From Streptomyces sp. PCS3-D2 (GTDB lineage Bacteria; Actinomycetota; Actinomycetes; Streptomycetales; Streptomycetaceae): a DNA stretch of 64,000 bases. Under the pieces are notes generated by a model, which was given only the letters and a program-made list of their open reading frames with translations, had not been told where the DNA came from and ran no database searches. Made by a program: the position numbers and the translations under genes. Positions 1 to 64,000 of this stretch are shown here, one piece after another. The number at the start of each line of letters is the position of its first letter. The stretch's first letter is position 1. Location: the NCBI RefSeq assembly GCF_000612545.2, contig NZ_CP097800.1, positions 1,612,001-1,676,000 on the forward strand, in the 5' to 3' direction.

Positions 1-535
1 AGACGCCCCCGTAGTTGGCGGTGACGTTGACGCCGACGGCGCCGAGCTGCCCGAGGCCGCGGCGCACCGCCCAGGACGACGCCTCCGGGTCGTCCAGGAA
101 GAGCGGCACGTAGTACGAGAACCGCCCCGGGTGCGAGGTCGCCACCTCGATCATCGACCTCAGCGTGATGTTGATCGCCTCGCGCAGCTGCGCCGACGAG
201 CGGTACCGCGCGGGCAGCATCGGTTTGAGGACCGCGGTGGTGATGCCCGCGTCGTCCATGAAGCGGATCGCCGCCTCGGTGTCGAGCCGGCTCCACGCCG
301 GCAGCCGCTCCGGCTCGATCAACCCGTGATGCACGGCCCACTCGCGCCACTCCGGGGCGCAGAAGTGGTGGTGCATGTCGATCTTCGAGTGGACCGTGCC
401 CGCGGTGTCCGGGCCCGGCGCGGAGGGTCCGCGCGCGATCCGGATGACCTCGCTGGTGCCCACCGCGGCGATGCGCAGTTCGTCCGCCGGTGTTCCCAGG
501 AGGCGCACTCCGGGGGTACTCACGGAATCCGTCAT
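1..535 (-). CDS. Amidohydrolase-family protein, C-terminus cut by window edge
   Basis: Reading down from the ATG at 535, the first 178 codons are present and the gene runs off the left edge. After a short leader the protein shows an I-D-M-H-H-H-F motif (about residues 52-58). This is the N-terminal metal-binding signature of amidohydrolase_2 (ACMSD-like) TIM-barrel enzymes. Such enzymes hydrolyse or decarboxylate small cyclic substrates; the substrate here cannot be told. A GGTGGA sits just upstream of the ATG. The preceding P450 gene on the same strand ends 27 nt upstream, so the two are probably co-transcribed and may act on one substrate. Confidence 0.75.
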   Translation of the reverse strand, partial: MTDSVSTPGVRLLGTPADELRIAAVGTSEVIRIARGPSAPGPDTAGTVHSKIDMHHHFCAPEWREWAVHHGLIEPERLPAWSRLDTEAAIRFMDDAGITTAVLKPMLPARYRSSAQLREAINITLRSMIEVATSHPGRFSYYVPLFLDDPEASSWAVRRGLGQLGAVGVNVTANYGGV

Positions 536-562
536 GCCAATCCACCGTCCATCGGGTCTGGG

Positions 563-1897
563 TTACTTTCCGGAAGCCACGGAAGCCAGGGTCGGCTCGC
601 CCGGCTCGCCCGGGCCGCCGCCCGGCCCGCCGTCCGGGCGCGACGGCTCCAGGACGATCCGCAGGTGCTCCAGCCCGCGGAAGGCCGCCACCGGTCCCTT
701 GAGCCACGCTCCCCCGGTCTCCTCCAGGTCCACGGGCCGCATGTCCGGGAACTCCCGCAGGAGGCAGGCGAGCGCGATCTCGAGTTCGAGCCGCGCCAGC
801 GGCGCCCCCAGGCAGTAGTGGGTGCCGTGGCCGAAGCCCAGGTGCGTGCCCTGGAGTCCCTCGCGCGTCACGTCCAGGTCGTCCGGCGCGTCGAACCGCT
901 CCGGGTCCCGGTTGGCCGAGGAGATCGCGATCTGCACCAGGGCGCCCTTGGGGATCACCGTGTCCCGGATCCGGGCCTCCTCGGCGGCATACCGGAAGGT
1001 CGACGTCTCCACCGATCCCTCGTAGCGCAGCATCTCCTCGACCGCCCCCGGAATGAGCCCGGGGTCCGCGCGGAGCCGGGCCGCCTGGTCGGGGTGGAGC
1101 AGCAGGTTGAGGACGGAGTTGCCGATCTGGTAGGCGGTGGTCTTGTGGCCGGCGAAGAACAGGACCCACAGCGACGCGACCAGTTCGGGGTCCTCCAGCC
1201 GTTCCTCCGCCTGGACCAGGTCGCTGAGGAAGGTGTCCGACGGGTGGTCGCGGGTGTCCGAGATCAGCCGCTCCAGCCGGTGCTGGAGCCGCTCCTCCGC
1301 GGCCTTGAGCTCCGCCCTGCGGCTGGGGTCGAACCGGGAGCGGGTTACCACCGCGAACTGCTCCAGGATCTCCGGGCGGTCCTCCTGCGGGATGCCCATC
1401 AGTTCGCACAGGACCGCGATCGGCAACGGGAACGCGAACGCGGCCATCAGGTCGACCGTCCCGGCCCGGCGGCACTCGGCGAGGACCGTCTCCGCGATCT
1501 CGGTGATCCTCGGACGCATCTGCTCCACCCGCCTGGGGGTGAAGGCGCTGCGCAGGATGCGGCGCAGCCGCGTATGCCGCGGCGGGTCCGAGAAGAGCAC
1601 GTTGTCGTCGAGCGCGTCGAAGAAGCTGCCGTACACGGCGTGGTAGGTGTCGATGGCGCCGCGCATGTCCTTGCTGAACCGGGGGTCCGACAGGGCGTCG
1701 CGGGCGTCGTCGTGGCGGGTGATCAGATACGTGTCGACCCCGTGGGGCGGGGTCAGCCGGCACACCGGGGCCTGCTCGCGCAGGGCCGCGTACACGGGGT
1801 GGGGGCACTGCCGGTACTCCGGTGCGCCCCGGGAGACGGCGGACACGATGTCGCGCAGTGCTCCGTCGCCGTTCGGTGCCGCATCCCGCTGCGCCAT
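563..1897 (-). CDS. Cytochrome P450 (bacterial class I type)
   Basis: 444 residues, a normal length for a soluble actinobacterial P450. The I-helix oxygen-activation motif is A-G-H-K-T-T (about residue 247). The heme loop is F-G-H-G-T-H-Y-C-L-G with the thiolate ligand near Cys362. The ATG at 1897 is preferred over an upstream in-frame codon because GGAGGG lies 8 nt before it. The enzyme would hydroxylate or epoxidise a small molecule using partner ferredoxin and reductase; neither is visible nearby. The amidohydrolase gene follows after 27 nt, suggesting a two-gene operon of unknown substrate. The C-terminus ends in a short Gly/Pro/Glu-rich tail after the core fold. Confidence 0.9.
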   Translation of the reverse strand: MAQRDAAPNGDGALRDIVSAVSRGAPEYRQCPHPVYAALREQAPVCRLTPPHGVDTYLITRHDDARDALSDPRFSKDMRGAIDTYHAVYGSFFDALDDNVLFSDPPRHTRLRRILRSAFTPRRVEQMRPRITEIAETVLAECRRAGTVDLMAAFAFPLPIAVLCELMGIPQEDRPEILEQFAVVTRSRFDPSRRAELKAAEERLQHRLERLISDTRDHPSDTFLSDLVQAEERLEDPELVASLWVLFFAGHKTTAYQIGNSVLNLLLHPDQAARLRADPGLIPGAVEEMLRYEGSVETSTFRYAAEEARIRDTVIPKGALVQIAISSANRDPERFDAPDDLDVTREGLQGTHLGFGHGTHYCLGAPLARLELEIALACLLREFPDMRPVDLEETGGAWLKGPVAAFRGLEHLRIVLEPSRPDGGPGGGPGEPGEPTLASVASGK

Positions 1898-2236
1898 GTT
1901 CCGCACCCTCCGTCGCGTCGGCCGCCGTGGCCGTGGCCGTGGCCGTCGCAACGGCCGTCTGCGGACTCACCGGTTCCCCGGGCCGGTGCGCCGTGAAACG
2001 GAGCCGCTCCCGTTCGGGTGAGCCACCGGAGCCGGGGAGGGGGCCGTCCGCCGGCGGAGCGCCCGGCCGCCGGCCCGGCCGGGTGCGGCGGGCCGGCCGC
2101 CGGCCGACCGTCGGCCGACCGACGGCCGATCGGCGGTCGCCCGTCCGTGCCGTGTCGGGACGGACCCGGGCCGGATGCGGCGGCCGGCGGGAAGGGCTGC
2201 CGTGCCACCAGCCAGCCCGTCACGAGGAGCCCGCGC
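1898..2236. promoter_or_regulatory. Divergent intergenic region with 11-bp direct repeats
   Basis: 339 nt between the divergent P450 and secreted-protein genes, extremely rich in CGGCCG palindromes. At 2101-2133 three consecutive 11-bp direct repeats occur (CGGCCGACCGT, CGGCCGACCGA, CGGCCGATCGG). One helical turn per unit is the usual geometry for tandem OmpR/PhoB-type regulator sites, although the sequence is not the GTTCACC PHO box. Alternative stem-loops, for example CCGTCGG at 2108-2114 with CCGACGG at 2119-2125, can form in the same stretch. Function is inferred only. Confidence 0.35.
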
Positions 2237-2794
2237 ATGGCCCGACGTCTCGCCCCCGCCCTCACCGCAGCCGCCGCGCTCGTCCTGGCGGCCGTCGCCG
2301 CACCGCCGGCCGCCGCCGGCCACGGCCCGGACCGCGGCCGGGCCACGGTCGACCTGGGGGTCGCGTACGCCGCCACCGCCAGGTTCCAGGTGCACGCCAA
2401 CGCGGTGGCGGCCGGCTACGTGCCGGACAGGTACTGCGTCTTCGACCGGGCGGGCGGGAGCGGCGCGCTCGGCTACCCGCACTTCAACCACGCGTACGAC
2501 AATTCCGTGGACCCGGCCAAGCCCGCCGCGCTGTACTACGAGGACGACGGGCGCGGCGGAAAGCGCCTCGTCGGGGTCCAGTGGCTGGTCTACGACCGCG
2601 ACCAGAAGCTGACCACGGACGACGACCGTCCCGCCCTGTTCGGCACCGCCTTCAAGGGCCCCAAGCCCGGCAACTTCCCCGGCCAGCCGGTGCACTACGC
2701 CCTGCACCTGTGGCTCTGGAAGAAGAACCCCGGCGGCCTGCACGAGACCTTCAACCCGGCGGTGGCCTGCCTGCCGGGCACCACGCGCCCGTAG
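2237..2794 (+). CDS. Secreted hypothetical protein
   Basis: 185 residues. ATG at 2237 has GAGGAG seven nt upstream. The N-terminus is a classical Sec signal peptide (Arg-Arg, then an Ala/Leu-rich core, then an A-A-A-G cleavage region near residue 28). The mature part contains several aromatic and His residues (H-F-N-H-A-Y, H-Y-A-L-H-L-W-L-W) and a D-R-Y-C-V-F-D-R segment, with two cysteines overall. It resembles widespread small exported actinobacterial proteins of unknown function; I recognise no catalytic motif. It is followed by tandem CGCTCGGAC repeats and a 14-bp palindrome before the PhoX gene. Confidence 0.75.
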   Translation: MARRLAPALTAAAALVLAAVAAPPAAAGHGPDRGRATVDLGVAYAATARFQVHANAVAAGYVPDRYCVFDRAGGSGALGYPHFNHAYDNSVDPAKPAALYYEDDGRGGKRLVGVQWLVYDRDQKLTTDDDRPALFGTAFKGPKPGNFPGQPVHYALHLWLWKKNPGGLHETFNPAVACLPGTTRP

Positions 2795-2801
2795 GCCCGT
2801 C

Positions 2802-2875
2802 CCGCTCGGACCGCTCGGACCGCTCGGACCCGCTCGGACCCGCTCGGCGCCGTTCCAAGCTGTTCGGCGCCGAAC
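2802..2875. repeat. Tandem CGCTCGGAC repeats plus 14-bp palindrome
   Basis: Between the secreted-protein stop and the PhoX gene there are five near-identical copies of a 9-10 nt unit (C)CGCTCGGA, at about 2802-2847. They are followed by the perfect palindrome GTTCGGCGCCGAAC at 2862-2875. The palindrome could be the terminator of the upstream gene or an operator for the downstream one. There is no T-rich tail. Confidence 0.5.
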
Positions 2876-2997
2876 GGGCCCTTTTCGACACGCTTCGGTA
2901 CCTGTGGGCACCTGTCGGTCCGGCAGGACCGGCCGCACGCCCGGCATGATCGGCGGGACACCCCCTCAGGGGCCCGACGTCCTCCCGGGAGCCGCCG

Positions 2998-4356
2998 ATG
3001 TCCGTCACCCGACGCAGCCTGATCGCCGCCGGCGCGATCACCTTCAGCGGAGCTCTGGGCGCGCTGTTCGCCGGCGGCTCCCCCGCCTCGTCCCGGGCGG
3101 CGCGCGCCGGCGGCGGGTACGGGCCGCTGCTCCCCGACCCGCGCGGGCTGCTCGACCTGCCCGCCGGGTTCGGCTACCGGGTGCTCTCGCGGGCGGGCGA
3201 CCCGATGCGCTCCGGTGAGGGCGCCGTCCCCGCCCACTGCGACGGCATGGCCGCCTTCGACGCAGGGGGCGGCCGGGTGCGGCTGGTGCGCAACCACGAG
3301 AACAGGGCCGGCGCCGCCCTGCGGGTGCCCGCCGTGGCGGGGCTGACGTACGACCCTGGGGCGCTCGGCGGCTGCACGGCCCTCGACCTCGCCCCGGACG
3401 GGCGGGTCACCGGCGAGCGGGTCGCCCTCGCCGGCACGGCGGTCAACTGCGCGGGCGGGCGCACCCCCTGGAACACCTGGCTGAGCTGCGAGGAGACCGA
3501 GGACCGGGCCGGTACCTCGGGCTACGAGCGCGACCACGGCTACGTCTTCGAAGTGGACCCGGCCCACCCGCGGCGCACCGGCGCGGTGCCGCTGACCGCC
3601 ATGGGCCGCTTCGCGCACGAGGCCGTCGCCGTGGACCCGTACCGCGGGGTGGTCTACGAGACCGAGGACGCCTTCGTGCGGCCCTTCGGGCTGTTCTACC
3701 GCTTCCTGCCGGCCCGGCCGCTCGGCGCCGCCGGTTCGCTGCGGGCGGGCGGCGCCCTGGAGGCCCTGCGGGTCCCGGGTGTAGCGGACCTTGCGGTGGT
3801 GGACGAGCCCGGGGCCGAGTTCCCGGTGGAGTGGGTGCCCGTACCGGACCCGTCGGCGGCCGTCACCCCGATCCGGCACCAGGACTTCGGGGCGGGCGGC
3901 ATCACCCACGCGCAGAAGCTGGAGGGCTGCTACTGGGGCGGCAACGGCGTGCACTTCGTGTCCAGTTACGCCCGCAGGGGCGAGGGCGCACCCGCCGACC
4001 ACCACGGGCAGGTGTGGTTCTACGATCCGGGCCGGGCCCGGCTCCGGCTGGACGTGCTCTTCGGGCCGGCCGCGGACGTACAGCTGCCCGGGGACTCCCC
4101 CGACAACATCTGCCTGGCCCCGGATGGCGGGCTGATGGTGTGCGAGGACGGCGGCGGGGCGCAGTACGTGTTCGGGGTGACGGCGGGCGGCGAGGTCTAT
4201 CCGGTGGCCCGCAACGCCGACGACATCGGCGGACCGGGGGCCCCGGAGTGGGGAGAGTTCGCCGGGGTCACCTTCTCCCCCGACGGGCGGACCATGTACG
4301 TCAACGCCTACGCACCGGGCACCACCTTCGCTGTCACGGGTCCCTGGCGGCGCTGA
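2998..4356 (+). CDS. PhoX/DUF839-family phosphatase, Tat-exported
   Basis: 452 residues starting M-S-V-T-R-R-S-L-I-A-A-G, a twin-arginine export signal followed by an Ala/Gly core. The body matches the DUF839/PhoX family of calcium-dependent, iron-containing alkaline phosphatases. Visible family-type stretches are H-E-N (about 98), S-C-E-E-T (about 163), H-E-A-V-A-V (about 209) and the late D-N-I-C-L-A-P-D-G-G followed by V-C-E-D-G. The protein is expected to act outside the membrane, releasing phosphate from organic phosphoesters; the role is by family. The cofactor Glu/Cys residues were assigned by eye only. No recognisable PHO box was found directly upstream. Confidence 0.82.
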   Translation: MSVTRRSLIAAGAITFSGALGALFAGGSPASSRAARAGGGYGPLLPDPRGLLDLPAGFGYRVLSRAGDPMRSGEGAVPAHCDGMAAFDAGGGRVRLVRNHENRAGAALRVPAVAGLTYDPGALGGCTALDLAPDGRVTGERVALAGTAVNCAGGRTPWNTWLSCEETEDRAGTSGYERDHGYVFEVDPAHPRRTGAVPLTAMGRFAHEAVAVDPYRGVVYETEDAFVRPFGLFYRFLPARPLGAAGSLRAGGALEALRVPGVADLAVVDEPGAEFPVEWVPVPDPSAAVTPIRHQDFGAGGITHAQKLEGCYWGGNGVHFVSSYARRGEGAPADHHGQVWFYDPGRARLRLDVLFGPAADVQLPGDSPDNICLAPDGGLMVCEDGGGAQYVFGVTAGGEVYPVARNADDIGGPGAPEWGEFAGVTFSPDGRTMYVNAYAPGTTFAVTGPWRR

Positions 4357-4410
4357 CCGGGAGCCTGCGGCACGCGGGGAAGTACCGCATGCACCCACTT
4401 GTCACATAAT

Positions 4411-4427
4411 CATATATTTTGCGTGCG
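4411..4427 (+). promoter_or_regulatory. AT-rich -10 element of a probably leaderless gene
   Basis: The only AT-rich patch in the area, with TATATT at 4413-4418, ends 8 nt before the GTG start of the deacetylase. There is no Shine-Dalgarno sequence before that GTG. This geometry fits a -10 box feeding a leaderless transcript, which is common in Streptomyces. A convincing -35 was not found. Confidence 0.45.
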
Positions 4428-5359
4428 TGACCATTTCTGTGCGCAAGGTTGCGGCCGCGGCCGCACTCAGTGCCGCCCTCGCCGCTTCCCTCGCGGGCTG
4501 CGGGGGCGGATCCGGCACCAAGGACACCGGCCGTGAAGCCCGCACGGGCACGCCGCCGGCGTCCGCCCCCGCGGCTTCCGCGCCCGGCACCGCGGCCGCC
4601 TCCTCCCCGAGCTCCTCCCCCGGCACCCCGGGCGCCCCGCTCGCCGGCGCGCCCGGCACGGCACCGACGCTCGCGCCCGGCCCGAACGGCCTGACCCCCG
4701 TCTTCGAACGGGCCGGGCAGCGCACGGACAAGACCGTGGCGCTCACCTTCGACGCCGACATGACCTCCGACCAGGGGCCGCGCGCGGCCGGCGGGGAGCG
4801 CTTCGACAACCCTCAACTGATCTCGGCGCTGCGGACCCTCAAGGTACCTTCGACGATCTTCATGACGGGCCGCTGGGCCGAGGAGTACCCGGACCAGGCC
4901 AAGGCCATCGGGACCGACCCGAACTTCGAGATCGCCAACCACTCCTACAGCCACCACGCCTTCACCTCCCCCTGCTACGGGTTGCCCCGGCTCGACGGCG
5001 CCGCCGCGCGCGCCGACGTGGACCGGGCCTTCGCCGCGTTCCGCCAGGCAGGCGCCGTCAACACGGTCCCGTACTTCCGCTTCCCCGGCGGCTGCTACGA
5101 CGACCCGGCGCTGCGGGCCCTGTCCACGGCCAAGGTCACGGCGGTCCAGTGGGACGTGGTCAGCGGGGACGCCTTCGCGACGGACCCGGACGCGGTGGCC
5201 GAGCAGGTCCTCGCCGGGGTGAAGCCCGGCTCCGTGGTCGTGATGCACTGCACGCGCAGCGCCGCCCCGGTCACCGAGGAGGCCGTCCGGAAGATCGTCC
5301 CGGAACTGCGCAAGCGCGGCTACCGCTTCGTAAAGGTCTCACAGCTGATCGGGACGTAG
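4427..5359 (+). CDS. Polysaccharide deacetylase (NodB domain) lipoprotein
   Basis: 310 residues from a GTG start. The signal peptide ends in the lipobox S-L-A-G-C (Cys25), so the protein is membrane-anchored. A Pro/Ala/Ser-rich linker of about 60 residues leads to a NodB homology domain (about 100-305). Motif 1 reads T-F-D-A-D-M (Asp109/Asp111) instead of the common T-F-D-D-G. Motif 2 is N-H-S-Y-S-H-H (metal His172/His176). Motif 3 is R-F-P-G-G, then W-D-V and V-V-M-H with the late catalytic-type His. It probably deacetylates a cell-wall or extracellular amino-sugar polymer. The variant motif 1 keeps two Asp and is seen in some family branches. Confidence 0.85.
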   Translation: MTISVRKVAAAAALSAALAASLAGCGGGSGTKDTGREARTGTPPASAPAASAPGTAAASSPSSSPGTPGAPLAGAPGTAPTLAPGPNGLTPVFERAGQRTDKTVALTFDADMTSDQGPRAAGGERFDNPQLISALRTLKVPSTIFMTGRWAEEYPDQAKAIGTDPNFEIANHSYSHHAFTSPCYGLPRLDGAAARADVDRAFAAFRQAGAVNTVPYFRFPGGCYDDPALRALSTAKVTAVQWDVVSGDAFATDPDAVAEQVLAGVKPGSVVVMHCTRSAAPVTEEAVRKIVPELRKRGYRFVKVSQLIGT

Positions 5360-5492
5360 CGGTCGGCCCTCCTCCGGGAAGCGCGCGGGGACGTGGGCGG
5401 TGCGGGCCGGGCGCCGAGCGGCAGCTCCGGAGAGGCCCCGCGCAGCACCCAGGGCCGGCGGCAGCCGGAGCGGCGGCCCACACCGGCCGGGT

Positions 5493-6167
5493 TCACCGCG
5501 CGACCGCCGTCTCGGTGAGCTCGCTCGGCCGGACGATGACGAATCCCTCGCCGCTCAGCTTCAGCTGGACCGCCTCGCCGGAGCCGCCACGGATCATCGA
5601 CCCGACCGACTGGGAACGGTGCAGCCCGGTCTCCAGCCGGGCGCTCCAGCCGACCACCGCGTCCGTGTCGACGTAGACGGGGGCCTGGGCCGTGACCGGG
5701 ATGATGATCGGGTGTCCGTCGCAGACCACGGCGAGCTTGCCGGTGCCGGTGAAGACGCTGTTGAAGAGGCCGCCGCCGGTCATGCCGGCGCCCTTGACCA
5801 TCTTGATCTCGTAGGACAGCGTCGGGTCGAAGCACAGCACGTTGCGCCCGTTGACGGTGAGGGCGTCTCCGGGTTCGAGGTCGATGATGAAGCAGTCACC
5901 CGCCTGGTGGGCGAACCAGGCCTCGCCCTGGCCGCGTACGGACATCAGCGCCAGGCCCTCGCCCGTGACGGCGCGCTTGAGCATGCCGCCTATGCCCTGT
6001 CCCTTGCGCTCGAACTGCAGATTGCCGCGGAAGGCGACCATGGATCCCTGACGGGCCAGCATCTCCCCGTTGACGTTGTACTTCACCGATTTGGCGTTCT
6101 GGAGGCTCATCCCGGGGGCAGCGGCTGCCCGGGCCAGGTGCTCGGACGCAAAAAGATCACTCTTCAT
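5493..6167 (-). CDS. AIM24 family protein
   Basis: 224 residues with start ATG at 6167 (M-K-S-D-L-F). The sequence is a run of beta-strand-rich segments typical of the AIM24/TRAP-like fold, including N-G-E-M-L-A-R-Q-G-S-M-V and E-G-L-A-L-M-S-V-R-G-Q-G. Mitochondrial AIM24 helps inner-membrane organisation. Bacterial members are abundant in Streptomyces, often near stress genes, but without an assigned reaction. No signal peptide or membrane segment is visible, so it is probably cytoplasmic. It is divergent from the PTH2-type gene with about 70 nt between starts. Confidence 0.85.
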   Translation of the reverse strand: MKSDLFASEHLARAAAAPGMSLQNAKSVKYNVNGEMLARQGSMVAFRGNLQFERKGQGIGGMLKRAVTGEGLALMSVRGQGEAWFAHQAGDCFIIDLEPGDALTVNGRNVLCFDPTLSYEIKMVKGAGMTGGGLFNSVFTGTGKLAVVCDGHPIIIPVTAQAPVYVDTDAVVGWSARLETGLHRSQSVGSMIRGGSGEAVQLKLSGEGFVIVRPSELTETAVAR

Positions 6168-6238
6168 GGCCCCGATCCTCGCCCGGGTCCGCCACCCGGG
6201 ACATCCTCCCCGAGGTGGAGCCTGGCATCCTTGGCGGG

Positions 6239-6991
6239 ATGAGCAGCCAGCACACCGACGACACCTCCGGCGTACCCGCGGTCGGGGCCGACAGTGCCTT
6301 CCGACGGGAGCACGTACTGCGCGACGAGGCCCCGCAGTTCGTCCTGCCGCTGGTGGTCCGCATCGAGAAGGCGGAGCCCCCGGCCCGGACCGATGCCCTG
6401 GAGACCGCGGCACGGGCCGTGTTGGTCCTGCTCACCGACGAGCGGGCGGACGGCGAGGGCGAGTGGGCGCAGGCGGTCCGGGACTGGCAGGACGCGCGGA
6501 TCCGCAAGGTGGTCCGGCGGGCGCGCGGGGCGGAGTGGCGCAAGGCGCAGGCCCTGCCCGGCGTCACGGTCCACGGCGAGGCGGCACAGGTCCGGGTGTT
6601 CCCTCCGGTGCCCCTCGACGGCTGGCCCAAGGAGCTCGCCAAGCTGCAGGTGTCGGGCACCGACCTCGACGACCCGGAGCCGGCCGCCGAGGCCGACGCC
6701 TCCGCCCTGCCGGTGCTGTGGCTCAACCCCGGTCTGGAGATGTCGGCCGGCAAGGCGATGGCCCAGGCCGGGCACGCGGCGCAGCTGGCGTGGTGGGAGC
6801 TGACGCGGGCGGAGCGGGCCGCCTGGCAGGAGTCGGGCTTCCGCCTGGCCGTGCGCACGGCCGCGCGCGAGCGGTGGACGGAGCTGAGCGGGAGCGGGCT
6901 GCCGGTGGTCCGCGACGCCGGGTTCACCGAGATCGCGCCCGGCAGCGCGACGGTGGTCGCCGAGCACCCGGCGCTGCGGGCCCGGCTCTGA
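6239..6991 (+). CDS. PTH2-superfamily peptidyl-tRNA hydrolase-like protein
   Basis: 250 residues from the ATG at 6239; an in-frame GTG at 6215 is an alternative start. The C-terminal third carries the PTH2 signature: a strand, then N-P-G-L-E-M-S-A-G-K-A-M-A-Q-A-G-H-A-A (about 153-171) with the Lys and His expected at the active groove. The N-terminal ~140 residues are an actinobacterial extension. PTH2 enzymes cleave the ester of peptidyl-tRNA, but this long form may have another role. The last 22 codons plus stop lie inside a 69-nt sequence repeated at 11753-11821, so the gene's 3' end looks like an attachment site. The gene itself is intact. Confidence 0.8.
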   Translation: MSSQHTDDTSGVPAVGADSAFRREHVLRDEAPQFVLPLVVRIEKAEPPARTDALETAARAVLVLLTDERADGEGEWAQAVRDWQDARIRKVVRRARGAEWRKAQALPGVTVHGEAAQVRVFPPVPLDGWPKELAKLQVSGTDLDDPEPAAEADASALPVLWLNPGLEMSAGKAMAQAGHAAQLAWWELTRAERAAWQESGFRLAVRTAARERWTELSGSGLPVVRDAGFTEIAPGSATVVAEHPALRARL

Positions 6992-6992
6992 G
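6924..6992. repeat. Left 69-bp direct repeat (attL-like)
   Basis: Identical over all 69 nt to 11753-11821. It covers the end of the PTH2-type reading frame including its TGA (6989-6991). Insertion here would leave the host gene intact because the incoming element restores the same 3' end, which is the classic design of integrases that target gene ends. The sequence to the right differs completely from that following the other copy. Confidence 0.8.
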
Positions 6993-7104
6993 CTGGCGGG
7001 AGCTGCTCCCCGGCCTCCTGCCGGAGGCCGAACCGGCGGCGCCCGCCGCCGAGGCGGACCTCGCCGAGGTGGAGCGGGTGCTCGGCACCTGGGGCCACGA
7101 ATAA
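6993..7104 (+). pseudogene. C-terminal fragment of an unknown protein
   Basis: An open frame, different from that of the preceding gene, crosses the repeat end. It reads an Ala/Glu-rich stretch (E-L-L-P-G-L-L-P-E-A-E, then A-D-L-A-E-V-E-R-V-L-G-T-W-G) to a TAA at 7102-7104. The composition looks like a genuine protein C-terminus whose upstream part is missing, as expected at a recombination joint. No family recognised. Confidence 0.3.
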
Positions 7105-7286
7105 CCTCACCTTCAAGTCGAGCGGCGCGGGCATCTCGGTGAACGCGGGGCTCACGGCGCCGAGCCTGCGCTACTCGAACATGCTGACCGGTCAGACGCC
7201 GCTGCCGGCGTCGCTGACGCTGGCCTCGCAGCCGAACCAGCATCATCAACACGGGCTGGACCAGTCAGTGGTACGGGGCCTCCTGA
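7101..7286 (+). pseudogene. 3' remnant of a phage tail/fibre-type gene
   Basis: One frame is open from 7101 (N-N-L-T-F-K-S-S-G-A-G-I...A-P-S-L-R-Y-S-N-M-L-T-G-Q) to about 7237. After a one-base shift at the A-A-C-C (7235-7238) the reading continues S-I-I-N-T-G-W-T-S-Q-W-Y-G-A-S and stops at TGA 7284-7286. The repetitive Ser/Thr/Asn/Gly composition and aromatic finish resemble ends of phage structural proteins. A strong terminator follows directly. There is no start codon or upstream part, so it is a relic. The phage assignment is inference from composition. Confidence 0.4.
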
Positions 7287-7293
7287 ACGACAT

Positions 7294-7323
7294 GCCCCCT
7301 CTCGCCTATGGGCGGGAGGGGGC
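7294..7323. terminator. Strong hairpin terminator between convergent genes
   Basis: GCCCCCTCTCGCC (7294-7306) pairs with GGCGGGAGGGGGC (7311-7323) around a 4-nt loop with one G-U wobble. It is followed by TGTTCTT. It can end both the rightward remnant and the leftward SLOG gene. Confidence 0.75.
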
Positions 7324-7344
7324 TGTTCTTCATGCTTTCAGAGG

Positions 7345-7818
7345 TCAGCGGCTGGCCCCCTCAGGCCAGAGGATCCGTGCCGGGACGCGGGTGCGCTCGG
7401 CGTACGCCACGACGTCCGCTGTGCCTCCGTACCCCCAGGCAGGCTTCCCGTCCCAGACGGCCAACAGCTCGTCCACCAGGCCGACGAGCACCTCACTGCC
7501 GGCCATGTGCGCCGCTGAGTCCGAGGCCGGCATCCCGGTGCGGTGCACCTCGACTGCCCGGCTCAGGAGCCGGTCGTACGTCGGCCAGTGGTCCTGGGGC
7601 AGCCCCTCGCGGTACTCCTCGGCCGGGATCACCACCTCCAGGCGGCCCCCGCACCTGAGGACGTACTCGGCGAACCACGCGTCCGGCCCGTCGGCGATGC
7701 AGGAGACGCCGACCAGCTCGGCGGCGTTGTACTGGCTCACCGCTGCCTCCAGCAGCGCGCGAACCCGCTGCTCCACCTCCGTGCTCAGCCCTCGGTGACC
7801 GGTGATTCCCACACGCAT
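7345..7818 (-). CDS. SLOG-type Rossmann-fold nucleotide-binding protein
   Basis: 157 residues from ATG 7818, which has GGGAGGG six nt upstream. It begins M-R-V-G-I-T-G-H-R-G-L, the Gly-rich first loop of SLOG (SMF/DprA-LOG) domains. It continues with V-S-C-I-A-D-G-P-D (about 50) and V-V-I-P-A-E-E-Y, which fit the family's nucleotide/ADP-ribose-binding pocket. SLOG proteins generate or sense nucleotide signals, often in defence or stress systems. It lies 13 nt downstream of the XRE-type regulator on the same strand, so they form an operon. No effector (toxin, nuclease, membrane protein) is attached, so the role is unknown. Confidence 0.7.
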   Translation of the reverse strand: MRVGITGHRGLSTEVEQRVRALLEAAVSQYNAAELVGVSCIADGPDAWFAEYVLRCGGRLEVVIPAEEYREGLPQDHWPTYDRLLSRAVEVHRTGMPASDSAAHMAGSEVLVGLVDELLAVWDGKPAWGYGGTADVVAYAERTRVPARILWPEGASR

Positions 7819-7831
7819 TACGTGCCCTCCC

Positions 7832-9087
7832 CTACAGGTAGACGTCGTGCAGTTGCTCGTCGAAGTCGCGGACAACCCTGGGTGGAGACGCAGTGCGGTA
7901 CGAGCGTCGGACCGCACGAGCACGATCCACAATCCGCCCGGAACGGCACTGGACACCGGATTCCAGGGCGCGGGAGGCCATCGCGAACGCGGCCTCGACC
8001 CTCCCGGCCGCCAGGTGTCCGGCCGCGATGTCCAGCAGCAGGGCGCGCTGCTTCGCGTGTCCGGTGCCCAAGACCTTCGTGTCGGCGTCGAGGACCCAGG
8101 CGGGAAGCCCCAACCGAGCCCCGCAGGCGACGCGGGCCGCCGCGACCTTCGCCTCGCTGAACTGGAAGACCCAGGGCCACGGCGCTGGTTCCTCCGACCC
8201 CAGCCGCGCCGCCAGTGACCGGCTCTTGGTCAGGGACCGGTCGCTCGCCTCCTCATTTCCCACCGCAGCATGCGCGAACGCTTCGACCGACGACAGCCAC
8301 GCGTCCGCTACAGGGGGCCTGCGGGCGTCTAGGAACCCCCGCGCCTTCCCTGTCCAGCTCAAGGCCTGCACCCCGTTCCCGGCGTCCGCCTCGAACTGGG
8401 CCATGCTCCCGGCCTGGTAGGCAGCCAGCAGGGGATCCCCCGCAGTCCTCGCCGCCTTGATCGCTGAGGCGTACCAGCTGCGCGCTGAACCGTGATCGCC
8501 CATGTCCCACGACAGCCAGCCCAGCAGGCTCGCCGCCTCACTCCCGACAGCCGCGAGGCGCGCGCGCGCTGCCGGTCGTCTCCAGCCGCCCGGCTCACGG
8601 CCTGCACAAGCCGCAGGTGCGACTGCACCGCGGCCGACAGGTCACGGGAGGGTGTGGCTCCGTCCAGGCGCCGGTATGACGCCGTGCCGAGCCTGAGGGT
8701 TGCGGCCTGTCCGACACCCTCACCCGGGTCGGGAAGCGCTGGGAGTGCTGTGGCGACGGCGGCTGCGGCGAATCCACCTATGAAGTTTCGTCGTCGCATG
8801 TCTTCGTACCCATCTCGTACCGCTGCGTCCGCGAGTCCCAAGAGGGAGGCGGGGACGCCCAGGTGGGCCGCCATCACCGCCAGGACGTCTGTCGCGTACG
8901 CCCCGGGCCCGCGCTTCTCCAGCCGGGAGACTGCCGATTGTGACAGTCCGCAGACCTGGCCTAACTGGGTCTGCGTCAGCCTCGCGCCCCTGCGCACCAG
9001 CTCAATGACCTTGCCGTAGTCCTTGGCCCTGGACGCTTCTCTGACCGCCGGCGTGATGCTCAACGTGCCCCCATTTTTGGGTTTCAC
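7832..9087 (-). pseudogene. XRE-family regulator with TPR-like C-terminus, frameshifted
   Basis: The first part (from GTG 9087) has an N-terminal helix-turn-helix (about residues 30-75, with L-T-Q-T-Q-L-G-Q-V-C-G-L-S-Q-S-A-V-S-R-L-E). A linker with an R-R-R-N-F-I-G-G motif and an Ala-rich stretch follows. The second part (to 7832) is helical repeats typical of Streptomyces XRE/TPR regulators. The two parts lie in different frames and join at a (GC)6 run, 8558-8569. Removing one GC dinucleotide gives continuous sequence R-L-A-A-V-G-S-E-A-A-S-L-L-G-W. Either the gene is broken, the repeat slips in the population, or the base call is wrong. It heads the operon with the SLOG gene and is divergent from two small ORFs. 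Confidence 0.75.
8558..8569. repeat. (GC)6 dinucleotide run at the regulator frameshift
   Basis: Six uninterrupted GC units sit exactly where the reading frame of the XRE/TPR gene changes. Five units, or any change of -2/+1, would restore a full-length protein. Such runs are prone both to replication slippage and to sequencing error. Confidence 0.7.
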
Positions 9088-9172
9088 TCGCTGATTCGCG
9101 TGCCCGTACCCGCTGCGCGCATATCCGCATGCGCGTGCCGCATCGGAGATGGTCCCACGCCGGGGCCTGGCC

Positions 9173-9205
9173 GTTGACTGGTTTCACCACCCGCTGACGA
9201 CAGTA
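9173..9205 (+). promoter_or_regulatory. Possible promoter of the small-ORF pair
   Basis: TTGACT at 9173-9178 resembles a -35 box, with GACAGT about 19 nt downstream as a weak -10. AGGGAG then lies 5 nt before the GTG at 9216. It is in the divergent gap next to the XRE-type regulator, whose product could act here. Position-based inference. Confidence 0.35.
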
Positions 9206-9215
9206 GGGAGCCACC

Positions 9216-9377
9216 GTGACAAGTCCCTTTCCCCGAGGGGTGATGAGCCTGGACACCCCCGACGCCCCGGGCTCCACCACTGCCCCGCTCACCGCGCCCA
9301 GCGAGGACCTGCTCGAACGAGCCCGCGTGGGGTGGTCGCACTGCCTCGGCGACCCGTCGGAGGCGTCGGATGAGTGA
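9216..9377 (+). CDS. Small hypothetical protein (53 aa)
   Basis: GTG start with AGGGAG five nt upstream. The product is acidic with a central Thr/Pro-rich part (D-T-P-D-A-P-G-S-T-T-A-P) and an E-D-L-L-E-R-A-R helix. Its stop codon (9375-9377) overlaps the next gene's start at 9370 (ATGAGTGA), indicating translational coupling. No family is recognised. The divergent XRE regulator immediately upstream suggests it is a target of that regulator, as in many Streptomyces regulator/small-protein pairs. Confidence 0.5.
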   Translation: MTSPFPRGVMSLDTPDAPGSTTAPLTAPSEDLLERARVGWSHCLGDPSEASDE

Positions 9378-9576
9378 CCAGTACGAGTACCACCCTCACC
9401 GCCTGCTCAAGCAGCGCGTCCGCGACGTTCCGTCCGGCACGGAGGGCGTGCTGATGGCCGTCGTCACCGAGAACGTCTCGGACAACGGCATCGAGCACTG
9501 GATGGACCTGGCCTACATCCGCAACGCGTCCGGCCGCGAGTTCACCACCGCGGTCACCAACGTCGAGCCTGCGTGA
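9370..9576 (+). CDS. Small hypothetical protein (68 aa)
   Basis: ATG 9370 overlaps the upstream stop. The sequence mixes charged and beta-like segments (K-Q-R-V-R-D-V, T-E-G-V-L-M-A-V-V-T-E-N-V, W-M-D-L-A-Y-I-R). This is a compact SH3/beta-barrel-like pattern that often represents a small DNA- or protein-binding module; that reading is inference. Codon use at third positions is strongly GC, which supports coding. A hairpin follows 42 nt after the stop. Confidence 0.65.
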   Translation: MSDQYEYHPHRLLKQRVRDVPSGTEGVLMAVVTENVSDNGIEHWMDLAYIRNASGREFTTAVTNVEPA

Positions 9577-9617
9577 CTCTGCTCGGCCGCCAGCTGGGCT
9601 CGCCCAGCACCTAGACC

Positions 9618-9716
9618 CCCGGTCGGCCGCGAGGAGTCGGCGCCGCACGGCCGACCGGGCCTCCCTGCTGGCCGGCGCACAGCCCCCTCCAGCCCATCCG
9701 ACCCACGGGGGCTGTG
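9618..9716. terminator. Two consecutive long-arm hairpins
   Basis: CCCGGTCGGCCG (9618-9629) pairs perfectly with CGGCCGACCGGG (9648-9659). CACAGCCCCC (9678-9687) pairs perfectly with GGGGGCTGTG (9707-9716). They separate the small-ORF pair from the next gene and are probably terminators, or one may serve as an attenuating leader for the downstream gene. Confidence 0.6.
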
Positions 9717-9846
9717 TCCCGGCCCGCAGGGCCGACCAGCACCACCCATGGCACACACCCAAGGGAGACGCATGTCCACTCCGGCCCCGCCCCCTCCGTG
9801 CAGCAGCAAGCCCCACACCCCTCCGACACCCGCACAGGGAGGCACC

Positions 9847-10341
9847 ATGACCCTCACCATCGAGCCTGACGTCCGCGACGCCCACACGCTCCTCAGCCCG
9901 GACGACTTCATGGCCGTCACCGCGACCGTCGCCAAGGACAACCCCGACATGGGCTGGTCCATGGCCGAGCGCGTCGTCGTCGAGGGCCTCAAGTTCGTCG
10001 CCGTCGCGGCCGGCGGCGCCCTCGGCATCGCCCCCTCGCGCGTCGTCGACGAGGGCTGGCACGCCCTCATCCTGCACACGGCCATCTACAGCGGCCTGTG
10101 CGAGCGCCTCGGCGGGTTCGTCCACCACTACCCGGAGCCCCCGGACTCTGGCCGCTACGACCCGGAGTTCATCGACCGCACGATGGCCGCGATCGAGCGG
10201 GCCGGCTTCCCCGTGGACCGGGAGCTGTGGCGCGGCCCGGACAACGGGATCGTCGAGGTGGCCGCGTCCTGCCAGCACGCGCCGAACTGCGGGCCCATCC
10301 AGCCCATGCCGACCCCGCAGTGCCTCTCGGACCCGTCGTAG
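9847..10341 (+). CDS. Glycine-rich-domain-containing (GRDP-like) protein
   Basis: 164 residues from ATG 9847 (GGGAGG upstream). An in-frame ATG at 9772, also with GGGAG, would add a 25-residue Pro-rich leader and cannot be excluded. The core V-V-D-E-G-W-H-A-L-I-L-H-T...Y...C-E-R-L-G-G-F-V-H-H-Y-P-E matches the conserved D-x-x-W-H and H-H-x-P pattern of the GRDP/DUF1399-type family, whose biochemical role is unknown. The C-terminus has C-Q-H-A-P-N-C, a possible metal site. It lies alone between hairpins. Confidence 0.65.
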   Translation: MTLTIEPDVRDAHTLLSPDDFMAVTATVAKDNPDMGWSMAERVVVEGLKFVAVAAGGALGIAPSRVVDEGWHALILHTAIYSGLCERLGGFVHHYPEPPDSGRYDPEFIDRTMAAIERAGFPVDRELWRGPDNGIVEVAASCQHAPNCGPIQPMPTPQCLSDPS

Positions 10342-10392
10342 GCCAGCGAGTAGAGCGGCTGAACGCTAGGCTCCGCTCCGATGGGAGGACTC

Positions 10393-10524
10393 ATGCAGGA
10401 GTGGACAGACCCTCGGTACGCCGAGCTCGTCAAGGTCTGGCGTGAGACGCAGCAGCCGACGTCCCGCGATCCGGAGGAACGCCCGGCCCGCGGGTTCATC
10501 GTCCAGCCGCCGTCTCACGACTGA
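10393..10524 (+). CDS. Very small hypothetical protein (43 aa)
   Basis: ATG 10393 has GGAGG four nt upstream, which decides it over an in-frame ATG at 10381. The product begins M-Q-E-W-T-D-P-R-Y-A-E-L-V and is charged and helical, with an Arg/Glu/Pro-rich second half. It is followed 11 nt later by a very strong terminator, as expected for a real transcription unit. Not recognised. Confidence 0.5.
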   Translation: MQEWTDPRYAELVKVWRETQQPTSRDPEERPARGFIVQPPSHD

Positions 10525-10535
10525 CCGCAACCCCG

Positions 10536-10560
10536 GCCCGGCCGCTTTATGCGGCCGGGC
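10536..10560 (+). terminator. Intrinsic terminator
   Basis: GCCCGGCCGC (10536-10545), loop TTTAT, then GCGGCCGGGC (10551-10560): ten perfect pairs followed by CCCTTTCCTCTT. It closes the 43-residue ORF unit. Confidence 0.8.
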
Positions 10561-10585
10561 CCCTTTCCTCTTCGGAGCCTCCTCC

Positions 10586-11269
10586 ATGGCCCTGTCGTCC
10601 ACGTGGGATAGCTACGCCCGTCGAACCCCGGCCCGCCGACATGGCCCGCCGCCTGCCTTCAGCTGGACGCCCCACCCAGGGCACGGCCCGGGCACCAAGC
10701 TGTTGGAAGTCGGCCGCGGGGCCGCCGTACTGGAACTCGGGTGCGGAAAGGGCGACCGCCTCGCCGCCCTGGCCGCGCTCGGCGTACGACCCGTCGGAGT
10801 CGACATCTCAGCCGTGCAGGTCGCGGCGGCGGCCACCCGCTGGGGGTCGACGGTCGAAGTGCACCAGGCCGACGCACTCCATTTCCTCAGCCACACCTCG
10901 GACTACTACGACGCCGTGTATTCGGCCTTCGGAGCGCACTGGTTCACGGACCCGGACGTACTTCTTCCCGCCATCCGCGAGCGTCTCCGGCCCGGCGGAA
11001 CCCTCGTCCTTGCCCACCTACCACCGGGAGACCGCATCGAGCCCGACGAGCCGACCGTCGTACGATCCACGCTGGCGATGGTGCTCCGCTGGGAGGGCGA
11101 GGCGCACCAGTGGGCCAGCCTCTTACGCCACCACGGATTCGTAGCCCCGTCAGCGTGTGCCATCCTCCCGCCTCACGGCGCCCGAACGGAGCGCACCGTC
11201 GTCCTCCGCAGCCGAGTGCCCGCACGACCGCCGCGCACGGCCCAAGGCACAACGACCCCGGCCACCTGA
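10586..11269 (+). CDS. Class I SAM-dependent methyltransferase
   Basis: 227 residues from ATG 10586. Motif I is V-L-E-L-G-C-G-K-G-D (about 48-57), followed by V-G-V-D-I-S (acidic ribose-binding Asp), A-D-A-L-H-F and D-A-V-Y-S-A-F-G-A. These are the ordered landmarks of a Rossmann methyltransferase. W-D-S-Y-A-R-R near the start and the A-H-W-F segment resemble actinobacterial small-molecule methylases. The target is unknown. The gene carries a TTA leucine codon at 11123-11125 (residue 180), so translation should depend on the bldA tRNA, often a sign of developmental control or recent transfer. Confidence 0.85.
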   Translation: MALSSTWDSYARRTPARRHGPPPAFSWTPHPGHGPGTKLLEVGRGAAVLELGCGKGDRLAALAALGVRPVGVDISAVQVAAAATRWGSTVEVHQADALHFLSHTSDYYDAVYSAFGAHWFTDPDVLLPAIRERLRPGGTLVLAHLPPGDRIEPDEPTVVRSTLAMVLRWEGEAHQWASLLRHHGFVAPSACAILPPHGARTERTVVLRSRVPARPPRTAQGTTTPAT

Positions 11270-11286
11270 GCACCGCTGGAGGACCG

Positions 11287-11607
11287 ATGGACCCGCACGG
11301 CAACCACATGCTGGCGTGGCCGGCGCCGCCCGGTCAGCGACGTAACGACGAGCAGTGGACGGCCATCGCCAGGCAGGTCCGCCATGCGGCGAACAATCTG
11401 GGGCCCGCTCTGCCGCTGTGCCTGCCTGGGGAGCCGCAGCAGTGCGGCCGCTCCGCGCAGCATCACGCGTGGGGTTGGGCGGCCGAGCTGAAGGCCCGGG
11501 CGCATCGGCTGATCGAGGCGTGTGCGCCCTCGGAGCAGACAGCCGCCTACGCGGCCGGCCCGCGGTACAAGGAGCGGCTGACCAAACTGTGCGGGCCCAT
11601 CGACTGA
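11287..11607 (+). CDS. Hypothetical protein, last gene of the island
   Basis: 106 residues. GGAGG lies four nt before ATG 11287, and the methyltransferase stop is 17 nt upstream, so the two are co-transcribed. The C-terminal 70 residues are helical with two Cys (C-L-P-G-E-P-Q-Q-C, later L-C-G) and W-G-W. It is typical of small phage- or plasmid-borne orphan proteins. No domain recognised. A perfect hairpin terminator follows. Confidence 0.55.
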   Translation: MDPHGNHMLAWPAPPGQRRNDEQWTAIARQVRHAANNLGPALPLCLPGEPQQCGRSAQHHAWGWAAELKARAHRLIEACAPSEQTAAYAAGPRYKERLTKLCGPID

Positions 11608-11630
11608 AGGCCGCTGCGGTCGAGAAGCAG

Positions 11631-11660
11631 TGCGCCCCCGGTTACTGAATCGGGGGCGCA
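11631..11660 (+). terminator. Intrinsic terminator at the island's right end
   Basis: TGCGCCCCCG (11631-11640), a 10-nt loop, then CGGGGGCGCA (11651-11660), followed by TTCTGG. Between here and the right repeat (11661-11752) I see no gene, only a slightly AT-richer stretch around TAATATC. Confidence 0.75.
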
Positions 11661-11752
11661 TTCTGGCATCTGAACCGACAGTCCAGGCGCCGGGGAGTCG
11701 CGCTAATATCGCCTGGATCATGCAATGACCAGTGCTGGAGTGTCCTTGGGGG

Positions 11753-11821
11753 TCACCGAGATCGCGCCCGGCAGCGCGACGGTGGTCGCCGAGCACCCGG
11801 CGCTGCGGGCCCGGCTCTGAG
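11753..11821. repeat. Right 69-bp direct repeat (attR-like) and ancestral terminator
   Basis: Perfect copy of 6924-6992, here detached from any start codon: only the last 22 codons and stop of the PTH2-type gene. Directly right of it a stem GCCCGGC (11835-11841) / GCCGGGC (11846-11852) could be the gene's original terminator. This supports the view that 11822 onward was once contiguous with the gene. The remaining gap up to 11966 holds no gene. Confidence 0.75.
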
Positions 11822-11966
11822 AGACCCGGTGGCCGCCCGGCACCTGCCGGGCCGAACCTGCCGGGCGGAACCTCAAATGTTGCTCTGAACGTCCCCTGCT
11901 GGGATTGGCGCGACCGCGTCGGGTGCATGACACCGGCACACGGTGCTTGAGAGGGGGCGAGGGGAC

Positions 11967-13262
11967 ATGGAGCCCATGGCACACCTGGGGGTGGGCATCG
12001 GCTGGCGGCCGGAGATCGCGGATGCGGTCGAACGGCTGCACGGCCTGGACTGGGTCGAGGTGGTGGCCGAGAACATCTGCCCGGGCCACCTGCCCGAGGC
12101 TCTCGGACGGCTGCGCGAGCGGGGCACCCGCATCGTGCCGCACGGGGTGTCGCTCGGCCTCGGCGGGGCCGACCGCCCGGATCCGCAGAAGCTCGCGGCG
12201 CTCGGCGAGCGGGCGGTGGCGCTGGGGGCGCCGCTCGTCACCGAGCACATCGCCTTCGTACGGACCTCCTCGCCGGTGCTGGAGGCCGGGCACCTGCTGC
12301 CGGTGCCGCGCACCCGCGACGCACTGGACGTGCTCTGCGAGAACGTACGGATCGCGCAGGACGCGCTGCCGGTGCCGCTGGCGCTGGAGAACATCGCCGC
12401 GCTGTTCTCGTGGCCGGGCGAGGAGATGACGGAGGGGCAGTTCCTCACCGAACTGGTCGAGCGGACCGGGGTCCGGCTGCTCGTCGACGTGGCCAACCTG
12501 CACACCAACCGGGTCAACCGGGGCGAGGACCCGACCGCCGTCCTGGACGCGATCCCGCTGGAGGCCCTGGCGTACGTGCACGTCGCGGGCGGCATCGAAC
12601 GGGGCGGCGTGTGGCACGACACCCACGCGCACCCCGTACCGCCGGTCGTCCTCGCGCTGCTGGCCGAGCTGCGCTCCCGGGTGGAGCCGGCGGGCGTCCT
12701 GCTGGAGCGGGACGACGATTTCCCGCCCGAGACGGAGCTGGCGGCCGAACTGGCCGCGATCCGCCAGGTCGTGACGGCCGACCGGACGGCCCCGGCGGCA
12801 TCCGGGGCCGAGCCGGGAGCCGTCCAGGAACTCCCGGGGCAGGGAGCCGGCGAGGCCACGCGGACCCGCGTGGCACTGGGACAGGCGGCCCTGCTGTCCG
12901 CGCTCGTGGCCGGGACCCCCGTGCCCGAGGGCTTCGACCGTGCGCGCATCCGCGTGCAGGCGCGGGCGCTGGCCGCCAAGCGGGCCGATGTGGTCGCCAA
13001 GGTGGCTCCGGAACTGCCCGGGATCCTCGGCGGCCGCGAACCGTACCGCACGGCCTTCCTCGGCTACGCGAAGGGCCGCCCCATGACCGCGGGATACCGC
13101 AGGGACGCCCTGGACTTCGCCGAGCACCTGCTGATCCGGGACCTTCCGGCCGACCCGGCCGCCCGGCGCCGGCTCACCGCCTGGTGGCGGGAGCGGGCGG
13201 GGGCGAGGCCGCCGCGCCGTATCGTCCGCTGGGCCCGGGCGCTCACGGGGAGGGCCGCGTGA
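11967..13262 (+). CDS. DUF692 (MNIO-type) iron enzyme with C-terminal helical domain
   Basis: 431 residues from ATG 11967, with GAGGGG upstream. Residues 5-255 form a DUF692 TIM barrel. Candidate iron ligands at family positions are His59, Glu93/His94, Glu141, Asp174, Asn177, His179, His205, the H-D-T-H-A-H run (217-222) and Glu247. Characterised relatives (MbnB, TglH) are multinuclear iron oxygenases that modify cysteines in peptides. Residues ~285-431 form a second, helical Arg-rich domain, perhaps replacing the separate substrate-binding partner such enzymes usually need. The stop overlaps the start of the next gene (GTGA), whose product ends in a Cys-studded tail, a plausible substrate. 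The modification itself is not shown. Confidence 0.85.
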
Positions 13263-14302
13263 ACGTCCTCGCCGCGGCCGTCTGGCTCGCCGTCGCCGTC
13301 TCCTGCGGCCTCCTCCTGCGCGGGCTGCGTCGCGCCCGGCCCGCGGGCGCGGCCCCCTCGGCCGCCCTGCGCGACCTGTCCGAGGCCGCCTTCCTGGTGG
13401 GCGGCCCCGGCACCGTGGTGGACGCCGCGCTCGTCTCGATGCTCGGGGACGGCCGGCTCGTCGTCGGCGGCCCCGGCATCGTCCAGGTGCGCCCGGGAGC
13501 GCGGGCCGGCGGCCCCGCCGAGCGGGCCGTGCTCCAGGCGCATGCCGGAGCCCCCTCGGGCTGGCTCTACCAGGTGCGCTATGCCGCCATGCGCGACCCG
13601 GCCGTGCAGCGGATCGGGGACGCGCTGGCCGCCCGCGGGCTTCTCGCGCCGCCCGGCGGCGGCCGGACCTGGCGCCGCTGGGGGCTGGTCCAGGCCATCG
13701 TGTGCGCGGTCTGGCTGCTGGTCTCGATCCCGCTGACGGTCGTGGGCTTCGCCCTCGACCCCGACCCCGGTGTGCCGTTCATCGCGCTGGTGGCGCCCGT
13801 GCTGCTGGCGGGCATCGTCCTGGGCCTGTTCTGCATGGCCCGCGCCGGGAACCGGATCACCCGGGCCGGGCGGCGGGCGCTGCTCGCCATGCGCTCCGCG
13901 TACGTGAACGACCCCACCCCGCACGTGCACACCGCGCTCTTCGGCCTGCGCGGCCTGCGCGATCCCTTCCTGCGCCAGCAGTTGGTGCCCGCCGCGCGCG
14001 GCACCCGGCTGGCGGCCGCGCAGGCGGGTGCGCGCCCACACCGCCCGGACACCCGCTCGTCCTCGTCCGACTCCTCGCCCGAGCTGCTGCCGGTGATGTG
14101 GTGCGCCACGAGCGACGGGGGCGGCGGGAGCGGTTCGGGCTGCGGCTCCTCCGGCGGCGGCTGCGGAGGCGGTGGCGGATCCGGCTGCTCGGGCGGTGGC
14201 GGTAGCGGTTCGAGCTGTGGCGGCTCCTCCTCCGGTTGTTCGAGTTCGAGCGGCTCCAGCTGTTCGAGTTCGAGCAGCTCCAGCTGCTCCAGCAGTTCCT
14301 GA
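13259..14302 (+). CDS. TIGR04222-type membrane protein with Cys/Ser/Gly tail
   Basis: 347 residues from a GTG overlapping the upstream stop. Membrane segments lie at about 3-22, 141-165 and 171-195, with a soluble domain between the first two. From residue 282 the protein is almost only Gly, Ser and Cys. Cysteines fall at 282, 295, 302, 310, 320, 327, 335 and 343, i.e. gaps of 6, 7, 9, 6, 7 and 7 residues through the tail, shifting from Gly-rich to pure Ser. The fold matches the actinobacterial TIGR04222 'near-uncomplex' family, which typically ends in such low-complexity tails. Strict coupling to the DUF692 gene suggests the tail is modified by that enzyme. Confidence 0.85.
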
Positions 14303-14404
14303 TGCGGCCATAGGGGTCACGGCCGCCGACACCGGCCGGTGATCCTTTACAACCGCGGCGCGCAGGCCTCTCATCGGTTCATCGGATGGAAGGCAGGGGA
14401 CGTC

Positions 14405-16108
14405 ATGCGCACGCCGACCGCACACCACGGGGCCGCCGCGGCCGCACTGCTGCTCGCCCTGTGCGCGCCCACCGCGGTGGCCGCCCCGGCTCCGCGGCCC
14501 CCGCAGCCCCCGCAGCCCCCGGTGGGTACCCCATCCGCCGGCGCCACCGGATCCGCCGACGCCGAGAGCGCCGGAGCCGCCCTCGTGGCCCGCCGCGCGG
14601 CCCTCGCAGCCGCCTCCCGGCGCGGCGGGGCCTCCGGCCTCGACTTCCGTACCTGCCCCGCCGTCGAGGAACTGCCGTCCCGTGTCCGGTGCGCCACCCT
14701 GCGCGTACCGCTCGACTACGCCCGCCCCGACGGCCCGCAGATCTCCCTGACCGTCAGCCGCGCCGCCGCCACCGGGGCCGGCGGCGCGGCCCGCCAGGGC
14801 GCGCTCGTCCAGAACCCGGGCGGCCCCGGAGCCTCCGGAATGCGCTTCCCACTCGTCGCCGGCCTGCCCGGCTGGGAGCGGATCGCCGCCGCCTACGACC
14901 TCGTCGGCTACGCCCCGCGGGGGGTCGGGCGCTCGGCCCCGCTGTCCTGCACGGACCCGGCGGCCCGCCCCCACGGGCCCGTACAGGAACAGGTCCACCC
15001 CTCCCCCGCGTACAAGGCGGAACGGCTGACGCGGGCCCGCGAGTACGCGCGGGGGTGCGCGCGCCGGGCCGGTGCCGCGCTGCCGTACTACACGACGCTG
15101 AACAACGCCCGTGACCTGCACGTGCTGCGGGCCGCGCTCGGCGAGGAGAAGCTGACCTTCATGGGCGCCTCGTACGGCACCTACCTCGGCGCCGTCTACG
15201 CCACCCAATACCCTCGCCACGTCCGCCGGATGGTCCTCGACTCGGCGGTGGATCCCGATCCGCGCCGCGTCTGGTACCGCAACAACCTCGACCAGGCACG
15301 TGGGTTCGAGGGCCGCTGGCACGACTTCCGCACCTGGGTGGCCCGCCACCACGGCACGTACGGGCTCGGCACCACCCCGGCAGCCGTGCAGGCGGGCTAC
15401 GAGCGGGTCCGTGACGCGGTGTCCCGCACCCCGGCGGGCGGCACCGTCGGAACCGGCGAGCTGCGGGCCGCCTTCCTCCAGGCGGCCTACTACGACGACG
15501 TCTGGCCGGAACGGGCCGCGGCCCTGGCCGCCTTCCTGCGCGGGGATCCCTCACTGCTGGCCGCCCAGGCCACGCCCGACCCGGCGACGGCGGCCGCGGC
15601 CGAGAACGCGACGGCCGTCTACACGGCGGTGCTGTGCAACGACGCCTCCTGGCCGGCGGACTGGGAGACCTGGGACCGCGACAACACCGAGCTGGCGCGA
15701 ACGGCCCCCTTCGAGACCTGGGCCAACGCCTTCCTCAACCTGCCGTGCGCGTCCTGGCCGGTGTCCGGGCCGCGCGCGCCCGTGGCGGTGGGGGCGCAGC
15801 CCGAGCGGCTGCCGCGGACCCTCGTGGTCGCGGCGGAACGGGACGGCGCGACGCCGTACCCGGGCGCGCTGGAACTCCAGCGGCGGCTCGGCGCCGGGGC
15901 GTCACTGGTGACGGAGACGGGGGCCGGTTCCCACGGAGTCGTCGGCGGACGCAACGGCTGTGTGGACCGGCATGTGGAGCGGTATCTGCTGACGGGCGCC
16001 ACCCCGGGGTGGCGCGCCACGTGCGCGCCGCATCCGGAGCCCGCACCGGTGTCGCTGGACGACGGGGCGGCGGGCGCCCGCAGGGCGCTGCTGCCGCCGG
16101 TCGTCTGA
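14405..16108 (+). CDS. Secreted alpha/beta-hydrolase, TAP-like exopeptidase
   Basis: 567 residues from ATG 14405. A Sec signal peptide (A-A-A-L-L-L-A-L, cleavage near A-V-A-A) precedes a Pro/Ala linker. The hydrolase core has the oxyanion stretch N-P-G-G-P-G-A-S, the nucleophile elbow G-A-S-Y-G-T (about 260), an Asp in a V-V-A-A-E-R-D-G strand and a late S-H-G histidine. It ends with the TAP C-terminal domain, including paired Cys. Family members are extracellular tripeptidyl or prolyl aminopeptidases, with a few acting as esterases. It lies about 100 nt after the Cys-tail gene but has its own spacing and is probably separately transcribed. Confidence 0.82.
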   Translation: MRTPTAHHGAAAAALLLALCAPTAVAAPAPRPPQPPQPPVGTPSAGATGSADAESAGAALVARRAALAAASRRGGASGLDFRTCPAVEELPSRVRCATLRVPLDYARPDGPQISLTVSRAAATGAGGAARQGALVQNPGGPGASGMRFPLVAGLPGWERIAAAYDLVGYAPRGVGRSAPLSCTDPAARPHGPVQEQVHPSPAYKAERLTRAREYARGCARRAGAALPYYTTLNNARDLHVLRAALGEEKLTFMGASYGTYLGAVYATQYPRHVRRMVLDSAVDPDPRRVWYRNNLDQARGFEGRWHDFRTWVARHHGTYGLGTTPAAVQAGYERVRDAVSRTPAGGTVGTGELRAAFLQAAYYDDVWPERAAALAAFLRGDPSLLAAQATPDPATAAAAENATAVYTAVLCNDASWPADWETWDRDNTELARTAPFETWANAFLNLPCASWPVSGPRAPVAVGAQPERLPRTLVVAAERDGATPYPGALELQRRLGAGASLVTETGAGSHGVVGGRNGCVDRHVERYLLTGATPGWRATCAPHPEPAPVSLDDGAAGARRALLPPVV

Positions 16109-16221
16109 ACTTCCGGGCGGGGTCTCCGGCTGCGTCGTTTCGGGGGCTGTGCCTCCCGATCCACCGGAGGCACTCACCTGACGGTGTGGTCGTCCTCCGG
16201 TCCGTCCCCCCAGGGGAGGTA

Positions 16222-16935
16222 TCAGGCGAGCCCGGCCACCAGGTCGGCGACGGACTTGCGGCGCCCGGTGTAGAAGGGCACCTCCTCACGGACGTGCATG
16301 CGGGCCTCGGAGGCGCGCAGGTGACGCATGAGGTCGACGATGCGGTACAGCTCGTCCGCCTCGAAGGCGAGCAGCCACTCGTAGTCGCCCAGCGAGAAGG
16401 AGGCGACGGTGTTGGCGCGCACGTCCGGGTAACCGCGGGCCATCTTGCCGTGGTCGGCGAGCATCCGACGGCGGTCCTCGTCGGGCAGCAGGTACCAGTC
16501 GTAGCTGCGGACGAAGGGGTAGACGCTGACGTAGTCGCGGGCGACCTCGTCGGCCAGGAAGGCCGGGATGTGCGACTTGTTGAACTCGGCCGGGCGGTGC
16601 AGGGCCATGTTCGACCACACCGGCTCCATCGCGCGGCCCAGCTTGGTGCGGCGGAACAGGTTGTACGCGCTCTGCAGCTCGTCCGCGGTCTCCGCGTGCC
16701 ACCAGATCATGATGTCGGCGTCGGCACGCAGGCCGGAGACGTCATAGGTGCCGCGGACGGTGATGTCCTTGGCGGCCAGCTGGTCGAACAGCTCCTGGAC
16801 CTCGTCGGCGAAACCGGCGCGGTCCTCCGGCAGGACGTCCTTCAGCTTGAAGACGGACCACAGGGTGTAGCGGATGACCTCGTTGAGGTCCTTCGCCTTC
16901 TTCCCCGCGTTGGGAATCTTCTCTGGTGCAGTCAT
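16222..16935 (-). CDS. hemQ: HemQ coproheme decarboxylase (chlorite-dismutase family)
   Basis: 237 residues, the usual actinobacterial length. It converts coproheme to heme b by two oxidative decarboxylations, the final step of the coproporphyrin-dependent heme route. The conserved [10 protein letters not shown] motif gives the radical Tyr139, and M-L-A-D-H-G supplies the proximal heme ligand His162. It begins 4 nt after the hemY stop, so the two form an operon. The soluble enzyme acts as a pentamer in characterised members. Confidence 0.93.
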
Positions 16936-16939
16936 GTGT

Positions 16940-18445
16940 CTATTGTCCCGTGCGCTGATCAGTGGTCGGAGCCAGGGGTGCCGTACGCGCAGCGAGCGCG
17001 GCGATCACCGTGTCCGCCGCCCGGCCGGCGCTCGCGATGCAGGCGGGGATGCCCACACCGTCGTAGAGCGCGCCGCACACCGCGAGGCCGGGCAGGGCCT
17101 CGACGGCGCCGCGGATCCGGGCGACCCGTCCGAGGTGGCCGACCGGATACTGGGGCAGTCCGCCGTCCCAGCGGGTGACCGTGGAGGCGACCGGGCGGGC
17201 CGTCAGGCCCACGGCCTCGCCGAGGTCGGTGAGGGACACCTCGACGAGTTCGCCGTCCTCGCGGTCGAGGTCGCGCTCGTCGGCGTACCGGCCGACGGAG
17301 GTGCGCAGGAGGAAGAGGTCGGTGTCCCGGCCGGCCCAGGCCCATTTGTTGCTGGAGAAGGTGGACGCCTTGATGGTCCGGCCGTCGACGGGCGGTACGA
17401 GGAATCCGCTGGCGCCGCCGCCGGTGACGGCCGACGGCAGGTCACCGCGCCGGAAGGCCATGGTGACCAGCGCCATGGAGGCGTATTCGACCTGGTCCAG
17501 CTCGGCCGCGGCGGCCGGCGCGAGGGCGTCGAGCAGCCGGGCGGCGGGCCCGGCCGGGACGGCCAGGACGACGCCGTCGGCGTCGACGGTCTCCCCGGCG
17601 GCCACGACCCGCCATCCGTCGGTCGTACGGAGGACCTCGCGCACGGGGGCGCCGGTGACGATGCGCGCACCGGCCCGGCGGCAGGCGTCGGCCACCGCGA
17701 GCGGGAGGCGTCCGATGCCTCCGTCGATGCCGGCGAAGACCGGGCCGGCCTGCTGGGGGCCGCTCTGCGTCGCGCGCTGCAGTTCCCGCACACCGTCGCC
17801 CAGCAGGGCGTGCCTGCGGGCGGCCTCGAAGAGCTGGGGCACGGCGGCCCGCATGGAGATGCGGTAGGCGTCGCCCGCGTAGACCCCGCCGAGCAGCGGT
17901 TCCACCAGCCGGTCGACCACCTCGCGGCCGAGGCGGGCCGCCACATACGCGCCGACGGCGACGTCCTCGCCGATCTCGGTGGGCGGCAGGGTCCGCTCGG
18001 CCTCGATGCGGGCGAGGCCCTCGGCGGAGAGGACCCCGGAGGCGGCGAGCGGCCCGAGGTCGCCGGGGACGCCCATGACGTGGCCGCGCGGCATGGGCCG
18101 CAGCGCGCCGCGGGTCCACAGGTGGGCGGTGGCGGTGGCGGGCGGCTGCACGGCGTCGGCGAGGCCCACGGCCTCGGCGAGGGCGACCGCCTCGGGGCGG
18201 CGGGCGAGCACGGACTCGGCGCCGAGGTCCACGCGGGCTCCGGCGAGTTCACCGGAGTACAGCTTTCCGCCGAGCCTCGCTCCCGCTTCCAGGAGCGTGA
18301 CGCGGGCGCCTTCGGCGAGCAGCCGGTGGGCCGCCGCGAGGCCCGCGATGCCGCCGCCGATGACGACGACGTGGCTCGGGGAGCCGTCCGGCCGGGTGGG
18401 GCCCGCCGATCGATCCGTACGCATGTCCGCTTCGTGCATGGACAC
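16940..18445 (-). CDS. hemY: Coproporphyrinogen/protoporphyrinogen III oxidase
   Basis: 501 residues from GTG 18445; ATG 18439 is an alternative two codons in. The N-terminal FAD-binding motif [14 protein letters not shown] and the following E-A-G-A-R-L-G-G-K belong to the amine-oxidase-like HemY/CgoX family. The C-terminal [12 protein letters not shown] closes the FAD site. Because it sits with hemQ, its likely substrate is coproporphyrinogen III, oxidised with O2 to coproporphyrin III. It is divergent from the DUF4349 lipoprotein gene. Confidence 0.92.
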
Positions 18446-18578
18446 ATCGTCTCAGACCGATCACCGAGGCCGGACCGTGACCTCATCGGGACCGGCCCGG
18501 AACCGCGTGTGCGAAACCCGCGGCGGGACCCTGTACGTCGAAACGGCAACACCAGCCGATCATCGGGGGTTCAAGGCG

Positions 18579-19637
18579 ATGCGCAGCATCAGCAGACACC
18601 GTTCCGCGGCGGCCCTGGCCGCCCTCTGTCTCACCGGGGCGCTCGCGCTCACCGGCTGTGGCGCGGGCGGCGGGGGCTCGGCGAGCGACAAGGCGGCCGT
18701 CGCGCCGCAGGATGCGGACGGGAAGGCCCGGGAGGGGGCGGCGGGCGCCGCGGCCGCGCCGGCCCCGGCCGGGTCGGCGGGGGCCGCGGGGGCGGCGGAG
18801 TCGGCCGGCAGGAACGACGGGGCGTCGGTCGCGGTCCGCCCGAACGTCATCCGTACGGCGACGCTCGGCATCGAGACGACCGACGTCCAGCGGGCCCTGG
18901 CGGCGGCCCGCACCGCGGCCGAGGGTGCGGGCGGCTACGTCGGTAACGAGTCGACCAAGCGCGGCGAGGACGGCCGGATGACCTCGACGGTGACCCTGCG
19001 GGTGCCCGCCGAGCGCTACGACGCCGTGCTCGGTGCGATGGAGGGCAGCGGGAAGCTGCTGCGCCGCAAGGTCGACGCGCAGGACGTCACCGAGAAGGTC
19101 GCCGACATCGACAGTCGTGTCTCCTCGCAGCGGGCGAGCGTGGCGCGGGTGCAGGAGATGATGGGCAAGGCCTCGGCGCTGAGCGAGGTGGTGATGCTGG
19201 AGGGCGAGCTGAGCCGGCGCCAGTCCGATCTGGAGTCGCTGCTGGCGCAGCAGACGGCGCTGAAGGACCGGACCTCGATGGGCACGATCACCCTGGAGGT
19301 CTCCGAGCCGTCCCCCGCGAAGGCGGTGGAGGAGCAGGAGCCCACCTTCCTCGGCGCGCTGAACGGCGGCTGGGAGGTCTTCACGAAGATCCTGCGTTAC
19401 CTCGTGGTGGCGCTGGGGGCGCTGCTGCCGTTCCTGCTGACGGCTGCGGTGGCGGCACTGGTGGTCCGGGTCCGCCGGCGGTGGCGGCCCGGGCGTCCGG
19501 GGACGGGCCCGGCCCCGGAGCAGACGCCGGCCCCGGAGCAGACGCCGGCCCAGGAGCGAATGCCGGTCCCGGCCGCCCGGACGGCACCGCCGGCAGAAGG
19601 CCCGGCCGTGGACAGCGGGGCGGACGTGCGGGACTGA
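18579..19637 (+). CDS. DUF4349 lipoprotein
   Basis: 352 residues. The signal peptide ends in lipobox A-L-T-G-C (Cys27), then an Ala/Gly/Pro linker. The DUF4349 domain (about 85-270) starts R-T-A-T-L-G-I-E-T and includes A-D-I-D-S-R-V-S-S-Q and long coiled-coil helices (S-R-R-Q-S-D-L-E-S-L-L-A-Q). A single membrane helix (about 272-298, L-V-V-A-L-G-A-L-L-P-F-L-L) is followed by a basic stop-transfer and a Pro/Glu tail with a repeated P-A-P-E-Q-T. It is therefore anchored at both ends. Function is unknown; such proteins are thought to sense or stabilise the envelope. Confidence 0.85.
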   Translation: MRSISRHRSAAALAALCLTGALALTGCGAGGGGSASDKAAVAPQDADGKAREGAAGAAAAPAPAGSAGAAGAAESAGRNDGASVAVRPNVIRTATLGIETTDVQRALAAARTAAEGAGGYVGNESTKRGEDGRMTSTVTLRVPAERYDAVLGAMEGSGKLLRRKVDAQDVTEKVADIDSRVSSQRASVARVQEMMGKASALSEVVMLEGELSRRQSDLESLLAQQTALKDRTSMGTITLEVSEPSPAKAVEEQEPTFLGALNGGWEVFTKILRYLVVALGALLPFLLTAAVAALVVRVRRRWRPGRPGTGPAPEQTPAPEQTPAQERMPVPAARTAPPAEGPAVDSGADVRD

Positions 19638-19697
19638 ACGCACCGTCCCCCGTAGCGTGTTCACCAATTGACGGCGGTGAAGGGGCGGTACGGGCAG

Positions 19698-21080
19698 ATG
19701 GTGACGGAACGACTGGTGGTGGTCGGGGGCGACGCGGCGGGGATGTCCGCCGCGTCGCAGGCCCGCAGGCTCAAGGGCGCCGGGGAACTGGAGATCGTCG
19801 CCTTCGAGCGCGGCCGCTTCACCTCCTACTCGGCGTGCGGCATCCCGTACTGGGTCGGCGGGCTGGTCGCCGAGCGCGACGACCTGATCGCCCGTACCCC
19901 CGAGGAACACCGGGCCCGGGCCATCGACCTGCGCACCCGCACGGAGGTGGTGGAGCTCGACCCGGCCGGCTCCCGGGTCCGCGCCCGCGATCTGGACAGC
20001 GGGTTCGAATCGTGGATGCACTACGACAAGCTGGTGCTGGCCACGGGCGCCCGGCCGGTGCGCCCGCGCCTGCCCGGCTTCGGCGCGCAGGGGGTGCACG
20101 GCATCCAGACCCTGGACGACGGCCGCAGGCTGATGGACTCCCTGGAACGCGCACGGGGCCGGCGGGCGGTCGTGGTCGGCGCCGGCTACATCGGCGTGGA
20201 GATGGCCGAAGCCCTGAAGCTGCGGGGCTACGAGGTGACGGTCCTGCACCGGGGGGAGCAGCCGATGGCCACGCTGGATCCGGACATGGGCGGCCTGGTC
20301 CACACCGCGATGAACCTCATGGGGATCCGCACGGTGGCGCGCACCGAGGTCACCGGGGTCCTGACCGACGAGGCGGGCCGGGCCCGCGCGGTCGCCACGG
20401 CGGCCGGCGAGGAGTACCCGGCGGACGTGGTCGTGCTGGGCATCGGCGTGGAGCCGCGGACCGCGCTGGCCCGCGCCGCCGGCCTCCCGCTCGGATCCTC
20501 GGGCGGGATCCTCACGGACCTGTCGATGCGCGTCCGGGGGCACGGGAACGTCTGGGCGGGCGGCGACTGCGTGGAGGTCCTCGACCTGGTCGCGGGCCGC
20601 ACCCGGCACGTCCCGCTCGGCACTCACGCCAACAAGCACGGCCAGGTCATCGGCTCCGGCGTGGGCGGCGGCTACGCGACCTTCCCGGGGGTGGTCGGCA
20701 CGGCGGTCAGCAAGGTGTGCGATCTGGAGATCGCCCGTACCGGGCTGCGCGAACGGGACGCGCTGGAGGCGGGCCTGCGCTTCGTCACGGCCACCGTCAC
20801 CTCCACCAACACCGCGGGCTACTACCCGCAGGCGGCGGAGATGACGGTGAAGATGCTGGCGGAACGCCGGACGGGGCGTCTGCTGGGCGTGCAGATCGTC
20901 GGCGGCGCCGGCGCCGCGAAGCGGGTGGACGTCGCGGCGGTGGCGCTCACCGCGGGCATGACGGTGGACCAGATGGTCTCGCTCGACCTCGGCTACGCGC
21001 CGCCGTTCTCCCCAGTCTGGGACCCGGTCCTGGTGGCGGCCCGCAAGGCCGTCTCCGCGGTCCGCGCGGCGGGGGTCTGA
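19698..21080 (+). CDS. FAD/NAD(P) oxidoreductase, CoA-disulfide-reductase-like
   Basis: 460 residues from ATG 19698. The N-terminal FAD motif is V-V-V-G-G-D-A-A-G-M-S-A-A-S. The redox Cys47 lies in S-Y-S-A-C-G-I-P-Y-W, the single-cysteine active site of CoA-disulfide reductases and NADH oxidases/peroxidases. A second Rossmann motif, V-V-V-G-A-G-Y-I-G-V-E-M-A-E (about 155), binds NAD(P)H. The C-terminal interface domain contains the paired Tyr region G-Y-A-P-P-F-S-P. Because Streptomyces use mycothiol, CoA-disulfide reduction is less certain; NADH oxidase or persulfide reductase are alternatives. It is convergent with hemE. Confidence 0.85.
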   Translation: MVTERLVVVGGDAAGMSAASQARRLKGAGELEIVAFERGRFTSYSACGIPYWVGGLVAERDDLIARTPEEHRARAIDLRTRTEVVELDPAGSRVRARDLDSGFESWMHYDKLVLATGARPVRPRLPGFGAQGVHGIQTLDDGRRLMDSLERARGRRAVVVGAGYIGVEMAEALKLRGYEVTVLHRGEQPMATLDPDMGGLVHTAMNLMGIRTVARTEVTGVLTDEAGRARAVATAAGEEYPADVVVLGIGVEPRTALARAAGLPLGSSGGILTDLSMRVRGHGNVWAGGDCVEVLDLVAGRTRHVPLGTHANKHGQVIGSGVGGGYATFPGVVGTAVSKVCDLEIARTGLRERDALEAGLRFVTATVTSTNTAGYYPQAAEMTVKMLAERRTGRLLGVQIVGGAGAAKRVDVAAVALTAGMTVDQMVSLDLGYAPPFSPVWDPVLVAARKAVSAVRAAGV

Positions 21081-21117
21081 CCGGCGCGGTAGCGCACCCG
21101 CTCGGGTACGGCTGGGC

Positions 21118-22182
21118 TCAGCGGGCCGTCTTGGTGTGGACGTAGTCCACCAGGCGGGTCAGCGCCTCGGGGTCGGTCGTCGGCAGGACTCCGTGGCCGA
21201 GGTTGAAGACGTGGCCCTCCAGGCCGGCGGCCGCGGCGAGGACCTCGTCCGTCTTGGCTTCGACCGCTTCCGTGGTGGAGAAGAGCACGGCCGGGTCCAG
21301 GTTGCCCTGGAGGGCCTTGCCCGGACCGACCCGGCGGGCCGCCTCGTCGAGCGCGACCCGGTAGTCGACGCCCACGACGTCCGCGCCGGCCTCGCCCATC
21401 AGGCCGAGCAGCTCGCCCGTGCCCACGCCGAAGTGGATCCGCGGGACACCGTAGGAGGCCACGGACTGCAGGACCTTCGCCGAGGCGGGCATGACGGAGC
21501 GGCGGTAGTCCGCCGGGGCGAGGGCGCCCACCCAGGAGTCGAAGAGCTGCACGGCGGAGGCGCCGGCTTCGATCTGGACCTTCAGGAAGGCGGAGGTGAT
21601 CTCCGCGAGGCGGTCGAGCAGGTCGGCCCAGAGCTGCGGGTCCCCGTACATGAGGGCCTTGGTGTGCTCGTGGTTCTTCGAGGGACCGCCCTCCACCAGG
21701 TAGCTCGCGAGGGTGAAGGGCGCGCCCGCGAAACCGATCAACGGCGTGGAGCCCAGTTCACTCGTGAGCATGCCGATCGCCTCGGTGACGTACGAGACGT
21801 CCTCAGGAGTGAGGTCGCGCAGCTGTGCGAGGTCCTCACGGCGGCGGATCGGCTGGGCGACGACGGGGCCGACGCCCGGCTTGATGTCCAGGTCGACGCC
21901 GATGGCCTTGAGCGGGACCACGATGTCGGAGAAGAAGATCGCCGCGTCGACGTGGTGGCGCCGCACGGGCTGCATGGTGATTTCGGTGACCAGGTCGGGC
22001 CGCATGCAGGACTCGAGCATCGCGGTGCCCTCGCGGACCTTGCGGTACTCGGGGAGGGAGCGCCCGGCCTGCCGCATGAACCACACCGGCGTGTGCGGCA
22101 CCGGCTCCCGCCGGCACGCCTTCAGGAAGGCGGAATCGTACGTCTGGCTCGGCTGGCCCTGGGGGCGGTCGTTGGCGCTCAC
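21118..22182 (-). CDS. hemE: Uroporphyrinogen decarboxylase
   Basis: 354 residues from GTG 22182 (V-S-A-N-D-R), matching the standard HemE length; longer in-frame readings upstream would be atypical. Signatures are [15 protein letters not shown] (substrate-binding Arg pair), F-S-D-I-V-V-P and G-F-A-G-A-P-F-T. It removes four carboxyl groups from uroporphyrinogen III to give coproporphyrinogen III, the substrate for HemY and HemQ encoded 3 kb away. There is no clear ribosome site before the GTG, so the message may be leaderless. Divergent from the DUF3000 gene. Confidence 0.95.
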
Positions 22183-22273
22183 GACCCAAATCTTCGCACG
22201 TATGAAGAAGTGCCCGTCGCGGCACGGGTGTCCCTGCGCCGTACGGCTGCACATACCGCCTAGTCTTCCCCGC

Positions 22274-22930
22274 ATGGCTGCGGCTCAGGGACGATTTTCA
22301 GATGGCGCCGACGGTACGGACAGTGCGAAGGAGAGCTCGGTCCCACTCCCGTTCCGGCGGGCGGTCGAAGGCTTGAAGAAGGCCCGGCTGCGCCCGGGGG
22401 TCGAGATCGATCCGGCGAAGCCGCCCCAGCGGCTGGCCCCGTACGCGTACGCGCTGGAGGCCGCGGTGGTGGACGGGGAGGACGACCTGGCCGACGGCCG
22501 GCTCATCCTGCTCCACGATCCGGCCGGGCACGACGCCTGGCACGGGACCTTCCGGCTGGTGACGCTCGTGCGGGCGGAGCTGGAGCCGGAGATGGCCGCG
22601 GACCCGCTGCTGCCGGAGGTGTGCTGGTCGTGGCTGACGGGGGCCATGGAGGCGCGCGGGCTGGCCTACGGGGAGGCGAGCGGCACGGTGACCATGGCGA
22701 GCTCGCACTACTTCGGCGGGCTCGCCGAGCGGCGGCCCGCGACGCAGATCGAGATCAGAGCGTCCTGGACGCCGCGCGAGGGCGTGGGCGGGGTGCCGGA
22801 CACCCCGGCGCACCTGTCGGCGTGGTGCGAACTGATCTGCCAGATCGCGGGGCTGCCGCCGGTGGGCCCGACGGACACGGCGACGGGCGTGGTCTCCCTG
22901 CCACAGCGCCGCGGTCCGCACCACCCGTAG
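22274..22930 (+). CDS. DUF3000 domain protein
   Basis: 218 residues from ATG 22274. It contains the DUF3000 core: [43 protein letters not shown] and A-S-S-H-Y-F-G-G. This actinobacterial family is routinely found beside hemE and RNase D genes but has no assigned function. No signal peptide, membrane helix or catalytic motif is seen. It is soluble, and the conserved Trp-rich centre suggests a binding role. Confidence 0.88.
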
Positions 22931-23193
22931 ACACGGGGCCGTCCGGCCCCACGGGGCGGGGAGCGCCCGACCGCGGTCCGCGGCGGAGTGCCGGAACGCG
23001 GCCTCCGTTGTGGGCTTCTGATCACCCGATGATCGATCGTGCGTCTGAATTGCCCGAATTGTTACTCACCAAATCGTGATCATTCCCTAAAGCCGGGCGG
23101 GTGACGTGCCGAAGGAGTCAGTGACCATCCGCACGGTTCGCACCGGCTTCCTTCCCCGAGCCGGCCGTCCCGCCACTCCCCCAGGAGGCCTAG

Positions 23194-23856
23194 GTGTCCG
23201 TTCTTCTCGAGCAGCCCGCAAGCCTGGTCGCCTACCGCCCGAACAAGCCGACGGCCATGGTCGTCGTGGCCGACCCGCGCGTCCGTTCCACCGTGACCCG
23301 CCATCTGTGGGCCCTCGGAGTCCGTGACGTGATCGAGGCGTCGTCCATCGCGGAGGCCCGCCCCCGCGTCGGAAGCCCGCGCGACATCTGCGTGGCCGAC
23401 GTACACCTGCCCGACGGTTCCGGTCTCACGCTGCTCTCCGAGACCCGTGCCGCAGGCTGGCCGAACGGCCTGGCCCTGTCCGCCGCCGACGACATCGGCG
23501 CCGTGCGCAACGCCCTCGCGGGCGGCGTGAAGGGCTACGTCGTCACCGGTACGCGCACCAACATCGGGCTCCCCACCCGGCCCGGCGCCGCCCCCATCGG
23601 CGCTGCCGCCGCCCGCATGCACCGCCGCCCCCCGGGCGCCCCGAGCCACCCGGGCGGTTACCGGGAGCTCTCCGGCCGCGAGGTCGAGGTCCTGCGCCTC
23701 GTCGCCGAGGGCCAGTCCAACAAGGCCATCGGCGTCTCGATGGGCCTGTCCGCCCTGACCGTCAAGTCCCACCTCGCCCGCATCGCCCGCAAGCTGGGCA
23801 CCGGAGACCGCGCGGGAATGGTCGCCGTGGCCCTGCGGACCGGGATCATCCACTGA
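23194..23856 (+). CDS. LuxR-type response regulator
   Basis: 220 residues from GTG 23194 with AGGAGG upstream. Residues 20-115 form a receiver-like domain with an Asp in V-A-D-V-H-L-P-D-G (about 70), but the terminal Lys region is followed by an unusual Gly/Pro/Ala linker. The C-terminal LuxR helix-turn-helix runs from L-S-G-R-E-V-E-V-L-R-L-V-A-E-G-Q-S-N-K-A-I to V-K-S-H-L-A-R-I-A-R-K-L-G. No sensor kinase is adjacent. It is an orphan regulator conserved in this neighbourhood in Streptomyces, as far as I recall. A 5' region of about 260 nt contains several TGATCA-like repeats (23015-23080). Confidence 0.87.
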   Translation: MSVLLEQPASLVAYRPNKPTAMVVVADPRVRSTVTRHLWALGVRDVIEASSIAEARPRVGSPRDICVADVHLPDGSGLTLLSETRAAGWPNGLALSAADDIGAVRNALAGGVKGYVVTGTRTNIGLPTRPGAAPIGAAAARMHRRPPGAPSHPGGYRELSGREVEVLRLVAEGQSNKAIGVSMGLSALTVKSHLARIARKLGTGDRAGMVAVALRTGIIH

Positions 23857-23980
23857 GCACGGGCCGGAGCGCCCGGATAGACGTCCGGGATACCCCCGGA
23901 AAACACCCCGCATACTGATCGCGCCCGTCGACGGAACGTTCCGGCGACGGGCGCGTCGTATACACGGATACCCTTGACCG

Positions 23981-25264
23981 GTGACCGACGCCCAAGAGAC
24001 CGCAGCAGACCTGCGCACCACCACCGGGGGCGGCCCCCCGGACGACGTCGTTGTTCCGCCCGGTGGGGTGCCGATCCCTTTGCTGGAGCCCCGTGAGGGG
24101 ATTCCTCCGGTGGTCGCCGACGCGGACGCCCTCGCCGAGGTGGTCGCGGCCTTCGCCGCGGGCACCGGCCCCGTCGCCGTCGACGCCGAACGCGCCTCCG
24201 GATACCGCTACGGCCAGCGGGCCTACCTCGTGCAGCTGCGCCGCGAGGGTGCCGGATCCGCGCTGATCGACCCGGTGGGCTGTCCCGACCTGTCCGCACT
24301 GGGCGAGGCCCTCTCCGGCACCGAGTGGATCCTGCACGCCGCCACCCAGGACCTGCCGTGCCTGCGCGAAATAGGCATGGTTCCCACCTCCCTGTTCGAC
24401 ACCGAACTGGCGGGCCGGCTCGCCGGCTTCCCGCGGGTCGGCCTCGGCGCGATGGTCGAGGGCGTTCTCGGCTACGCGCTGGAGAAGGGCCACTCCGCCG
24501 TCGACTGGTCGACCCGCCCGCTGCCCGAGCCCTGGCTGCGCTACGCCGCCCTGGACGTCGAGCTGCTCGTGGACCTGCGGGACGCGCTGGAGAAGGAACT
24601 GGACCGGCAGGGCAAGCTGGAGTGGGCCCGGCAGGAGTTCGACGCGATCGCCTCCGCCCCGCCGGCCCCGCCGCGCAGGGACCCGTGGCGCCGTACGTCC
24701 GGCATGCACAAGGTGCGCCGCCGCCGCCAGATGGCCGTCGTACGGGAGCTGTGGGAGTCCCGGGACCGGATCGCGCAGCGGCGTGACGTGTCGCCGGGCA
24801 AGGTGCTGGGCGACGCCGCCATCGTCGAGGCCGCCCTGGCCATGCCCGCCAACGTGCACACCCTGTCGGCCCTGCCCGGTTACGGGCAGCGGATGGGCCG
24901 CCGTCAGCTCGACCAGTGGATGGCCGCCGTGGACCGGGCGAAGGCACTGCCCGAGAACGAGCTGCCCCAGCCGGGGGCGACGCCGGCCGGCCCGCCCCCG
25001 CCGCGCTCCTGGGCGGACAAGGACCCGGCCGCCGCGGCCCGGCTGGCCGCGGCCCGCACCGCCGTCTCGGCGCTGGCGGAGCAGCTGAACCTGCCGCAGG
25101 AGAACCTGATCACCCCGGACACGGTCCGCCGCCTGTGCTGGGAGCCGCCACAGCGGCTGGAGGCGGACGCGGTGTCCCAGGCCCTGGCCGCACACGGCGC
25201 CCGGGCCTGGCAGATCGAACAGGTGACCCCGGTGCTCCTCACCGCCCTGGCCGCCACGGCGTAG
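23981..25264 (+). CDS. rnd: Ribonuclease D (DEDD exonuclease with HRDC domain)
   Basis: 427 residues from GTG 23981 without a Shine-Dalgarno sequence. The 3'-5' exonuclease domain shows V-A-V-D-A-E-R-A (Exo I Asp/Glu), L-H-A-A-T-Q-D-L-P-C-L (Exo II Asp) and L-R-Y-A-A-L-D-V-E-L-L (Exo III Asp). An HRDC module (about 245-320, including L-P-G-Y-G-Q-R-M) and a second helical C-terminal domain follow. It trims 3' ends of tRNA precursors and other structured RNAs. It is convergent with the hydrolase gene across a perfect shared terminator. Confidence 0.92.
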   Translation: MTDAQETAADLRTTTGGGPPDDVVVPPGGVPIPLLEPREGIPPVVADADALAEVVAAFAAGTGPVAVDAERASGYRYGQRAYLVQLRREGAGSALIDPVGCPDLSALGEALSGTEWILHAATQDLPCLREIGMVPTSLFDTELAGRLAGFPRVGLGAMVEGVLGYALEKGHSAVDWSTRPLPEPWLRYAALDVELLVDLRDALEKELDRQGKLEWARQEFDAIASAPPAPPRRDPWRRTSGMHKVRRRRQMAVVRELWESRDRIAQRRDVSPGKVLGDAAIVEAALAMPANVHTLSALPGYGQRMGRRQLDQWMAAVDRAKALPENELPQPGATPAGPPPPRSWADKDPAAAARLAAARTAVSALAEQLNLPQENLITPDTVRRLCWEPPQRLEADAVSQALAAHGARAWQIEQVTPVLLTALAATA

Positions 25265-25281
25265 CAGAGCAGACCACCGAC

Positions 25282-25314
25282 GTGCCCCGGTCCCCGACGC
25301 GAGGACCGGGGCAC
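25282..25314. terminator. Bidirectional terminator
   Basis: GTGCCCCGGTCC (25282-25293) and GGACCGGGGCAC (25303-25314) pair over 12 bp with a 9-nt loop, midway between the convergent rnd and hydrolase stops. Confidence 0.85.
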
Positions 25315-25321
25315 GGCCGGA

Positions 25322-26494
25322 TCAGAGCGGTCGCTCGGTGTAGTCGCCCTCCGTGTCCATGGCGAAGGTGCCCTGGGTGTGGCCGTCGATCGCGGTGTGC
25401 TTGAGCCACTTCCGGGACAGGTGGTGGACGTGCTTGACCACCCGCTCCCACGGGATCTGGTGGCCCGCGCAGGCAACCTCGAAGTGCATCTTCTTCGGGC
25501 CCGGGATGGCCTTGTAGAGCTCGGTGACCGAGAGGAAGGGAACGGTGCCGGGAGCACTGTTCACCGTCTTGTCGTGCTCGCCGACGACGATGAGCACCGG
25601 CACCTCGTGGCCCAGGACGTGGTCCACCTTGGCGCCCGCCTTGTTCCAGCCCCACCAGAACGCGTTGCGGTAGCGCAGCACCCCCGAGGGCACGCCGGAC
25701 ACCGGCGGCCCCCAGTTGCGGCCCAACACGTCACTCTCCATGATCGCCGCCCACACGGTCTCGACCATGCCCTCCGCGCGCTGCTCGGAGCCGCAGCCGA
25801 GTTCCCTGTCCCAGGTGTCCTCGAAGCCCTCCCGGCCGGTGATGTTCATCGGGTAGGTCCACAGGGACGGCGGAGGGGGCAGCGCGTCCGGCCGCTCCCA
25901 CTTGGTGCCGGGCTTGCTCGCGGGTCCGTCCGGCCGGAAGACCGGGGCGAGCAGGAACAGGCTGGAGACGTTCTCCGGGTGCTGGATCGCGTACGGTCCC
26001 AGCGCGACCGCCGCGGCGGACCAGCCGAAGAGAGCGACCTTCTCCACGCCGCGCTCGGCCTTGATGTACTCGACGACGGTGTGGACGGCGGCCCAGTCAT
26101 CGGCGGAGTCGCCGAGGTGCTGGGCGTAGTGGGGGGTGCAGGGGGCCTCCAGCGGGTGGCCGTCGAGCAGGAGCTTCGCCTGCGGTCCGGCCGGGGTGTT
26201 GCACGGCTCCTCCATGACCGCCGGGCGCTGCGAGCGGCCGTGGCCCTGGAGGTCCATGGCGAAGACGTCGAAGCCCGCCTGGGCGAGGAACTGCATCCAG
26301 TTGTACTCGCCGGTGCCCAGATCCGCGCCGGGCAGCACGGGGACGCTGCGCCCGTGCAGCATCAGGACGGCCGAGCGCTTGGTGGGATTCCTCGTCCCGT
26401 CCCGCTCGCGGACGAAGAGTCTGACGACCTCGTCCTGGTTGATCGGGAGCGTGGAGGTGTGCTTGACGTCGTGGTCGATCGACGGGATGAGCAT
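25322..26494 (-). CDS. Alpha/beta-fold hydrolase
   Basis: 390 residues from ATG 26494, with GGAG ten nt upstream. Visible features: L-M-L-H-G-R-S (oxyanion HG), M-D-L-Q-G-H-G-R-S, nucleophile elbow F-G-W-S-A-A-A (Ser about 178), an Asp in V-V-G-E-H-D-K-T-V (about 325) and a late C-A-G-H-Q-I His. The lid between strands 6 and 7 is long and Trp-rich. No signal peptide, so cytoplasmic. Substrate unknown; an ester or lactone is the usual case for this branch. No operon partner: it faces rnd on one side and fadA on the other. Confidence 0.82.
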   Translation of the reverse strand: MLIPSIDHDVKHTSTLPINQDEVVRLFVRERDGTRNPTKRSAVLMLHGRSVPVLPGADLGTGEYNWMQFLAQAGFDVFAMDLQGHGRSQRPAVMEEPCNTPAGPQAKLLLDGHPLEAPCTPHYAQHLGDSADDWAAVHTVVEYIKAERGVEKVALFGWSAAAVALGPYAIQHPENVSSLFLLAPVFRPDGPASKPGTKWERPDALPPPPSLWTYPMNITGREGFEDTWDRELGCGSEQRAEGMVETVWAAIMESDVLGRNWGPPVSGVPSGVLRYRNAFWWGWNKAGAKVDHVLGHEVPVLIVVGEHDKTVNSAPGTVPFLSVTELYKAIPGPKKMHFEVACAGHQIPWERVVKHVHHLSRKWLKHTAIDGHTQGTFAMDTEGDYTERPL

Positions 26495-26835
26495 GGCCGG
26501 GATCTCCGTTCGCGCGGTGCGCTCGGGGGCGGACGTACAGGGGACGCGACCAGGGTTCGCACGGGCCGGGTGCCCGAGGCCATCGACGCGACCGGGACGA
26601 CCGGGCGGCCCCACTCCATCGGGTAGCCCCGGGCGCTCCGATCGGACGGCGCGAGGAGGGGGCGCGTGCCGGGCCGGGACGGGGATGAACGGAGTGTGAC
26701 CTTCGCCGCTCCTCGGGGAGGGGGTGTGCACATTGGTTACCCGCAAGTAGCATGGTCGGGTGAGCGGGCGCTCAGCAACGTAAGCCGAACGCGCCCCGCG
26801 CAGCAGTGCCATCCCGCACCTGGAGGAGAGCCAAC
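26495..26835. promoter_or_regulatory. Divergent promoter region upstream of fadA
   Basis: 341 nt without a gene. Close to fadA lies GTTACCCGCAAGTAGC (26736-26751), an imperfect inverted repeat of the TTAC-N6-GTAA type often bound by TetR-family regulators of fatty-acid degradation. It could be the operator for fadAB. A consensus -10 is not obvious. GGAGGAGAG supplies the ribosome site of fadA. Operator identity is inference. Confidence 0.35.
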
Positions 26836-28062
26836 GTGCCTCGTACCGTCAGGGACGTCGTCTTCGTCGACGGCGTCCGCACCCCGTTCGGCAAGGCGGG
26901 CCCGAAGGGCATCTACAACGAGACCCGCGCCGACGATCTCGTCGTGAAGGCGATCCGGGAGCTGCTGCGCCGCAACCCGGACCTGGACCCCAAGAAGATC
27001 GACGAGGTCGCCATCGCCGCGACCACGCAGATCGGCGACCAGGGCCTGACGCTGGGCCGCACGGCCGGCATCCTCGCGGGCCTCCCGCAGTCCGTCCCGG
27101 GCTACTCCATCGACCGCATGTGCGCCGGCGCGCTGACCGCCGTGACCGCCGTCGCGGGCGGTGTGGCCTTCGGCGCGTACGACGTCGCCCTCGCCGGCGG
27201 CGTCGAGCACATGGGCCGTCACCCCATGGGCGAGGGCGTCGACCCGAACCCGCGCTTCGTCTCCGAGAAGCTGGTAGACGAGTCCGCCCTGTTCATGGGC
27301 ATGACCGCCGAGAACCTGCACGACCGGTACCCGACGATCACCAAGCTCCGCGCCGACGAGTACGCCGTGCGCTCGCAGGAGAAGGCCGCCAAGGCGTACG
27401 CCGACGGCAAGATCCAGCAGGACCTGGTCCCGATCTCGGTGCGCAACACCAACGAGGCCGCGGGTGAGACGGGCTGGGGCCTGGTCACCACCGACGAGCC
27501 GATGCGCCCGGGCACCACCCTGGAGAACCTGGCGAACCTGAAGACCCCGTTCCGTACGCACGGCCGGGTCACCGCGGGCAACGCCGCCGGTCTGAACGAC
27601 GGTGCCACCGCCGCGATCATCGCGTCCGAGGACTTCGCCCGCGAGAACAACCTCCCGGTCAAGATGCGCCTCGTCTCCTACTCCTTCGCGGGTGTCGAGC
27701 CCGAGGTCATGGGCTACGGCCCGATCCCGGCCACCGAGAAGGCCCTGGCCCAGGCCGGTCTGACGATCGACGACATCGGTCTCTTCGAGATCAACGAGGC
27801 CTTCGCCGTGCAGGTGCTGGCCTTCCTGGAGCACTACGGCATCGCCGACGACGACGCCCGCGTGAACCAGTACGGCGGCGCCATCGCCTTCGGCCACCCG
27901 CTGGCGTCCTCCGGCGTCCGCCTGATGACCCAGCTGGCCCGCCAGTTCGAGGAGCAGCCGCACGTCCGCTACGGCCTGACCACCATGTGCGTCGGCTTCG
28001 GCATGGGCGCGACGGTCATCTGGGAGAACCCGAACTTCAACGCCGAGGGAGACTCCAAGTGA
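26836..28062 (+). CDS. fadA: Acetyl-CoA C-acyltransferase (3-ketoacyl-CoA thiolase)
   Basis: 408 residues from GTG 26836 (GGAGGAG upstream). The nucleophilic Cys lies in D-R-M-C-A-G-A-L-T (about 95). N-E-A-F-A-V-Q and G-G-A-I-A-F-G-H-P give the catalytic His pair, and the second Cys is in T-M-C-V-G-F-G-M-G. It performs the thiolytic last step of fatty-acid beta-oxidation. It overlaps fadB by 4 nt (GTGA), so the two subunits of the oxidation complex are translated together. Confidence 0.95.
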   Translation: MPRTVRDVVFVDGVRTPFGKAGPKGIYNETRADDLVVKAIRELLRRNPDLDPKKIDEVAIAATTQIGDQGLTLGRTAGILAGLPQSVPGYSIDRMCAGALTAVTAVAGGVAFGAYDVALAGGVEHMGRHPMGEGVDPNPRFVSEKLVDESALFMGMTAENLHDRYPTITKLRADEYAVRSQEKAAKAYADGKIQQDLVPISVRNTNEAAGETGWGLVTTDEPMRPGTTLENLANLKTPFRTHGRVTAGNAAGLNDGATAAIIASEDFARENNLPVKMRLVSYSFAGVEPEVMGYGPIPATEKALAQAGLTIDDIGLFEINEAFAVQVLAFLEHYGIADDDARVNQYGGAIAFGHPLASSGVRLMTQLARQFEEQPHVRYGLTTMCVGFGMGATVIWENPNFNAEGDSK

Positions 28063-30188
28063 GCACCACCGCTGAGCTCCTGAAGGGCGCGGCCGAGCTG
28101 TTCCCCGACGAGGTCGTCACGTCCGCGCACGTCCGCCACCTGGATCTACCGTTCGGCGCCGGGCGCTTCGCGCTCATCACGCTGGACAACGGCTTCGACC
28201 ACACCAAGCCGACCACCTTCGGCCCGCAGTCCCTCGCCAATCTGAACGCGGCGATCGACCAGGTCGAGCAGGAGGCCGCGGCCGGCAGCATCGTCGGCGC
28301 GGGCATCACCGGCAAGCCGTTCATCTTCGCGGTCGGCGCCGATCTCAAGGGCGTCGAGCTGCTCAAGAAGCACGACGAGGCGCTCGCCATCGGCAAGGGC
28401 GGCCACGACGTCTTCAAGCGCCTCTCCGCGCTGGCCGTGCCGACCTTCGCGTACTACAACGGCGCGGCGATGGGCGGCGGCGTCGAGGTCGGCCTGCACT
28501 GCAGCTACCGCACCGTCTCGAAGGCCATCCCGGCCTTCTCGCTGCCCGAGGTCTTCCTCGGCCTGGTCCCCGGCTGGGGCGGCTGCGCCATCCTGCCGAA
28601 CCTGATCGGCGCCGAGCGCGCGGTCTCGGTCATCATCGAGAACTCGCTGAACCAGAACCGGCAGCTGAAGGGCAAGCAGGTCTTCGAGCTCGGCATCGCC
28701 GACGCGATCTTCGAGGGCGCGGACTTCCTGGAGCAGTCGCTCCTGTGGACCGCGAACGTCCTGAACGGCACCACCGAGGTCGTCCGTGCGGAGATCGACC
28801 GCGGCGAGGCCTGGGACACGGCCGTCGCCAAGGGCCGCTTCATCGCGGACTCCAAGGTGCACGGCGCCGCTCCTGCCGCCTACCGCGCGCTGGACATCAT
28901 CGCCGCGGCCAAGGACGGCGACCTGCAGAAGGGCTTCGACGCCGAGGACACGGCCCTGGCCGACCTCATCATGGGCGGCGAACTGCGCTCCGGCATCTAC
29001 GCCTTCAACCTGGTGCAGAAGCGTGCCAAGCGCCCGGCCGGCGCCCCGGACAAGTCCCTGGCCCGTCCGGTCACCAAGGTCGGTGTCGTCGGCGCGGGCC
29101 TGATGGCCTCGCAGCTGGCGCTGCTGTTCCTGCGGCGCCTGGAGGTGCCGGTGGTCCTCACCGACATCGACCAGGAGCGCGTGGACAAGGGTGTGGGCTA
29201 CGTCCACGCCGAGATCCAGAAGCTGCTCGGCAAGGGCCGCATCAACCAGGACAAGGCCAACCGCCTGACCGCCCTGGTGACCGGTGTCCTGGACAAGGCC
29301 GAGGGCTTCGCGGACGCGGACTTCATCATCGAGGCCGTGTTCGAGGAGATGTCCGTCAAGCAGAAGGTGTTCGCGGAGGTCGAGGCGGTCGCCCCGGCGC
29401 ACGCCATCCTCGCCACCAACACCTCCTCGCTGTCGGTCTCGGAGATGGCCTCCAAGCTCCAGCACCCGGAGCGCGTGGTCGGCTTCCACTTCTTCAACCC
29501 GGTCGCGATCCTCCCGCTGCTGGAGATCGTCCGCGGTGAGCAGACCGACGACGCCGCGCTGGCCACGGCCTTCGGCGTCGCCAAGAAGCTGAAGAAGACC
29601 GCGGTCCTGACGAAGGACGCCCCGGCGTTCGTCGTGAACCGCATCCTGACCCGCTTCATGGGCGAGATCCAGAACGTCATCGACGAGGGCACCCCGGTCG
29701 CCACGGCGGAGAAGGCCATCGAGCCGCTCGGCCTTCCGATGTCCCCGCTGGTGCTGCTGGAACTGGTGGGCCCGGCGATCGGCCTGCACGTGTCCGAGAC
29801 CCTGAACCGCTCCTTCCCGGAGCGCTTCACCGTCTCCCCGAACCTCAAGCGGGTCGTCGAGGCCGGCAAGCGGGGCTTCTACGTCTACGACTCCGGCAAG
29901 CCGGAGCTGGACCCCGAGGTCGCCGCGCTCCTGGTCCAGGGCGACTCCGTCCTGACCGAGGAGCAGGTCCGGGTGCGCGTCCTGGACGCGGTGGCGCAGG
30001 AGATCGGCCTGATGCTGGAGGAGGGTGTCGTGGCCGAGGCCCAGGACATCGACCTCTGCCTCATCACCGGTGCCGGCTGGCCCTTCCACCTGGGCGGCGT
30101 CACGCCGTACCTGGACCGTGAGGGCGTCTCGGAGCGCGTGAACGGCAAGAAGTTCCTCGCCCCCGGCATCGCGAGCGTCCCGGCCTAG
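28059..30188 (+). CDS. fadB: Fatty-acid oxidation complex alpha subunit
   Basis: 709 residues from GTG 28059. The N-terminal enoyl-CoA hydratase domain has A-V-G-A-D-L-K-G and the oxyanion loop A-M-G-G-G-V-E-V-G, with catalytic Glu in P-E-V-F-L-G-L-V-P. From about 345 a 3-hydroxyacyl-CoA dehydrogenase begins with V-G-V-V-G-A-G-L-M-A-S (NAD loop) and contains H-F-F-N-P-V (catalytic His). C-terminal dehydrogenase domains follow. It hydrates and oxidises enoyl-CoA, passing ketoacyl-CoA to FadA. A hairpin at 30220-30243 ends the operon. Confidence 0.95.
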   Translation: MSTTAELLKGAAELFPDEVVTSAHVRHLDLPFGAGRFALITLDNGFDHTKPTTFGPQSLANLNAAIDQVEQEAAAGSIVGAGITGKPFIFAVGADLKGVELLKKHDEALAIGKGGHDVFKRLSALAVPTFAYYNGAAMGGGVEVGLHCSYRTVSKAIPAFSLPEVFLGLVPGWGGCAILPNLIGAERAVSVIIENSLNQNRQLKGKQVFELGIADAIFEGADFLEQSLLWTANVLNGTTEVVRAEIDRGEAWDTAVAKGRFIADSKVHGAAPAAYRALDIIAAAKDGDLQKGFDAEDTALADLIMGGELRSGIYAFNLVQKRAKRPAGAPDKSLARPVTKVGVVGAGLMASQLALLFLRRLEVPVVLTDIDQERVDKGVGYVHAEIQKLLGKGRINQDKANRLTALVTGVLDKAEGFADADFIIEAVFEEMSVKQKVFAEVEAVAPAHAILATNTSSLSVSEMASKLQHPERVVGFHFFNPVAILPLLEIVRGEQTDDAALATAFGVAKKLKKTAVLTKDAPAFVVNRILTRFMGEIQNVIDEGTPVATAEKAIEPLGLPMSPLVLLELVGPAIGLHVSETLNRSFPERFTVSPNLKRVVEAGKRGFYVYDSGKPELDPEVAALLVQGDSVLTEEQVRVRVLDAVAQEIGLMLEEGVVAEAQDIDLCLITGAGWPFHLGGVTPYLDREGVSERVNGKKFLAPGIASVPA

Positions 30189-30219
30189 TCCGGGTCGCGG
30201 ACGGTCGTTCGACGGCCGG

Positions 30220-30243
30220 GCCCGTCCCCCACGGGGGGCGGGC
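30220..30243 (+). terminator. Terminator after fadAB
   Basis: GCCCGTCCCC pairs with GGGGGCGGGC (one T-G wobble) around a short CACG loop, 32 nt after the fadB stop. No U-tract, as is usual in Streptomyces. Confidence 0.6.
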
Positions 30244-30279
30244 TCCGGTCATTCGAATACCTGTCTAAGATTCACCCCC

Positions 30280-31320
30280 ATGACGGAAAAGCACGTGCGG
30301 CCCAGGCGCCGCCGACGCCGCGTTCTGCGGATCACCCTGCTGCTGGTCGCCGTGCTGATCCTGGGCGCGGCCGGGGCGGGCTGGTGGACGTACAGCCACC
30401 TCAACAACAACATCGACAGCGTCGACCTCGATCAGGCGATCGGGGACAACCGCCCCGCCAAGGTGGTCGCGAACGCGCAGAACATCCTGGTGCTCGGCTC
30501 CGACTCGCGGGCCGGGGCCAACGGGGACCTCGACCACGGCGATGTCAGCGGGGCCCGTTCGGACACCGCGATGCTGGTCCACATACCCGAGGGCCGGGCC
30601 AAGGCCACCGCGGTGAGCATCCCCCGCGACACCCTGATCACCCGGCCCGAGTGCAAGGACCGCGACGGCACGTCCGTGCCGTCCGCGAAGCGGGTCATGT
30701 TCAACTCCGTCTACTCGCTGGCCGGCCCGGCCTGTGTGGTCAACACCGTCGAGCAGATGTCCGGTGTGCGCGTGGACCACTTCGTCGAGGTGGACTTCGC
30801 CGGCTTCAAGGGCCTGGTGGACGCGCTGGGCGGGGTCACCGTCACCCTCGACAAGCCGATGAGCGGCGCCAAGGGCGGTCTGAAACTGGACGCGGGCACG
30901 CACCGGCTGAACGGCACCGACTCGCTGAAGTTCGTCCGTACCCGGTACGGCTACGGCGACGGCAGCGACCTCGGACGCATAGGCCTGCAGCAGCAGTTCA
31001 TGCTGGCGATGCTGGCGGAGATCAAGAAGCAGGATGCCCTCGGCAACCCGGCGCGGCTCTACAAGCTCGCGGACGCCGGCACCAAGTCCCTGACCACCGA
31101 CTCCGATCTGGCCTCGCTCACCGCGCTGTCCGACTTCGCGCGGAGCATGAAGGGCGTGAACCCGGAGACGATGGAGACCATCATGCTGCCGGTCGCCTAC
31201 GACAAGGTGGACCCCAACCGCGTGGTCGTGGCCGAACCGCAGGCCACCCAGCTGTGGGACGCCCTGCGCAAGGACGAGAAGGTCCCCGCCTCGGCGAAGG
31301 ACTCCCCCGCCAAGGGCTGA
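30280..31320 (+). CDS. LytR-CpsA-Psr (LCP) family cell-wall ligase
   Basis: 346 residues. A very basic N-terminus (R-P-R-R-R-R-R-R) and one membrane helix (about 17-40) place the LCP domain outside. Characteristic pieces are L-V-L-G-S-D-S-R, S-D-T-A-M-L-V-H-I, V-S-I-P-R-D-T, V-D-H-F-V-E-V-D-F and F-V-R-T-R-Y-G with G-R-I-G-L-Q-Q-Q-F; the Arg and Asp residues bind the polyprenyl pyrophosphate. It transfers glycopolymers from lipid carriers to peptidoglycan. There is no Shine-Dalgarno sequence; TAAGAT at 30266-30271 fits a -10 for a leaderless transcript. Confidence 0.9.
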   Translation: MTEKHVRPRRRRRRVLRITLLLVAVLILGAAGAGWWTYSHLNNNIDSVDLDQAIGDNRPAKVVANAQNILVLGSDSRAGANGDLDHGDVSGARSDTAMLVHIPEGRAKATAVSIPRDTLITRPECKDRDGTSVPSAKRVMFNSVYSLAGPACVVNTVEQMSGVRVDHFVEVDFAGFKGLVDALGGVTVTLDKPMSGAKGGLKLDAGTHRLNGTDSLKFVRTRYGYGDGSDLGRIGLQQQFMLAMLAEIKKQDALGNPARLYKLADAGTKSLTTDSDLASLTALSDFARSMKGVNPETMETIMLPVAYDKVDPNRVVVAEPQATQLWDALRKDEKVPASAKDSPAKG

Positions 31321-31335
31321 CCGGATCCGCACAAC

Positions 31336-31376
31336 GGAGCCGGCCGTACGGGTGACTGCCCCGTACGGCCGGCTCC
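31336..31376. terminator. 17-bp perfect bidirectional terminator
   Basis: GGAGCCGGCCGTACGGG (31336-31352), loop TGACTGC, then CCCGTACGGCCGGCTCC (31360-31376). It lies between the convergent LCP and permease genes. Confidence 0.9.
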
Positions 31377-31406
31377 GGCGTTCGCGCGTCCGAACCCTTC
31401 GGTCGT

Positions 31407-32906
31407 TCAGTACTTGGCGTCCGCGCCGACCTTGCCGAGACGGCTGTTGCGGCGTCCGTAGGCGAAGTAGACGATGACACCGATGACCATCCAGACGCCG
31501 AAGCGCAGCCAGGTCTCGGCCGGCAGGTTGAGCATCAGCCAGAGCGAGGCCGCGATCGACAGGATCGGGACCACCGGCACCCACGGGGTGCGGAAGGACC
31601 GGTGCAGGTCGGGGCGGGTCTTGCGCAGGACGATGACACCGAGCGCGACCACCACGAAGGCGAACAGGGTGCCGATGTTGACCAGTTCGGCGAGGCTCTC
31701 CAGGCTGGTGAAGCCCGCGAGGACGGCGATGACTCCGCCGAGCAGCATGGTCGCCCGGTAGGGGGTGCGGTACTTCGGGTGGGTCACGGAGAAGACCCGG
31801 GGCAGCAGCCCGTCACGGCTCATCGCGAAGAACACGCGGGTCTGGCCGAGCAGCAGGATCATGCACACGGTGATCAGGCCGACGGACGCGCCGAGACTGA
31901 TGGCGCCCGAGAAGAACGGCTGGTTCACCGATTTGAAGGCCTCGGCGAGCGGCGCGGTCGCGGACATCTCCGAGTACTTCTGCATGCCGGTCACCACCAG
32001 GGTCACCGCGACGTACAGCACCGTGCAGATGAGCAGGGAGCCGAGGATGCCGCGCGGCATGTCCCGCTGGGGGTTCCTGGTCTCCTCGGCCGCGGTGGCC
32101 ACCACGTCGAAGCCGATGAAGGCGAAGAAGATGAGCGAGGCCGCCGTGAAGATGCCCATGACGCCGAAGTTGGTGGGCTCGTAGCCGAAGAGCAGCTGGA
32201 CGAGCGGGGAGTGCCAGCCGCTGACGCCCTCGGCCTGGGGCTGGGCCGGCGGGATGAACGGCGAGTAGTTGTCGGCCTTGATGAAGAACAGGCCCGCGAC
32301 GATGACCAGCAGCACGACGGTGACCTTGATGGCGACGACGACCGCCGTGATGCGGGCCGAGAGCTTCGTACCGACGACCAGGATCCACGTCAGCACCAGG
32401 ACCAGCAGGAAGGCCAGCAGGTCGAAGTGGCCGCCGGCGTCGGGGCCGGACAGGGAGGTCGGCAGGGTCCAGCCGAGGTTGGTGTCCATGAGGTGGCGCA
32501 CGTAGCCGGACCAACCGACCGCGACCACCGCCGTGCCGAGCGCGAACTCGAGCACCAGGTCCCAGCCGATGATCCAGGCGGGCAACTCGCCGATGGAGGC
32601 GTAGCTGAAGGTGTACGCCGATCCGGCCACCGGCACGGTGGACGCGAACTCGGCGTAGCAGAGCGCCGCGAGGGCGCAGACGATGCCCGCTGCCACGAAG
32701 GCGAGGGCGGTGGCAGGTCCGGCGTTGTTCCGGGCCGCGATGCCCGTCAGGACGAAGATGCCGGTGCCGATGATGACACCGACACCGAACACCGTCAGGT
32801 CCCAGGCGGAGAGCGACTTGCGGAGCGCGTGTTCCGGCTCCTCCGTGTCACGGATGGACTGCTCCACCGTCTTGGTGCGGAAGGGGCTGTTCGTATCCCT
32901 ACTCAC
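31407..32906 (-). CDS. APC-family amino acid permease
   Basis: 499 residues from GTG 32906 (GGAGG eight nt upstream), about 12 membrane helices. The first helix carries V-I-I-G-T-G-I-F-V-L-T-G, the unwound Gly-rich substrate site of APC transporters. F-I-G-F-D-V-V-A-T-A-A-E-E-T-R-N-P-Q-R-D-M-P is the conserved cytoplasmic loop of cationic-amino-acid/YfnA-like members. It likely imports amino acids by proton symport; specificity cannot be read. Separated from upstream dxs by a terminator, so independently expressed. Confidence 0.9.
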   Translation of the reverse strand: MSRDTNSPFRTKTVEQSIRDTEEPEHALRKSLSAWDLTVFGVGVIIGTGIFVLTGIAARNNAGPATALAFVAAGIVCALAALCYAEFASTVPVAGSAYTFSYASIGELPAWIIGWDLVLEFALGTAVVAVGWSGYVRHLMDTNLGWTLPTSLSGPDAGGHFDLLAFLLVLVLTWILVVGTKLSARITAVVVAIKVTVVLLVIVAGLFFIKADNYSPFIPPAQPQAEGVSGWHSPLVQLLFGYEPTNFGVMGIFTAASLIFFAFIGFDVVATAAEETRNPQRDMPRGILGSLLICTVLYVAVTLVVTGMQKYSEMSATAPLAEAFKSVNQPFFSGAISLGASVGLITVCMILLLGQTRVFFAMSRDGLLPRVFSVTHPKYRTPYRATMLLGGVIAVLAGFTSLESLAELVNIGTLFAFVVVALGVIVLRKTRPDLHRSFRTPWVPVVPILSIAASLWLMLNLPAETWLRFGVWMVIGVIVYFAYGRRNSRLGKVGADAKY

Positions 32907-32942
32907 CGACGCACCTCCGAACAGGTGTCGACGCACGCGAGC

Positions 32943-32982
32943 GGGCCGGGAGGCCCACTCCTCAAGAGTGATCTCCCGGCCC
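32943..32982 (-). terminator. Terminator of dxs
   Basis: Outer arms GGGCCGGGAG (32943-32952) and CTCCCGGCCC (32973-32982) are perfect. An inner ACTC/GAGT stem (32957-32960, 32966-32969) extends the hairpin. It lies 47 nt beyond the dxs stop. Confidence 0.8.
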
Positions 32983-33029
32983 GTGACGTGCAACCGCGCG
33001 GCGATCTAGCGCTGTGGGCGCCGCCCGTC

Positions 33030-34979
33030 CTAGTCGACGGTGGCGGCCGACTCGCTGTCGTAGCGGCCGTCCAGCTTGGCCACCAGGCCCGTGACGTGCC
33101 GGGCGATGTCCGGGGCGGTCAGCCCGATCTCGGCCAGGACCTCCTTGCGGGAGGCGTGGTCGAGGAAGCGCTGCGGGATGCCGAAGTCGCGCAGGGGTAC
33201 GTCGACCCCCGCATCCCGGAGCGCCTGCGAGACGGCGGAGCCCACGCCGCCGGCGCGGCCGTTGTCCTCGACGGTCACGACGACGCGGTGGCGGTCGGCC
33301 AGCGGGGCCAGGGCCTCGTCCACGGGCTTGACCCAGCGCGGGTCGACCACCGTCGAGGTGATGCCCTGCTTGTCCAGCAGGTCAGCGATCTCCAGGCACA
33401 TCGGGGCGAGCGCACCGACCGAGACGAGCAGTACGTCCGTGGGGGCACTGCCCAGGTTCGAGGAGTCGAGGGACAGGGTGGCGTCGGCGGCCGGTGCGCG
33501 CAGCACGTCCATGCCGCCGATCCGGCCGACGGCCGGGACGGCCGGGCCGACGACGCCCTTGGAGAAGCGCACCACGGTCGGCGCGTCCTTGACCTCGACG
33601 GCCTCGCGCAGCTGCGCCCGCAGCTGCTCGGCGTCGCGCGGGGCGGCCAGGCGCAGACCCGGGACCACCTGGAGGATGGACATGTCCCACATGCCGTTGT
33701 GGGAGGCGCCGTCGGTGCCGGTGACACCGGCGCGGTCCAGGACGAAGGTGACTCCGCACTTGTGCAGCGCGACGTCCATCAGGACCTGGTCGAAGGCGCG
33801 GTTGAGGAAGGTGGCGTACACCGCGAAGACCGGGTGGGCGCCGCCGGTGGCGAGGCCCGCCGCGGAGGTGGCGCCGTGCTGCTCGGCGATGCCGACGTCG
33901 TAGATGCGGTCCGGGAAGGCGTCCGCGAACTTCTTCAGACCGACCGGCTGGAGCATGGCCGCGGTGATGCCGACGATGTCCTTGCGCTCCTTGCCGAGCC
34001 GGACCATCTCGTCGGCGAAGACGGAGGTCCAGCTGGCGGCGTCGGTGGAGACGGGCAGGCCGGTGTCGGGGTGGATGGGACCGATGCCGTGGAAGCGGTC
34101 GGCCTCGTCCTGCTCCGCGTGGGTGTAGCCGCGGCCCTTCTGGGTGAGGCAGTGCACGATGACCGGGCCGCTGAAGCGCTTGGCGCGCTGCAGGGCCGAC
34201 TCCAGGGCCTCGATGTCGTGGCCGTCGATGGGGCCGATGTACTTCAGGCCCAGGTCCTCGAACATGCCCTGCGGGGCGATGAAGTCCTTGAGGCCCTTCT
34301 TGGCGCCGTGCAGGGTCTCGAAGAGCGGCTTCCCGACGACGGGGGTGCGCTCCAGGATCTCCTTGCCGCGGGCCAGGAAGCGCTCGTAGCCGTCGGTGGT
34401 GCGCAGGGTCGCCAGGTGGTTGGCGAGGCCGCCGATGGTCGGGCCGTAGGAGCGCTCGTTGTCGTTGACGACGATGACGAGCGGGCGGTCCTTGGCGGCG
34501 GCGATGTTGTTCAGCGCCTCCCAGGCCATGCCGCCGGTCAGGGCGCCGTCGCCGATGACGGCGGCGACGTGGTGGTCCTCGCGGCCCAGCACCTCGTTGG
34601 CCTTGGCGAGTCCGTCGGCCCAGCCCAGGACGGTGGAGGCGTGCGAGTTCTCGATCACGTCGTGGTCGGACTCGGCGCGCGAGGGGTAGCCGGACAGGCC
34701 GCCCTTGGAGCGCAGCCCCGCGAAGTCCTGGCGGCCCGTGAGCAGCTTGTGGACGTAGGCCTGGTGGCCGGTGTCGAAGAGGACCTTGTCCTTGGGCGAT
34801 TCGAAGACCCGGTGCAGGGCGATCGTCAGTTCGACCACGCCGAGGTTGGGGCCGAGGTGCCCGCCGGTCTTGGAGACGGCGTCGACGAGGAAGGACCTGA
34901 TCTCTGCGGCGAGCTGGATCAGCTCCTCCTGGCTGAGCAGGTCCAGATCGCGCGGTCCCTTGATGCGGGTCAGCAGCAC
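33030..34979 (-). CDS. dxs: 1-deoxy-D-xylulose-5-phosphate synthase
   Basis: 649 residues from GTG 34979, with AAGGAGG just upstream. It condenses pyruvate and glyceraldehyde-3-phosphate using thiamine pyrophosphate, the entry step of the MEP isoprenoid route. The TPP signature is [16 protein letters not shown] (about 152). Also seen are [16 protein letters not shown] and the transketolase pyrimidine-domain motif [10 protein letters not shown]. Full length. Transcribed alone: a terminator follows, and the upstream gene xylH is separated by its own terminator. Confidence 0.95.
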
Positions 34980-35158
34980 CCGTGCCTCCTTGCAGTTGCT
35001 TGCTGGTCTGTCGAGTCTAATGTTCCGTTCGCGGGCGCGGTCATCGGGCCGTCCCGGCGGAGTCACAGCTTTGTCATACATGTACACACCGCCGCACGGC
35101 CACACATCACAAACGGGCGTATACCCGCACGGGAGTGCCTGCATTTGCACGCACGGAT

Positions 35159-35187
35159 GCCCGGCGCCACGCGGAGTGGCGCCGGGC
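35159..35187 (-). terminator. Terminator of xylFGH
   Basis: GCCCGGCGCCAC (35159-35170) and GTGGCGCCGGGC (35176-35187), 12 perfect pairs with a 5-nt loop, 56 nt after the xylH stop. Immediately right, CCGCCGCGG/CCGCGGCGG near 35208-35229 could form a second stem. The dxs promoter must lie between here and 34979. Confidence 0.85.
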
Positions 35188-35242
35188 ACTGTGACGGTTC
35201 TTACCGCCGCGGTCCGCCGCGGCGGACCGGTCGGGCGCGCGG

Positions 35243-36555
<1,313 letters not shown>

Positions 36556-36559
<4 letters not shown>

Positions 36560-37335
36560 TTGCCGGCCTCCGAGGTGCGGGCCGCCCGGCGGGTCACGGC
36601 GTTGTCCGTGGCACCGGTGATGGCGGAGATGATCTCTTCCTGCGAGGTGTCGGCGACGTTGAAGACACCGTTGTTGCGGCCCAGCCGCAGGACCGCCACC
36701 TTGTCGGCGACGGCCTTCACATCGGCCATGTTGTGGCTGATGAGGATGACCGCGTGGCCGCGCTCGCGCAGCCGCTCCACGAGGTCGAGCACCTGTGCGG
36801 TCTGCTCGACGCCGAGGGCCGCGGTGGGCTCGTCGAGGATGACGAGCTGGGGCTCGCCCAGCATGGAACGGGCGATCGCCACGGTCTGGCGCTGACCGCC
36901 CGACAGCGAGGCGATGGGGATCCGGACACTGGGGATCCGGATGGACAGGGTGGTCAGGAGTTCGCGGGCGCGCCGCTCCATCTCCACCTCGTCCAGGACG
37001 CCGAACCTCTTGAGCTCGCGGCCGAGGAAGAGGTTGCCGACGACATCGATGTTGTCGCACAGCGCCAGGTCCTGGTAGACCGTCGCGATGCCCAGGTTCT
37101 GGGCGTCCTGGGGCTTTCCGATGGCGACCGGGCGCCCCTCCCATTCGATGACGCCTTCATCGATGGGGTGCACGCCGGCGATCGTCTTGACCAGCGTGGA
37201 CTTTCCGGCACCGTTGTCGCCGACGAGGGCGACCACTTCACCGGAGTGGATCTCGAGTTCTACGTCGGTGAGGGCCTGAACGGCACCGAACCGCTTCGAG
37301 ACCCCTCGCAACGCCAGCACGGGCGCAGCGGACAC
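36556..37335 (-). CDS. xylG: Xylose-type sugar ABC transporter ATPase
   Basis: 259 residues from GTG 37335. The AAGGAG lies directly against an in-frame ATG at 37344 but nine nt before the GTG, so the GTG is the better start. One ABC domain: Walker A G-D-N-G-A-G-K-S-T, signature L-S-G-G-Q, Walker B V-I-L-D-E-P-T, switch I-S-H-N. Unusually for sugar transporters of the RbsA/XylG type, only a single nucleotide-binding domain is encoded, about half the E. coli length, as in many actinobacterial versions. It powers XylH. Confidence 0.87.
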
Positions 37336-37478
37336 ATGAACCATCTCCTTCGCCGCCTGACCGGCGGGGATGTCGTGCAAAAGAGCAGGAGCGGGACGAA
37401 TGGGGGAGGAACGTTTCTGCCCGGCGCCCCGCCCGGTGGCGGGGATGAGGAGGGAGGGGCGCCGGTCAGGCACGGGGG

Positions 37479-37497
37479 CCGCCTCGCGCAGAGGCGG
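37479..37497 (-). terminator. Partial terminator/stabiliser hairpin between xylF and xylG
   Basis: CCGCCTC/GAGGCGG around GCGCA, 10 nt after the xylF stop, inside a 170-nt gap. Such hairpins commonly raise the ratio of binding protein to transporter subunits by stopping or protecting the transcript. Role is inference. Confidence 0.5.
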
Positions 37498-37506
37498 CGG
37501 GGGCCG

Positions 37507-38619
37507 CTACTTCAGGCCGGCGGCGGCGCAGGCCGCCGCGTACTTGTCGGTGCAGATCTCGTCGACCGAGTAGACGCCGTCCTTGACGACGGTGTCCTTG
37601 ATGTTGGCCTTGGTCAGCGAGATGACCGGGATCAGCACGGAGGGGACGCCCTTGGTGGTGGGGCTGTCGACCGTGGACGTGGTGCCCTCGGGCTTCCCGC
37701 CCTTGGCGAGGGCGACGGCCATCTGGGCGGCGGCCTCGGCCTCGGGGGCGTACGGCTTGTAGACGCTCATGAACTGCTCGCCCGCGACGATGCGCTGGAC
37801 GCCGGCGAGTTCGGCGTCCTGGCCGGTGACCGGGGGCAGCGGGGAGACGCCGGCGGCCTTGAGGGCGGTGATGATGCCACCGGCCATGCCGTCATTGGCG
37901 GAGTAGACACCGATGACCTTGTCCTTGCCGAGCGCGGAGAGCGCGGCCGCCATGTTGGTGTTGGCGTTCTCCGGCTTCCACTCGACGGTGTCGTACTCCT
38001 TGCCGACGTTCACCTTGCCGTCGAGCTCGGAGTGCGCGCCGGACTTGAAGAGCTTGGCGTTCGGGTCGGTGACCGAACCGTTCATCATGACGATCTGGCC
38101 GTCCTTGGCCTTGTCGCCCAGCGCCTCAAGCAGGGCCTTGCCCTGGACCTTGCCGACCTCTTCGTTGTCGAAGGAGGTGTACGCGTCGATCGGGCCCTCG
38201 GCCAGGCGGTCGTAGGCCACGACCGGGATGCCCGCGTCCTTGGCCTTCTTGACCGAGCCGGCGATGGCCTTGGAGTCCACCGCGTCGATGATCAGGACGT
38301 CCACCTTGTTGGTGATCATCGTGTCGACCTGGGAGTTCTGCGTGGTCGCGTCCTGCTTGGCGTTGGCGTAGACGACCTCGCCCTTGCCGCCGGTGAGCTC
38401 GGCGACCTTCTTCTCGATCAGCGGCTTGTCGAACTTCTCGTACCGCGCGGTCTGGTTCTCCGGCAGGAGCAGGCCGATCTTGATCGCGTCGCCCTTGGCG
38501 GCGCCGGACGACTCCTTCGCCTTGTCGCCGGCCTCCTTGGCGCTGCCACAGGCGGCAAGGGAAACGGCCATGGCGCCGGCGGCAACGGCTACGGCGGCTC
38601 TGCGCATACGCGTGTTCAT
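37507..38619 (-). CDS. xylF: Xylose-type substrate-binding lipoprotein
   Basis: 370 residues; signal peptide with lipobox S-L-A-A-C (Cys24), start ATG 38619 preceded by GGAGGTTCAAGTA. Periplasmic-binding-protein-1 fold: I-G-L-L-L-P-E-N-Q-T-A-R-Y-E, V-D-V-L-I-I-D-A-V-D, P-V-V-A-Y-D-R-L, then the hinge strands I-G-V-Y-S-A-N-D-G-M-A-G and V-T-G-Q-D-A-E. It captures the sugar outside the membrane for XylGH. The ROK regulator gene lies directly upstream on the same strand. Confidence 0.9.
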   Translation of the reverse strand: MNTRMRRAAVAVAAGAMAVSLAACGSAKEAGDKAKESSGAAKGDAIKIGLLLPENQTARYEKFDKPLIEKKVAELTGGKGEVVYANAKQDATTQNSQVDTMITNKVDVLIIDAVDSKAIAGSVKKAKDAGIPVVAYDRLAEGPIDAYTSFDNEEVGKVQGKALLEALGDKAKDGQIVMMNGSVTDPNAKLFKSGAHSELDGKVNVGKEYDTVEWKPENANTNMAAALSALGKDKVIGVYSANDGMAGGIITALKAAGVSPLPPVTGQDAELAGVQRIVAGEQFMSVYKPYAPEAEAAAQMAVALAKGGKPEGTTSTVDSPTTKGVPSVLIPVISLTKANIKDTVVKDGVYSVDEICTDKYAAACAAAGLK

Positions 38620-38736
38620 TACTTGAACCTCCCTGACGAGGCCGCTACGCCGCGGCCGAGGTGGATGTGAGTCAACCCCGGCCGCGTTTTGCCGTCAAGG
38701 AGTGAATTCTTAACGAGATGACAACGGTGCCATTCG

Positions 38737-39951
38737 TTATCTACCTGAAGGCAAGACGGCTGGAGCTCGCACTCCACTTCCATGATCTGACAAAAGTGTC
38801 GAATCGCCCATCTCGCTCAGCACGAGAGCCAGTGCGCCCAGCACCTCGGCACGGCCGCCCAGGGACCCCGTCAGCACCGACAGCTGTCGGGCCGCGCTGG
38901 GGATCGCATACCTCCCCACTGATTCACGGATGGGGGCCAGGACCAGTTCACCCGCCTCCGCCAGCGAGCCGCCCAGCACCACCCGGCTGGGGTTCAGGAG
39001 GTTGCACAGGCTGGCCACGCCGCTGCCGATGTGGCGGCCGACATCGGTGATCACCCGACGGCAGCCGGGGTCCCCGTCGCGGGCCAGCTCGACCACCCGC
39101 TCCATCGTCAACTCCGGCCCGTGCGTGCCCTGGAGCAGCGGCAGGACGTACCGGGCCGCGGCGAAGGTCTCCAGGCAGCCGCGGTTGCCGCAGCGGCAGA
39201 CCGGGCCCGATTCGTCCAGCGTGATGTGCCCGATCTCGCCCGCCGTGCCGCCCGGGCCGCGGTAGATCTGGCCGTTGATCACCAGGCCGGCGCCGACGCC
39301 GCTGGCCACCTTGATGTAGGCCAGGTCCTTCACCCCGCGGCCACTGCCCCAAACGAGTTCGCCGAGCGCGCCGAGGTTGGCGTCGTTGTCCACGTAGACG
39401 GGCACTCCGAGGCGCTGCGAGAGCTCCTGGCGCGGATTGATCCCCGCCCAGCCCGGCAGGATCGCGGTGGAGCCCAGGGTCCCGGACTCCACGTCGATCG
39501 GGCCGGGGACGCCGAGCCCGACCCCGATGACCTTGTCCAGCCCGACCCCGATGCCCTCGATCAGGCGCCCGACCAGTGCTTCCGCCCGGTCGAAGCCGTC
39601 CGCCCAGGAGGCGTCCACGTCCAGCGGCTCGGTCTCCTCGGCCAGCACCTGGTGGGCGAGGTTGCCGACGGCCACCCGGAGGTGGGTGTGGCCGAAGTCG
39701 ACGCCGATCACGATGCCCGCGTCACCGCTGAGCGACACGCTCCGTGCCCGCCGACCTCCGGCCGAGGTGTCGGTGACCTCGACGGTCCCGCCGTCCTTGA
39801 GCTCCCGGACGATGTTGGAGACCGTGGCCGCCGACAGTCCGGTGGTACGGGCGATCTCCGCCTGGGTCAGCGACCCCGCGAGCCGCACCGCCCGTACGAC
39901 CCGTTCGAGATTCGCGCGGTGCAGCGACGACTGCGATCCGGGAGTCTGCAC
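38737..39951 (-). CDS. rok7B7: ROK-family transcriptional regulator
   Basis: 404 residues from GTG 39951. N-terminal winged helix-turn-helix (about 25-70, L-T-Q-A-E-I-A-R-T-T-G-L-S-A-A-T-V-S). ROK kinase-like domain with V-D-F-G-H-T-H-L, G-V-P-G-P-I-D, D-N-D-A-N-L-G-A-L-G-E and the zinc-binding C-R-C-G-N-R-G-C-L-E (about 247-256). In S. coelicolor the gene in this position, Rok7B7, controls xylFGH and carbon-catabolite responses; assignment here is by synteny and family. The 117-nt gap to xylF should hold its operator. Confidence 0.85.
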   Translation of the reverse strand: MQTPGSQSSLHRANLERVVRAVRLAGSLTQAEIARTTGLSAATVSNIVRELKDGGTVEVTDTSAGGRRARSVSLSGDAGIVIGVDFGHTHLRVAVGNLAHQVLAEETEPLDVDASWADGFDRAEALVGRLIEGIGVGLDKVIGVGLGVPGPIDVESGTLGSTAILPGWAGINPRQELSQRLGVPVYVDNDANLGALGELVWGSGRGVKDLAYIKVASGVGAGLVINGQIYRGPGGTAGEIGHITLDESGPVCRCGNRGCLETFAAARYVLPLLQGTHGPELTMERVVELARDGDPGCRRVITDVGRHIGSGVASLCNLLNPSRVVLGGSLAEAGELVLAPIRESVGRYAIPSAARQLSVLTGSLGGRAEVLGALALVLSEMGDSTLLSDHGSGVRAPAVLPSGR

Positions 39952-40548
39952 GACTCATCCACTCCTGCCCTGTAGCGACGGCCAGCCGTCGCCCCCCGGC
40001 CGGGTCGCCTCGCGGCTGCGCGCTCCGAGTCCCCGGCATCTCTCCAACTTGTGAACCTTAAGTCGAGCCTTTGCGCATCCGCACGTCAAGAGGCTGACAT
40101 GACACGAAACGGGCCTACCGGCCGAAAGGGGGAGGGAGTAGCCCCGCGGATCGTGTTACGGTCGCTGGGGCGCCGGTCCTCTGCGGCCCTTCCGGCCGGA
40201 CCGGGCGCCCGTCATGTCAGCGCGAGGCGAGGAGGTGTTCGGGATGAGTCCCGATCGAAGTCCTCGCAGCGCTCTGTGCGGCTGACCCGCCGAACGGCCC
40301 TTCGGCCGAACGGCTGAGCAGCCGGCCTTTCCCTGAGTGCGCGCGGCGGTGCACCACCGCGCCCGTGCGCTGCTGCGTGCATCCCGCGTCCCCCTTTTCC
40401 GCATGACCGGACGACCTCGTCCGGCGTGCGTCACCCCAGTCCGTCGGCGTCCGGCCGGCCCGCAAGGCCGCCGCACACCGACTGTCGATCACTCCACGTG
40501 ACCGTGCGGCTTCGCGCTGCCCGGAACCGTGGAAGGAGGTTATGTGCC
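39952..40548 (+). ncRNA. Divergent region with long structured mgtA leader
   Basis: 597 nt without a protein gene. Two nested structures stand out in the mgtA direction: GCGAGGA (40227-40233) with TCCTCGC (40261-40267) enclosing TCGGGA/TCCCGA (40239-40244, 40249-40254), then GCCG-AA-CGGCC-CTTC-GGCCG-AA-CGGC (40289-40314). Further GC hairpins run to about 40420. TTACGGT at 40155-40161 is a possible -10. The layout fits a cis-acting Mg2+ or proline-type leader controlling mgtA, but I could not match it to the M-box consensus. GGAAGGAGG at 40531-40539 is the ribosome site. Confidence 0.4.
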
Positions 40549-43269
40549 ATGACCATGCTCACCCCCCGTACGCCGGCCAAGCTCGCGCCGCCGGGCCGGT
40601 CCCGCCGCGAGCGCAAGGCCGCCGAGCTGGAGTCCCGTACCCGGCTCGTCGGCGAGCGCCTCGCCCGGATCAGCGCCGGACCCGGCGTAGGAGCCCTGCA
40701 GTCCGTGGACGCGTCCGCGGCGGGCCTCACCCACGCCGAGGCCGCCCTGCGCCTGGAGCGCCACGGCGCCAACGTCGTCGCCCACGAGCGCACCCCGCGC
40801 TGGTACGTCCAGCTGGTGAAGGCCTTCTGGAACCCCTTCATCGCGGTCCTGGTCGTCCTGGCCGCCGTCATGTACTGGCAGGACCCCGCGGACCCGGGCG
40901 TCGTCATCCTCACCGTGATGGTGGTGATCAGCGGACTGCTGCGCTTCTGGCAGGAGTACCGCTCCGGTCGCGCCGCCGACGCGCTCAGGCAACTGGTCAC
41001 CACTACGTGCGCGGTGCGGCGCCGGTCCCACAGCGGGTCCGCCGCCACCACCTTCGAAGTGCCCATGGACCAGGTGGTTCCGGGCGATGTGGTGAGGCTG
41101 GCCGCGGGCGACCTGATCCCGGCCGACCTGCGCCTGCTCACCGCCAAGGACCTGATGGTCGGCCAGGCCGCACTCTCCGGCGAGTCCCTGCCGGTGGCCA
41201 AGGCGGACACCCGCGCGGAGGACCTGGGTCAGCAGGACACGACCGACCCGGTCGAGGCCGACAACCTGGCCCTGATGGGCACCTCGGTCACCTCCGGCAC
41301 CGCCACCGGGGTCGTCGTCGCCACCGGAGCGGACACCTACTTCGGCTCGATGGCCGGCTCCCTGGTCGGCGAGCGCCCGCAGACCGCCTTCGACACCGGT
41401 GTGCGCAAGGTCAGCTTCCTGCTGATCCGGTTCATGCTGGTCATGGTCCCGGTGGTCTTCATGATCAACGGCCTGACCAAGGGTGACTGGGACGAGGCCT
41501 TCCTCTTCGGTGTCGCGGTCGCCGTCGGCCTGACCCCCGAGATGCTCCCGATGGTGGTCTCCGCCAACCTGGCGCGCGGTGCCGTCGCCCTGTCCAAGCG
41601 CAAGGTGGTCGTCAAGCGGCTGGGCGCCATCCAGAACCTGGGCGCGATGGACGTGCTCTGCACCGACAAGACCGGCACCCTCACGGAGGACCGGATCGTC
41701 CTGGACCGGTACCTGGACGTGCACGGCAACGAGGACGGCGAGGTCCTGGAGTACGGCTACCTCAACGCGCACTTCCAGACCGGGCTGCGCAACCTCATGG
41801 ACCAGGCGGTCATCGACCGCGTCAACGAGGCCGAGGAGGTTGTCGTCGACGCACGGTTCTCGATGGTCGACGAGATCCCCTTCGACTTCGCCCGGCGCCG
41901 GATGTCCGTGGTCCTGGCCCGCAACGCGCTCGTCGGGGGCTCCGGACCGGTCGAGCACGTCATGATCACCAAGGGTGCGGTCGAAGAGGTCCTCGCTCTC
42001 TGCACGCACGTCACCGACCGCGGCGAGACGGTGGAGCTGACCGAGCAGCTCCGGTGGCACGTCACCCGGATCGCCGAGGACCACAACCGGCGGGGCCTGC
42101 GGGTCCTCGCCGTCGCCACCCGCGGCTTCGACACCCCGCGCAACACCTACTCCGTCGCCGACGAGGACCGGCTGACCCTGGTCGGCTTCCTCGCCTTCCT
42201 CGACCCCGCCAAGGCGGACGCCGCCCGCGCCCTGGAAGGACTCGCCGACAAGGGCATCGCGGTGAAGGTCGTCACCGGCGACAACGAGCTCGTCGCCGCG
42301 CGGGTCTGCGCGGACGTCGGCATCGACGTGGGGACCGTGGTCCTGGGCGCCATGACCGACGACCTCGACGACGCCGAACTGCGCGCGCTGGCAGCCCGTA
42401 CGACGGTCTTCGCCAAGGTCAACCCGGTCCAGAAGGCCAGGATCGTCCGGGCCCTCCAGGCGGACGGGCACACCGTCGGCTTCCTCGGCGACGGCATCAA
42501 CGACGCGGCCGCGCTGCGCGACGCCGACGTCGGCATCTCGGTCGACACCGCCGTCGACATCGCCAAGGAGTCGGCGGACATCATCCTGCTGGAGAAGGAC
42601 CTGACCGTCCTGGAGCAGGGCGTCCTCCAGGGCCGGACCACCTTCGGCAACACGATCAAGTACATCAAGATGACCGCGTCGTCGAACTTCGGCAACGTCT
42701 TCTCGGTCCTGGTCGCGAGCGCCTTCATCCCCTTCCAGCCGATGCTCGCGATCATGCTGCTGGTCCAGAACCTGGTCTACGACATCGCCCAGCTCGCGAC
42801 CCCGTGGGACCGGATGGACGAGGAGTACCTGCGCCGGCCCCGCACCTGGGACGCCAGGGGCATCGGCCGCTTCATGGTCACCATCGGCCCGATCAGCTCG
42901 ATCTTCGACATCGCGATGTTCCTGATCATGTGGCACGTCTTCGCCGCCAACAGCGAGGCGAGCCAGTCCCTCTTCCAGTCCGGCTGGTTCGTCGAGGGCC
43001 TGCTCTCGCAGACCCTGATCGTCCACATGATCCGTACCCGGAAGATCCCCTTCATCCAGTCCCGCGCCTCCTGGCCGGTCATGGTGATGACCGTCCTCGC
43101 CGTACTGACCGGGCTCTGGCTGCCCTTCTCGCCGCTGGCCTCCTCGCTGGGCTTCGTCGCCCTGCCGGCGAGCTACTTCCCGTGGCTGATCGGTGTGCTG
43201 CTCGCGTACTGCACGCTCACCCAGCTCGTGAAGACCTGGTACATCCGCCGCTTCGGCACCTGGCTGTAG
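40549..43269 (+). CDS. mgtA: Magnesium-translocating P-type ATPase
   Basis: 906 residues from ATG 40549, nine nt after GGAAGGAGG; an ATG at 40542 is in another frame. Phosphorylation motif C-T-D-K-T-G-T-L-T (Asp373), actuator A-L-S-G-E-S-L-P-V, hinge G-D-G-I-N-D-A (about 647), and V-G-L-T-P-E-M-L-P in helix M4 typical of MgtA/MgtB. About ten membrane helices. Imports Mg2+ with ATP. The long 5' leader suggests RNA-level control. Convergent with ngcG across small hairpins. Confidence 0.92.
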   Translation: MTMLTPRTPAKLAPPGRSRRERKAAELESRTRLVGERLARISAGPGVGALQSVDASAAGLTHAEAALRLERHGANVVAHERTPRWYVQLVKAFWNPFIAVLVVLAAVMYWQDPADPGVVILTVMVVISGLLRFWQEYRSGRAADALRQLVTTTCAVRRRSHSGSAATTFEVPMDQVVPGDVVRLAAGDLIPADLRLLTAKDLMVGQAALSGESLPVAKADTRAEDLGQQDTTDPVEADNLALMGTSVTSGTATGVVVATGADTYFGSMAGSLVGERPQTAFDTGVRKVSFLLIRFMLVMVPVVFMINGLTKGDWDEAFLFGVAVAVGLTPEMLPMVVSANLARGAVALSKRKVVVKRLGAIQNLGAMDVLCTDKTGTLTEDRIVLDRYLDVHGNEDGEVLEYGYLNAHFQTGLRNLMDQAVIDRVNEAEEVVVDARFSMVDEIPFDFARRRMSVVLARNALVGGSGPVEHVMITKGAVEEVLALCTHVTDRGETVELTEQLRWHVTRIAEDHNRRGLRVLAVATRGFDTPRNTYSVADEDRLTLVGFLAFLDPAKADAARALEGLADKGIAVKVVTGDNELVAARVCADVGIDVGTVVLGAMTDDLDDAELRALAARTTVFAKVNPVQKARIVRALQADGHTVGFLGDGINDAAALRDADVGISVDTAVDIAKESADIILLEKDLTVLEQGVLQGRTTFGNTIKYIKMTASSNFGNVFSVLVASAFIPFQPMLAIMLLVQNLVYDIAQLATPWDRMDEEYLRRPRTWDARGIGRFMVTIGPISSIFDIAMFLIMWHVFAANSEASQSLFQSGWFVEGLLSQTLIVHMIRTRKIPFIQSRASWPVMVMTVLAVLTGLWLPFSPLASSLGFVALPASYFPWLIGVLLAYCTLTQLVKTWYIRRFGTWL

Positions 43270-43352
43270 CAGGAGGGGGGCCGATGCCGCCCACCGTCCG
43301 GCGGACGGCCGCGCACCCGGCCGCCGCGCTCGGACGCGGAGCGGTCATCGGA

Positions 43353-43369
43353 CCCCGCCCCACGCGGGG
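43353..43369. terminator. Short hairpin between mgtA and ngcG
   Basis: CCCCGC/GCGGGG with a 5-nt loop just outside the ngcG stop. A second CCGTCC/GGACGG stem at 43294-43308 lies nearer mgtA. Together they probably end both convergent units. Confidence 0.5.
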
Positions 43370-43372
43370 CCG

Positions 43373-44299
43373 CTACTTCAGGGTCGCCGAGGTGAGGCCC
43401 GCCTGGATCTGGCGCTGGAAGGAGAGGTAGACCACCAGCATCGGGATCATCGCGATGGTCACGCCGGCGAAGAGCACGGGCAGGTCGGTCTCGTAGCCCT
43501 GCTGTTGCTGGAGCTGGATCAGGCCCTGGGTGAGCAGATAGCGCTCGGGGTCCGATCCGGTCTGGGGCTGCATCAGCACGGAGGGCAGGATGTACTGGTT
43601 CCACTGGCCCAGGACGTTGAAGATCCCGACGCTGATCAGGCCGGGCTTCGCCATCGGCACCATCACCTGGAAGAAGATCCGGGTGTCGGAGGCGCCGTCG
43701 ATCACCGCGGCCTCGTGCACCGCCGTCGGCAGGGTGCGGAAGAACGAGTGCATGAAGAAGACGGTGAACGGCATCGAGTACGCCACGTACACGAGGATCA
43801 GGCCCTGGTACGTGTTGAGCATGTCGAACCGCTTGACCATGAAGAACAGCGGGACGAGTGCCAGGAAGACGGGGAACATCGCCCCGCTGACGAAGAAGTA
43901 GTAGATGAACCGGTTGCCCGGGAAGGGGTAGCGGGCCAGGACGTAGGCCGCCATCGAGCCGAGCAGCATCGTCAGCGGGACCGAGAACACCATCACGATG
44001 AGGGTGTGGGCGAAGTAGTCGCCGATGCCCTTGTCCCAGGCCCGCCCGAAGGCGTCGAGGTTCCAGTTGGTGGGCCAGCTGAGGGCCGAGCCGCCGATCT
44101 GCGCGTCGGTCTTGAAGGAGCCGAGCGCCAGCCAGATCAGGGGCAGCACGATCAGCACGGCCCACAGGACGAGGAAGCCGTGGGAGAAGACGTTGAGGAC
44201 CATGCCCTCGGAACGCCCCGCACCCCGTTCCCCGCCGGGGGCGGCTCCCCCGGACCGCTCCGCAGCGGATTCGCCCGGGGCCTTGATCACTGTGGTCAT
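43373..44299 (-). CDS. ngcG: Sugar ABC transporter permease (NgcG-like)
   Basis: 308 residues, six predicted membrane helices of the MalG type. The cytoplasmic EAA loop reads E-A-A-V-I-D-G-A-S-D-T-R-I-F-F-Q-V-M-V-P. It follows ngcF by 13 nt. By order and family it matches the NgcEFG transporter for N-acetylglucosamine/chitobiose in Streptomyces; substrate specificity is inferred. No ATPase is encoded here, consistent with use of a shared ATPase such as MsiK elsewhere. Confidence 0.85.
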   Translation of the reverse strand: MTTVIKAPGESAAERSGGAAPGGERGAGRSEGMVLNVFSHGFLVLWAVLIVLPLIWLALGSFKTDAQIGGSALSWPTNWNLDAFGRAWDKGIGDYFAHTLIVMVFSVPLTMLLGSMAAYVLARYPFPGNRFIYYFFVSGAMFPVFLALVPLFFMVKRFDMLNTYQGLILVYVAYSMPFTVFFMHSFFRTLPTAVHEAAVIDGASDTRIFFQVMVPMAKPGLISVGIFNVLGQWNQYILPSVLMQPQTGSDPERYLLTQGLIQLQQQQGYETDLPVLFAGVTIAMIPMLVVYLSFQRQIQAGLTSATLK

Positions 44300-44312
44300 G
44301 ACGGTCTCCCGC

Positions 44313-45257
44313 TCAGAACTCGATGCGCTCGCGGCGGGTGGCGCGCAGCGTGATGACGGAAAGGATCATGGTGAGGACGAGCATGACCACGCCCATGGCG
44401 CAGGCGTAGCCGCTCTTGCCGAAGTAGAGGAAGTTCCTCATGAGCACCGTGGCCATGACCTCGCTGTGGTGGTCGGGGCCGCCGCCGAACTGGCCGGAGG
44501 TCATGGTCGACACCAGGACGAACATGTCCATCGCGGCGATGCCCAGGTAGACCGCGGAGGTCTGCACGGAGTCCCACAGCAGGGGCAGGGTGACCCTGAA
44601 GAACGTCTGGGCGCGGCCGGCGCCGTCGAGGAGGGCCGCCTCGTAGATGTCCTTGGGGACGGACTGCATGGCCGCGGAGAACAGGACCAGGTAGAAGCCC
44701 ACTCCGTGCCAGACCACCACCAGGAGCAGGCACCACAGGACGAGCCTGGGCTCGTTCAGCCATTCGATCGGATGCATCCGGTCGACGATGCCGAGCCGGA
44801 TGAGGACGCCGTTGAGGAGGCCGCCCTCGTCGGTGCGGTACACGGCGCCGAAGAGCACCGCGAGGATGGCGAGGGAGAGGACCTGCGGGAAGAAGTAGAC
44901 GACCTTGTAGAGGCGTGAGCCCGCCACGCCCTGCACACCGCCGGCCCCGCCCCGCCCGCCCGCGTTCACCATGAAGGCGAAGAAGAGGGCGAGCAGGATG
45001 GTGACCACCGGCACGAACACCAGGAGCAGCAGGTTGTTCCAGAGGGCCCCGCGGAAGACCTCGTCCTTCATCAGGGCGGAGTAGTTGTCGATGCCGACGA
45101 AGTCGAACGTCGGCGACTGGCCCGTCCAGTTGGTGAAGGAGTAGCCGAACGTCTGTACGTACGGCCAGATGACGAAGGTCAGATAGAGCGCGAGGGGTGC
45201 GATGAGGAAGCCGGCGATGAAGCCGGTCCGCCCCCTGCCCTGGACTACTTGGCTCAT
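44313..45257 (-). CDS. ngcF: Sugar ABC transporter permease (NgcF-like)
   Basis: 314 residues, MalF-type with six helices, starting M-S-Q-V-V-Q-G-R-G-R-T-G-F. The EAA motif is E-A-A-L-L-D-G-A-G-R-A-Q-T-F-F. It pairs with NgcG to form the membrane channel. It lies 42 nt after the ngcE stop, so all three genes are one operon read leftward. Confidence 0.87.
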   Translation of the reverse strand: MSQVVQGRGRTGFIAGFLIAPLALYLTFVIWPYVQTFGYSFTNWTGQSPTFDFVGIDNYSALMKDEVFRGALWNNLLLLVFVPVVTILLALFFAFMVNAGGRGGAGGVQGVAGSRLYKVVYFFPQVLSLAILAVLFGAVYRTDEGGLLNGVLIRLGIVDRMHPIEWLNEPRLVLWCLLLVVVWHGVGFYLVLFSAAMQSVPKDIYEAALLDGAGRAQTFFRVTLPLLWDSVQTSAVYLGIAAMDMFVLVSTMTSGQFGGGPDHHSEVMATVLMRNFLYFGKSGYACAMGVVMLVLTMILSVITLRATRRERIEF

Positions 45258-45299
45258 GGTGTCCGTCCCTGGTGTGCCGGTGACCGGTGGGGCCTGCTG

Positions 45300-46730
45300 T
45301 CAGCTGCGACGGTTGTTCTTGGCGTTGGGATCCTGCGCCGCCTTGTCGACCGCCGCCTGGGCCCGCTTGATCCACTCCTTCGGCTGAATCCGCTTGGCCA
45401 TCAGCTCGTTGGACGCGTCCTGGATCGCCGTGTCCATCTCGCTGTACCAGTCGGGGTAAAGGTAATTGAAGGTGTTCGTTCCCGCCGCCTTGAGGGCGGC
45501 CACCGCCGACTGGGTGCCGGGCCGCAGCGTGACGCCCGGGTCCACGCCGTCCTTGACGACGGTGAGCGAGTTGGCCTGCTGGGCGAAGATGGTCGACCAT
45601 TCCCGGGACAGCATCGAACGGATGAACTCCAGGCCGCCCGGCTTGTTGGCCGCCTTCTCGGGGACGATGAACGGCTCGCCGGCACCGGCCCGGATGGCCT
45701 CGAAGGGCAGCTTGCTGTCCGCGAGCAGCGGGACCGGGAGGAACTGCATGTCGAAGTCGTCGGGCGTCTGCTTGAGCTGCTCGTTCTCCAGCCAGGAGCC
45801 GGACGGGATGAAGGCGGCCTTGTACTGGTTCCAGGCGGTCTGGGACTCGGTGTGGGTCAGGCCGTTCGTCCCCGGGAGGAGCAGGTCCTTCTCGACCACC
45901 TCGTAGACCGCCTCGACGGCGGCGAGGGCGGCCGCGTTGCCCTCGAAGGCGTTGGGCTCCAGGTTGTCGATCGCCTTCATGGCGTCCAGGCCGCCCTTCT
46001 TGGCGATCAGGTCCATGATGACGACGTTGATGTAGTACGGGTACTTGCCCTGGTGGGCGAGGCCGCCGAGGCCGGCCTCCTTCGCCTTGGCGCAGATCGC
46101 GAGGAACTCGTCCCAGGTCCGGGGCGGCGTCCAGCCCTTCTCCTTGAAGAGCTTCCCGGAGTACCAGAATCCGTAGACCGTGTAGACGTAGTTCAGCGAG
46201 ACGAACTTGCCGCCCTGCGTGCCCTGTTCGATGGTGCCCGCGATGAGCGTGTCCCGGACCTTCTTGCTCGGGTCGTCGAGGGAGGGGGCATCCAGCACCG
46301 GCGTGAGGTCCGCGAGCTGGTTGCTCTTGAAGAGCACGTCCAGCTTGATCTTCTGGGCTCCGGAGTTGTCGACCACGTCCGGCGGATTGCCGCCGTTGAA
46401 GCGGGTCTGCAGCTTTCCGGTGATCTCCTGGGTGCCGAGGTGGGAGCTGGTCGTGCCCCACTTCTTGTCGAAGGCGGCCTCCCAGGCCTTCGCGTAGTCG
46501 TCGCCGAAGCCGCCCTTGAAGACGACGACGTCCATCGTGCCGCCCTTCGCGACACCGAAGGGGTTCTCCTTGGACACGACCCCCTTGTCGGGACCCTTCG
46601 TCGTGTCCTCACCGCCGGAGGCGCAGGCGGACAGGAAGCTCATCGTCGGCACGCTGATCAGTCCGAGCGCTGCGGAACGCTTGATCAGATCACGGCGGCC
46701 GAGGCCCTCACCAGTGGATCCCATGCTCAT
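45300..46730 (-). CDS. ngcE: Sugar-binding lipoprotein (NgcE-like), Tat signal
   Basis: 476 residues from ATG 46730 (GGCGAGGA upstream; second ATG at 46724). The N-terminus G-R-R-D-L-I-K-R-S-A-A-L-G is a twin-arginine signal that ends in a lipobox L-S-A-C, so a folded lipoprotein is exported. The rest is a type-1 extracellular solute-binding fold with W-D-E-F, Y-G-F-W-Y-S-G-K and P-S-G-S-W-L-E landmarks. By synteny it binds GlcNAc or diacetylchitobiose. Promoter region carries a DasR-like site. Confidence 0.88.
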   Translation of the reverse strand: MSMGSTGEGLGRRDLIKRSAALGLISVPTMSFLSACASGGEDTTKGPDKGVVSKENPFGVAKGGTMDVVVFKGGFGDDYAKAWEAAFDKKWGTTSSHLGTQEITGKLQTRFNGGNPPDVVDNSGAQKIKLDVLFKSNQLADLTPVLDAPSLDDPSKKVRDTLIAGTIEQGTQGGKFVSLNYVYTVYGFWYSGKLFKEKGWTPPRTWDEFLAICAKAKEAGLGGLAHQGKYPYYINVVIMDLIAKKGGLDAMKAIDNLEPNAFEGNAAALAAVEAVYEVVEKDLLLPGTNGLTHTESQTAWNQYKAAFIPSGSWLENEQLKQTPDDFDMQFLPVPLLADSKLPFEAIRAGAGEPFIVPEKAANKPGGLEFIRSMLSREWSTIFAQQANSLTVVKDGVDPGVTLRPGTQSAVAALKAAGTNTFNYLYPDWYSEMDTAIQDASNELMAKRIQPKEWIKRAQAAVDKAAQDPNAKNNRRS

Positions 46731-46859
46731 GTCCTCGCCTTCGTCAGGAGTGTGAAGGAGGCCGGAAATCGCGGCAGTTACCGTGCATGCGGGCATCACC
46801 GCAGGTCCCCCGGCATCCCCCGGCCCGGAGCCGCTCGTCACGCGGCGGCCCGGACGGGC

Positions 46860-46875
46860 ACAGGTATAGTCCACT
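46860..46875 (-). promoter_or_regulatory. DasR-responsive-element-like site over the ngcE promoter
   Basis: ACAGGTATAGTCCACT agrees at 13 of 16 positions with the dre consensus ACTGGTCTAGACCACT. On the minus strand, TTGCTC is followed after 17 nt by CTATAC, a reasonable -35/-10 pair; the -10 is inside the site. DasR represses chitin/GlcNAc uptake genes, so binding here would fit NgcEFG. The match was made by eye against a remembered consensus. The remaining 46731-47052 gap holds no gene. Confidence 0.5.
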
Positions 46876-46978
46876 TCCGCTCGGCTGAGCAAGATCGTGC
46901 ACAAGGATCGTTCCCGGCTTTTCCGAGTTGAGACCTGTCCGTCACCTGAGACCGTCGCCGCCGCCGCACGGAACGACA

Positions 46979-47011
46979 AGGGCCGTACCCCCTCGTCGGG
47001 GGTACGGCCCT
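46979..47011 (-). terminator. Terminator of acnA
   Basis: AGGGCCGTACCCCC (46979-46992), loop TCGTC, then GGGGGTACGGCCCT (46998-47011), 14 perfect pairs, 41 nt after the acnA stop. It insulates the ngc promoter from the aconitase transcript. Confidence 0.88.
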
Positions 47012-47052
47012 ATGGTGCCGACAGACGGCGGATCGCTCCGCCTGGCGCGCCC

Positions 47053-49836
<2,784 letters not shown>

Positions 49837-49837
49837 C

Positions 49838-49856
49838 TAAGGTAAGGCTAAGTTAG
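49838..49856 (-). promoter_or_regulatory. Iron-box-like site upstream of acnA
   Basis: TAAGGTAAGGCTAAGTTAG fits the DtxR/DmdR/IdeR iron-box pattern TWAGGTWAGSCTWACCTWA at 16 of 19 positions. It is 70 nt upstream of the GTG. Iron-dependent control of an iron-sulfur TCA enzyme is known in other actinobacteria, so the site is plausible. The left half is perfect, the right half degenerate. Confidence 0.45.
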
Positions 49857-49900
49857 GTAGTCCTTACCAGCGGGGGCGGCTGCGGTACGCCTTGGGCAGA

Positions 49901-49918
49901 TATCTCGATGTCGAGATA
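49901..49918. promoter_or_regulatory. 18-bp palindrome, TamR-operator candidate
   Basis: TATCTCGATGTCGAGATA: perfect 8-bp arms around TG. In S. coelicolor the MarR-family regulator TamR, which responds to citrate and trans-aconitate, controls the aconitase gene. A MarR-type palindrome in the aconitase upstream region makes TamR the first candidate. Identity is inference from location and symmetry. Confidence 0.5.
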
Positions 49919-50062
49919 ACTCTAGTACATGTCCGGGCGCGACGACGAGGCACGCCCCTTGACCGCTCTCATCCAATCGAGGCGTTTACTCACCGAACCC
50001 AGTCGTTCGGCCTTCCGTCTCAGTGAACCTAGTCGTGCGGGCAATCGCACTGGGGGTTCTGG

Positions 50063-50840
50063 GTGGCCGTACCGGCTGGGGTGGATCTTGCAGGTCTGTA
50101 CGTCGAGCTGTCGTACGTGGACGCGGTAGGCGAGCGACAGCGATGTCCGCTGGTGGACTGTGCGACGGCCCGTTTCGAGGACGTAGGGCCGGTGCGGCCG
50201 TTTCGGTGGTCGCGTGGTGAGCGTCACTTCTCGGGCTGGTACTGGGCGGCGACGACCGGGCAGCATGTCGGCTTCGAGTCCTGGCTGGAACGGGACCGGC
50301 TTCTGCTCATGGACTTCGACCCGATGGTGGCAGGGATCGCCTCGCAGCCCTTCTGGCTGCACTGGCACGACGGGCTGCGAGAGCGTCGGCACGCTCCGGA
50401 CTACTTCGTACGCCGCGTGGACGGCTCGGCGGTGGTGATCGATGTGCGCGCGGACGAGCGGATCGAGCCGAAGGACGTGGAGGCGTTCGAGGCGACACGG
50501 GTGGCCTGCACCCAGGCGGGCTGGGGCACCGGAGGCGGTGTTGCTGGCGAATGTCCGGTGGCTGTCGCGCTATCGGCACCCGCGGTGCCTGCACCGCACC
50601 ACTGCGGACCACCTGCGGGAGATCTTCGCGACACCGAGGCCGCTACTGCCCGGGGCAGACGCGGCGGGTGACCGGCTCGCGACGCTGCCCGCGCTGTTCC
50701 ATCTGCTCTGGCTCCAGGAACTGGTCGCCGAGGACCTTTCGGGCCAGTTGCTGGGCCCTCGCACGGTCGTGGGCCTGGCCGGAAGGTTCACCAACCTGCT
50801 GCCAGGCAGCTCGCCGGACACGCAGGCAGAGCGAAACTGA
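50063..50840 (+). pseudogene. TnsA-like transposase endonuclease subunit, frame-disrupted
   Basis: From GTG 50063 the protein reads a TnsA-type N-terminal nuclease: G-F-E-S-W-L-E-R-D (Glu), H-A-P-D-Y-F (Asp) and V-V-I-D-V-R-A-D near residue 125. After C-T-Q-A-G-W (about 50521) the frame breaks. The homologous continuation V-L-L-A-N-V-R-W-L-S-R-Y-R-H-P-R-C resumes in a second frame to TGA 50838-50840. Family members normally have a few extra residues at this joint, so a small deletion is likely. No TnsB/TnsC-type partner genes follow. It is a relic of a Tn7-like or TnsA-associated cassette. Confidence 0.65.
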
Positions 50841-51180
50841 AGTCGCTCAAAAATCCGCATGCGCCGCATGCGGCGCCCTGTTCACCAAAGCACAGCAGCG
50901 CAATCCGACTCGTCGTTGGTGCTCAAGAAGCTGTAGGAACTGGGCATACACCCAGCGCAAGCGTCCCGAAGGATCATCCCCTTCGACCCTTCCACCGAGG
51001 CTGAAGCAGCCGGCGAAATGCACTGTCTGCTCGACTCCCCTCAAGCACAAGGGCAGCGGACCTCGACGCCGGACATGTTCCATGACCTGCCGCCAGAAAG
51101 CACTCCGCCTGCGCAAACAGGCTCCGCTCGACGTGGAGAACAGACCGGCGCAGCAGGCTCACTCAATCCACAGTCCCTGA
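50839..51180 (+). CDS. Tandem zinc-finger ORF, start not identified
   Basis: Directly after the TnsA-like stop a new frame encodes two related Cys4 modules: C-A-A-C-G...R-R-W-C-S-R-S-C-R-N-W-A-Y (first Cys codon at 50860) and C-T-V-C-S...R-R-T-C-S-M-T-C-R-Q-K-A, each ending in a basic helix. The internal similarity argues that the frame is real. No ATG, GTG or TTG with a ribosome site precedes it, so it may rely on coupling to the upstream gene or be a decayed end of a longer protein. Nucleic-acid binding is likely. Family not recognised. Confidence 0.4.
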   Translation, partial: EVAQKSACAACGALFTKAQQRNPTRRWCSRSCRNWAYTQRKRPEGSSPSTLPPRLKQPAKCTVCSTPLKHKGSGPRRRTCSMTCRQKALRLRKQAPLDVENRPAQQAHSIHSP

Positions 51181-51588
51181 GGCGACCGCGTCAATCCCTG
51201 ATGCCCGCAGCTTGCGGGCCAGGAGCTCCATCTCGGGCAGCGTCCCTGAGTACTGCCCGCTGAGGACCTGCTCCAGCACGGCCTTGACGCCGTCCAGGCC
51301 GATGCCGAGTTCCGCTCGCAGCACCCGCATGATGATGGCGCTGCTCGCTGGCGCGCTTACCCGCAGCCGCGCGCGGCCACGCTCGGAGAGCAGTCGGCTA
51401 CGCAGATCATCCGGCAGGTCACCGCCGCAAACAGCCAGGGCGAGCCCGCAGGACGAACACGTCGACTCAACATCCCACCGCAGCGTCTCGCCCACCAGCG
51501 CCTGGACACCGCACCACTCTGCCTCGACACCGCACCCCTGGCACACAGCGGAGTACCTGACGGACTCGACCAAGATCGACTTTTCCAT
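51163..51588 (-). CDS. Hypothetical protein with N-terminal zinc ribbon
   Basis: 141 residues from ATG 51588. C-Q-G-C-G...C-S-S-C-G near residues 16-48 form a four-cysteine zinc ribbon. The C-terminal half is helical (I-I-M-R-V-L-R-A-E-L-G-I-G-L-D-G-V-K-A-V-L-E). It converges on the zinc-finger ORF, overlapping its end by 18 nt. No homologue recognised. The lower GC around its start and its position beside transposon relics suggest acquired DNA. Confidence 0.5.
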   Translation of the reverse strand: MEKSILVESVRYSAVCQGCGVEAEWCGVQALVGETLRWDVESTCSSCGLALAVCGGDLPDDLRSRLLSERGRARLRVSAPASSAIIMRVLRAELGIGLDGVKAVLEQVLSGQYSGTLPEMELLARKLRASGIDAVASGTVD

Positions 51589-52224
51589 GATTCCCCCCCC
51601 TCACCAGAGAAGAGGGTAAGCGGCAAGTCGAACATCTTCCTGGGCTCCAACTCTCGGCATCGAACCCGCCAGCCCACGGTCCACGGCCGCACCGATGCCT
51701 CACGCAGCTGTCTCACTCAATCCAGTCCATGCAGGTCCACGAGATCCGGGCGACTGACTTCGCTGAGACAGGACACCCCTGTGCCGTCTCGTCGAGGGTC
51801 GAGCGTTCCGGGCGGAGGCCGGTGGCGGCTGGGCGGCTGGGCGACTGGGCGGCTGGGCGGCTGGGCGGCGCCAACGAGACTCGCAGCGTCGCGGAGCAGG
51901 AAGGGCCTGCGGTCGATCCGCCGCTCCCTCTACTGCATCACCCGTATCCGGGCGCGCAACCACCGCGGCGACGGCGCGTGGACCGAAGCGGACCGCACGC
52001 ACCTGCGCCGCAGGCCGTCCCCCCTTCGGCGAGCCGGCCCGCCCTCACGCCGTGGGCTGCCGGAGGGCGCCGGGGGCGGCATGCACCCGCATCGACTCGC
52101 CGGGCGGCGCAGCGCCAGTCGGCGTGTCGCCCACCAGGCCCGCACCGCGCCGCCCCTTCCGGCCGAGGAAACGGGCGGGGCCGTGTTGCGTCGTCGCGAT
52201 TCAGCGGCCTGGACGGACCAGGCG
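51589..52224. other. 636-nt stretch without a supportable gene
   Basis: Several frames are open because of high GC, but none has a ribosome site, consistent third-position bias or a recognisable domain. It contains the tandem repeat at 51826-51865. Probably debris between mobile-element remnants. Confidence 0.4.
51826..51865. repeat. 8-bp tandem repeat, five copies
   Basis: CGGCTGGG repeated five times, the third copy reading CGACTGGG. If translated it would give R-L-G-G-W-type repeats, but no gene is supported here. Confidence 0.7.
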
Positions 52225-52821
52225 TCAGAGATGCCTGGCAGGTGCGGTGGCTTCCGCTCGCCCGTCGGCCCGGCTTCGCCGAACCCACCAGCTCCACGCC
52301 GTGTGCCCGATGAGAGCCCCGGCTACGACACATGCTGCGACGCGCGTCACGTTCCAGGTCGCAGAGAAAACCGGCCCCTGCACGTCCGCCTCCACGCTCA
52401 ACCGCCGGGTCGCCTCGAAGAAGGCGATGAACGGAACGAGCAGACGGAACAGAAGGCCGCCGACTCCGGGCGTCCGCGCCATGTTCCCGACGAACCCCAA
52501 AGGCGCACCGAACACGAAAGCCGCTGTTCCCCACACGAGAATCCGCCCGTCCTTGAAGGCGCCGGATTCCCACTGCACTCCAGCAGGGACGGGGGTGGCA
52601 GCTTCCATTCCGGCTGGAAGGGCGGGATTCATGTCCTTGAAAAGGTAGTAGGCGGCCACACCCACGGCCAGGCCCGAGGATGCCAGCAACGCAGACTCGA
52701 TGGTGGACCGACGGGAGCAACCCACCAGTAACGCATAGCAGGCCCAGGGCCAGCCACTGGAAAAGACCGTACTCATGACCACGCAAACGGCATTGCCCCC
52801 TTTCCCGGCAAAGGGGCCCAC
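52225..52821 (-). CDS. Hypothetical membrane protein
   Basis: 198 residues from GTG 52821; ATG 52776 (M-S-T-V-F-S-S) is an alternative. Hydrophobic helices are at about residues 22-37, 45-62, 95-112, 128-142 and 157-175 (I-L-V-W-G-T-A-A-F-V-F-G-A-P-L-G-F-V is the clearest). The C-terminus is basic. It resembles short Streptomyces membrane proteins of unknown function. Divergent from the SUKH gene; no ribosome site strongly favours either start. Confidence 0.55.
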   Translation of the reverse strand: MGPFAGKGGNAVCVVMSTVFSSGWPWACYALLVGCSRRSTIESALLASSGLAVGVAAYYLFKDMNPALPAGMEAATPVPAGVQWESGAFKDGRILVWGTAAFVFGAPLGFVGNMARTPGVGGLLFRLLVPFIAFFEATRRLSVEADVQGPVFSATWNVTRVAACVVAGALIGHTAWSWWVRRSRADGRAEATAPARHL

Positions 52822-52959
52822 CAGGCCTAGGCCGCCTCTTTTGGATCTTGCAGGGCTCCGGAGACGGGGCCCTGGAGATTCGCTGCAGAGACCGTCCTCG
52901 TAGGTTGGGCCTTGAGACGAGCGCCGCGCAGTGCGGGCGGCGGGACGAAGGGTGGGGAC

Positions 52960-53511
52960 ATGCGCGGGACGGAAGCGGTGGCGGCACTTGCCGAGCTCAT
53001 GCCGGTGACTGTCGGGGTCGACGAGCAGGTCGACTGGGACGAGGTCGAGGCAGCCTGGGGGACCCGGTTCCCCTCGGACTACGTCCGCTTCATGGAGGTG
53101 TACGGGTCGGGGGCGATCAGCGACGGAATCAGCATCCTGCTGCCGTCACTGCGGGCCGAGGGATACCCCTACAGGGACGGCCCGGGCTTGCGGGACGAGA
53201 CGGAGAACGCCCGCGAGACCTGGGAGATGTGCCGGGACGGCGCCGACTTCGACGTGGACCCCGAGTCCATCGTGGCCTGGGCCGTGACGTCGGGCGCGGA
53301 CATCTACTGCTGGGTAACCACGGACGAGGACCCGGATCGATGGCCGGTCCTGATCTGCGGACGACACACCGACCCCGAGATGCAGTTGCACCCTCTCGGC
53401 ATGGCCGAGTTCCTTCATCGGCTCCTGAGTGATGCGGTGTTCCGAAAGGGGAAGATCAGTACCTCCCTGCAGGACGAGGTGTCCTTCGTCAACTGGCGGA
53501 ACGAACTATAG
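52960..53511 (+). CDS. SMI1/KNR4 (SUKH) family protein
   Basis: 183 residues from ATG 52960. Core features of the SUKH fold: V-D-W-D-E-V-E-A-A-W-G-T-R-F-P-S-D-Y-V-R-F-M-E-V-Y-G near the start, then G-I-S-I-L-L-P, W-A-V-T-S-G-A-D-I-Y-C-W and a final M-A-E-F-L-H-R-L-L helix. SUKH proteins are common immunity partners of contact-dependent or secreted polymorphic toxins, but some act elsewhere. No toxin gene is adjacent, so this could be an orphan immunity gene carried in by the mobile block. Confidence 0.8.
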   Translation: MRGTEAVAALAELMPVTVGVDEQVDWDEVEAAWGTRFPSDYVRFMEVYGSGAISDGISILLPSLRAEGYPYRDGPGLRDETENARETWEMCRDGADFDVDPESIVAWAVTSGADIYCWVTTDEDPDRWPVLICGRHTDPEMQLHPLGMAEFLHRLLSDAVFRKGKISTSLQDEVSFVNWRNEL

Positions 53512-53525
53512 GCCGCATATTCGGA

Positions 53526-54041
53526 TCACCTTGCTGACCAGATGAAGATGGCGGCGAGGTGGAGTCCGGCGAGATAGATGGTTGCGTTCTTGTCGTAGCG
53601 AGTGGCCAGGCCACGCCACTGCTTGAGTTTGTTGATGCACCGCTCAACGGTGTTCCGCCGCTTGTAAGCCTCACGGTCGAAGGCTGGCGGGCGGCCGCCG
53701 AACCGGCCCAGCCGCTTGCGGTTCACGGCCTGGTCGGCGGGCTGCGGGATCACCGCCCGGATCCCGCGCCGCCTAAGGTGACGGCGGATTGCCCGGGACG
53801 AGTAGGCCTTGTCGGCCAGGACGAGGTCCGGCGTGATCCTGGGACGGCCGATCCGCCGGGGCACACGTAGGCGGGCCATGACCTGAGGGAACGCCGGTGC
53901 GTCACCGGCCTGGCCGGGCGTGATAACGAACGCCAAAGGCCGGCAGCGGCCGTCGGCGACGAGGTGGATCTTCGTGGTCAGCCCACCGCGGGAGCGGCCG
54001 AGGTTCGCATCCGTGACGGCCCTTGACCGGGACGACATCAC
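53526..54041 (-). pseudogene. Truncated IS5-family transposase (DDE C-terminal part)
   Basis: 171 residues. L-G-R-S-R-G-G-L-T-T-K-I-H-L-V-A-D-G begins the catalytic domain. L-V-L-A-D-K-A-Y-S-S carries the second Asp and Y-K-R-R-N-T-V-E-R-C-I-N-K-L-K the Glu, as in Streptomyces IS5-group elements. The upstream half, with the first DDE Asp and DNA-binding domain, is missing: homology stops near 54000, where the next gene's end overlaps. Inactive unless helped in trans. The intact terminal inverted repeat should be just right of 53511 (around TCGGATCACCTTGC). Confidence 0.8.
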
Positions 54042-54928
54042 TCCGTCGAGGCCAGAATGCGGTCGAGGGTCCGGCGCCCCGTGCCGCTCATCACCGGGTT
54101 GCTCTCGGCGTAGTACCAGACGAGGCCCATCGCCTGTTCAAAGGCCCACGCCGTGCCGCGCGCCCACTCCAGATCGTCGCAGGCCAGTGTCCGCCGAAGC
54201 ACTTCCCGTGGACCGGGCTCCAGCAGGTGCCAGGCACTGACCAGATCCAGCGCGGGGTCGGCCGGGCCGAAGCCGCCGGTGTCGAGGACGCCACTGAGCC
54301 GGCCTCCCGCGACCAGTACGTTGCCGGGAATCAGGTCGCCGTGGCTCATCACGTCGGCGCCCGTGCGCGGCAACTCCCGGAAGCGGCTCCACAGCCGGCG
54401 CAGCCGGGGTACGTCGAGCAGCCCCTCGCTCTCCTCGAAGCACTGCGCCATCCACTCGTCGTGGTGGGCGAGAACGCCGCCCCGGTTGTCGCCGCTGAAA
54501 CGCCGCCCCCGCGTCTCGGCGTTCCGCAGGGCCGCGATGAAGGCGGCGAGGTCCTCGGCGAATGCGTCCGACCCGCTCGGATCGGCATCGAGGGCGACCG
54601 TTCCCGGCAGCCATGTCTGGACCGACCACGGCATGGGGTAGCCCGCTCCGGGCTGTCCCGTGGCGACGGGTTCCGGGACGGGGAACCGGGACACCTGCGC
54701 CAGCTCCGCGCTCGCCCGTGCCTCCTGTTCCAGAACGGCCAGCGCCTCGGCGGCGTCGGTCGGGCGCAGCGGGAAACGCGCGGAGAGGCCCTCCCCGACG
54801 CGGAAGATGGCGTTGACCGTTCCGGTCGATGGCAGGGGCCGGATCGCCTCGCCGCTCCACTGGGGGAACTGTTCTTGAACCAGGGCCGCCACGATGTCGG
54901 TGGTCACGTCCACTTGGTCGACGTGCAT
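54038..54928 (-). CDS. Aminoglycoside-phosphotransferase-family kinase
   Basis: 296 residues from ATG 54928. Brenner motif V-M-S-H-G-D-L-I-P-G-N-V-L-V (catalytic Asp and metal Asn, about 189-202), followed by G-V-L-D-T-G-G-F-G-P-A-D-P in place of the usual I-D-W/F (activation Asp). N-lobe R-F-P-L-R with Glu in L-E-Q-E-A-R. The closest flavour is the macrolide/aminoglycoside phosphotransferases of Streptomyces. It could inactivate an antibiotic or phosphorylate a metabolite. The end overlaps the truncated transposase, suggesting IS-linked rearrangement. Confidence 0.8.
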   Translation of the reverse strand: MHVDQVDVTTDIVAALVQEQFPQWSGEAIRPLPSTGTVNAIFRVGEGLSARFPLRPTDAAEALAVLEQEARASAELAQVSRFPVPEPVATGQPGAGYPMPWSVQTWLPGTVALDADPSGSDAFAEDLAAFIAALRNAETRGRRFSGDNRGGVLAHHDEWMAQCFEESEGLLDVPRLRRLWSRFRELPRTGADVMSHGDLIPGNVLVAGGRLSGVLDTGGFGPADPALDLVSAWHLLEPGPREVLRRTLACDDLEWARGTAWAFEQAMGLVWYYAESNPVMSGTGRRTLDRILASTE

Positions 54929-55102
54929 GGTCAATCCCGCAGGCCCTTCCACTGGTCCGGTTCGACACGACGTGAGCGGTTCCGATCGACCGGCACACAG
55001 CCAGTATTCAGGCGCCGGGTTCCGGATCAACCGGGTTTCCTTCGGCCGACAGGCGCCTCGGACGTTCCGGCCGCCGCGGGCCGCATCCGCGGCTTCGGGG
55101 CA

Positions 55103-55152
<50 letters not shown>

Positions 55153-55238
55153 CGAGCGGTCGTCCGCGGTCGTCCCCGGTCACCCGGGCCGTGCCCTGAC
55201 GGGCGGGCGCGTCCCCGGTGCACCCTCCGCGGCGCGAC

Positions 55239-56102
55239 TCACCGGGCAAGCGCGTGGCGGACGGCCCAGGCGTTGACGGCCGCGGCGATCTCCTCGGGCC
55301 GGTCCTCCGGGCAGAGGTGGGCCGCGGGCCCGCAGTACTCGCTCTCCAGCGCCGAGATGTTCCGCTCGCACCAGGCGGCGGCCTCGGCGCCGGTCATCAG
55401 GGCGGGCGAGCCGTCGAAGGTGAGCAGGAGCTTGGGCACCTCGGGGCTGTCGGCCAGCCAGGCGTCGTACCGCTCGACGACGGCGACGACGTCGGCCGGC
55501 TCTCCTCCGATGGGCAGTGAGCGGGCCCACTGCAACAGGGGCCGCCGGCTCTCGCGGGTGGGGTAGGGGGCACCGTAGACGGCGCGGTCCTCCTCGGCCA
55601 TCGGGTGGAGCACCGTCTGCAGAATGCTGTCCTCGATGAAGATGTTCCGGTCGAGGACCATCTCCTCCCCCAGCCCCGGGGTGCGTATCGCCTCGAACCG
55701 GACGCGTGCGGCGGGCGGGTACTCGTCCCACTCCATCGGGCGCACGATCGTCTCCATGAAGGCGATCCCGCGGACCCGCCCGGGGCGGCGGGCGGCCCGG
55801 TCGAGGGCGAGCGCCCCGCCCCAGTCCTGGCCGACGAGCACCGCCTCGTCGAGTCCGAGCGCGTCGAACCACGCGTCCAGGTAGCGCGCGTGGTCGGCGA
55901 AGCGGTACTCGCCGTCCGGCTTTCCGGAGCGCCCCATGCCGATGAGGTCGGGCGCCAGGACGCGGACCGGGCCCTCAATGCGGGGCAGCACTCCCCGCCA
56001 GAGGTGGGAGGAGGTGGGGTTGCCGTGGAGGAAGACGAAGGGCACGCCCTCGCCGCGGTCCTCGTAGTACATCGTCGAGTCGAGTACGTCGATCGTGGGC
56101 AC
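55239..56102 (-). CDS. Haloalkane-dehalogenase-like alpha/beta hydrolase
   Basis: 287 residues from GTG 56102 (GAAGGGG upstream); an ATG at 56147 would place the start inside the operator region. Motifs match DhaA-type dehalogenases: H-G-N-P-T-S-S-H-L-W-R (halide-stabilising Asn), V-G-Q-D-W-G-G (nucleophile Asp at the elbow), Glu in M-E-T-I-V-R-P-M and a late A-A-H-L-C His. The enzyme would hydrolyse carbon-halogen bonds; natural substrate unknown. Divergent from a MarR regulator with twin operators between. Confidence 0.82.
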   Translation of the reverse strand: MPTIDVLDSTMYYEDRGEGVPFVFLHGNPTSSHLWRGVLPRIEGPVRVLAPDLIGMGRSGKPDGEYRFADHARYLDAWFDALGLDEAVLVGQDWGGALALDRAARRPGRVRGIAFMETIVRPMEWDEYPPAARVRFEAIRTPGLGEEMVLDRNIFIEDSILQTVLHPMAEEDRAVYGAPYPTRESRRPLLQWARSLPIGGEPADVVAVVERYDAWLADSPEVPKLLLTFDGSPALMTGAEAAAWCERNISALESEYCGPAAHLCPEDRPEEIAAAVNAWAVRHALAR

Positions 56103-56120
56103 GGGAGCCCCTTCCGCAAT

Positions 56121-56178
56121 CGTTGGCGTGACTAACGTTCGCAACACGAACGAAACTATACCGTTGGTGTCACTAACG
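56121..56178. promoter_or_regulatory. Twin 17-bp MarR operators
   Basis: CGTTGGCGTGACTAACG (56121-56137) and CGTTGGTGTCACTAACG (56162-56178) differ at two positions, are palindromic in their outer arms (CGTT...AACG) and are 41 nt apart, about four helical turns. They lie in the 95-nt gap between the divergent dehalogenase and MarR genes and probably let MarR silence both promoters. Confidence 0.75.
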
Positions 56179-56197
56179 CAAGCGGTAGCATCACCTC

Positions 56198-56686
56198 ATG
56201 ACCACCAGGGAGAACGGGGGCGCGGCCGTACCCGCGCGACTGCGCGAACTACCCAGCCGCCTGCTGGGACTGGCCTCCACGCATGCACAGCGACTGGTGG
56301 CCGAGACCCTCGGTCGGGCAGATGCCCACAAATGGCACTATGCAGCGATGGTCGCCCTGGAGGAGTGCGGACCGGCGAGCCAGGCCGCGCTGAGCGACCG
56401 CACCGGCATCCACCGCAGCGACCTGGTCGCCGTCATCAACGAACTCGCCGAGCGCGAACTGGTCGAGCGGGCACCGGACCCCGAGGACCGCAGGCGCAAC
56501 GTCATCACCCTCACCACGCCCGGTCGGCGGCGGCTGCGCCGACTGGAGCAGCTCCTCGACGCGGCCCAGGACGAACTCTTGACCCCACTGTCGGCCACGG
56601 AGCGCGAGCAGCTCACCCACCTGCTGGGCCGGATCGTCGAGCACCACACGCACGGCGGCCACGCCGCGGAACCTGACGGCCGGTAA
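56198..56686 (+). CDS. MarR-family regulator
   Basis: 162 residues from ATG 56198. Winged helix-turn-helix: H-K-W-H-Y-A-A-M-V-A-L-E, S-Q-A-A-L-S-D-R-T-G-I-H-R-S-D-L-V-A-V-I-N-E-L (recognition helix), then wing D-P-E-D-R-R-R-N-V-I-T-L-T. Dimerisation helices at both ends. Most likely controls the divergent dehalogenase gene and itself, with release by a small aromatic or halogenated ligand; the ligand is inference. Confidence 0.88.
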   Translation: MTTRENGGAAVPARLRELPSRLLGLASTHAQRLVAETLGRADAHKWHYAAMVALEECGPASQAALSDRTGIHRSDLVAVINELAERELVERAPDPEDRRRNVITLTTPGRRRLRRLEQLLDAAQDELLTPLSATEREQLTHLLGRIVEHHTHGGHAAEPDGR

Positions 56687-56816
56687 CGCGCGCGGGGTGC
56701 GGGGGCACCACCCCCAACACATTCCGAAATAGCCCATAACGCCGCCCCGACGCACACTCGACGCACGACCGCCACGGCGTTCGATTCACCCATCTGCCAC
56801 ACCCGACGCAGGAGTC

Positions 56817-56832
56817 ATCTCATATCTGAGAT
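56817..56832 (+). promoter_or_regulatory. Inverted repeat at the HTH-MurA start
   Basis: ATCTCATATCTGAGAT: 6-bp arms around TATC, 11 nt before the ATG at 56844. No Shine-Dalgarno is present, and GAGATAC just downstream could act as -10 of a leaderless message. The palindrome would then cover the promoter and is a natural candidate for autoregulation by the protein's own XRE domain. Confidence 0.5.
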
Positions 56833-56843
56833 ACGGTGCCCCC

Positions 56844-58373
56844 ATGGCAGACGACTACCTCGTACGCATCGGCAAGCTCATCCGTGACGCCCGGCAGCAC
56901 CGGGGCTGGACACAGAGTCAGCTCGCCGAAGCCCTCGGCACCAGCCAGAGCGCGGTGAACCGGATCGAGCGCGGCAACCAGAACATCAGCCTTGAGATGA
57001 TCGCCCGAATCGGTGAAGCTCTCGACAGCGAGATCGTCTCCCTGGGCTATGCCGGCCCGATGCACCTGCGCGTGGTCGGAGGCCGCCGCCTGTCCGGCGC
57101 CATCGACGTCAAGACGAGCAAGAACGCCTGCGTCGCGCTGCTCTGCGCCTCACTGCTCAACAAGGGCCGGACGGTCCTGCGGCGGGTGGCCCGCATCGAG
57201 GAGGTCTACCGCCTCCTGGAAGTCCTGAACTCCATCGGCGTCCGCAGCCGCTGGATCAACGACGGCGTGGACCTGGAGTTGGTCCCGCCGGCCCGCCTCG
57301 ACATGGAGGCCATGGACGCGGACGCGGCCCGCCGGACCCGGAGCATCATCATGTTCCTGGGCCCCCTGCTGCACCGCATGGAGACCTTCCGCCTGCCGTA
57401 CGCCGGCGGATGCGACCTCGGCACCCGCACCATCGAGCCGCACATGATCGCCCTGCGCCGCTTCGGCCTGGACATCACCGCGACCGAGGGCATCTACCAC
57501 GCGAAGGTCGCGGCCGGCGTCATTCCCGACCGCCCGATCGTGCTGACCGAGCGCGGGGACACGGTCACCGAGAACGCGCTGCTGGCGGCCGCCCGGCACG
57601 ACGGCGTCACCGTCATCCGCAACGCCTCCTCCAACTACATGGTCCAGGACCTGTGCTTCTTCCTGGAGGCGCTGGGCGTCAAGGTCGAAGGCGTCGGCAC
57701 CACCACGCTCACCGTCCACGGCGTCCAGAACATCGACGTGGACGTGGACTACTCCCCCTCCGAGGACCCCGTCGAGGCGATGAGCCTGCTGGCCGCCGCG
57801 GTCGTCACGGAGTCGGAACTGACGATCCGCCGGGTGCCGATCGAGTTCATGGAGATCGAACTCGCGGTGCTGGAGGAGATGGGACTCGACCACGACCGCT
57901 CGGCGGAGTACTCGGCGGACAACGGCCGCACCCGGCTCGTCGACCTCACGGTCCGCCCCTCGAAGCTCGAGGCTCCGATCGACAAGATCCACCCGATGCC
58001 CTTCCCCGGGCTGAACATCGACAACGTCCCCTTCTTCGCGGCCATCGCGGCCGTAGCCCAGGGCCAGACCCTCATCCACGACTGGGTGTACGACAACCGC
58101 GCCATCTACCTGACGGACCTGAACCGCCTCGGCGGCCGCCTCCAGCTCCTGGACCCCCACCGCGTCCTGGTCGAGGGCCCCACCCGCTGGCGCGCGGCGG
58201 AGATGATGTGCCCGCCGGCCCTCCGCCCGGCGGTGGTCGTCCTGCTGGCGATGATGGCGGCCGAGGGCACCTCGGTCCTGCGCAACGTCTACGTGATCAA
58301 CCGCGGCTACGAGGAACTGGCCGAGCGCCTCAACTCGGTGGGCGCCCAGATCGAGATCTTCCGCGACATCTGA
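56844..58373 (+). CDS. murA: UDP-GlcNAc 1-carboxyvinyltransferase fused to XRE helix-turn-helix
   Basis: 509 residues, about 80 longer than a standard MurA. Residues 6-65 are an XRE domain (W-T-Q-S-Q-L-A-E-A-L-G-T-S-Q-S-A-V-N-R-I-E-R-G). The rest is an EPSP-synthase-like MurA with T-S-K-N-A (Lys93/Asn94) and the active-site loop A-G-G-C-D-L-G-T-R (Cys190, the PEP/fosfomycin Cys). Both halves look intact. It may couple the first peptidoglycan step to gene control, or use UDP-GlcNAc sensing for regulation. The fusion also occurs in S. coelicolor SCO5998, as I recall. Confidence 0.88.
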   Translation: MADDYLVRIGKLIRDARQHRGWTQSQLAEALGTSQSAVNRIERGNQNISLEMIARIGEALDSEIVSLGYAGPMHLRVVGGRRLSGAIDVKTSKNACVALLCASLLNKGRTVLRRVARIEEVYRLLEVLNSIGVRSRWINDGVDLELVPPARLDMEAMDADAARRTRSIIMFLGPLLHRMETFRLPYAGGCDLGTRTIEPHMIALRRFGLDITATEGIYHAKVAAGVIPDRPIVLTERGDTVTENALLAAARHDGVTVIRNASSNYMVQDLCFFLEALGVKVEGVGTTTLTVHGVQNIDVDVDYSPSEDPVEAMSLLAAAVVTESELTIRRVPIEFMEIELAVLEEMGLDHDRSAEYSADNGRTRLVDLTVRPSKLEAPIDKIHPMPFPGLNIDNVPFFAAIAAVAQGQTLIHDWVYDNRAIYLTDLNRLGGRLQLLDPHRVLVEGPTRWRAAEMMCPPALRPAVVVLLAMMAAEGTSVLRNVYVINRGYEELAERLNSVGAQIEIFRDI

Positions 58374-58616
58374 GCCGCCCGCGCCCCGGGGCCCGGCGGG
58401 CCGTCGGGCGTGGGTTGACGATCGTCACCGCCGTGGCGTGGATCGACCCGTCGTCAGTGCCCCCGAGTTCGGGCTGTGGCCGCCCGTCGAACCTCGGGTG
58501 CACCGGTCACCGAGCCCGTCGCCGCCCGCGCGGCCGCACGCGCTCTCGCCAGGAGCGGACGCGGACGGCAGAATCGGGCTCCGGCAGCAGGGGACCGGGG
58601 ACGGGCGGGCGTCGGC
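58374..58616. promoter_or_regulatory. Intergenic region with a 12-bp palindrome
   Basis: TGACGATCGTCA at 58416-58427 is a perfect palindrome adjoining a TTGACG -35-like box. It is a possible operator/promoter of the following P450 gene. Nothing else recognised. Confidence 0.35.
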
Positions 58617-59945
58617 ATGACATTGGGCAGGAACGCGGGCAGCGCAGGTGCGGGTACGAGTGCGGGTACGGGGGTTCCGGTGCTTCCCGGGGCGCCGCTG
58701 CTCGGATCGCTCCACGACCTGAAGTCGGACTCCCTCGGCACCTATCTGCGGGCTCGGCAGTGGCTCGGTGACGTCGTACGGGTCTCGGCCGGGCCGCCCG
58801 GGATGCGGTCCGACCTGTACTGCGTGTTCTCGCCCGAGGGCGTCCAGCAGGTGCTCGCCTCCCAGTCGGCCAACTTCCGCAAGGACAACCCCTTCTACCA
58901 GGAGGTCCGCGACTCCTTCGGCAACGGACTGCTGACCAGCCAGGACGAGGACTACCTGCGTCAGCGCCGGCTCGTGCAGCCGCTGTTCACGCGGCGCCGG
59001 GTGGACGGGTACGCCGGGGCCGTCGCCGCCGAGACGGCGTCGGTCGTCACCGCCTGGCAGGAGGCCCCGGACGGCGTCGTGGACCTCTCCGACGAGATGA
59101 CGCACCTCGCGCTGCGTGCCGTCGCCCGGATCCTCTTCGGCACCGACGTCGAGGCCACCGCCGACGTCGTGGCGCGCTGCTTCCCGGTGATCACCGACTA
59201 CGTGCTGCGCCGCGGCTACTCCCCCGCCACCGTCCCGCGCCACTGGCCCACCCCGGCGAACCGGCGGGCGGCCGCCGCGATGGACGAGCTGTACGGGGTC
59301 TGCGACCAGATCATCGGGCAGCGGCGGCGGGACCGCGCCCCCGCCCCCGCCCCGGATGGGCAGGCCCCGGCCGCCGGCGCCACCGTTGGGCAGGCCGCCG
59401 ACGAGGACCTGCTGACGCTGCTGGCCGCCGCCCGGAGCTCGCAGGACCGGGCCCGCACGGAGATCACCCGGGTGTTGGGCGACCGTACGCCGCAGGCCCG
59501 CGACCTGGACCGGCTCCCGTACCTCTCGCAGGTGGTCAAGGAGGCCATGCGGCTGTACCCGGCCGCGCCGGTCATCGGCCGCAGGGCCGTCGCCGCCACC
59601 CGGATCGGGGAGCACACCATCCCCGCGGGCGCCGACGTGATCCTGGCCCCCTGGGTGACGCACCGCCATCCGGAGTACTGGCCGGACCCGGACCGCTTCG
59701 ACCCGGAGCGCTTCACGCCGGAGGCGGAGGCCGGACGGCCGCGCTACGCGTGGTTCCCCTTCGGCGGCGGCCCGCGCGCCTGCATCGGGCAGCACTTCTC
59801 GATGCTGGAGTCGGTGGTCGCGCTGGCGATGATCCTGCGGACGTACGCGTTCGAGGCGGTGGACACCCGGATCCCGGTCGGGGCGGGAATCACCCTGCGG
59901 ACGGAGGGTCCGGCGCGCTGCCGGGTCCGTCGCGTGGACCGCTAG
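58617..59945 (+). CDS. Cytochrome P450 lacking the I-helix oxygen-activation segment
   Basis: 442 residues from ATG 58617. Intact parts: C-helix Y-L-R-Q-R-R-L-V, E-A-M-R-L (K-helix Glu309/Arg312), F-D-P-E-R-F and heme loop F-G-G-G-P-R-A-C-I-G (Cys389). Between D-E-D-L-L-T-L-L-A-A-A-R (about 265-276) and S-S-Q-D-R-A-R-T-E-I, where relatives have about 45-50 residues including A-G-H-E-T-T, nothing is left. The frame is kept, so this is a clean in-frame deletion. The protein is probably unable to activate O2 normally. The natural role of the parent is unknown. Confidence 0.85.
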   Translation: MTLGRNAGSAGAGTSAGTGVPVLPGAPLLGSLHDLKSDSLGTYLRARQWLGDVVRVSAGPPGMRSDLYCVFSPEGVQQVLASQSANFRKDNPFYQEVRDSFGNGLLTSQDEDYLRQRRLVQPLFTRRRVDGYAGAVAAETASVVTAWQEAPDGVVDLSDEMTHLALRAVARILFGTDVEATADVVARCFPVITDYVLRRGYSPATVPRHWPTPANRRAAAAMDELYGVCDQIIGQRRRDRAPAPAPDGQAPAAGATVGQAADEDLLTLLAAARSSQDRARTEITRVLGDRTPQARDLDRLPYLSQVVKEAMRLYPAAPVIGRRAVAATRIGEHTIPAGADVILAPWVTHRHPEYWPDPDRFDPERFTPEAEAGRPRYAWFPFGGGPRACIGQHFSMLESVVALAMILRTYAFEAVDTRIPVGAGITLRTEGPARCRVRRVDR

Positions 59946-59969
59946 CGGCCGCCCGGCCATCATGGCCGG

Positions 59970-60650
59970 ATGGACGAGGAGATTGCGGGCCGGCTGTCGC
60001 CGTACGTACGCAGGCCGAAGCGCGCGTTGCTGCCCGGCTCGCCCGCCCCGCTGCCGCTGCGGCGCCGGATCGGCGACTTCTTCCTCTTCCGCTTCCTCAC
60101 CGCGCTGCCCGACGACCTCGCCGACGCCGTGGCCGCGCTCCTCGACCCCTTCCAGCGGACCGCCCGCCTGGCCGGGCGGCTCCTGCACGGACCGGCCCTG
60201 CGCGGCGGCTGGGCGAGCCGGGCCGGGCGCTTCGCCCTGGCCCTGCACGGCTTCCACTGGGCGCACTGGCAGGCCGAGACCGAGGGGCCCGGCGGCCTGT
60301 TCACCGCGCGGCGCATCGACGGCCCGGTGGCCGCGGGCACGGTGACGGCGCGGCCGCCCTGGGGCCGCGGCGACCCGGCCCGCGGGGCGCACACCGCCGT
60401 CTGCTCGCTGCGCCGCGTCCCCCGGCTGCGCCGCCGGCCGGCCCGGGTGGACCTGGTGTTCACCGACGGCTCGTGGCTGGCCCTGCGGATGGGCAGCCGG
60501 GCGGACGCGGCCCGGCTGCGCGCCGCGCTCGGGCCCGCACGGGGCTCGGAGGCACCGGGTGCGACGCCGCCGCCGTCCGCGCCGGCGGGTGCGCGCGGGG
60601 CCGGTCCCGGGCCGGAAATCGGGGTGCGGGCCGGCCGGGACACACCATAG
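59970..60650 (+). CDS. Hypothetical protein, Arg/Ala-rich
   Basis: 226 residues from ATG 59970, 24 nt after the P450 stop. No known domain. The middle has hydrophobic/aromatic stretches (F-F-L-F-R-F-L-T-A-L, L-A-L-H-G-F-H-W-A-H-W) and then a beta-rich section (V-D-L-V-F-T-D-G-S-W-L-A-L). The last 40 residues are a Pro/Ala/Gly tail, perhaps disordered. Six nt separate it from the FBP gene, so an operon with it (and possibly the P450) is likely. Confidence 0.6.
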   Translation: MDEEIAGRLSPYVRRPKRALLPGSPAPLPLRRRIGDFFLFRFLTALPDDLADAVAALLDPFQRTARLAGRLLHGPALRGGWASRAGRFALALHGFHWAHWQAETEGPGGLFTARRIDGPVAAGTVTARPPWGRGDPARGAHTAVCSLRRVPRLRRRPARVDLVFTDGSWLALRMGSRADAARLRAALGPARGSEAPGATPPPSAPAGARGAGPGPEIGVRAGRDTP

Positions 60651-60655
60651 GGTCG

Positions 60656-61174
60656 ATGCCCGTGGAACCACTCAGCGAGAAACAGATCCGCACATCCTTC
60701 GTGAACTGCACCAAGGGCGAGGCGGCGCGCCTGCGCCTGCCCCTGGACTTCGCCGAACTTCCCTGGGAGGACCTGGACTTCCTGGGCTGGGTCGACCCGG
60801 GCGCTCCGCTGCGGGCCCACCTCGTGCTGCCCCGGGAGGAGGGCCCGCTGGGGATCTCGCTGCGCGTGCCGTCGGTGGGCCGCACCAGCGCGGTGAAGTC
60901 CAGCCTGTGCCAGATCTGCCTGACAGGTCACGCCTCCTCCGGGGTCACCCTGCTCGCCGCGCCGCTGGCGGGCGCCCGCGGCCGCGAGGGGAACACGGTC
61001 GGCACCTACGTCTGCGCGGACCTGGCCTGCCCCCTGTACGTCCGAGGGAAGCGGCAGCCGAAGCTGCGCGGCGGGCGGCAGGAGGAGTCGCTGACCGTGG
61101 GCGAGCGCCTCGCCCGCATGGAGGCCAACCTGAACGGCTTCGTCTCCCGCGTCACCGGGGTCACGGTCGGCTGA
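60656..61174 (+). CDS. FBP (EF-G-binding) domain protein
   Basis: 172 residues from ATG 60656. C-terminal treble-clef zinc finger: L-C-Q-I-C-L-T-G and Y-V-C-A-D-L-A-C, as in FusB/FBP proteins that bind elongation factor G. N-terminal helical part starts S-E-K-Q-I-R-T-S-F-V-N-C-T. FusB relatives rescue EF-G from fusidic acid; chromosomal actinobacterial members probably act in ribosome recycling. Function by homology. Confidence 0.8.
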   Translation: MPVEPLSEKQIRTSFVNCTKGEAARLRLPLDFAELPWEDLDFLGWVDPGAPLRAHLVLPREEGPLGISLRVPSVGRTSAVKSSLCQICLTGHASSGVTLLAAPLAGARGREGNTVGTYVCADLACPLYVRGKRQPKLRGGRQEESLTVGERLARMEANLNGFVSRVTGVTVG

Positions 61175-61207
61175 GCCGCCCGCGCCCGAACCTGCCGGAT
61201 GCGGCCG

Positions 61208-62770
61208 TCAGATGCGGTCGGCCGCCGGTTTGTGGTTGCCCTGGAGGCGTTCGAGGTCGGAAGGGCGTACCTGGATGACGAACACCGCGATCGCCGCACC
61301 GACCAGGGTGAAGAGGGCCGCCACGACGAAGGCCGCGCTGATGCCGGAGGTGAGCACCTGGTCGCCCCACGGCTTCGGGAGCTGGCCGGTGCGCTCGAAG
61401 AAGGCCTTCTGTACGGGGCCGGCCGTGGCGAGGAAGTCCGGCACCAGTTCCTTGGCCTCGTTGCGACTGGCCGTGCCGTACACGGTCACCAGGATCGACA
61501 GGCCGAGGGAGCCGCCCACCTGCTGCATCGTGTTCAGCAGTCCGGATGCCGCTCCCGACTCTCGGTCGGGGACGTTGGACAGGGCCATCAGCGTCAGCGA
61601 GACGAACTGCAGGCCCATACCGAGGGCGAAGAGCAGCATCGGGCCGAGGATGCTGCCGAGGTAGGTGGAGTGGACGTCGGTCTGCGTCAGCCAGGCGAGA
61701 CCGGCCGCCGAGGACAGTGCGCCGCCGACCATGAACGGTTTGGGCCCGAACTTCGGCAGGAGCTTGGCGGTGAGGCCCGCACCCACCGCGATCACCGCGC
61801 TGACGGGCAGGAAGGCGAGGCCGGCCTGGATCGGGCTGAAGCCGAGCACGATCTGGACGAAGAGGGTCAGGAAGAAGAACATGCCGAAGATCGCACAGGC
61901 GAGCATGAGCATGATCCCGTAGGTTCCGGCCCGGTTGCGGTCGGCGAACATGTGCAGCGGGGTGATGGGCTGCGGCGACCGCCGCTCGTTGAGGACGAAG
62001 AGCGTCAGCAGGACCACGGCGGCTCCGAAGGAGCCGAGCGTCACCGGGTCGCGCCAGCCTTCCTGGGAGGCCCGGATGAAGCCGTAGACGAGCGCGACCA
62101 TGCCGAGGGTGGACAGCAGCGCGCCGGCGAAGTCGAAGTGGCCGGGGTGGCGTTCGGACTCGCGCAGGACCTTGGAGGCCAGTACGGCGATCACCAGCGC
62201 GATGGGGACGTTGACGAAGAGGACCCAGCGCCAGTCGAGCCACTCGACGAGGACACCGCCCGCGAGGAGTCCGATCGCGCCGCCGGCCGCCGAGACGCCG
62301 GCGAACACCCCGAACGCCTTGTTGCGGTCGGGTCCTTCGCGGAAGGTGGTGGTGATCAGCGCGAGGGCCGTCGGCGAGGCGATGGCGCCGCCGACGCCCT
62401 GGAGGGCGCGTGCGGCCATCAACTGTCCCTCGTTCTGGGCGAGTCCGCCGAGGAGCGAGGCCAGGCCGAAGAGCAGCACGCCGAAGATGAAGACGCGCTT
62501 GCGGCCGAGGATGTCGCCGGTGCGTCCGCCGAGGAGGAGCAGGCCGCCGAAGGCGAGGGTGTACGCGTTGACGACCCAGGAGAGGCTTTCGGTCGAGAAG
62601 TTCAGCGCGGTCTGGATGTGCGGCAGCGCGATGTTCACGATGGTGATGTCGAGAACCACCATGAGCTGGCAGGACGCGATGACGACCAGGGCGAGTGTGC
62701 TGCCGCCTCCCCGGACCGAGCCGTCCTTGCCGTCGGTCCGTCTGCTGCTCGGCGTTGCGTTCGGGTCCAC
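61208..62770 (-). CDS. DHA2-type MFS drug exporter
   Basis: 520 residues, 14 predicted helices, starting at GTG 62770. Motif D1 V-V-L-D-I-T-I-V-N-I-A-L-P and motif A G-G-R-T-G-D-I-L-G-R-K-R-V are those of EmrB/QacA exporters. Motif C region G-G-A-I-G-L-L-A-G-G in helix 5. Proton-driven efflux of lipophilic compounds; substrate unknown. No adjacent TetR-type gene, but a palindrome sits in the divergent gap with the peptidase. Confidence 0.9.
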   Translation of the reverse strand: MDPNATPSSRRTDGKDGSVRGGGSTLALVVIASCQLMVVLDITIVNIALPHIQTALNFSTESLSWVVNAYTLAFGGLLLLGGRTGDILGRKRVFIFGVLLFGLASLLGGLAQNEGQLMAARALQGVGGAIASPTALALITTTFREGPDRNKAFGVFAGVSAAGGAIGLLAGGVLVEWLDWRWVLFVNVPIALVIAVLASKVLRESERHPGHFDFAGALLSTLGMVALVYGFIRASQEGWRDPVTLGSFGAAVVLLTLFVLNERRSPQPITPLHMFADRNRAGTYGIMLMLACAIFGMFFFLTLFVQIVLGFSPIQAGLAFLPVSAVIAVGAGLTAKLLPKFGPKPFMVGGALSSAAGLAWLTQTDVHSTYLGSILGPMLLFALGMGLQFVSLTLMALSNVPDRESGAASGLLNTMQQVGGSLGLSILVTVYGTASRNEAKELVPDFLATAGPVQKAFFERTGQLPKPWGDQVLTSGISAAFVVAALFTLVGAAIAVFVIQVRPSDLERLQGNHKPAADRI

Positions 62771-62825
62771 CCTCCCGACGCTAAGCCCGCACCTCTGGGG
62801 CCACCACTCGAACGGCCTAGTGGTA

Positions 62826-62844
62826 GTGACATTTCACATGTCAC
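62826..62844. promoter_or_regulatory. Inverted repeat in MFS/peptidase divergent gap
   Basis: GTGACAT (62826-62832), spacer TTCAC, ATGTCAC (62838-62844): perfect 7-bp arms, 9 nt before the peptidase ATG. A likely operator for one or both divergent genes; the cognate regulator is not in the window. Confidence 0.55.
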
Positions 62845-62853
62845 ACTACGATC

Positions 62854-64000
62854 ATGGATGACTTCCTCAGGCTCTCCGCGAGCACGGCCCGATTCACCCA
62901 CGGCGCCCCGCGGGCACTGTCTTTCGGGGACGACGGCCGCCTCCTCTGGTTCCTCCGGTCGACCGGACCCACCGACGCCTTCGACAGCCTCTGGGTGCTC
63001 GACACCGCCACCGGCGCCGAGATCCGGCTTGCCGATCCGCGCGAGCTGTGCCCCGAGCCCGGCACCCTCCCCACCGCCGAACGCCGGCTGCGCGAGCGGA
63101 CCCGTCTCGTCGCCGCCGGGATCGGCTCCTACGCCCTCTCCGGCGACGGGCGCCGCGCCGCTTTCGCGCTGTACGGCAGGCTCTACGAGGTCACCGCCGC
63201 GGGCGCCGGATCCGGGACCGTCAGGGAGATCCCCGCCGCCGGACCCGCGCTGGACCCGCGTCCCAACTCCGACGGCTCGCGCACCGCCTACGTCGCCGAC
63301 GACGCCCTGTACGTCGCCCCGGGCGGCCGGGTCAGCCCCGACGACGGAGCCCGCTGGGGCCTGGCCGAATTCGCCGCCGCCGAGGAGCTCGGCCGCTCCC
63401 GGGGCCACTGGTGGTCGCCCGACGGAGTCACGCTGCTCGCCGCACGCGTCGACGAATCCGCCCTCCAGCGACGGTGGTTCGCCGACCCCGCCCACCCCGA
63501 GCTGCCGGCCGAGGACTTCGCCTACCCGGAGGCGGGCGGCCCCAACGCCGAGGTCCAGCTCTGGGTGCTCGGGGAGACCCGGGTACGGATCGAGTGGGAC
63601 TGCGAGACCTACCCCTACGTCTCCGACGCGGGCTGGGAGTCGGCCTCGGAGATCCTGCTGACGGTCCAGGACCGGCTCCAGCGCACCGTGCTGCTGCTCT
63701 CCGCCGACCCGGCCACCGGCCGCACCCGGGAGCTGTCCCGCACCACGCACCCCCAGTGGGTGGACCCGCTGGTCCCCGGCACTCCGGCCCGCCTGCCCGA
63801 CGGGCGGATGCTGACCGCGGCCGACACCCCCGACGGGGCCGCCCGGGCCCTCGCCGTGGACGGAGCACTCCTCACCGGGGACGACGTCCAGGTCCGCGGG
63901 GTGGCCGGGGTCCACGAAGGCCGGCTGCTGGTCGAGGCCGGACTGCGCGATCCGGCCGAACAGCAGGTGCTGCTGCTGGACACCGCCACCGGGGAGGTGA
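62854..64000 (+). CDS. S9-type peptidase, beta-propeller part, cut by window edge
   Basis: The first 382 codons of a gene running off the right edge, from ATG 62854. Beta-propeller blades typical of DPP-IV/prolyl-oligopeptidase relatives: L-S-F-G-D-D-G-R-L-L-W-F, Y-A-L-S-G-D-G-R-R-A-A-F, H-W-W-S-P-D-G-V-T-L-L and E-D-F-A-Y-P-E-A-G-G-P-N-A-E-V-Q. The catalytic Ser domain lies beyond the window. Cytoplasmic (no signal peptide). It would trim proline-containing peptides. Confidence 0.8.
   Translation, partial: MDDFLRLSASTARFTHGAPRALSFGDDGRLLWFLRSTGPTDAFDSLWVLDTATGAEIRLADPRELCPEPGTLPTAERRLRERTRLVAAGIGSYALSGDGRRAAFALYGRLYEVTAAGAGSGTVREIPAAGPALDPRPNSDGSRTAYVADDALYVAPGGRVSPDDGARWGLAEFAAAEELGRSRGHWWSPDGVTLLAARVDESALQRRWFADPAHPELPAEDFAYPEAGGPNAEVQLWVLGETRVRIEWDCETYPYVSDAGWESASEILLTVQDRLQRTVLLLSADPATGRTRELSRTTHPQWVDPLVPGTPARLPDGRMLTAADTPDGAARALAVDGALLTGDDVQVRGVAGVHEGRLLVEAGLRDPAEQQVLLLDTATGEV

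Follow-up and report, generated by a model that had tools for sequence, protein, structure and literature searches.

What does a DUF692-type oxidase do to a membrane protein whose gene overlaps its own? In the window, by which we mean the whole 64,000-nucleotide stretch of Streptomyces DNA analyzed, the two genes share four nucleotides (Table 1), as had been noticed originally, with the GTG at 13259 serving as start codon of the second, whose product (T1) ends in a Gly/Ser tail dotted with cysteines. By analogy with characterized systems, this tail is probably modified by the MNIO (DUF692) enzyme. Our main reading, to which we give a rough probability of 0.55, is that a cytosolic, partner-fused MNIO would oxidize the tail cysteines of T1 to metal-binding heterocycles, and that another substrate would take their place in part of Streptomyces. 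The gene pair is a real and conserved system, and the central hypothesis is one already published: the idea of the tail as an MNIO substrate is not new, since Antoine et al. 2025 (PMC12452194) described TIGR04222 proteins that neighbor MNIOs and carry Ser/Gly tails with scattered Cys, and proposed, as a hypothesis, that subsets of them are MNIO substrates. Those clusters involve the same two families and the same Cys-rich Ser/Gly C-termini as ours; we add the built-in partner, the probable cytosolic location of the tail, and the tail-less lineages.

Table 1. Features of the MNIO/TIGR04222 locus, in window coordinates
Feature	Coordinates	Strand	Evidence or remark
Remnant of PTH2-like gene, 31 codons	11725..11820	+	gene precedes MNIO in many relatives
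MNIO (DUF692) oxidase with fused partner domain, 431 aa	11967..13262	+	PF05114 match
MNIO catalytic TIM-barrel domain, residues 8-269	11988..12773	+	
Partner (PME-like) helical domain core, residues 299-388	12861..13130	+	fused and split forms in relatives
GTGA overlap of MNIO and T1 genes	13259..13262	+	
TIGR04222 membrane protein (T1), 347 aa	13259..14302	+	TIGR04222, 140 bits
TIGR04222 domain, residues 8-233	13280..13957	+	
Gly/Ser tail with eight Cys, predicted disordered and cytosolic	14102..14299	+	
Exported TAP-like alpha/beta hydrolase	14339..16108	+	syntenic in 18/22 Streptomyces loci

The first product matches the PF05114 profile (E 2.8e-78, 263 bits vs. a cut-off of 25) over residues 8-269, that is, across the TIM barrel, which places it in the MNIO superfamily, and its fold matches those of TglH and MbnB (AlphaFold model of the fused chain: pLDDT 84.8, pTM 0.83). 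The His/Glu/Asp ligand set originally ascribed to this enzyme held up: none of the ten ligand-type residues (H59, H94, E141, D174, N177, H205, D218, H220, E247 and D249) varies, either among the 57 sampled MNIOs or among 81 from a second set. Identity with the bufferin/oxazolin maturase equivalogs was considered and rejected, as both NCBIfam cut-offs were missed; the best-scoring model, BufB, reached 183 bits where 310 are needed, and HvfB 148 bits where 360 are needed. The closest named relatives of the enzyme belong to S. amritsarensis, S. virginiae and their group. A PADLOC run returned no match. Separately, a second and distinct MNIO class (~360 bits to PF05114) was encountered in loci L116 (genome G230) and L117 (G211) and in several other genomes; L116 and L117 have neither a partner domain nor a TIGR04222 neighbor.

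Beyond the barrel, the AlphaFold model has an extra helical domain (residues ~296-411), for which the original prediction had proposed that it stands in for the usual MNIO partner. On comparative sequence grounds it is indeed that partner, because the same domain is found either fused to the enzyme (30 of the 57 sampled actinobacterial MNIOs) or encoded by its own ORF immediately downstream (24 of the 57, starting 24-462 nt after the MNIO domain). A helical domain directly after or together with the MNIO, the arrangement by which PME-type 2 partners are recognized, thus accompanies 54 of the 57 fetched MNIOs; it was present at every one of the 42 MNIO loci where a TIGR04222 protein was found, and fused in all 80 Streptomyces loci. 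Sequence searches placed the domain near no solved structure: its profile found nothing among PDB sequences, an earlier PDB sequence search had given chance matches only, and the rows of the fold comparison did not extend over it. PF09836 (DUF2063) matched 2 of 31 partner-domain members weakly (best E 0.013), hhalign against the NGO1945/TglI DUF2063 domain was also weak (E 0.019, probability 2.5), and true DUF2063 is near-absent from the phylum sample (1 of 296 above the cut-off, 3 of 296 at E<=0.001).

Several known systems resemble this arrangement in part. In TglHI of P. syringae, TglI is reportedly a separate protein and the substrate a peptide, whereas here the partner is fused and the candidate substrate is a membrane protein. 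The pairs HvfB-HvfC and BufB-BufC likewise combine an MNIO with a helical partner and a Cys-rich substrate; their substrates, however, are exported precursors, whereas the candidate here is an integral membrane protein of 347 residues, and the enzyme falls short of both family cut-offs as noted above. An engineered HvfB-HvfC fusion, enzyme then partner, is described as active, and the partner as required for the active diiron state, in the available part of PMC13419390; that engineered order is the natural one here. MovX and ChrH also carry an added domain in the MNIO chain, described in the available parts of PMC13419390 and PMC12452194 as a C-terminal RRE/winged-helix domain in MovX and an unknown domain in ChrH, but the domain here differs in also occurring as a separate ORF after the MNIO. 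The available portion of PMC12452194 predicts that at least 10% of TIGR04222 clusters contain a PME-type 2 partner and treats many clusters as apparently without partner genes, in contrast to the 42 of 42 loci with the domain here, fused or just downstream; partner-to-MNIO fusion goes unmentioned in that portion.

T1 belongs to TIGR04222 ('near_uncomplex'; NCBIfam) with E 8.7e-41, its score standing well over the cut-off of 43, and has that domain's layout of TM1, a helical domain that includes a small beta hairpin, TM2, TM3 and C-terminal helices. Its AlphaFold model (pLDDT 80.3 overall) becomes disordered from residue 285 (pLDDT<50). Foldseek gave no match to this model at E<=0.001; the likeness to TolQ/ExbB in the top rows (E 0.7) was dismissed, only the general layout being in common. 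The cysteines of T1 lie at 16, 149 and 192 and, within the tail, at 282, 295, 302, 310, 320, 327, 335 and 343. The seven originally listed at 295-343, with gaps of 6-9 residues, were correct as far as they went, with Cys282 omitted; that residue sits in a W-C-[A/G] motif that opens the tail in 43 of 45 T1 relatives (those with at least four tail Cys; 5 of 50 T1 were dropped, of which four are truncated or lie at a contig end). Among these 45, the low-complexity tail varies from 4 to 11 Cys. Compared with shuffled tails, the window's tail has its cysteines at more regular intervals (p 0.0015). Within Streptomyces 6 of 8 tails were regular at p<0.02 and 2 were not; outside it, only 7 of 25 were regular at p<0.05. 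Slippage in the repetitive tail could contribute to such regularity. A profile search for the tail in 24 Streptomyces genomes gave zero matches and was uninformative, since it missed even the window's own tail.

Do Cys tails go with MNIO? In a sample of 246 class-level genomes, TIGR04222 matched (E<=1e-3) in 91, of which 69 were above the cut-off, and MNIO in 58. We analyzed 87 TIGR04222 proteins, mainly above the cut-off, nearly all matches below it being left out, as were 10 further MNIO match places (second copies or partial, with two full length, G245:C142 and G124:C216). Outside Streptomyces, a Cys-rich Gly/Ser tail was present in 26 of 28 MNIO-adjacent TIGR04222 proteins vs. 1 of 19 from MNIO-free genomes (25-residue criterion; Fisher test, P = 7e-10, where the genomes are not independent, because the tail label, defined as at least three tail Cys, requires 13 changes along the tree vs. 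29 when labels are shuffled). The corresponding counts were 25 of 28 vs. 0 of 19 with a 20-residue criterion and 25 of 28 vs. 1 of 19 with 30 residues; these three settings are given because the criterion was loosened after the result of the first, a 45-residue window that missed short tails (29 of 50 adjacent proteins vs. 0 of 19), had been seen. The sole tail in an MNIO-free genome (L141) is probably mis-framed rather than real, its frame being a long read-through. Where the MNIO lies elsewhere in the genome, 5 of 18 TIGR04222 proteins have Cys tails (5 of 12 outside Streptomyces). With Streptomyces included, the adjacent fraction falls to 34 of 50, since 14 of 22 MNIO genomes in a 24-genome Streptomyces sample have no T1 beside the MNIO. 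The association of Cys tails with adjoining MNIOs thus holds outside Streptomyces and is frequently broken within it. As an observation apart, L129 (G034, ~3020-4036) has a TIGR04222 Cys tail in frame with a piece of the partner domain, as would result from deletion of an MNIO lying between the two; the genome has only a partial MNIO elsewhere.

These counts bear on the simplest alternative, namely, that MNIO and T1 are merely syntenic and the Cys/Ser/Gly tail is an unmodified, slippage-prone spacer or a thiol-rich anchor. The variability of the low-complexity tail would suit a spacer, as would the fast evolution of T1 (dN/dS 0.72) and the separability of the two genes at Streptomyces loci (below). 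Against this, it is the tail cysteines themselves, beyond mere gene presence, that associate with MNIO, their spacing in Streptomyces is regular, and the two genes overlap. We consider mere synteny improbable.

The side of the membrane on which the tail lies bears on how a cytosolic iron enzyme could reach it. The original prediction had an envelope protein with an exposed tail; the charge distribution runs against this. In 50 Streptomyces T1, K+R averages 3.36 after TM1 and 3.50 before TM2, drops to 0.26 in the loop between TM2 and TM3, and reaches 4.06 after TM3, the count after TM3 exceeding that of the loop in all 50; for T2, a paralog introduced below, it does so in 33 of 42, with 8 ties (42 of 45 T2 were counted, shorter rows being dropped). 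Read by the positive-inside rule, this makes it probable that Streptomyces T1 has its N-terminus out and its helical domain and tail in the cytosol, where access of the enzyme to the tail poses no problem. We limit the claim to Streptomyces, since a cruder hydropathy count outside the genus was mixed (cytosolic tail in 14 of the 26 rows with Cys tails and in 15 of the 21 without). An opposite arrangement, with the tail outside the membrane and modified before or during export in the manner of bufferins, agrees with the periplasmic placement of TIGR04222 tails from predicted topology, and with the extracytoplasmic action of bufferins, in the available part of PMC12452194; with the charges of T1, and of most T2, pointing to the cytosol, we regard it as unlikely for Streptomyces.

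Streptomyces MNIOs stand beside two TIGR04222 paralogs that form separate clades on the tree, the Cys-tailed T1 and the tail-less T2. Among 80 loci, 27 have T1 only, 23 both, 22 T2 only and 8 neither (at least two of the last, L200 and L222, being truncated at contig ends). MNIO occurs in 22 genomes of the 24-genome sample, with T1 adjoining in 8, T2 only in 12 (one, G187, inferred from contig ends) and no TIGR04222 match in 2. On the MNIO tree a single clade of 25 holds most T1-less rows, and the few remaining ones are dispersed. At T2-only loci all ten ligand positions of the enzyme are intact, and it evolves there under purifying selection, with a median pairwise dN/dS of 0.13 vs. 0.20 at T1 loci (these groups, as in the T2 comparison below, are different clades, with clade uncontrolled). 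At L230:2036-2875, a T1 has a short, Pro-rich, Cys-free end in place of the tail, and the adjoining fused MNIO is intact. The enzyme, intact and constrained without T1, therefore has a use without the Cys tail, and the original picture of one enzyme for one tail is not supported. Judging from these locus patterns, in part of Streptomyces the fused enzyme must have at least one further substrate.

Two candidates present themselves. T2 has conserved cysteines, in a CxxxC where TM1 ends and in TM3 (present in 41, 40 and 43 of 45), and a dN/dS of 0.31 at T2-only loci vs. 0.51 where T1 is present. The other is a six-Cys mini-protein of 59-63 aa (CxxC, CPVC and a C-terminal ACSG; e.g. L064:465-653 in G050), found no more than 5 kb from the MNIO in 12 of the 14 T1-less MNIO genomes of the 24-genome sample, and in 144 of 191 MNIO-positive vs. 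0 of 9 MNIO-free Streptomyces (ancestry and synteny uncontrolled). Its only Pfam match is weak (Cys_rich_CPCC, E 0.14), and it could simply be a zinc ribbon. It is conceivable that the main substrate of the enzyme is T2, the mini-protein or a non-Cys residue, T1 being a fast-evolving side substrate or accessory. The retention of a constrained MNIO where T1 is lost, the conserved T2 cysteines, the lower T2 dN/dS at T2-only loci and the distribution of the mini-protein all fit such a scheme. Yet T2 and the mini-protein are each absent from some MNIO genomes, the mini-protein from the window's own genome and from 2 of the 14 T1-less ones; the dN/dS groups carry the clade effect already mentioned; and the Cys tail is common to almost all MNIO neighbors outside Streptomyces. 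We regard this demotion of T1 as rather doubtful.

Under our main reading, the first gene would encode a single-chain MNIO-plus-partner oxidase, a cytosolic enzyme whose target would be the Gly/Ser/Cys tail of T1, the product of the overlapping gene. The tail would be held by a three-helix membrane anchor and reached after insertion, with no modified segment exported; the partner domain would hold the substrate and support the cofactor state. The likely reaction, by analogy with bufferins, HvfA and MbnA, would be a four-electron oxidation converting several tail cysteines to thiooxazoles (or oxazolone-thioamides), a change of about -4 Da per Cys, and yielding a multi-site ligand for copper or a soft metal that stays tethered to the inner side of the membrane. 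In some Streptomyces this oxidase would act on another substrate. It is from such analogy that we infer substrate, product, metal and function alike. A more specific version, in which the enzyme installs a series of metal-binding heterocycles along the cytosolic tail, making T1 an inner-face copper or thiol sensor or buffer, and also modifies the paralog without a Cys tail in species from which the tail has been lost, is a tentative proposal. If the tail is modified, MNIO chemistry would extend to integral membrane proteins, with a protein rather than a peptide as product. MNIO matched in 191 of 200 sampled Streptomyces genomes (some matches partial or of the second class), so the candidate enzyme-substrate system is near-universal in an easily manipulated genus, whose species with and without the Cys tail offer a ready comparison for finding the real substrate. 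We take SCO6045 to be the DUF692 gene of S. coelicolor. A redox-regulon paper (PMC4991794, available in part) tabulates it once, as 'hypothetical protein', with values of 1.59 and 3.01.

Among neighboring genes, the window strain seems to have lost a PTH2-like gene, since its close relatives (L157-L161) carry such an ORF directly upstream of MNIO; the order peptidyl-tRNA hydrolase, MNIO, TIGR04222 in Table 2 of PMC12452194, in its available part, resembles this Streptomyces arrangement. The TAP-like hydrolase is probably outside the pathway. For copper, nothing local proves a role; the sole local hint, in many relatives, is a marginal DUF305 similarity (E 0.09) of a DUF4142-like neighbor, a gene that our neighborhood survey did not find next to the window pair. 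That DUF4142-like protein is encoded near MNIO in 39 of 80 Streptomyces loci (L064:4926-5705 and relatives), usually upstream at loci of T1 type and downstream at most loci of T2 type, with several loci having both.
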